Source: a bacterium (GTDB lineage Bacteria; JAMCPX01). From it: a stretch of DNA of 22,239 nucleotides. The stretch is taken from contig JAJYJX010000014.1 of NCBI GenBank assembly GCA_021789095.1, positions 1 through 22,239 of the forward strand, in the 5' to 3' direction. The translations under genes and the position numbers were made by a program. The stretch's first letter is position 1. Each line of letters begins with the position of its first letter. The notes beneath the pieces were generated by a model. It saw only the letters and a list, made by a program, of their open reading frames with translations. It was not told the origin of the DNA and made no database searches. Shown here one piece after another: positions 1 to 22,239 of this stretch.

Positions 1-455
1 AGACGCTGCCGTTTGATACAAGGGTACTTGTTACGAACCTTAACAACGGCAGAAGTGTTATAGTCAGGATCAACGACAGGGGCCCCTATGTCGGAGACAG
101 GATCGTCGATCTGTCTTATGCGGCTGCCAAGGCAGTTGACATGATAGGCACAGGGACTGCGCCGGTAAGGCTGGAAATATTAAAACCCGGAGAAGGTACC
201 GGAACACAAGAGGAAAAGATCCATACGGGCATGTATTATCTTCAGGTTGGGTTTTTCTCAATGAAAGAGAATGCCGTAAATCTTAAAACACAACTATCGG
301 TTACATTTAATAACACCATTATGGATCCGGATACGATTGGCGGTAAAATATACTACAGGGTTTTCGTAGGGCCATTCGAGGATCAGATCGCAGCATACAT
401 AGAGGCTGACAAGCTGAAAAACATGGGCTATGTGGTAATAGTAAATAGGAAGTAA
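1..455 (+). CDS. rlpA: RlpA-like septal ring lytic transglycosylase, 3' part
   Basis: The reading frame is open from base 3 and continues beyond the left edge, so only the C-terminal ~150 residues are visible. The first part is the end of the double-psi beta-barrel of RlpA: TLPFDTRVLVTNL, then VRINDRGPYVGDRIVDLS, then a run ending in GTGTAPVRLEIL. The Asp of the DRGP motif corresponds to a residue needed for catalysis in characterised RlpA. The last ~75 residues (YYLQVGFFSM... to IVNRK) form a SPOR domain, which binds denuded peptidoglycan at division septa. Family knowledge: RlpA is an outer-membrane lipoprotein that cleaves glycan strands lacking stem peptides; its lipoprotein signal would lie outside the window. 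The small lipoprotein gene 50 bp downstream may be co-transcribed. The family call is secure; the exact enzymatic activity is inferred. Confidence 0.9.
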   Translation, partial: TLPFDTRVLVTNLNNGRSVIVRINDRGPYVGDRIVDLSYAAAKAVDMIGTGTAPVRLEILKPGEGTGTQEEKIHTGMYYLQVGFFSMKENAVNLKTQLSVTFNNTIMDPDTIGGKIYYRVFVGPFEDQIAAYIEADKLKNMGYVVIVNRK

Positions 456-505
456 TAAATGGGGAATGAGAAGTAGGAAAAATACGTTATGAAAAAAGGA
501 ATAAT

Positions 506-883
506 ATGAAGCAGCATATGATAAGTATATTTTTAACATTACTATTTTTATCGGCAGGATGCAGTTACAATTGTGAGGCACGGAAACATATGGACCAGGC
601 AAGAAACGGTATCAGTTCAAACGATCAGCACAAGTTGTCCCCGGACCTCTCCAGGGCTTATAAAAATGAAGACCATAGAAAAAATGTCAGCGTACTTGTG
701 AGAACAACAGCACCTCTTACCGCTGAACAGCGCAAAGAACTGAACGGTCACGGCATACGTATAGGTACTGTTTCAGGCAATGTGTTTACCGCGGATATGC
801 AGTTGAATGCCATACCGTTCCTTGTGGGAAGGCCTTATATAAGCGCTGTGGAACTATCAAAGAAACTGAGACTGCTGCAATAG
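506..883 (+). CDS. small lipoprotein with a subtilase-propeptide-like C-terminal region
   Basis: This is a 125-residue protein with a clear lipoprotein signal: basic/hydrophobic start, then the lipobox LSAGC with the lipidated Cys at residue 19. Ser at +2 does not signal inner-membrane retention, so outer-membrane anchoring is likely. AAGGA lies about 6 nt before the ATG. Residues ~55-120 read like the small alpha/beta inhibitor or propeptide domains found before S8 proteases: a strand NVSVLVRT, a helix following LTAEQRKEL, GIRIGTVSGNVFTADM, a predicted helix around LNAIPFLV, then ISAVELSKKLRLL. No protease domain follows, so it may be a stand-alone inhibitor-like fold. That resemblance is my reading of the pattern, not a confirmed hit. 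The gene sits 50 bp after rlpA and converges with the pseudokinase gene. Function unknown. Confidence 0.75.
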   Translation: MKQHMISIFLTLLFLSAGCSYNCEARKHMDQARNGISSNDQHKLSPDLSRAYKNEDHRKNVSVLVRTTAPLTAEQRKELNGHGIRIGTVSGNVFTADMQLNAIPFLVGRPYISAVELSKKLRLLQ

Positions 884-893
884 GAAATACTGT

Positions 894-910
894 CACTGTC
901 AAAGACAGTG
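894..910 (+). terminator. candidate hairpin after the lipoprotein gene
   Basis: A perfect 7-bp stem CACTGTC/GACAGTG with an AAA loop begins 11 nt after the stop codon at 881-883. No T-tract follows, so a classical intrinsic terminator is not established. The position between converging genes suggests a transcript 3' end. Confidence 0.3.
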
Positions 911-930
911 GCTTCCGAAAACCACACAAT

Positions 931-1067
931 GTCATTCCGCACTTGATGCGGAATCTAGTTCTTTTTTATTTTACAAAACGCTTTCTGGATTCCCGCGGGA
1001 GTCTACCCCGCCAGAGGCGGGATGGGAATGACACAGAAGACTGGATTCCTGCTTTTGCAGGAATGAC
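931..1067. repeat. cluster of dispersed GTCATTCC...GGAATCCAG-type repeats
   Basis: Three related copies lie between converging genes. Copy 1 (931-958) reads GTCATTCC-GCACTTGATGC-GGAATCTAG. Copies 2 (985-1032) and 3 (1041-1067) are inverted, starting CTGGATTCC and ending GGAATGAC. Each folds as a hairpin; copy 3 has a perfect 8-bp stem (1045-1052 with 1057-1064) and a TTTT loop. Copy 2 has an enlarged centre with a nested GC-rich hairpin around CCCCGCC-AGA-GGCGGGA. Repeats of this kind are widespread between genes in many Gram-negative genomes and resemble small non-autonomous palindromic elements. The 251-bp gap at 884-1134 holds these copies, the hairpin at 894-910 and no gene. Confidence 0.8.
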
Positions 1068-1134
1068 AAAAAAACGGCACAGCTAACTTCCCATAACCAC
1101 AGTCAACAGCGCGGGCAGGAAACTTATAAAAGTA

Positions 1135-2169
1135 TCAGGCTTCCGCAAGCGGCAGTGTTACCACAAAACTTGAACCTATACCGAACTCGCTTATGACCTG
1201 CAGCTGACCGGAATGGGCCTGTATAAGCCTTTTTGCTGTAAGCACCTCTATATAAAGCTTTTCTTCATCCTTGAGATGTGAAAAGGTGTGCTTGTCGGTA
1301 ATGTTTTCGAATATGGATTCTGCAGTGCCCATTCCTGTATTGGCAATAGACAGTATCAGTGATGCTCTGTTATCCACGTCATCGTTTTTGACATCTATGT
1401 ACAGGACATCCTTTTCATGATTTTCCTTTATTGCAAGGCTCAGCAGGTTTATCAGTCCCTTTGTAAATTTTTCCCTGTCGAGCTTTACCGTAGCGCTGGG
1501 ACTTTTATACGCAGTGTAAAGTATAACGCCCTGTTTCTGGGCATACGTCTCTATGCTTCTTACACATGATTTTACAACTCTTACCGCGTCCGCATCTTCT
1601 AACTCCAGATTCAGGACGCCGGCTGTCAGCTGGTTTATGTCAAGCAGTGTTTCAAGCGCATTCATCAGCAGCTTTGCCGATTCCTTTGCCTGGTTGGAGT
1701 AGTCTTCATCATCCTTTAGTATCTGCCTGTTATTAAGCAGGTCGTACAATGTGTAAATGGGGTCCTTAAGTTCATTTATCATCATTGATGTAAGCTCGGA
1801 CCTCTGTATCAGCAGGTGCTCTTCCACTGTTGTATCAAGCATGTTCAGTATAAAACCCGTGTATTTTTCCTCTACAGTAATCGGGGATATGCCGAGCTTC
1901 AAAAACTTGTTTTTTTCCTCTATATGTATTCTCACAGGTGTGCTCCCCTGCTTTACCTTTTCTATCGATGCTGAGATTTTTTCCCAGTTTTCCTTGGAAA
2001 AGATATTTGATACGGGTGCATCGATCAGGTCTCCCAATTTTTTGCCGAGAAATTTTATGGCGGAAGGGTTGACATACACGATGTTGTAGTTTGAATCGGC
2101 TATTATAATCCCGCTGTCCACAAATGCCAGCAGTGTTTTTATCTTTTTGAACAGCTCCGTGGCCTGCAT
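1135..2169 (-). CDS. PAS-domain protein with degenerate histidine-kinase core (pseudokinase)
   Basis: This 344-residue cytoplasmic protein has no signal peptide or membrane segment. Residues ~8-115 form a PAS domain (GIIIADSNYNIVYVNPSA is its typical start). Residues ~122-185 match the dimerisation/phosphotransfer helices, but where the family has SHELRTPL it reads INELKDPI, so the phospho-acceptor His is Asn132. Residues ~225-342 match the HATPase_c fold with its usual end (GSSFVVTLPL), yet every ATP signature is altered. The N-box is N241-L-L-S-L245 with the Mg-coordinating Asn lost. The G1 Asp is Asn277 (NTGMG). The G2 GLGL stretch is replaced by residues ~304-311, KLYIEVLT. It is the last gene of the chaperone operon, 2 nt after the TPR gene. 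Inference: a signal-sensing scaffold rather than an active kinase. Confidence 0.85.
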   Translation of the reverse strand: MQATELFKKIKTLLAFVDSGIIIADSNYNIVYVNPSAIKFLGKKLGDLIDAPVSNIFSKENWEKISASIEKVKQGSTPVRIHIEEKNKFLKLGISPITVEEKYTGFILNMLDTTVEEHLLIQRSELTSMMINELKDPIYTLYDLLNNRQILKDDEDYSNQAKESAKLLMNALETLLDINQLTAGVLNLELEDADAVRVVKSCVRSIETYAQKQGVILYTAYKSPSATVKLDREKFTKGLINLLSLAIKENHEKDVLYIDVKNDDVDNRASLILSIANTGMGTAESIFENITDKHTFSHLKDEEKLYIEVLTAKRLIQAHSGQLQVISEFGIGSSFVVTLPLAEA

Positions 2170-2171
2170 AA

Positions 2172-2753
2172 TCAGAACCCCGTAATTCCAAGCTTGGTAA
2201 GCTTGTAAAACCTTTTCATGAGTTCAAACCTGTCCACCGTGCTTATCGTTTGCATAATCTCCTCCATGCTCGAATAACCGTCTATCATGGAAATGATATA
2301 CCCGTCAGACTTATCAAGGTTATATTTTACAATATCCTGCTCCTTTATGTTCAGTTTGGGCACCTTTTTAAAGTTATAGAGCTCTTCGTTGTAAATTTTG
2401 ATGAGCTGGGCCTTTACAAGGGAGATATAAGCCATGATCTGCCTGTTTGATGAATAATCTTTTTCTACAAGATGTTCAAGAAACTCGTAAGCAAGTTCGA
2501 ACCTGCGGGATTTCAAGAGGTCCCTGATATAATTTATATTTATGAATTCAGCATCTTTTGTGGTTACCCTGTGTACTTCTGCAGCTTTCTGTTCGCCCGT
2601 GTATCCGGCTGATTGAATATAGTCAATGGCCTTCTGATTGTCCGGATCAATCTCCAGCACCTTACGCCATAGGATGATCGCATCATCGGTCTTGCCGTAA
2701 CCGTAGAGTGTCAGGCCGTCTTCCAGTAATTTTTCAATATCTTCCGGACTCAT
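2172..2753 (-). CDS. TPR protein with C-terminal winged-helix-like module
   Basis: This is a 193-residue cytoplasmic protein. Residues ~5-40 are a canonical TPR (GLTLYGYGKTDDAIILWRKV, then DPDNQKA). Residues ~70-120 are helical and could form a second repeat-like unit. Residues ~133-193 form a module (YIISMIDGYSSMEEIMQTIS... to LTKLGITGF) that matches, in pattern, the N-terminus of the J protein encoded first in the operon (VLSLIDGKTSANEIAKVTGF... then KLSKMDAVEI). Such SLIDG segments look like small winged-helix-type interaction domains. Its start overlaps the stop of the Hsp70 gene in an ATGA, and its stop is 2 nt from the pseudokinase gene, so translational coupling is likely. Probable role: adaptor between Hsp70 and the PAS protein. 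Function not established. Confidence 0.8.
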   Translation of the reverse strand: MSPEDIEKLLEDGLTLYGYGKTDDAIILWRKVLEIDPDNQKAIDYIQSAGYTGEQKAAEVHRVTTKDAEFININYIRDLLKSRRFELAYEFLEHLVEKDYSSNRQIMAYISLVKAQLIKIYNEELYNFKKVPKLNIKEQDIVKYNLDKSDGYIISMIDGYSSMEEIMQTISTVDRFELMKRFYKLTKLGITGF

Positions 2754-4327
2754 TGTTCTTTAAGCTCTACCTCGAGCGATGACATTTTATCTTTCATTTC
2801 CCGTATTTCTTCTTCGCTTAACCTGCTCTTTGCCTCCAGGGTAACGGTTTGCTCTGTTCCCAGGTCTGCATCCTTTGCGGTTACTTTCAGTATCCCTTCG
2901 CTGTTCATGTCAAAGCCGACCTCGATGTTTGGCTCACCCTTCTTTGCAAGCCGTATGCCTCCGAGAACGAACTCCCCGAGCAGTTCATTGTCATTTGCCA
3001 TCTTTTCATTGCCCTGATAGACCGATATCCTGACGGCATCCTGGTTGTCATACGTTGTCGTAAATTTGCGTGTTTTTGTTATAGGGACCGGTGTGTTCTG
3101 GGGTATAATCTCCGTGAATGCGCCGCCCTTTGTCTGGATACCAAGTGACAGTGCAGTAATGTCAACGAGAATATTGGATGGAAGAGGAGATCCAATGTTA
3201 TAGGCGTGTATAGCTGCTCCCTCCGCAACAACTTCATCAGGATTTATACCCCTGTTTGGCTGTTTACCGAAGAATTCCACGACCTTTTTTATTACAAGCG
3301 GCGCCCTTGTTTGTCCTCCCACAAGGATTACTTCATCGATGTCGTCTTTCTTGAGCCCGGCTCCTTCAAGTGCATTCTTGCATGTCTGGATTGTCTGATC
3401 TATCAGGTCAATCATGAGGTCCTCCACCTTGTTGCGCGTTATGACTGTATTGTAATGAATAGCACCGTGGGATGTTTCCGTTAAAAAGGGCAGGGAGATC
3501 GTAGCTTCGGTCTGTGTTGACAGTTCGATCTTCGCCCTTTCAACAGCGTCTTTTAGTCTTTGCATGGCCATAACGTCATCTTTCAAGTTTATGTTGTGTG
3601 TTTTCTTGAAGTCTTCAAGAACGGAATTAATAATCCTGTTGTCGATATCCTCTCCCCCGAGATACGTATTGCCGGCCGTTGACAGCACCTCGTATACACC
3701 TTCGCCGAGTTCAAGTATTGAGATGTCGAAGGTGCCACCTCCGAGGTCGTAAATAGCTATGAGTTCGTTTTTCTTGCCTCTCTTCTGTCCGTATGCAAGC
3801 GCCGATGCTGTCGGCTCGTTTATGATCCTTAAGACCTTAAGCCCTGCGATCTCCGCAGCATCTATTGTGGCCTGCCTCTGGTTTTCATTGAAATAGGCCG
3901 GCACGGTTATGCACGCGCCCTCTATGCTGTTTTCAAGAAACCCTTCTGCAACCTTTTTTGCTTCAAGCAGTATGGCGGCGCTGACCTCCGGTATGCTCAT
4001 AATCTTGCCCCCGCATTTGACCCTTGCATCACCATGGGGGCCTGCTACCACCTCATACGGCAACTTGTCTTTGGCAATTTTAACCTCTCTGGAGTCGTAT
4101 CTCCTCCCGATGATCCTTTTTGCCGCAAAGATGGTGTTTTTGGGGTTTGTTATGGACTGTCTCTTTGCCCTGACACCAATAAGGGTTTTTTCGTCCTGGG
4201 TAATGGCAAAATAACTGGGTATAAGCCTGTTTCCTGTTGATGACGGTATTACGAACGGCTTACCGCCGATTGTTGTTGCCACACAACTGTTGGTGGTACC
4301 GAGATCTATACCTATTGTTTTTCCCAT
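2750..4327 (-). CDS. Hsp70/DnaK-family chaperone lacking the C-terminal lid
   Basis: The protein is 525 residues against roughly 640 for housekeeping DnaK. The N-terminal ATPase domain (~1-380) is intact: GIDLGTTNS at 6-14, K70 in AAKRIIGRR, E171 in NEPTASALAYG, the DLGGGTFD loop with D194 and T199, and VGGQTRAP at 336-343. These key residues fall at the same numbers as in E. coli DnaK. The interdomain linker reads NILVDITALSLG instead of VLLLDVTPLSLG. A beta-sandwich substrate domain follows (~390-500), then the protein ends ~25 residues into the first lid helix (SRLSEEEIREMKDKMSS...). The helical lid and any EEVD-like tail are missing; the gene ends normally in an ATGA overlap, so this is not a visible frameshift. 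It lies 2 nt after the J-protein gene, its likely dedicated co-chaperone. No grpE is seen. Specialised DnaK paralogue; client unknown. Confidence 0.93.
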   Translation of the reverse strand: MGKTIGIDLGTTNSCVATTIGGKPFVIPSSTGNRLIPSYFAITQDEKTLIGVRAKRQSITNPKNTIFAAKRIIGRRYDSREVKIAKDKLPYEVVAGPHGDARVKCGGKIMSIPEVSAAILLEAKKVAEGFLENSIEGACITVPAYFNENQRQATIDAAEIAGLKVLRIINEPTASALAYGQKRGKKNELIAIYDLGGGTFDISILELGEGVYEVLSTAGNTYLGGEDIDNRIINSVLEDFKKTHNINLKDDVMAMQRLKDAVERAKIELSTQTEATISLPFLTETSHGAIHYNTVITRNKVEDLMIDLIDQTIQTCKNALEGAGLKKDDIDEVILVGGQTRAPLVIKKVVEFFGKQPNRGINPDEVVAEGAAIHAYNIGSPLPSNILVDITALSLGIQTKGGAFTEIIPQNTPVPITKTRKFTTTYDNQDAVRISVYQGNEKMANDNELLGEFVLGGIRLAKKGEPNIEVGFDMNSEGILKVTAKDADLGTEQTVTLEAKSRLSEEEIREMKDKMSSLEVELKEQ

Positions 4328-4329
4328 GA

Positions 4330-5436
4330 TTACTTAAGCATGCTTTTCAGTTGTTTTATCTCGGTTTTAATATCATCCGTTTTTCCGCCTAAAGCCATGG
4401 TCTGTTCATATTCAAATACAGAACTTTTAACAAGCCCGGCCTTTTGGTAGATTTTGGCAAGAAGAAGATGATAGTCAGGGTTTTTAGGATCAAGCGCAAT
4501 TGCTTCCTGACAGTACTGCTTGGCTTCTTTCAATGACTGGTTAAAATCATGCATGACCAGGGCAAGCTTGTAGTATACATGTTTTTTCTCATGAGCCATC
4601 TCTAAAGCGGACTTCAGGAAATCTATTGCATCCTGTGGTTTATTTAACTCTATGCTTATATCTGCCTTCTTTAACAATTCCTGGTGCCTTTCGACCTTCA
4701 TGTATTTTTCTGTTTCTTTCAATTTATCCATGTAGTCCTTCTCATAAGGGTTGTACGAGTTTGCAAGTTTGAAGTTCAGGTAAGCAGTTGCATAATTACT
4801 CTTCATGAACGCTTCCATACCAATCTTGTAGTATGTTCTCGCCTTTTTGACCCTTTCTCTTATCTGGTCAGTCATGGCGCTGTGTGCCGGTTCCTGCTTT
4901 GCTTGCTGCTGGGGTTTTATAACAGTGGTTTCAAATTTAGCTGAAGAAGATTGCTTTGCTGTTTCAGGTTCTTTCTTCGGGGCCTTGTTTTTAAGCGTTT
5001 CATAGGCCTGCTGAACCTTTTTATACAGATCTACCAGAAAATGCTTATCCTCGGCAGGCACTGATCTTGCATAGTAGCTGTCAGGATGGAACATCTTTGT
5101 CTTTTCAAAGTATGCCTGTTTAATCTGCTCCACGTTCGCATTTTCTGAAACACCGAGGATTGTATACAGATCTGCGTTCTCATAAGACATGTAAAGCTCT
5201 TTTATGGATTGTCCGCCCGATTTTGCCTGTTCTGTTTCTCTGTGCTGGATTTCGACTGCATCCATTTTGCTTAATTTCTCAAGGGTCTTGTTAACAGTAG
5301 CCAGACCAAAACCTGTTACTTTTGCTATTTCGTTTGCTGAAGTTTTGCCGTCAATAAGTGACAAAACAAGGCTTTCCTGTTCTGTTAGCCCCGGGAGGGT
5401 ATGTATATTTTTAATAAGCCTGGGTACGTAATTCAC
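4330..5436 (-). CDS. J-domain co-chaperone with N-terminal winged-helix-like and C-terminal TPR domains
   Basis: This 368-residue protein is the first gene of the operon. Residues ~1-65 form a small helical, winged-helix-like module (VLSLIDGKTSANEIAKVTGF). Residues ~88-150 are a J domain starting DLYTILGV, with the essential HPD tripeptide at 117-119, so it should stimulate Hsp70 ATPase. A Lys/Gln/Ser/Pro-rich linker covers ~151-190. Residues ~195-365 hold about four TPR units (YATAYLNFKLANSYNPYEKD; KPQDAIDFLKSALEM; LKEAKQYCQEAIALDPKNPD). No Gly/Phe region or zinc-finger domain is present, so this is a class C J protein and not DnaJ. The start is GTG at 5436; there is no Shine-Dalgarno and the promoter places the transcript start on this codon. 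Next in-frame Met is residue 58, inside the first module, so the GTG start is favoured. Confidence 0.9.
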   Translation of the reverse strand: MNYVPRLIKNIHTLPGLTEQESLVLSLIDGKTSANEIAKVTGFGLATVNKTLEKLSKMDAVEIQHRETEQAKSGGQSIKELYMSYENADLYTILGVSENANVEQIKQAYFEKTKMFHPDSYYARSVPAEDKHFLVDLYKKVQQAYETLKNKAPKKEPETAKQSSSAKFETTVIKPQQQAKQEPAHSAMTDQIRERVKKARTYYKIGMEAFMKSNYATAYLNFKLANSYNPYEKDYMDKLKETEKYMKVERHQELLKKADISIELNKPQDAIDFLKSALEMAHEKKHVYYKLALVMHDFNQSLKEAKQYCQEAIALDPKNPDYHLLLAKIYQKAGLVKSSVFEYEQTMALGGKTDDIKTEIKQLKSMLK

Positions 5437-5442
5437 AGCCTA

Positions 5443-5470
5443 TTTATAATAAGCTTATTATTTTTGTCAA
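5443..5470 (-). promoter_or_regulatory. sigma-70-type promoter of the J/Hsp70/TPR/pseudokinase operon
   Basis: Reading the minus strand, a consensus -35 TTGACA (5465-5470) is followed by a 16-bp spacer and -10 TATAAA (5443-5448). Counting 7 nt past the -10 box gives a start at about 5436, the G of the GTG codon, implying a leaderless mRNA. The -35 box coincides with the TGTCAAG that begins the adjacent IS relic. Confidence 0.75.
5446..5461. promoter_or_regulatory. perfect 16-bp palindrome, candidate operator
   Basis: ATAATAAGCTTATTAT is a perfect inverted repeat that fills most of the spacer and overlaps three bases of the -10 box of the chaperone operon promoter. A dimeric repressor bound here would block RNA polymerase. 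It is AT-rich, so chance is possible, but its symmetry and position make an operator plausible. Confidence 0.45.
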
Positions 5471-5485
5471 GGCGGCGAATCGAGT

Positions 5486-5537
5486 CATGTAAAATCTAAC
5501 CATAGGGGGTATCATCTTGCCATGTAAAAATCTAACC
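5486..5537 (+). repeat. left-end repeated motif pair of the IS relic
   Basis: Two direct copies, CATGTAAAATCTAACC (5486-5501) and CATGTAAAAATCTAACC (5521-5537), are separated by 19 nt containing TATCATCTTG. They mirror the pair at the right end and are probably transposase binding sites. Confidence 0.8.
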
Positions 5538-5595
5538 GAAAAGTACAGCTTCCAGTAAGGATGTTATAGCCTGCCTTTGATGAAGGAGGCAGGTT

Positions 5596-5832
5596 ATGGG
5601 GTTAGCATTTAATATGAAGTACATAGAAAAGGTTCATAATAGATACTTTACAGCTTCTAAGGCATCAAGGGGCAAGATCCTCGATGAATTGTGCGACGTG
5701 TGCAACTATAATAGGAAATATGCCATCTGGAAGTTACATCATTTCTCTTTACAAAAGCATGGCAAACGTCGTGTTAAAAAGAGGGGGGACGTAGGGGTCA
5801 CCCATTTTTCTTATTTTGTTGATTACTTTTAA
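5596..5832 (+). pseudogene. IS transposase, N-terminal fragment
   Basis: The ATG at 5596 follows a good AAGGAGG Shine-Dalgarno. The first ~65 residues are recognisable as the start of an integrase-core transposase: MKYIEKVHNRYFTASKASRG, KILDELCDVCNYNRKYAIWKL, then a basic stretch KRRVKKRG. After that the sequence turns into an unrelated tail (GDVGVTHFSYFVDYF) and stops. The helix-turn-helix part that should lead to the catalytic core is lost, so the gene cannot make an active enzyme. Confidence 0.75.
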
Positions 5833-5991
5833 GGATTATGTCTTAATGAGCAAAGTGGCGGCGGCCTCAGTCAAGTGAAAATAATCATATTGTTTATATA
5901 GTATTTTGGTAAAAAAGGGTGTGGTGCTCATCCTTTAAAGGAAACGATGGAGAAGAATGAATGGACACTTTAATAGAGATATAAAAAGGAC

Positions 5992-6225
5992 ATGCTCCTC
6001 ATCTACCGATGGCTTGTAACACAGGGAGCAAAGGGAGTGGGGGCGTCAGCCGTGATGTATGGACGAACCAAGCCCGGCACACTGTTAAGACATCATATTC
6101 CGGTAAAATGTGACCACTGGGATGTAAACAGTCCCGGATTTGTAGAAATAGACCTTGTGTCCCATTCCGGGGAATGTGCAACAGGCGAGTTTATTTATTC
6201 TCTCAATCTTATTTCAGCCCGCTAA
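5992..6225 (+). pseudogene. IS transposase, catalytic-core fragment
   Basis: Residues ~22-72 of this frame match the start of the rve/DDE core of the same transposase type: YGRTKPGTLLRHHIP, DHWDVNSPGFVEIDLVSHSG, then GEFIYSLNL. The first catalytic Asp is in VEIDLV (residue 54 of the frame). Homology ends at SLNL and a stop follows; the second Asp and the Glu are absent. The residues before YGRTKPG do not look native. The AT-rich 5833-5991 stretch between the two fragments holds several stops and no recognisable transposase sequence; it may be a nested insertion remnant. Confidence 0.75.
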
Positions 6226-6367
6226 GGTCACACAGAAGTCACCGCAGAACACAGAAAAGCTATCAGAAATTGAGAAACAGATTATTCATGCTATAACTGA
6301 AATCTTTGGTATAAACGTATATATCAGGAATAAGAAAGGAGAGCTTATTGCCCCAGACCATGGTTAG
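6226..6367 (+). pseudogene. possible transposase C-terminal remnant, other frame
   Basis: In a different frame from the catalytic fragment, the sequence reads PAKVTQKSPQNTEKLSEIEK and continues with ITEIFGINVYIRNKKGELIA to a TAG at 6365-6367. The stop lies inside the inner right-end motif (GGTTAGATTT), as expected for a transposase ending at the IS edge. I do not recognise the segment itself, so the assignment rests on position. Confidence 0.35.
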
Positions 6368-6414
6368 ATTTCTGTATGACAAGATGATACATGTTTCGGT
6401 TAGATTTTTACATG
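6362..6414 (-). repeat. right-end repeated motif pair of the IS relic
   Basis: On the minus strand the outer copy CATGTAAAAATCTAACC (6398-6414) is identical to the inner left copy. The inner copy CATACAGAAATCTAACC (6362-6378) has diverged. The 19-nt spacer again contains TATCATCTTG, so the two ends share one design. Confidence 0.8.
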
Positions 6415-6556
6415 GCTTGACAGGGGAGGAGAGAAAGTTTGGCTGTTTGGTGTGTAATTTTCAACGTCATGCCTGTGATGTTTTACGCAGTTAGATTCGC
6501 TTTAACGGGCTTAATAAAATCTTGCACATGTTTGCGGATGCTGCCGAAGCCTTCGT

Positions 6557-6585
6557 TTGACAAAAATAAATTATAATTATATATG
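6557..6585 (+). promoter_or_regulatory. promoter of the substrate-binding protein gene
   Basis: The -35 TTGACA (6557-6562), a 17-bp AT-rich spacer and -10 TATATG (6580-6585) predict a start near 6592, only 3 nt before the ATG. No Shine-Dalgarno is present. TATAAT at 6572-6577 is too close to the -35 to pair with it. The first 13 bases, TTGACAAAAATAA, are identical to the start of the chaperone-operon promoter. Confidence 0.6.
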
Positions 6586-6594
6586 TGTTAAACA

Positions 6595-7539
6595 ATGTTG
6601 ATAAGACATAAATTATTTTATAAAGTTATTGCTGTCATAACAACATTTGTTTTTGTTTCGTCCGCATGGGCAGTAGATGTTGCAATTATTAAAACACGTA
6701 ATCTTGCACCATACAACGAAGCTATAACCGGGTTTACCATTAACTGCAGCGCCATAAAAACAAAGGAATACGATATGGAGGAGAACCAGGCGCGCGGACA
6801 GGAGATTGCAGCACAGATCAACAATAGCAAACCCTCAGCCGTGCTTGCTGTAGGTGCCCCTGCAGCACAGATAGCAAAGCTGTATATAGATAAATCAATC
6901 CCGATCGTATTCATAATGGTCCAAAGCCCTGAGAAAGTGGGGCTGAATGATGTGGACAATATGACGGGCATATCCCTTAACATCCCTGTTCAAACACAGC
7001 TTCGCGCGTTGAAGGCGCTTGTTCCTGCTGTAACAAAGGTTGGTGTGATATACAATCCCAAGAATACGTCAAATGAGGTACGGGAAGGAATGACGATATC
7101 CAGCCAGCTCGGGTTCAGGCTCATAGCTGCAAAGGTGGATACACCCAATGACGTTACAAGGGCATTAAGGGCGTTCGCTGAAGGCATTGATGCCTACTGG
7201 ATGCTGTCCGATATAACGGTCATGCAGGCATTTGCAACAATCCTTAATTATACGAACGACAGGAAAATACCGTTTCTTGCATCGTCAAAGGTGATGGTTG
7301 ACAGAGGTGCGCTTGTTTCACTCGCACCGAACTATGCAAACATAGGCAACCAGGGCTGCAGTATTATAAATCAGGTAATAGGCGGTACAAAACCGTCCCA
7401 GCTGCCAATCTCACCCCCCAAGGGACTTGAACTTACGGTAAATCTTACTGCAGCCAAAACACTCGGTTTACAGAGCATTGCAACAAATGCCATGACGTTT
7501 GCGGCTACGGAAGGCTATAAGATCAGCATATCCCAGTAA
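6595..7539 (+). CDS. periplasmic ABC-transporter-type substrate-binding protein
   Basis: This is a 314-residue protein with a Sec signal: MLIRHKLFYK, a hydrophobic stretch, then SSAWA with likely cleavage before Val27. The mature part matches the ABC_sub_bind family (PF04392 type). It has a periplasmic-binding two-lobe pattern with VDVAIIKTRNLAPYNEAITGF, then PSAVLAVGAPAAQIAK, KSIPIVFIMVQSPEKVGL, NMTGISLNIPVQTQLRALK, KVGVIYNPKNTSNEV, RKIPFLASSKVMVDRGALVS and ANIGNQGCSIINQVIGG. Members bind small solutes (some bind tryptophan or tyrosine), but the ligand here cannot be read. No permease or ATPase gene is adjacent, so it is an orphan component. The ATG start lacks a Shine-Dalgarno and is predicted to be near-leaderless. 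Phosphohexomutase follows after 28 bp, perhaps on the same transcript. Confidence 0.85.
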   Translation: MLIRHKLFYKVIAVITTFVFVSSAWAVDVAIIKTRNLAPYNEAITGFTINCSAIKTKEYDMEENQARGQEIAAQINNSKPSAVLAVGAPAAQIAKLYIDKSIPIVFIMVQSPEKVGLNDVDNMTGISLNIPVQTQLRALKALVPAVTKVGVIYNPKNTSNEVREGMTISSQLGFRLIAAKVDTPNDVTRALRAFAEGIDAYWMLSDITVMQAFATILNYTNDRKIPFLASSKVMVDRGALVSLAPNYANIGNQGCSIINQVIGGTKPSQLPISPPKGLELTVNLTAAKTLGLQSIATNAMTFAATEGYKISISQ

Positions 7540-7567
7540 AACTTAACCCGGTAAAATTTAACGTACA

Positions 7568-8989
7568 GTGGAAAAAATAATTAAATTTGGAACGTCAGGC
7601 TTCAGAGGCATTATTGCGGATTCGTTTAACTTTAAGACACTCGATTCAACAATCCATGCAATAGCTGATTATGTAAAAGCATATGCGAAAAACAGCCCTC
7701 CAATGCTGATGGTTGGGTACGATCCCAGGTTTATGGGCGAGGTATTTGCAAAAAGGGCAGCCGAAGTGCTTAATACGCATGGTATAGATGTACTGCTGAC
7801 AGACAGGGACACGCCCACGCCTGTTATATCCTTTTACGTTATAAAGCACGGTCTTGATGGTGCAGTAAATATTACTGCCAGTCATAATCCGCCGACATAC
7901 ACGGGCATAAAGTTTACCCCTTCCTGGGGGGGACCTGCAATGCCCGAGGAAACAAAGGAAATAGAATCTCTTGCTAACCAGTACCTGGATGAAGCCAGCC
8001 TGTTTAAGCAGGCAGAAGAAAAGCAGGGCAAAACAGAGATTACAGACCCAATGCCTGAATATATTGATGACCTCAATGACAGGATAGATTTTAAGGCGAT
8101 TGCAAAGGCCAATCTTAAAGTAGCTATAGATCCGCTTTATGGTGCCGGGAGGGGCTACCTTAAATCTATATGCGAGATACACGGTATAAAGCATGTGTGC
8201 CTGCATGAATCAAGGGATCCGTACTTCGGAGGCGCTGCTCCGGATCCAAATGAAATCAATCTTTCCGAATTGAGAGAGCTTATGGCAAAAGATGAAACCA
8301 TCTCAATCGGCATGGCGACAGATGGTGACGCGGACAGGTTCGGTATTGTAGACAGGAAAGGCAGGTTTATAATACCCGATTATGTGCTTGCTGTTTTGTC
8401 CGAGTATGTACTTACAACAAGGGATTTTGATGGCGGACTCGGCAGGTCCATTGCAACGACACACCTTATGGACAGGATAGCGCGCCAGCATAAAAGGGAG
8501 GTTTATGAAACGCCTGTTGGATTCAAGTATATCGGTAAGCTTCTTACAGAGGGAAAGATAGTGTTTGGCGGGGAGGAAAGCGGCGGACTTTCCATCATAG
8601 GACATGTACCGGAAAAAGACGGGATCATTGCGGGACTACTTGTACTTGAAGCAGTTGCAAGGACTAATAAATCAGTCGGCTTTCTGCTGGAAGATATATA
8701 TAAGATGGTCGGTACTCTGTACGCTGATCGAAGAGACGTTAATCTTGACGGGCAAAGCCTTGCAAGGGCGAATGAACTTATGAACAGCCCCTCAAAGCTT
8801 ATTGACAGATTCAAGCCGCTCAGCCTCGATAAAACCGACGGGGTAAAGCTTATGCTTGAAGGCGGGTCATGGATCCTGTTAAGATTATCAGGGACAGAGC
8901 AGGTTATGAGGATCTATGCGGAAGGCAGGCAGCACGCAGAGACAGAACAGTATATATCGATGGTTCTGGGTATGTTGGAACATGCTTAA
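7568..8989 (+). CDS. phosphoglucomutase/phosphomannomutase (alpha-D-phosphohexomutase)
   Basis: The protein has 473 residues with all four family signatures: the start FGTSGFRGI; the phosphoserine loop TASHNPP with Ser105; the Mg loop TDGDADRFG (Asp252, Asp254, Asp256); the sugar-binding loop GEESGG at 335-340; and the phosphate-binding loop LRLSGTEQVMRIYAE near the C-terminus. It interconverts hexose 1- and 6-phosphates through a bisphosphate intermediate in the cytoplasm. Whether glucose, mannose or both is preferred cannot be told from the motifs. The start is GTG at 7568, without a strong Shine-Dalgarno; no upstream ATG fits and the N-terminal motif begins at residue 7. The gene overlaps the following hydrolase by 8 bp. 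It may feed sugar phosphates to the glucan enzyme further along, which is inference. Confidence 0.92.
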   Translation: MEKIIKFGTSGFRGIIADSFNFKTLDSTIHAIADYVKAYAKNSPPMLMVGYDPRFMGEVFAKRAAEVLNTHGIDVLLTDRDTPTPVISFYVIKHGLDGAVNITASHNPPTYTGIKFTPSWGGPAMPEETKEIESLANQYLDEASLFKQAEEKQGKTEITDPMPEYIDDLNDRIDFKAIAKANLKVAIDPLYGAGRGYLKSICEIHGIKHVCLHESRDPYFGGAAPDPNEINLSELRELMAKDETISIGMATDGDADRFGIVDRKGRFIIPDYVLAVLSEYVLTTRDFDGGLGRSIATTHLMDRIARQHKREVYETPVGFKYIGKLLTEGKIVFGGEESGGLSIIGHVPEKDGIIAGLLVLEAVARTNKSVGFLLEDIYKMVGTLYADRRDVNLDGQSLARANELMNSPSKLIDRFKPLSLDKTDGVKLMLEGGSWILLRLSGTEQVMRIYAEGRQHAETEQYISMVLGMLEHA

Positions 8990-9632
8990 TATAAAATCTA
9001 TTGTTGTAGGGCCTCTATGGGTCAACAGCTATATCGTGTGGGACAGCGACACCGGTGAAGGTATACTGGTAGACCCGGGTGATGAAGGTAAAAAGTTGAT
9101 AAACATAATAAAAAAGAATACTATAAACATAAGGAGCATTATTATAACACACGGACATTTTGATCATATCAAAGATGCGGATTATGTCAGCACTGCTATA
9201 AAAGCGCCTGTGCTCCTCCACAGGGCAGAGCTGCCTTTTATCGAGCATGTTGCGGAGCAATCCATCATGTTTGGTTTCCCGCCTGTCAAGCCTCCGCATA
9301 TAGATAGTTACCTTGAAGAGGGGGATCATATAAATATCGGTGCCTTCAGTTTTGATGTACATCATACGCCTGGCCATTCTCCGGGCAGTATAATACTGCA
9401 CAGCAGGTCCGAGGGCATAGCCATTGTAGGTGATCTTATTTTTTATGAATCCGTAGGCAGGACGGATCTTCCCGGCGGCGATTACGAAACGCTGCTGATG
9501 AGCATAAGGAACCGCATCCTCAGTCTGCCCGATGATACCAGGATACTGTCAGGACATGGTGAGGAGACGACCGTGGGACATGAGAAGGTTTATAATCCGT
9601 TTATAACGGGTGTTTACAGGGATGAAGGTTGA
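8982..9632 (+). CDS. metallo-beta-lactamase-fold hydrolase, glyoxalase II-like
   Basis: The protein has 216 residues, with metal ligands HGHFDH at 57-62, His in HHTPGHSPGS, Asp in AIVGDLIF, and His in ILSGHGEETT. The compact size and the layout resemble the YcbL/GloB-type hydrolases, which cleave thioesters such as hydroxyacylglutathione. The substrate is unknown. I chose ATG 8982, which overlaps the end of the mutase gene by 8 bp, because residues from MLNIKSIVVGPLWVNSYIV onward match the family start. An in-frame upstream ATG at 8916 would add 22 residues unrelated to the fold. The gene overlaps coaBC by 11 bp, so the three genes are probably translated from one mRNA. Confidence 0.88.
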   Translation: MLNIKSIVVGPLWVNSYIVWDSDTGEGILVDPGDEGKKLINIIKKNTINIRSIIITHGHFDHIKDADYVSTAIKAPVLLHRAELPFIEHVAEQSIMFGFPPVKPPHIDSYLEEGDHINIGAFSFDVHHTPGHSPGSIILHSRSEGIAIVGDLIFYESVGRTDLPGGDYETLLMSIRNRILSLPDDTRILSGHGEETTVGHEKVYNPFITGVYRDEG

Positions 9633-10827
9633 AAACAAAAACATACTTGTCGGAGTGACAGGGGGCATAGCAGCGTACAAGGCGCTGGAGCTTGTCAGGC
9701 TGCTGGTAAAGGAAAACGCCGTTGTGAACGTTGTCATGACGGCTCATGCAGAGCGGTTTGTAGGAAGGCTTTCTTTCCAGACCCTTTCTGGCAACCCGGT
9801 ACTTACAGACACATTTGATCTTGCATCCGGCGCCGAGATAAAACATATATCCATACCGGATAATGCAGACATTGCGGTTATCGCACCTGCCACGGCAAAT
9901 TTTATCGGGAAGGTTGCACACGGCATAGCGGATGATATGCTTACAACGATGATGCTTGCCATAACAAAGCCTATTCTTATTGCACCATCAATGAACGTAC
10001 ACATGTATGGGAACAGGATTGTCCAGGATAACATGGATAAACTCAAACAGTATGGATATCATTTCATTGAGCCGGGCGAAGGCTGGCTCGCGTGCGGCTA
10101 CGAGGGCAAGGGCAGGCTTGCAGAGCCGGAACAGATCCTTGAGGAGATAGTGCGTTTGCTCTCAAAGAAGGACCTCGCGGGCAAGAACATTCTTGTGACA
10201 GCAGGCCCGACAAGGGAACATCTTGATCCGGTAAGATTTATATCCAATCCGTCGTCCGGCAAAATGGGCTATGCAATCGCAATGTCCGCATGGATGAGGG
10301 GTGCGCATGTTACACTTATTTCGGGCAAGGTGAACATAAAGCCGCCTTACGGCGTTGACTTCATAGAGGTTGAATCGGCAAGGCAGATGCTTGAGCATGT
10401 TAGCGGCATGTTCAAGAACATGGACGCAATTATCATGGCAAGTGCGGTGTCCGATTTCACACCGTCAAAGACAAGCCCCCAGAAGATAAAAAAGACTGCG
10501 GAATACCTTGATATGCGCCTTGAACGGACTACGGATATCCTGTCACATATAGCAAAGGACAAAGGGGGAAGACTGATCATCGGGTTTGCCGCTGAAACGG
10601 AGAACGTGGAACAGTATGCGAGGGAGAAGCTGAAGCAGAAGAACATGGATATGATTGTCGCGAACAACGTGACTGAAAAGGGCAGCGGTTTCGGCGTCGA
10701 TACGAACAAGGCCTTGATTCTCTATAAAGACGGGACCATCGAAGAACTCCCCCTGATGCAAAAGTCCGTACTTGCAGACGTGATACTGGACAGGGTCGTG
10801 TCCATGCTTGCCCGTCAGACGGGGTGA
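9622..10827 (+). CDS. coaBC: bifunctional phosphopantothenoylcysteine decarboxylase / phosphopantothenate-cysteine ligase
   Basis: This 401-residue enzyme carries two consecutive steps of coenzyme A synthesis. The N-terminal CoaC half (~1-185) is an FMN protein with GVTGGIAAYKA, the catalytic H75 (IKHISIPD), the PSMNVHMY clamp with N125, and C158 in the flap ACGYEGKGRLAE; these match E. coli numbering. The C-terminal CoaB half (~186-401) has AGPTREHLDPVRFISNPSSG, a KIKK lysine motif and GFAAET, binding CTP and making the cysteine amide. I place the start at ATG 9622, inside the upstream hydrolase gene, because the family begins a few residues before ILVGVTGG; an in-frame GTG at 9610 is possible. 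CoA supports the acyl-carrier and fatty-acid genes later in the window. Confidence 0.95.
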   Translation: MKVENKNILVGVTGGIAAYKALELVRLLVKENAVVNVVMTAHAERFVGRLSFQTLSGNPVLTDTFDLASGAEIKHISIPDNADIAVIAPATANFIGKVAHGIADDMLTTMMLAITKPILIAPSMNVHMYGNRIVQDNMDKLKQYGYHFIEPGEGWLACGYEGKGRLAEPEQILEEIVRLLSKKDLAGKNILVTAGPTREHLDPVRFISNPSSGKMGYAIAMSAWMRGAHVTLISGKVNIKPPYGVDFIEVESARQMLEHVSGMFKNMDAIIMASAVSDFTPSKTSPQKIKKTAEYLDMRLERTTDILSHIAKDKGGRLIIGFAAETENVEQYAREKLKQKNMDMIVANNVTEKGSGFGVDTNKALILYKDGTIEELPLMQKSVLADVILDRVVSMLARQTG

Positions 10828-10847
10828 AAAGTTTTTTTCTTTACCCC
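10821..10847 (+). terminator. weak hairpin at the end of coaBC
   Basis: GGGGTGAA (10821-10828) can pair with TTTACCCC (10840-10847), including one G-T pair, around an 11-nt T-rich loop. It overlaps the stop codon and has no downstream T-tract, so it is only a possible transcript end. The following stretch to 11037 holds a response-regulator remnant and no intact gene. Confidence 0.25.
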
Positions 10848-10937
10848 TTAACTCTTGAACCCTTAAACTCTTATGTTTGCTCATTTCGCCAATTCTCTTT
10901 ATTGCACAGACCATGATTGTATGATAGTTCTTTCATA

Positions 10938-11057
10938 ATGGCTGACAAAAACCGCATACATGTTGCCATTCTTCATCCTCATACTCTTTTCAGAGAAAGC
11001 GTCAAAACATTATTAGAACGCGATAATGAATCCCCTGTTGACTCTTTTTCATTATAG
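10938..11057 (+). pseudogene. truncated response-regulator receiver remnant
   Basis: A 39-codon frame starts at ATG 10938 and contains VAILHPHTLFRESVKTLLERD. This closely follows the N-terminus of NarL/FixJ-type receivers (pattern: hydrophobic strand, D-D-H, then LFREGL...LLE), but the acidic pair that binds Mg is replaced by His-Pro. The frame ends at TAG 11055-11057, inside the rnpB promoter. No receiver core or HTH follows. There is no Shine-Dalgarno. I read it as the leftover of a deleted regulator gene, though a short coincidental match cannot be excluded. Confidence 0.4.
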
Positions 11058-11065
11058 GTTAAAAT
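11038..11065 (+). promoter_or_regulatory. rnpB promoter
   Basis: The -35 TTGACT (11038-11043), a 16-bp spacer and -10 TAAAAT (11060-11065) put the start 7 nt on, at 11072. That is precisely the first base of RNase P helix P1, which independently supports both calls. Confidence 0.8.
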
Positions 11066-11071
11066 AAGCAT

Positions 11072-11437
11072 GATCAGGATAATGGATGGCTGCTCTGCTT
11101 GCCTTCGCGGGTACTGCAGGGAGGAAAGTCCGGACTTCAAAGGGCAGGATGGTCGCTAACGGCGACTGTGGCGCAAATCGCGCCACAAGGAAAGTGCAAC
11201 AGAAAGTAAACCGTGGCGCCTTTGGCGCCATAAGGGTGAAACGGTGAGGTAAGAGCTTACCAGTGCCATGCGTGAGCGTGGCAGCTATGTAAACCCCATC
11301 CGAAGCAAGGCCGAATAAGCAGGCGGCTGAGGATTGCCCGTCCAATGCCTGCGGGTCGGCTGCTTGAGGCTGTCAGCAATGCCGGTCCCAGATAAATAGC
11401 CATAAAGAACAGAATCCGGCTTACGGTTATCCTGGTC
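11072..11437 (+). ncRNA. rnpB: RNase P RNA (M1 RNA), bacterial type A
   Basis: This is the catalytic RNA that trims the 5' leaders of pre-tRNAs. The universal core is visible: GGAGGAAAGTCCGGACT near the 5' end, ACAGAAAGTAAACC in the middle, and AGAATCCGGCTTACGG near the 3' end. Helix P1 is formed by GATCAGGATAA (11072-11082) with TTATCCTGGTC (11427-11437), with one G-U pair, so the ends are well defined at ~366 nt. Internal hairpins such as GTGGCGC...GCGCCAC and GGTAAGAGCTTACC fit the P12- and P9-type stems. T-rich sequence (ATTTTCTTTC) right after P1 probably ends transcription. Several antisense open frames here are incidental. Confidence 0.96.
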
Positions 11438-11478
11438 ATTTTCTTTCTTGCTGATGATAAACTCAAAAAGTTTTTGGC

Positions 11479-11835
11479 TCAGACCTGCTTGATATCCTGA
11501 TTTTCTATGAAATTAAGCAGTTTGCCGCGGTATATATCACTGAGCTCTTCAAATTCTATGCCTATAGCTATGTTTGAGTTGCTGTCGGCATGTGGAATTA
11601 TAGTATTAGACCAGATGACCCTGCCCTTGGTGATAATGGGTTCGGTTTCACCCGGGATGTGAAGATGAAGATCCACAATAGTACCTTTCATGATTGCAAC
11701 GGTTGATTCAACCCCTACACCGTCAACGCATATATCCCTTGTAAAGTCGGAGAAGAATATGCCCTCAGTTTTACAGTGTACCCTGATTTTGGTTTTTACC
11801 CTTTTGTTCCTGCGGGTGTTTCTTCGTGATTTCAT
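11479..11835 (-). CDS. PilZ-domain protein (probable c-di-GMP receptor, divergent motif)
   Basis: This 118-residue protein is a single PilZ domain. It has the N-terminal basic stretch RRNTRRNKR that supplies the RxxxR motif, a barrel with DICVDGVGVE, then GRVIWSN and GIEFEELSD. The second c-di-GMP motif is usually (D/N)xSxxG; here the Ser position is Cys (DICVDG), so binding may be weakened or altered. Such small PilZ proteins sense c-di-GMP and act on motility, polysaccharide or pilus functions. The nearest partner in the window is the HD-GYP phosphodiesterase at 13166-14779, transcribed the other way. The gene is monocistronic and convergent with rnpB. Its promoter predicts a 3-nt leader, and no clear Shine-Dalgarno precedes the ATG. 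Confidence 0.85.
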   Translation of the reverse strand: MKSRRNTRRNKRVKTKIRVHCKTEGIFFSDFTRDICVDGVGVESTVAIMKGTIVDLHLHIPGETEPIITKGRVIWSNTIIPHADSNSNIAIGIEFEELSDIYRGKLLNFIENQDIKQV

Positions 11836-11844
11836 ATATCTTTA

Positions 11845-11873
11845 TTTATAAAATAGATTTAAAGTTTTTGCAA
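11845..11873 (-). promoter_or_regulatory. promoter of the PilZ gene
   Basis: On the minus strand, -35 TTGCAA (11868-11873), a 17-bp spacer and -10 TATAAA (11845-11850) predict a start near 11838, 3 nt before the ATG. This is the same near-leaderless geometry as at the substrate-binding protein gene. Confidence 0.65.
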
Positions 11874-11936
11874 ATTAAATCTTCGCAGCAATACTTTGGC
11901 CCTGTAAAACGCTAAACAGGATAGATTTCATTGCTG

Positions 11937-11965
11937 TTGCAATTTTCAGGGTAAAGATGTATTGC
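11937..11965 (+). promoter_or_regulatory. possible promoter of the TPR/CNB gene
   Basis: TTGCAA (11937-11942), 17 bp, then TATTGC (11960-11965) is the best pairing I find before the gene at 11997, but the -10 is weak. TATAGT at 11971-11976 is a better -10 but lacks a matching -35. This gene has a Shine-Dalgarno (GAGGGG, 11982-11987), so it would have a normal leader. Confidence 0.25.
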
Positions 11966-11996
11966 AGGGTTATAGTACATAGAGGGGATTATCAGT

Positions 11997-13169
11997 ATGC
12001 TTGACAGAAACAAGATCAAAAAAGATGCAGAGCATTACCTTATAGATGGCAGCTATGAAAAGGCCATAGAAGAGCTGGTCAAACTTTCCGTAATAGAAAC
12101 GAATGACCCGTGGGTCTGGAGTTCTCTTGCAGAATGCTATTCAAACACAAATGAAGCTCAGAAGGCCGCAAAAAACTTCATGACGGCATACAAGAAGTTC
12201 CTGCAGCAGAATGATTTACAGGCAGCACTATCAGCTCTGGAACGTGTAGTATCGGTCGATCCTGCAAACAAAGAGGCAGAAGAAGAAAGAAACAAACTGC
12301 TGAAAAGGCTTTCAAGGGGGGAAAGCAAGCCTGTTGGGGGGGGTGTCAAAAAGATACCCATTTTCTCGGAGATAGAGGAGCAGGAATTGAACGCTATACT
12401 CAAGATCGCAAAAAACCTTACGTTCCCCCAGGATTCAACAATAATAAAGGAGGGCAGTAAAGGCGATTCTATTTATTTTATCATATCCGGCATAGTAAGT
12501 GTTTCCAAAAAAGACAAGGGCGGCAAAGATGTCATGCTTGATACGCTTTCGGACGGTGATTTCTTCGGGGAATTCGGGTTTTTTACAGGCGGCAGACGGC
12601 AGGCCACTGTCGTATCTGCAAGTTCAGTGGATCTTTACGAATTCAAAAAACAGGACATGGAGGATGTTGCACAGAAACACCCGAATGTGTCAAAGGTCCT
12701 GGTTGAATTCTACAAGAAAAGGATCCTTGACAACATAATTGCACTTACACCGGTTTTCAGCAGCCTTAACTACAGTGAAAGGTCGGATATCATAAACAGG
12801 TTTGAGCTTATGGTCGTTGAGCCGGACAAGGTTATAATAAAAGAAGGAGATCCCGGCGATGCCATGTATGTGGTCAAGGACGGGCTGCTGCGGGTAAGTA
12901 CAAAGGACAGCAAGGGCAAAGAGGTCGTACTGGCGCAGCTCGGGGAAGGCGACATTTTTGGAGAGGTCGCCTTGTTCACAGGCAAACCCAGGACCGCGAC
13001 TGTAAAGACTCTGAAACAGAGCAGGTTGATGAAGCTTAAAAAAGATGATTTTCAGGATATTGTCGATAAATACGAGTCTGTAAAATCAAGGGTATTTAAG
13101 ACAATAGATGAAAGGGCTGAGGATACGGTCAGGCATTTGTTTTCACAGGACAAAAAAGGCCATAAATGA
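11997..13169 (+). CDS. TPR protein with tandem cyclic-nucleotide-binding (CNB) domains
   Basis: This is a 390-residue cytoplasmic protein. Residues ~8-95 hold two to three TPR-like repeats (YEKAIEELVKLSVIETND; SSLAECYSNTNEAQKAAKNF; AALSALERVVSVDPANKEA). Two CNB domains follow, ~122-240 and ~252-370. Each has a phosphate-binding cassette: FGEFGFFTGGRRQATV (E192, R200/R201) and FGEVALFTGKPRTATV (E323, R332). The second is close to the textbook cAMP-type pattern; the first is slightly divergent. There is no DNA-binding domain, so it is not a CRP-type regulator. The layout recalls a regulatory subunit that docks partners through TPRs. The gene overlaps the HD-GYP gene by ATGA, suggesting a joint complex or pathway linking cyclic mononucleotide sensing to c-di-GMP turnover. 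The ligand is not proven. Confidence 0.88.
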   Translation: MLDRNKIKKDAEHYLIDGSYEKAIEELVKLSVIETNDPWVWSSLAECYSNTNEAQKAAKNFMTAYKKFLQQNDLQAALSALERVVSVDPANKEAEEERNKLLKRLSRGESKPVGGGVKKIPIFSEIEEQELNAILKIAKNLTFPQDSTIIKEGSKGDSIYFIISGIVSVSKKDKGGKDVMLDTLSDGDFFGEFGFFTGGRRQATVVSASSVDLYEFKKQDMEDVAQKHPNVSKVLVEFYKKRILDNIIALTPVFSSLNYSERSDIINRFELMVVEPDKVIIKEGDPGDAMYVVKDGLLRVSTKDSKGKEVVLAQLGEGDIFGEVALFTGKPRTATVKTLKQSRLMKLKKDDFQDIVDKYESVKSRVFKTIDERAEDTVRHLFSQDKKGHK

Positions 13170-14779
13170 CTGTACAACAGTCCAAGAGCAGGGCAAAAGA
13201 GCTTATATTCCTGAAAAAGTTGCTGTCGATATACGGCGATTTGCCCAGACAGAGGATCAACACAGGTATTATAAATAAACTGTATAACGAGCTTCTCGGT
13301 CTCATAACGGGAGAACTCGCATGTGATGCAGGCAGTTTGTTTGTTATAGACAGAGAAACCGGCTCTCCTGTTTTTACCGCTGTCAAAGGAGGGGATGAAA
13401 GTCTTGTAGGCAAAAAACTTGAAAAAGGAAAAGGGATTGTCGGGAAGGTAGCGGATACAGGAGCAGGATACCTTGCAAAGGATGCGTCAAAGGATCCGGT
13501 ATGGATGGGGGAGGTCAGTTCGGGCAAGGGATTTGCGACAACCGATATAATGGCATGCCCCATAAAGTACGGTAACGATGTTATAGGGGTTATAGAAGTC
13601 TTGAATAAGAAAAAGGGCATGTTCAACAGGCAGGATATGAAAAGGCTTTTGCAGTTGTCCCCGCATATATCCGTATTCATGAAGTATCTTATAGACGAGC
13701 TTGAGCAGCAGAGGTTTATTAATATGCAGACGAGGCTGTATGAGCTGTCAATGCTGCTTAATTCCAACCTTGACACAAAGGCTATTGTCACGAATGCAAT
13801 AAAGGCAATTGTTTCACTTGTACATGCGGATGTAGGGTCGCTCCTGCTGGTAGACAAGGAAAAACAGGAGCTGTTCTTTGAAGTTGCACTCGGTGACAGC
13901 GAGAAGGTATTAAAGGAGATGCGCCTGAAGTTCGGTCAGGGCATAGCTGGCTGGGTTGCACAGCAGAAAAAGCCCCTTGTTGTTAATGATACATCAAAGG
14001 ATGAGAGGTTTTTCAAAAAGGCCGATCAGAAAACAGGGTTTGTGACGAAAAACATTCTCTGTGTGCCGGTGCTGTCAAAGGGAGAGGTGATTGGCGTAAT
14101 ACAGGCCATCAACAAAAGTGATGGACTGTTTACAAAGCGCGATCTTGAACTGCTGACATCGCTGGCTGATCAGGTCGCCATTGCACTTGAGAATGCATCC
14201 CTTCATGAAGAACTGAAAAGAACATTTCTCGAGGTCGTTGAATCTCTTGCAGAGGCTATTGAGAAAAGAGACCCGTACACAGGGGGACATACCAAGCGCG
14301 TTGTGAAGTATTCGCTTATGATCGCAGACCAGATGGGCATTGAAGGGGATGAAAGGGACAGGTTGAAGATGGCAGCACTGCTTCACGATGTAGGCAAAAT
14401 AGGCATTGATGATAGCATACTGAGAAAGCCTGCAATCCTTGATGATGCGGAGTTTGAAAAGATGAAGGAACATCCGTCCATAGGTGCCGACATACTCGGA
14501 AAGATTCCGCAGATCAAGAATATCATTCCAGGCATACTTTATCACCACGAGTGGTACAACGGCAGAGGTTATCCTGATGGGCTTTCAGGGCAGTCATTGC
14601 CTTTGGTTGCACGGATAATCTCCATAGCAGACACCTATGATGCAATGACAACGGACAGGCCTTACAGGAAAGCCCTGACACCAGAGTTTGCACTTGCAGA
14701 ACTGAAAAAATTTTCGGGCACGCAGTTCGATCCAGCATACGTGGAAGCATTTGTAAAAGCCTTTGAAAAACAGAAGTAG
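13166..14779 (+). CDS. GAF-GAF-HD-GYP cyclic-di-GMP phosphodiesterase
   Basis: This is a 537-residue cytoplasmic protein. GAF1 covers ~35-175 (CDAGSLFVIDRETG, KGKGIVGKVADTG, IMACPIKYGNDVIGVIEVLN), GAF2 covers ~190-345 (ADVGSLLLVD, FGQGIAGWVAQQ, ILCVPVLSKGEVIGVIQAIN), and the HD-GYP domain covers ~352-537. The HD-GYP core is complete: GGHTKRVVKYS, LLHDVGKIGI (H407-D408), HPSIGADIL, YHHEWYNGRGYPDGL (GYP at 468-470) and ADTYDAMTTDRPYR. This family degrades c-di-GMP with a metal centre. The GAF pair probably senses a small molecule or cyclic nucleotide, but their ligands cannot be read. The start ATG overlaps the stop of the TPR/CNB gene, so the two are translationally coupled. Confidence 0.93.
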   Translation: MTVQQSKSRAKELIFLKKLLSIYGDLPRQRINTGIINKLYNELLGLITGELACDAGSLFVIDRETGSPVFTAVKGGDESLVGKKLEKGKGIVGKVADTGAGYLAKDASKDPVWMGEVSSGKGFATTDIMACPIKYGNDVIGVIEVLNKKKGMFNRQDMKRLLQLSPHISVFMKYLIDELEQQRFINMQTRLYELSMLLNSNLDTKAIVTNAIKAIVSLVHADVGSLLLVDKEKQELFFEVALGDSEKVLKEMRLKFGQGIAGWVAQQKKPLVVNDTSKDERFFKKADQKTGFVTKNILCVPVLSKGEVIGVIQAINKSDGLFTKRDLELLTSLADQVAIALENASLHEELKRTFLEVVESLAEAIEKRDPYTGGHTKRVVKYSLMIADQMGIEGDERDRLKMAALLHDVGKIGIDDSILRKPAILDDAEFEKMKEHPSIGADILGKIPQIKNIIPGILYHHEWYNGRGYPDGLSGQSLPLVARIISIADTYDAMTTDRPYRKALTPEFALAELKKFSGTQFDPAYVEAFVKAFEKQK

Positions 14780-14812
14780 CCGTGATTCATAAGTTGCCTC
14801 TGCTACATGTGA

Positions 14813-14840
14813 TTGACATAAAATACAACGGTAATATAAT
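14813..14840 (+). promoter_or_regulatory. consensus promoter of the DUF4912-GH57 operon
   Basis: A perfect -35 TTGACA (14813-14818), a 16-bp spacer and a perfect -10 TATAAT (14835-14840) place the start at 14847, the A of the ATG. This is the clearest leaderless promoter in the window. The operon is thus transcribed independently of the HD-GYP gene that ends at 14779. Confidence 0.85.
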
Positions 14841-14846
14841 ATCAAT

Positions 14847-15509
14847 ATGAAGGGGAAAGACCTAAAAGCATTATCTATAATAGAACTGAGAAAACTCGCA
14901 AAACAACTGCACGTCAGCCTTAAGAGGACAATGACAAAACAGCAACTCGTTAAAGCCATTGTTGCATCCACAAGGTCAAGGGCCATATCTGCAACATTGA
15001 AGAAAAGGAAACAGCCTTCGGGCAAAATCCATCACCCTCCGGCAGCCGGCAGGCATGCTGCGCTTGGGCCGCGTTATGAAGAAATTCTTCCGGCTTACAG
15101 CGGGATAACGAAGCTTGTTTTGATGCCAAGGGACCCATGGTGGATATTCGCCTACTGGGAGATTGACAGGTCGCAGCTCGGCAAAAAGGATTTGATACTG
15201 AGGGTTTACAGGAAGGACAACCAGCTGTATGCCAGTATCAGTATCGGTGATGCAAACAACTGGTACATCAACTTACCGGAGCCAGGGGAAACAGCGAGAA
15301 GCGAGATTGGCTTTATAAGGGCTGACGGGGAATTCAAGGTTGTTGCGGTATCAAATACTGTAAGGACCCCGCGGGCATGGCCGTCGCATACAGGATATGA
15401 AGAAGCCATGCATGGTTTTTCGCATACAACCCCTTTTACGGAATCATATGAAGCCTTTGAAAAGTCTAATCCATACATCAGAGAAGATATAACATCCAGA
15501 AAGCGATGA
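14847..15509 (+). CDS. Rho-N-terminal/SAP-like plus DUF4912 protein
   Basis: The protein has 220 residues. Residues ~1-45 (LSIIELRKLAKQLHVSLKRT, then TKQQLVKAIVAS) match the small helical Rho N-terminal or SAP-type domain that binds nucleic acid. A basic linker follows, then DUF4912 at ~80-200, with the typical KLVLMPRDPWWIFAYWEI, LILRVY, NNWYINLPEPG and RSEIGFI. DUF4912 looks like a carbohydrate-binding or Ig-like fold by pattern. In several lineages DUF4912 genes sit beside GH57 glucan-branching genes, as here, where the two overlap by ATGA. It may be an accessory factor for glucan synthesis; the nucleic-acid-type N-terminus is unexplained. No Shine-Dalgarno is present and the mRNA is predicted to start at the ATG. 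Confidence 0.85.
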   Translation: MKGKDLKALSIIELRKLAKQLHVSLKRTMTKQQLVKAIVASTRSRAISATLKKRKQPSGKIHHPPAAGRHAALGPRYEEILPAYSGITKLVLMPRDPWWIFAYWEIDRSQLGKKDLILRVYRKDNQLYASISIGDANNWYINLPEPGETARSEIGFIRADGEFKVVAVSNTVRTPRAWPSHTGYEEAMHGFSHTTPFTESYEAFEKSNPYIREDITSRKR

Positions 15510-17080
15510 AAGGCTATCTGGCAATTGTTTTGCACTCCCACCTGCCATATGTAAGGCACCCGGAGTTCAACGATTTTCTTGAAGAGGACTGGCTTTACGA
15601 GGCTATAACAGAAACATACATTCCGCTGCTCGATGTTTTCACACGGCTGGTCAGCGACAGGGTCGATTTCCATATAACACTCAGCCTGACCCCTACACTG
15701 CTTGAGATGCTCAGCGATGACCTGCTTATGAAAAGGTACGGCAGGCACCTGCAGAAACTTATAGAGCTGAGCGAAAAGGAGATACAGCGCACACACGATG
15801 ATCCTGCAATAAATCCATTATCAAGGATGTACGACGACCGTTTTAAACATTACATGGACATGTTTAAAAACAGGTACAGGGGCAATATCATAACCGGGTT
15901 TAAGGAATTTATGGATGCCGGTATGATAGAGATTGTAACGTCTGCGGCAACCCATGCATACCTTCCGCTGCTTATAGACGAGAAATGGCAGGATGTGCAG
16001 ATCCATACAGGCGTTGATACCTACAGGAATCACCTTGGAACAAGCCCTGAAGGCATATGGCTTCCGGAGAATGCCTACACCGAAGGTATCGACAGGATTT
16101 TAAACAGGTACGGCATAAAATATACGTTCCTTGATGCGCATGGCTTGCTGAATGCATCTGTAAGGCCGGTGTACGGCGTTTATGCACCGATTTGTTCTGA
16201 AGAAGGCGTAAATTTCTTTGGCAGGGACATGCAGTCCGCAAAACAGGTATGGAGTGCAAAAGAAGGTTACCCCGGCGATTATGATTACAGGGAATTCTAC
16301 AGGGACGTCGGGTATGATCTCGGTTTTGAATACGTAAAACCTTACCTGCACAGTGACGGCTCACGCTCAAATCTTGGCATAAAGTACTACAGGATCACCG
16401 GACAAACAGACCAGAAACAACCGTATGTGCCGCAATGGGCCAGGAACAAAGTCCAGGCCCATGCCGGCAACTTTGTGTTTAACCGCGAAAAGCATATTGA
16501 ATACCTCAGCGGTATCATGGACCGCAAGCCACTCATAGTTGCCGCTTACGATGCAGAGCTGTTCGGGCACTGGTGGTTTGAGGGTCCCGAATTCATTGAG
16601 CATGTATTCAGAAAAATCCATGAGATCAACGGATCAGTTAAAACAATAACCCCGGGCATGTATCTTAAGGAGTATCCTGAAAATCAGATTGCCCAGCCTT
16701 CTCAGTCAAGCTGGGGAGACAAGGGCTATCACGAGGTATGGCTGAACGGGACAAATGACTGGATATACAAGCATGTTCACATAGCACAGGACAGGATGGA
16801 TGAGCTTATGCACCTGTCACCCGTATCAAGGAAGCAGCAGAGGGCAATCGATCAGGCATTGAGAGAACTGCTGCTTGCGCAGTCAAGTGACTGGCCGTTT
16901 ATCATGAACTCCGGTACAATGGTAGAGTATGCCAAAAAGCGTTTCATCTCCCATATCGCACGGTTCACGTACCTTTATGAACAGATAAAGAACAACCGCA
17001 TCGATCACAGGTTCCTTGAAGGTATCGAATCAAGGGACAACATCTTTCCATGGATACAGTACAGGAATTATGCCATATAG
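15506..17080 (+). CDS. GH57 family enzyme, probable 1,4-alpha-glucan branching enzyme
   Basis: This is a 524-residue GH57/DUF1957 protein. The start LAIVLHSHLPYVRHPE is the family's first conserved motif. The expected nucleophile is E188 in GIWLPENAY and the acid/base is D349 in AAYDAELFGHWWFEGPEF. Further conserved segments include TSAATHAYLPL, QVWSAKEGYPGD and SSWGDKGYHEVWLNGTNDWIY, and the C-terminal helical domain has LLLAQSSDWPFIMNSGTMVEYA. This layout fits branching enzymes, which move alpha-1,4 chains to alpha-1,6 positions in glycogen-like storage polymers, better than the amylases of the family. The gene overlaps the DUF4912 gene by ATGA and forms a two-gene operon with it. No other glycogen gene is adjacent. 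Confidence 0.9.
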   Translation: MKGYLAIVLHSHLPYVRHPEFNDFLEEDWLYEAITETYIPLLDVFTRLVSDRVDFHITLSLTPTLLEMLSDDLLMKRYGRHLQKLIELSEKEIQRTHDDPAINPLSRMYDDRFKHYMDMFKNRYRGNIITGFKEFMDAGMIEIVTSAATHAYLPLLIDEKWQDVQIHTGVDTYRNHLGTSPEGIWLPENAYTEGIDRILNRYGIKYTFLDAHGLLNASVRPVYGVYAPICSEEGVNFFGRDMQSAKQVWSAKEGYPGDYDYREFYRDVGYDLGFEYVKPYLHSDGSRSNLGIKYYRITGQTDQKQPYVPQWARNKVQAHAGNFVFNREKHIEYLSGIMDRKPLIVAAYDAELFGHWWFEGPEFIEHVFRKIHEINGSVKTITPGMYLKEYPENQIAQPSQSSWGDKGYHEVWLNGTNDWIYKHVHIAQDRMDELMHLSPVSRKQQRAIDQALRELLLAQSSDWPFIMNSGTMVEYAKKRFISHIARFTYLYEQIKNNRIDHRFLEGIESRDNIFPWIQYRNYAI

Positions 17081-17170
17081 GCAGACAGGGAGCAGCGCGG
17101 ATGGCCCGGGGACTTGATCCAAGAATAGCGGGATTGAAACACCGCACCGCATTGTAACTCATTAAAGAGT

Positions 17171-17224
17171 TAGATTCTTCACGGGATTTACCCTGCGTGA
17201 AACACATGTGTTCAGAATAACAGG
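17171..17224. repeat. degenerate copy of an AGATTCTTC...TTCAGAATGAC-type dispersed repeat
   Basis: Within the 350-bp gap between the GH57 gene and yceD, TAGATTCTTCAC is followed 28 nt later by TTCAGAATAACAGG, which matches the two ends of a common intergenic repeat. The centre can fold as TTCACG...CGTGAA. It belongs to a different repeat type from the cluster at 931-1067. The rest of 17081-17299 shows no gene. Confidence 0.5.
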
Positions 17225-17299
17225 AACGCCATTTTTTTATTGTCGGACATCCTGTTTGTAGAACGGGTAACATGATAAATTTTGCCGTTACTTATACTT

Positions 17300-17434
17300 A
17301 TGCTTGACAATACAAAAGAGGTATTCAATAAGAAGATGATATTAAACTTCGTTAAGGAAATGCTTTTATCCGCCATCTTCAAACTGAATGGGGTAAAAAA
17401 TCAAAATAACAGTAACGGGTTGGGTGTTTTATGA
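17300..17434 (+). CDS. possible 44-residue small ORF coupled to yceD
   Basis: An ATG at 17300 opens a 44-codon frame starting MLDNTKEVFNKKMIL and ending GNGLGVL. Its TGA (17432-17434) overlaps the ATG of yceD as ATGA. The middle, MILNFVKEMLLSAIFKL, could form an amphipathic or membrane helix. There is no Shine-Dalgarno. A TTGACA lies within its first codons (17304-17309) but I see no good -10 for it. It may be a leader peptide or chance; I do not recognise the protein. Confidence 0.25.
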   Translation: MLDNTKEVFNKKMILNFVKEMLLSAIFKLNGVKNQNNSNGLGVL

Positions 17435-17967
17435 ATATTAGGGACATTCCAAAAGAAGGGGGAAGGGTCAATATCAGGAAGGACAGCGAATGGTTCATGA
17501 ACATGCTCGGTGATGCTGATATTGATATAGAATTCCTGAACGAAGAAATGACGGCAACGATTGATATTCACCTGCATCACGATAAGGCGGTTGTTATCGA
17601 AGGCGAACTGCATGCGGATGTGGTATTGCGGTGTGTAAAATGTCTTGAGTCGTTCCGCAACCTCATAAACAGGCATTTCAGTGTGACGCTCGAGCCTTAT
17701 GACGCATCGCTCACGACGAGGCACGCAGTAAGCATGGCCGAGCTCGATACCGAGGTTTATTTAAACGACGAGTTTGATCCTGATGCTGTTGTTTTTGAAC
17801 AGATTATGCTTAGCTTACCCATGTATCCCCTGTGCAGACATGACTGCAGGGGGCTTTGCCCTTACTGCGGCATTAATCTTAATGAAAACGCGGACCATAA
17901 ATGCAGGCAGCATGAAGAGGATAGCGCGCTCAGCAGACAATTAAGAAAGATTAAAAATAATTTATAA
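17431..17967 (+). CDS. yceD: YceD/DUF177 family protein
   Basis: This 178-residue protein sits directly before rpmF, the standard location of YceD/DUF177. It begins MNIRDIPKEGG as the family does. It has a first Cys pair (VLRCVKCLESF, C68 and C71) and a C-terminal cluster CRHDCRGLCPYCGINLN ending HKC, typical of the conserved C-terminal motif, which could bind a metal. DUF177 proteins are linked to ribosome assembly, with a reported role in 23S rRNA accumulation in plants and bacteria. The gene lies 10 bp before rpmF and likely starts the fatty-acid operon transcript. The start ATG has no strong Shine-Dalgarno; translation may depend on the overlapping small ORF. Confidence 0.9.
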   Translation: MNIRDIPKEGGRVNIRKDSEWFMNMLGDADIDIEFLNEEMTATIDIHLHHDKAVVIEGELHADVVLRCVKCLESFRNLINRHFSVTLEPYDASLTTRHAVSMAELDTEVYLNDEFDPDAVVFEQIMLSLPMYPLCRHDCRGLCPYCGINLNENADHKCRQHEEDSALSRQLRKIKNNL

Positions 17968-17977
17968 AGGAGTTAGC

Positions 17978-18160
17978 ATGGCACAGCCTAAGAGAAAACA
18001 TTCAAAATCAAGGACGAACAAGAGAAGGTCAGCCTACAAGTTGACAGCTCCGGCACTTGTTGCATGTCCGAGATGCCACCAGCTTATGAAACCGCATAAT
18101 GTATGCCCGACGTGCGGTTATTATAACGGCAAAGAAATAGTGGAGATTAAAGAAATATAA
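17978..18160 (+). CDS. rpmF: 50S ribosomal protein bL32
   Basis: This is a 60-residue basic protein. MAQPKRKHSKSRTNKRRS is the classical L32 N-terminus, and it has a zinc ribbon with C30, C33, C43 and C46, the form able to bind zinc. AAGGAG lies 8 nt before the ATG. The rpmF-plsX junction (5 bp) is a conserved link between ribosome and membrane-lipid genes in bacteria. Confidence 0.97.
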   Translation: MAQPKRKHSKSRTNKRRSAYKLTAPALVACPRCHQLMKPHNVCPTCGYYNGKEIVEIKEI

Positions 18161-18165
18161 ATCCA

Positions 18166-19179
18166 ATGAAAGTGGCACTTGATGCTTTTGGAAGCGACCG
18201 CTGTCCAGACATGGAGATAAAAGCAGCAAATGAGGCGGTAAGGCACGGCATTGGCATGATCCTTGTCGGAGACAAGCAAAGGATAAGCAATACAGACAGC
18301 AGGATAGAGATCGTTGATGCAAAAGAGGTCATTGCGATGGATGAGTCACCGGCAGCCGCCATGCGCAAGAAGAAGGATTCGTCCATGCGCATTGCTATAG
18401 ACCTGGTAAAGAAAGGCAGGGCAGATGCAGTCGTCAGTGCAGGCAACTCAGGGGCAATGATGGCGCTTTCCATGTTCGTGCTGCACAAGCTTCCCGGCGT
18501 TTACAGGCCGGCAATAGTGGGCGTACTGCCAAACTACCGCGGTTATACGGTATTTATTGATATGGGCGCCAATGTCGACTGCAAACCCCATTACCTCCTC
18601 CAATTCGCTGTCATGGGGTGCGTTTATGCAAAGAAGCTTTTTAATATTCCGAACCCTTCGATCGGGCTCCTGAGCAACGGTGAAGAAGAAGGCAAGGGCA
18701 ACGAGCTTACATTCCTTACCAATGAACTGCTGAAAAAAAGCTACCTTAATTACAGGGGCTACGTGGAAGGCAAGGACATATACATGGGTGATGTTGATGT
18801 TATAGTTGCAGACGGCTTTGTCGGCAATGCCGTGTTGAAGGCCAGCGAAGGTATTGCGGAAATGATAACAGGAATGCTGAAAGACAGTTTCAAAGCTTCG
18901 CCAATCAGCATGCTCGGGTACCTGTTCTCAAGGGGTGCTTTCAACAGGCTTAAAAAACGTGTTGATTACGCGGAGTACGGCGGAGCACCGCTTATAGGCA
19001 TTAACGGGCTTGCCATAATAACCCACGGAAGATCGGACGACAGGGCTATTCTGAATGCAATAAAGTTATCAAAGAGGTTCTACGAAACAAAGCTCACCGA
19101 TGCGATAATAGAAGAATTGAATAAGAACCCCGGGCTGACAGATGTTGAAGAAGAAAAAGTCCGCGAAGGTATAGAATAG
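18166..19179 (+). CDS. plsX: phosphate acyltransferase PlsX
   Basis: The 337-residue enzyme makes acyl-phosphate from acyl-ACP as the first step of phospholipid synthesis via PlsY. Signatures are MKVALDAFGSD (usually DAMGGD, so two positions differ), SAGNSGAMMA, RPAIVGVLPN, DMGANVDCKP, SNGEEEGKGNEL, VIVADGFVGNAVLKASEG, and near the end YAEYGGAPLIGING with GRSDDRAI. It is a peripheral membrane or cytoplasmic protein. It starts 5 bp after rpmF, without an obvious Shine-Dalgarno, suggesting coupling. FabH usually follows plsX in this cluster but is missing here. Confidence 0.95.
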   Translation: MKVALDAFGSDRCPDMEIKAANEAVRHGIGMILVGDKQRISNTDSRIEIVDAKEVIAMDESPAAAMRKKKDSSMRIAIDLVKKGRADAVVSAGNSGAMMALSMFVLHKLPGVYRPAIVGVLPNYRGYTVFIDMGANVDCKPHYLLQFAVMGCVYAKKLFNIPNPSIGLLSNGEEEGKGNELTFLTNELLKKSYLNYRGYVEGKDIYMGDVDVIVADGFVGNAVLKASEGIAEMITGMLKDSFKASPISMLGYLFSRGAFNRLKKRVDYAEYGGAPLIGINGLAIITHGRSDDRAILNAIKLSKRFYETKLTDAIIEELNKNPGLTDVEEEKVREGIE

Positions 19180-19183
19180 TATC

Positions 19184-20122
19184 ATGAAGATAGCTTTTAT
19201 GTTTCCAGGACAGGGCTCCCAGTATGTGGGCATGGGTAAAGAGCTCTACGAAAAGCATGACATAGTTAGGGAGTACTACAAAAGGGCAGACGAGAGGCTC
19301 GGCATTGGATTGACAAAACTCATGTTTGAGGGCCCCAAGGAGGAATTGACGCTGACGTACAATGCACAGCCTGCAATACTCACCATGAGCGTTGCAATTT
19401 ATAAGCTCATACGCTCTGTCAGCAGGATAGAACCGTCGATGTGCATGGGACACAGCGTTGGCGAATACAGCGCACTTGCCGCAGCTTCCGTTGTGGGTTT
19501 TGAGGACGCGGTGTACGCAGTGAGGAAAAGGGGGGAAGCCATGCAGGCTGCCGTTAAGCCCGGCGAAGGGACAATGGCAGCTGTAATAGGGCTTGACGAG
19601 CCGGTCATAAAGGATCTGCTCATGCGTGCACAGGGAGAAACAGGCTCTGTTGTTGAGATAGCGAATTACAATAGTCCCGAGCAGATAGTTATTTCAGGGC
19701 ATACGAATGCGGTTGAATATGCAATGGACCTGCTGCGTGCAAACGGCGCGAGGATTGCCAAGAAACTGGAGGTGAGTGCTCCTTTCCATTCAAGCCTCAT
19801 GGAGCCTGCTGTTTCCGGGATGAGGGATGTCCTGAAAAATATCGTATTGAACAATATGACATGCCCCGTAGTGTTCAACGTTGATGCGCAGGCGCATACA
19901 TCCGGCAATGACATTGTACCGCTGCTGTTAAAGCAGCTGGTAAGCCCCGTACGATGGGTTGATTCAATAATTTTTGCCATTAAAAATGGTGTTGATACTT
20001 TTATAGAAATAGGCCCGGGCAAGGTACTTACGGGTCTGGTGAAGAGAATTAACAGCTCGGTGAGGCTTTTCAATGTTCATGATCCCGCAACACTAGAACA
20101 GATCAATATCCTTATACAGTAA
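19184..20122 (+). CDS. fabD: malonyl-CoA:ACP transacylase FabD
   Basis: The 312-residue enzyme loads malonyl groups onto ACP for fatty-acid elongation. Visible motifs are FMFPGQGSQYVGMG at the start, the nucleophile S91 in GHSVGEYSALAA, R116 in the RKRGEAMQ segment that binds the malonyl carboxylate, catalytic H202 in SAPFHSSLMEP, and FIEIGPGKVLTGLVKRI near the end. Length is normal for the family. The gene lies 4 bp after plsX and 2 bp before fabG, within one transcription unit. Confidence 0.96.
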   Translation: MKIAFMFPGQGSQYVGMGKELYEKHDIVREYYKRADERLGIGLTKLMFEGPKEELTLTYNAQPAILTMSVAIYKLIRSVSRIEPSMCMGHSVGEYSALAAASVVGFEDAVYAVRKRGEAMQAAVKPGEGTMAAVIGLDEPVIKDLLMRAQGETGSVVEIANYNSPEQIVISGHTNAVEYAMDLLRANGARIAKKLEVSAPFHSSLMEPAVSGMRDVLKNIVLNNMTCPVVFNVDAQAHTSGNDIVPLLLKQLVSPVRWVDSIIFAIKNGVDTFIEIGPGKVLTGLVKRINSSVRLFNVHDPATLEQINILIQ

Positions 20123-20124
20123 AT

Positions 20125-20871
20125 ATGGCCTATGATTTTTCAGACAAGATAGCTTTTGTAACAGGCGGCGCAAGGGGGATAGGCCGGGCAGTGGTAGAGA
20201 AGCTATTATACGGCAATGCTTTCGTTGTTACCGCTTACAATAAGTCCAGAACAGAGGCTGAATCCTTGTGCAGGGATGCGGAATCAAAAGGGAAAAAGCT
20301 GTATGCCCTGAAATGCGACGTGTCAGATCCGGATGATGTCCGGTCAGCTGCGGAATACATAGAAAAGAGTTTCGGACGGCTCGACTTCCTTGTTAACAAT
20401 GCCGGCATTACAAGCGACGGCCTTGTTCTGAGAATGAAAGACGAACAGTGGATAAAGGTAATAAGTACAGATCTTAACGGAGTGTTTTATTGCACAAGGG
20501 CTGCCTTGAAACTTATGCTGAAGCAAAGATACGGCAGAATCGTTAACATATCCTCTGTTATAGGGCTGTACGGCAATGCAGGGCAGGCCAATTATGCTGC
20601 TGCAAAAGCAGGCATCATAGGGTTTTCAAAATCTGTTGCAAGGGAAATGGGCAGCAGAAATATACTGATAAATGTGGTAGCGCCCGGTTATATTGAAACA
20701 GACATGGTTTCTGGTATACCTGAGAATGCCAAATCACGCATACTGGCATCCATACCACAGACAAGATACGGCACACCCGCGGATGTTGCAAATGTGGTGT
20801 GTTTTTTGCTTTCAGATGATGCCGGTTATATGAATGGTGCCGTGCTGGATGTCAACGGAGGCATGTATTAA
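20125..20871 (+). CDS. fabG: 3-oxoacyl-ACP reductase FabG
   Basis: The 248-residue short-chain dehydrogenase reduces 3-oxoacyl-ACP with NADPH. It has the nucleotide-binding GGARGIG at 14-20, NNAG at 91-94, and the catalytic S144, Y157 and K161 (NISSVIGLYG, NYAAAKAG). The tetrad Asn of E. coli FabG is Asp116 here (TDLNGVF), a replacement also seen in acetoacetyl-CoA-reductase relatives. The C-terminus NVVAPGYIETDM and VLDVNGGMY is typical. Position between fabD and acpP supports the fatty-acid role. Confidence 0.95.
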   Translation: MAYDFSDKIAFVTGGARGIGRAVVEKLLYGNAFVVTAYNKSRTEAESLCRDAESKGKKLYALKCDVSDPDDVRSAAEYIEKSFGRLDFLVNNAGITSDGLVLRMKDEQWIKVISTDLNGVFYCTRAALKLMLKQRYGRIVNISSVIGLYGNAGQANYAAAKAGIIGFSKSVAREMGSRNILINVVAPGYIETDMVSGIPENAKSRILASIPQTRYGTPADVANVVCFLLSDDAGYMNGAVLDVNGGMY

Positions 20872-20946
20872 GGCAGGGATAAAGGGAGAGAGACAGTTTA
20901 TGTGTAATAGTAATCATAAGTCAATTTAAATAAAGGAGGAACATGT

Positions 20947-21186
20947 ATGTCACTCGAAAAAAAGGTTAGAGAGATTATAGCCGACAGGTTAAAGCTTGAT
21001 GTGGATCAGGTCCAGCCAAATTCTAAATTTATAGAAGACCTTGGTGCAGATTCTCTGGATATAGTTGAGATGATCATGCAGATGGAGGAAGACTTCGGCA
21101 TAACAATACCCGATGAGGACGCAGAGAAGATAAAGACTGTAGGTGACGCTATAGCATATCTCAAATCACAGGGTGTGAATGAGTAA
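20947..21186 (+). CDS. acpP: acyl carrier protein
   Basis: This is a 79-residue, acidic, four-helix carrier protein. The phosphopantetheine attachment Ser is S36 in [10 protein letters not shown], followed by [20 protein letters not shown]. The strongest Shine-Dalgarno of the window, AAAGGAGG (20932-20939), lies 7 nt before the ATG and selects 20947 over the out-of-frame ATG at 20943, in line with the high expression of ACP. A 75-bp gap separates it from fabG. It overlaps fabF by 8 bp. Confidence 0.98.
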
Positions 21187-22239
21187 AAGAAGGGTTGTAA
21201 TTACAGGACTTGGCACTGTCAACCCCATTGCAAATAATGTGGAAGAAACGTGGTCAGGTCTGTTAAAGGGTGCATGCGGCATCGATCTCGTCACGCATTT
21301 TGATCCGTCTCCTTATGAGGTAAAGATAGCAGGCGAGGTAAAGGGTTTTAACCCTGAAGCCTTTATTGAAAAGAGGGAGATCAAGAAAATGGCGCTGTTT
21401 ATCCAGTATGCAATGGCATCTGCATCGATGGCATACAGCGACAGCGGATTGTCAGAACAGCATATTAACAAGGAGAAAACGGGTGTTATTATAGGCAGCG
21501 GTATGGGCGGGCTGGAGAGCATAGAGTACTATCATGAAGCGCTTTTAAAGGGGGGCAGCCGCAGGATTTCCCCTTTCTTTATACCAATGACCATAGGGAA
21601 TATGGCATCCGGTTACGTTGCAATCAGGTTTGGCGCAATGGGTCCGAACCTCTGCATTACAACGGCATGCTCCTCCGGTGCACATGCGATAGGTGAGGCG
21701 TACAGGTATATCCAGCACGGACTTGCAGATATTATTATTGCAGGCGGTTCGGAATCAACCATAACGCCTCTTGCGTTGTCGGGTTTCACAAACATGAAGG
21801 CTTTATCAACCCATAACGAAGATCCCGGGACAGCGTCCAGGCCGTTCGATCTTGAAAGGGACGGGTTTGTTATGGGAGAGGGTGCAGGCGTGCTTATACT
21901 CGAATCATATGAACATGCAAAGGCAAGGGGGGCAAGAGTGTATGCCGAGATTATAGGATATGGTGCGAGCGGGGACGCCTATCACATAACAGCGCCGTCT
22001 CCTGACGGGAAGGGTGCTGTCCAGTGTATGCAGAAGGCGATTGAGGATGCAGGCATTGCTCCGGATACGATCGATTATATAAACGCGCACGGCACATCGA
22101 CAAAGTACAACGATCAGATCGAAACGTTAGCAATTAAGAAAGTTTTTGGCGGGCATGCCTATAAGCTGTCCGTAAGTTCCACAAAAGGTGCAACAGGCCA
22201 TTTACTGGGTGCTGCCGGCGCAATTGAGGCAATAAGATC
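21179..22239 (+). CDS. fabF: 3-oxoacyl-ACP synthase II FabF, 5' part
   Basis: About 353 residues of a ~413-residue condensing enzyme are present; the gene runs off the right edge. It starts at ATG 21179 within acpP, with [18 protein letters not shown] as the family start. Active-site residues are visible: C164 in [12 protein letters not shown], the first His in [12 protein letters not shown], and Lys and His in [15 protein letters not shown]. It elongates acyl-ACP with malonyl-ACP in the cytoplasm. With fabH missing from this cluster, chain initiation must be done by a KAS III elsewhere or by another route. Confidence 0.96.

Follow-up and report, generated by a model that had tools for sequence, protein, structure and literature searches.

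A bacterial operon joining a lidless Hsp70 and its J protein to a putative TPR/winged-helix adaptor and a PAS pseudo-histidine kinase

Gene content of the operon

The window, that is, the whole stretch of 22,239 nucleotides that we analysed, carries at positions 1135-5436 an operon of four minus-strand genes, here called J, K, T and P in order from the promoter and operon A as a whole. Their coordinates and tight packing are those reported in the initial annotation, with 2 nt between J and K, a 4-nt ATGA overlap between K and T, and 2 nt between T and P. One strong promoter had also been proposed, and this part of the description stands with some reservation: a probable promoter (5437..5473, minus strand) with TTGACA and TATAAA elements at 16 nt spacing can be recognized by eye, and a TTGACA...TACAAA pair lies at the equivalent place in five relatives of one genus, but the consensus promoter scan of the window does not list it because the scan accepts just T as the final base of the -10 element. 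The start codon of J lies a few nt past the -10 element and the transcript is possibly leaderless. The -35/-10 spacer holds a 16-bp palindrome, ATAATAAGCTTATTAT, which we considered as an operator and dropped, as relatives do not conserve it. Between J and the gene at 6595, positions 5500-6590 contain short repeated stretches (catgtaaaatctaacc) and a transposase-like frame start near 5597, with no long ORF, and are probably an IS remnant adjoining the operon promoter. There is no grpE in the window, its absence from the operon having been noticed before, and the single copy found in the genome lies beside another dnaK on contig C32. This genome encodes three further Hsp70s, one of them within a paralogous J-K-T operon (operon B). 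A scan of the four proteins of operon A for membrane-like segments found none.

J (4330..5436, minus strand; 368 aa, GTG start) is a class C J-domain protein, as only the J domain of the DnaJ family matches it (Pfam E 3.5e-11, HPD at residue 117), with no G/F or zinc-finger parts, and TPR profiles match its C-terminal region; its orthologs in relatives are 54-64% identical. T (2172..2753, minus strand; 193 aa) has a TPR/helical N-terminus with one weak TPR by profile match, and its predicted structure (pLDDT 83) consists of helical repeats followed by a winged-helix-like C-terminus. The initial annotation was right about the TPRs of J and the adaptor-like TPR of T but overlooked the domain that the two proteins have in common: the winged-helix-like residues 1-67 of J are homologous to the last 70 residues of T (hhalign probability 97.5%, E 5.5e-12), and five control comparisons were all negative. 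A search of the PDB for the fold of T returned just generic TPR matches, none with E < 0.001, and was set aside. On contig C56 of genome G000 (30444-30632; L023 1495-1686, minus strand) we observed a 68-aa frame, approximately 61-68% identical to residues 122-191 of T and with an internal deletion, which is by its sequence a decayed copy of the C-terminal domain of T.

K (2750..4327, minus strand; 525 aa) is an Hsp70 in which the NBD, the hydrophobic linker (ILVDIT) and SBD-beta are intact, and in which helices B-E of SBD-alpha and the tail are absent. It covers positions 2-519 of the 599 of the Pfam HSP70 profile and stops approximately 20 residues into helix A of the lid. Its ATPase and its contact with J look intact because the phosphate, adenosine and J-contact motifs GIDLGTTN, AAKRIIGRR, RIINEPTA, DLGGGTFD and VGGQTR are all kept, in agreement with the first description of an Hsp70 with intact ATPase residues and no lid. 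Against the NCBIfam models K scores 666 bits for PRK00290 (cut-off 648) and 652 bits for TIGR02350, below the cut-off of 822. The length is 523-527 aa in all operon A and operon B orthologs, in genome G022 of another phylum and in locus L172 of genome G196, and 605-620 aa approximately in Myxococcota, with some 77 residues after the LLGEF motif (within the clade marker NELLGEFVL) in the lidless proteins against about 150-165 in Myxococcota. A sequencing error or a pseudogene can be ruled out, since the ortholog lengths are equal and the ATGA coupling is kept; the lid loss is genuine. As K of Myxococcota has the lid, being lidless does not belong to the core function. Genomes G047 and G192 of a third phylum each contain five or six Hsp70-like frames, several of only 500-540 aa or so, and lids may have been lost, or proteins truncated, more than once.

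P (1135..2169, minus strand; 344 aa) combines a PAS domain with a degraded histidine-kinase core, and the dead core that had been claimed for it was borne out. Its H-box reads INELKDP, with Asn at 132 in place of the His in all seven orthologs, and in other T-linked P proteins this position is Asp (G192, G324), Glu (G047) or Arg (G022). Compared with the intact kinase of genome G360, which belongs to a more distant T-P pair, the catalytic second Asn of the N-box is Leu, Asn replaces the G1 Asp, and the glycine loop of G2 is deleted. With the phospho-accepting His, the N-box Asn, the G1 Asp and the G2 loop all gone, activity of P as a kinase was ruled out. The dN/dS values of P and K were 0.04-0.07 where dS was unsaturated, values that are rough, since for P they come from two pairs with a measurable dS of 2-2.5; P is constrained despite its dead core. 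The structure model of P was poor (pLDDT 55), too low for a fold search. In G360 a weak T-like frame overlaps the gene of the intact PAS histidine kinase (L104 2675-4248), which is a possible living relative of the active ancestor of P; we kept this T-P pair only as a possible outgroup because no K-clade Hsp70 was seen in G360.

Distribution and phylogeny of the module

The window's phylum was sampled with nine genomes including the window's own, and acid-mine drainage would be the habitat of several relatives to judge from their isolate names. Operon A is intact in G001, G003, G004 and G006. In G002 a simple gene caller took the wrong frame over J, which was recovered by search and HMM. The operon is split or partial across contigs in G007 and G008, with P not seen in G008, and a search of G005 (84% complete) did not reveal it. 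Operon B, with the order J'-K'-T'-argG-mreB-mreC-mreD-mrdA-rodA as far as contigs reach and without P, was seen in all genomes of the phylum but G008, where T' was not found; the copy of the window's genome lies on contig C162 (L046, 1-9152) and those of relatives at L048, L051, L052, L054 and L055. The end of a KH-domain gene (khpA-like, by eye) lies directly upstream of J' in several genomes. In G022, the sole genome of its phylum that we examined, J-K-T-P-argG-mreB-mreC-mreD-mrdA-rodA form one run and there is only one K. The third phylum has the T-P pair in all three genomes (G047, G192 and G324), and in G047 and G192 a K-clade Hsp70 and J stand away from it beside argB or argD (neighbours by eye); no K-clade Hsp70 was found in G324 (87% complete).

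To examine the distribution of K more widely, GTDB species genomes were scanned with a K segment only, ignoring neighbours; the T alignment held no stretch conserved enough for a query. The counts below rest on 80 listed of 296 confirmed matches from a scan that is biased to close relatives of K, and gene calls in GC-rich genomes are based on profile matches. Among the matches listed, J is present in 64 of the 68 loci with enough upstream DNA, T lies downstream in 67 of 70, and the J-K-T run is complete in 54 of the 59 with both flanks, mostly from Myxococcota. At some 30 ordinary dnaK control loci T was absent, except for one locus that is itself operon B. The Myxococcota loci encode a full-lid K within J-K-T and without P. 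At one of them (L167) the order is xerC-hslV-hslU-argB-argD-argF-J-K-T-argG, with some genes assigned by eye, and hslV, hslU, argD and argF were confirmed by profiles beside J in two further Myxococcota loci.

K is 52% identical to E. coli DnaK, 40% to HscA and 36% to HscC. In the Hsp70 tree the 17 K sequences form one clade with support of 100/100 among the DnaK-type proteins; E. coli DnaK, HscA and HscC fall outside it, the latter two apart on long branches. Within the clade operons A and B are sisters and G022 comes next (supports 93/86 and 93/84). Members of the K clade, accompanied by a J protein and an adaptor of their own, occur in at least four phylum-level groups, and three phyla have all four parts.

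The initial annotation had made its proposal depend on the four genes staying together elsewhere, and here the outcome was divided: the J-K-T run and the co-occurrence of the four parts speak for it, but P is optional. A recent chance assembly can be ruled out, as relatives keep all four genes and the J-K-T run recurs; that relatives keep them and that the rough dN/dS of P and K is low indicate that the operon is not due to chance. Because most J-K-T loci lack P, P is not needed for the core. In the simplest history, the ancestral module would be an old J-K-T by arg genes, in the xerC-hslVU-argBDF...argG neighbourhood, to which P was added later by joining T. A four-gene operon by argG-mre, as in G022, would then have been duplicated in the window's phylum, copy B losing P and copy A moving away with it, so that the four-gene operon there coexists with a P-less copy joined to mreBCD.

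Relation to described systems

A 2021 review distinguishes three kinds of bacterial Hsp70, namely DnaK, HscA and HscC (PMC8215388). HscA/HscB and HscC/DjlB/DjlC resemble K in having a dedicated J protein in the locus and no local grpE (PMC8215388), and the E. coli hscC locus also carries the Sel1-repeat gene ybeT. In contrast to these systems, however, K is of DnaK type and forms its own cluster, HscC keeps its lid, J of the window has TPRs and no membrane segment, and no iron-sulphur genes lie at the operon. As a system the K clade seems to have escaped notice, though its probable Myxococcus member has a knockout phenotype. In G395, a genome resembling that of Myxococcus, 218 kb separate K from a DnaK-like gene, which fits the distance between MXAN_3016 and MXAN_3192 (176 genes apart at approximately 1.24 kb per gene), so that the Myxococcus ortholog of K is probably MXAN_3016, judged by genomic distance rather than by sequence. 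Without MXAN_3016, sporulation and oxidative resistance fall whereas swarming and predation stay normal, and in E. coli at 37 C the gene fails to substitute for dnaK (PMC8265645); the main text of that paper studies it alone and does not mention an operon, TPRs or a J domain. This type of Hsp70, by its presumed place in the clade, is like K in having J upstream, T downstream and no C-terminal tail, and unlike the window's K in keeping a full lid, as it is unlike operon A in having no P. SglK (MXAN_6671), a separate Hsp70 of the same genome, is like K a specialised non-heat-shock bacterial Hsp70, yet it rescues E. coli dnaK and is needed for social motility (PMC8265645).

Natural loss of the SBD-alpha lid together with work alongside an own J protein is known for Ssz1-Zuo1 (RAC) of yeast (PMC7083937). 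Ssz1, however, does not hydrolyse ATP, whereas the catalytic motifs of the lidless K are intact, so that K is not an ATPase-dead protein of that sort, and Ssz1-Zuo1 has neither T nor P. The closest parallel for P is DivL of Caulobacter, in which a PAS and histidine-kinase fold has been repurposed as a sensor or allosteric partner (PMC4211667); DivL acts on CckA/DivK to regulate the cell cycle, whereas P has T and a chaperone as its gene partners. Our literature search for a bacterial J/TPR/Hsp70 operon without a lid gave nothing fitting.

Proposed mechanism and its rivals

There is good support for the composition and linkage of J-K-T-P, whereas we infer the sensing step and the clients. Because the parts recur in distantly related bacteria, the four proteins probably form a single functional device. 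The reading that we prefer, with moderate confidence, is a dedicated Hsp70/J system with T as docking adaptor, to which a T-bound PAS pseudokinase has been added as sensor. J, with its observed HPD, would recruit K and trigger its ATPase, the J-contact and catalytic motifs of K being observed likewise. By analogy, the lidless K would bind and release clients fast, remodelling or briefly holding a defined partner rather than carrying out bulk refolding. We propose this fast-cycling role because lidless DnaK and Hsc70 behave so in the literature: kon and koff for peptide are 10-100-fold faster in lidless DnaK, a figure cited in PMC7083937, and a lidless nematode Hsc70 retains ATPase activity, has a stronger hold on its J protein and no longer refolds (PMC3315512). 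For Hsp70s that serve few clients, co-evolution with special JDPs and independence from a nucleotide exchange factor have been proposed (PMC8215388). As J and T have a homologous domain, they probably dock on a common partner or on each other, which would place K at the client. P, the constant gene partner of T, probably senses either a signal in the cytoplasm or the state of a response regulator, which it would pass via T to J-K by conformation and not by phosphate.

The PAS pseudokinase had previously been taken as client or sensor. Since P is optional, being absent from Myxococcota and operon B, and T-P forms a pair of its own apart from J-K in one phylum, P is more likely a T-attached regulator than an obligate client. 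A more specific version, in which the PAS pseudo-histidine kinase, via the TPR/winged-helix adaptor, switches the lidless Hsp70/J pair on a specific client, is at present tentative. If true, the output of a two-component-type sensor would be an ATPase that remodels proteins, in place of a response regulator. The window's version of the module adds two uncommon features to the clade, an Hsp70 that is naturally lidless yet intact in its ATPase and a partner that is a dead kinase, and thereby makes testable both the working mode of a lidless Hsp70 and the gating of a chaperone by a kinase relic.

Other readings of the same operon have to be weighed against the proposed T-bound sensor. P could be a reverse sensor in the manner of DivL, its dead core binding a phosphorylated response regulator, with T-J-K as output or assembly chaperones and PAS as the coupling module. 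The PAS-DHp-CA order is retained in P although the His has given way to N, D, E or R in four lineages, and DivL is itself a kinase turned to a new use, sensing whether a response regulator is phosphorylated (PMC4211667); operon A, however, has no response regulator, and P contains a single PAS domain and lacks a membrane segment, so that we regard this reading as unlikely. Alternatively, the module may be merely an extra general stress DnaK/DnaJ set of a bacterium from acid mines, T and P just happening to be co-transcribed with it. The DnaK type of K, its 52% identity to E. coli DnaK and its score above one NCBIfam DnaK cut-off agree with this, as do the effects of its probable Myxococcus ortholog on oxidative resistance and sporulation (PMC8265645). 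The K clade is nevertheless its own and well supported, the gene order is fixed across phyla, the lid is lost, a general DnaK and grpE lie elsewhere in the genome and the probable Myxococcus ortholog does not replace E. coli dnaK (PMC8265645), which makes an extra general set very improbable.

The gene neighbourhood raises the question of the client, and none is indicated inside operon A itself. The full order xerC-hslV-hslU-argB-argD-argF-J-K-T-argG at L167, with parts of it at L244, L192, L270 and L271, could be the ancestral place of a module serving HslUV quality control or the arginine enzymes; operons A and B do not adjoin hslUV, though, and the neighbours may be historical and are swapped in two phyla, and we find this service rather improbable. 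We give about as little credence to K chaperoning the assembly of MreB/MreC/PBP2, with operon A as a copy under PAS control. The J-K-T-argG-mreB-mreC-mreD-mrdA-rodA order in two phyla (with P in G022) is what favours such elongasome service, but argG intervenes between module and mre, operon A lies away from mre, and the module adjoins arg or hslVU genes, not mre, in Myxococcota and in two further lineages. The adjacency to mre as functional proof is weakened by these wider arg and hslVU neighbours. Because neighbours change between phyla, neither HslUV nor the arginine enzymes nor the elongasome is strongly favoured as client of the Hsp70/J pair.

Elsewhere in the window, a small lipoprotein-like gene (506-883, LSAGC signal) lies convergent to P, and a similar 128-aa gene occupies the equivalent position in L047 (12927-13313). 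At 11997-14779 a TPR protein with two cyclic-nucleotide-binding domains is followed, with a 4-nt overlap, by a GAF-GAF-HD-GYP protein (domains by eye), a possible second-messenger pair.

Follow-up and report, generated by a model that had tools for sequence, protein, structure and literature searches.

Promoter placement predicts a leaderless gene class beside Shine-Dalgarno-led genes in an uncultured bacterial family

Four genes within the window, by which we mean the whole 22,239-nt stretch of bacterial DNA analysed here, are very probably transcribed from ordinary sigma-70-type promoters set so that transcription begins at the start codon or within ~3 nt of it, and translated without a leader. 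They encode a J protein, an ABC transporter substrate-binding protein (SBP), a PilZ-domain protein and a DUF4912/Rho_N protein. In the mechanism that we propose, the promoter would place the transcription start on or next to the start codon, the resulting mRNA would have no 5' untranslated region, and translation, which must then start on the 5'-terminal ATG or GTG, would presumably, by analogy with other bacteria, proceed via direct binding of the 70S ribosome. Leaderless expression would constitute a stable minority mode, used by ~14% of operon-first genes in the family, and would coexist with a larger mode led by Shine-Dalgarno (SD) sites, in which promoters lie 12 or more nt further upstream.

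Promoter geometry in the window

Each of the four starts is closely preceded by a -35/-10 pair. The J protein (4330-5436, minus strand), in which Pfam recognises a TrmB-like N terminus, a DnaJ domain and TPR, is the first gene of a four-gene operon with downstream gene gaps of 2, -4 and 2 nt; its GTG at 5436, predicted to be leaderless, follows TTGACA (5465-5470, read from the sequence), a 16-nt spacer, TATAAA (5443-5448; near-class posterior 0.97 in the family-wide model described below) and 6 nt, all on the minus strand. The SBP gene (6595-7539, plus strand; Pfam ABC_sub_bind) begins with an ATG at 6595, 9 nt beyond TATATG (6580-6585; posterior 0.91), which is itself separated by 17 nt from TTGACA (6557-6562, likewise read from the sequence). 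The arrangement recurs at the PilZ gene (11479-11835, minus strand; Pfam PilZ), where a -35-like TTGCAA (11868-11873, also read by inspection), 17 nt and TATAAA (11845-11850; posterior 0.97) end 9 nt before the ATG at 11835, and at the DUF4912/Rho_N gene (14847-15509, plus strand; Pfam), the first of two overlapping genes and predicted to be leaderless, where the promoter scan located TTGACA (14813-14818) and, after 16 nt, TATAAT (14835-14840), leaving 6 nt to the ATG at 14847. SBP and PilZ are predicted to be leaderless or near-leaderless: their 9-nt gaps make leaders of up to ~3 nt possible, and these may in fact be 0 nt, since the near class defined below covers gaps of 6-9 nt as a single block, approximating the range of start choice by the polymerase. 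RNA polymerase is able to pick its start base from among several positions beyond the -10 box.

These distances are read directly in the DNA, and from them we infer the 5' ends of the RNAs. The original prediction had placed the promoters 7-10 nt before the starts, a count that runs to the first base of the start codon; the geometry agrees, with 6, 9, 9 and 6 nt intervening at J, SBP, PilZ and DUF4912, respectively. Its leaders of 0, 3, 3 and 0 nt are reproduced if the seventh nucleotide after the -10 box is taken as the start site, and its statement that the four genes have no SD site holds, no SD core being present upstream of any of the four starts. Good SD sites were confirmed at the two contrast cases that it named, rpmF (AAAGGAG; 17966-17980, plus strand) and acpP (AAAGGAGG; 20932-20949, plus strand), both read from the sequence, the latter a first-type gene behind an upstream gap of 75 nt. 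In-frame stops lie 6 nt upstream of the J and SBP starts, 9 nt upstream of PilZ and 15 nt upstream of DUF4912, so none of the four starts can move upstream.

The choice of start base was calibrated on a structural RNA. The rnpB promoter found by the promoter scan (TTGACT-16-TAAAAT; 11038-11065, plus strand) precedes a class A RNase P RNA (11072-11439, plus strand; Rfam RF00010), whose P1 pairing is visible in the sequence; the G that opens P1 is nucleotide 11072, and the Rfam model (11074-11439) starts two bases later. Across seven genomes the order is the same, a -10 box, 6 nt, and then the G opening P1 (GATCAGG), the -10 box in two of the seven (L198 and L201) having been assigned from its spacing to the -35 box; the claim that this promoter points at the first base of P1 is thereby borne out. 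Assuming that the 5' end of the RNA is its transcription start, rnpB supports the seventh nucleotide after the -10 box as the start base.

Scanning the window with a generic promoter consensus returned 37 sites against 35.6 expected, which is not above chance, and the DUF4912 site alone among the four passes its filter, the other three -10 boxes lacking the final T. The DUF4912 promoter is a perfect consensus, of which there are six in the whole 2.15-Mb genome. Consensus matching by itself proves nothing at these sites; position and conservation do. More generally, the last base of the -10 hexamer is A at a frequency of 0.43 and T at 0.46 whichever promoter class is considered (first genes of G000, G001 and G002); with the two bases about equally frequent, a TATAAA box is nothing unusual in this family, whereas in the E. 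coli hexamer the final T is strongly conserved.

Conservation among orthologues

In all 24 J, SBP and DUF4912 sequences, a set drawn from genomes of the same family (three other genera) together with the window's own sequences, the element TTGA[CG] is found at a distance of 34-42 nt upstream of the conserved start, and an SD site is nearly always absent. For J, TTGACA is found 36-42 nt upstream of the start in seven orthologues; for SBP, the -35 element is kept at -36 to -41 in seven; and for DUF4912, TTGA[CG] stands at -34 to -40 in the seven orthologues with the start aligned, a set that omits a ninth, more distant orthologue (L018) whose alignment starts at residue 2. Two of the DUF4912 orthologues combine an element at -40 with AGGA close to the start, and these may have short leaders. 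The N termini of the orthologues are conserved from their first residues.

PilZ is a multi-copy family whose upstream geometry varies more among relatives than that of the other three genes, and for this reason its leaderless prediction is less secure than theirs. A TTGCAAA element recurs ahead of the start codons of many PilZ relatives, paralogues and orthologues alike (L107-L119), and may be a shared promoter or regulatory sequence. We considered reading the TTGCA motif as sigma-54-dependent and dropped the idea, its spacing to a -24 element being unsuitable as judged by eye.

The conserved divergent intergenic region between J and SBP contains, at 5480-6420 of the window, a decayed insertion element whose terminal inverted repeats measure 58-62 nt (5480-5541 and 6362-6420). 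It is present as a single copy in the window's genome, and its two short open reading frames match no Pfam family. In two relatives (G001 and G008) J and SBP are divergent and ~210 nt apart, with no insert. The element ends ~10 nt beyond the J -35 box, which leaves ~44 nt of ancestral DNA upstream of J, and the J core promoter is retained despite the insertion; we treat this as supporting evidence only, since a promoter could also come from within the element. Elsewhere in the window, intergenic DNA at 890-1080 looks repetitive and partly palindromic, with ATTCCGCACTTGATGCGGAAT and GATTCCCGCGGGAGTC... motifs (by eye and terminator scan).

Two classes of start across the family

A tally of the distance between -10 box and start codon, proposed alongside the original prediction, was run over three same-family genomes. 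Genes were called on ~1.66 Mb of stretches (580 kb from the window's genome, 680 kb from G001 and 400 kb from G002), the start of each being selected from its coding score and a prior on start codons, with upstream signals ignored. Expectation-maximisation was then used to fit a two-box promoter model to the 534 first genes, which were defined by an upstream gap cut-off of 70 nt, such that DUF4912, at 67 nt, goes uncounted. The model converged on TTGACA-17-TATAAW and revealed a near mode that an initial tally of -10 boxes alone had masked: 76 of the 534 first genes (14%, about one in seven; 15.7, 12.7 and 15.3% by genome) have a -10-to-start gap of 5-10 nt. Broken down by gap, this near class peaks with 31.7 at 6 nt and falls to 17.6 at 7, 14.4 at 8 and 8.4 at 9 nt, beyond which the gap density passes through a trough at 10-17 nt to a second mode at 18-34 nt. 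Near-class genes represent ~25% of first genes with a recognisable promoter, and ~5% of all called genes reach a near-class posterior of 0.5. Controls in which each column was shuffled among genes yielded 0.4-3.7 near-class genes, and internal genes yielded 6 of 586 at gaps of 5-10 nt. By the same two-box method the near-class share is 1% in E. coli and 20% on the plasmids of Deinococcus deserti, a known leaderless user. Exact TTGACA at -37 to -34 of first genes was observed 19 times where 3.3 were expected (P=3e-9).

It might be supposed that the near promoters represent nothing but chance matches or minor sites, the real promoters lying further upstream and giving long leaders that carry no SD, and the chance-level yield of the generic scan would suit such an account. 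It would, however, leave the positional excess across the family, the conservation across genera and the near-absence of SD sites all unexplained, and at J it would have to be accommodated within the ~44 nt of ancestral upstream DNA; we consider it very improbable.

Promoters placed close to the start codon go together with a distinct class of gene start. SD cores were found in 2 of 72 near-class genes, against 61 of 92 genes with gaps of 18-34 nt (P=5e-19), and near-class start codons comprise 70 ATG, 2 GTG and no TTG. The promoter geometry, its conservation, the two classes and this near-absence of SD sites are observed in the DNA itself, and from them we predict leaderless translation. The make-up of -35 box, -10 box and spacer is almost the same in the two classes, which indicates that one polymerase probably serves both, placement alone differing. 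In eight reciprocal-best orthologue pairs both members belong to the near class. A pyrimidine at -1 was considered as an initiator signature of the near class and rejected, as it occurs in 86% of near-class genes but also in 73% of SD-class genes.

Because start choice was computational, and the gene finder did misplace some starts (several apparent disagreements between orthologue pairs are such mis-calls, for example SBP in two relatives), one could instead propose that near-class start codons are misplaced, and that translation truly begins further downstream, after an SD site, with the promoter providing a leader of normal length. Against this, the N termini of orthologues are conserved as described above, and erroneous calls would not pile up so sharply at a gap of 6 nt. 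Further, Pfam domains open at residues 1-6 in near-class CoaE, Fmt, ArsA, AIR carboxylase, HPPK and a PilZ protein, and downstream starts preceded by an SD site show no excess in the near class (9/72 versus 22/196), so misplaced starts do not explain the class and we accord this proposal little credence.

The coexistence of leaderless and SD-led translation, which the original prediction had suspected from the window, appears well founded in light of the orthologue conservation and the family-wide statistics, and the 16S 3' tail in two relatives, where the anti-SD CCTCC is intact, is consistent with both modes. The accompanying generalisation, that an operon's first gene is leaderless and those after it are translationally coupled, does not survive. 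It fits the four genes, after which the following gene, where present, sits at a gap of -4 to 28 nt, and it fits the near-absence of near-class promoters before internal genes; yet only 13-16% of first genes (~14% overall) belong to the near class, SD cores occur in 36-43% of first genes and in 44-52% of internal genes, and within the window acpP is a counter-example. As a general rule it is most unlikely.

Among first genes of G000, G001 and G002, the SD-led leaders appear to be short (~12-28 nt), and a trough at ~4-11 nt separates them from the leaderless class. We tentatively raise the possibility, which we hold to be less likely than its converse, that these are two evolutionarily stable start classes between which leaders of ~4-11 nt are little used, with leaderless status inherited gene by gene and under selection. 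If so, ~4-11 nt would be too long for leaderless initiation and too short for an SD site, the genes inheriting leaderless status across genera would include coaE, J and SBP, and leaderless genes may be tied to conditions that favour 70S initiation.

Relation to known leaderless systems

Leaderless expression is well known in Actinobacteria, Deinococcus-Thermus and some delta-proteobacteria. The present results would extend a regular leaderless class to an uncultured lineage of phylum rank, represented by nine genomes of one family, all metagenome-assembled; our literature search found nothing on leaderless mRNA in genomes assembled from metagenomes. DNA alone suffices to recognise such a class once promoter position is considered jointly with conservation among orthologues and calibration against a structural RNA. 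A further consequence is that, in the genomes of this family, gene callers that rely on SD sites to choose start codons will get some of them wrong.

One close parallel is with the TA-led leaderless genes that Zheng et al. (2011; PMC3160421) surveyed across 953 bacterial genomes, with delta-proteobacteria at 8 of 33 genomes and a mean of 15.8% of genes. Like the near class, TA-led genes have a TANNNT-type -10 box ~10-12 bp upstream of the start and no SD site, and they are a minority of genes, chiefly operon-proximal (PMC3160421). Four traits of TA-led genes are observed in the present family: near -10 boxes above chance, the virtual lack of SD sites, restriction to operon-first or single genes, and ATG or GTG starts. 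Two more are predicted for it, translation from a 5'-terminal start codon and an RNA 5' end within ~5 nt of that codon, the latter with indirect support from the rnpB calibration. The survey (PMC3160421) drew on RefSeq genomes of 2010, whereas the present lineage is known here from metagenome-assembled genomes only.

Leaderless geometry has experimental support in Deinococcus-Thermus (PMC12340547) and in Mycobacterium (PMC3898074, PMC4633059). In Deinococcus-Thermus, as here, the -10 box lies ~6-7 bp before the open reading frame and leaderless mRNAs exist beside an SD class; there they account for ~30% of open reading frames, with a TANNNT motif to which the -35 box is an enhancer and not a rule (PMC12340547), whereas in the present family a strong TTGACA at 17 bp goes with the near class. 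In Mycobacterium, whose promoters have no -35 consensus, experimental mapping showed leaderless transcripts for approximately one in four genes that have a primary start; the leaderless state is often kept between species, and GTG serves as well as ATG (PMC3898074, PMC4633059). The class predicted here from DNA divides into 70 ATG and 2 GTG starts. What we describe is a known mode in a new lineage, to which are added the lineage itself, a clear two-mode placement of promoters, and conservation of that placement gene by gene.
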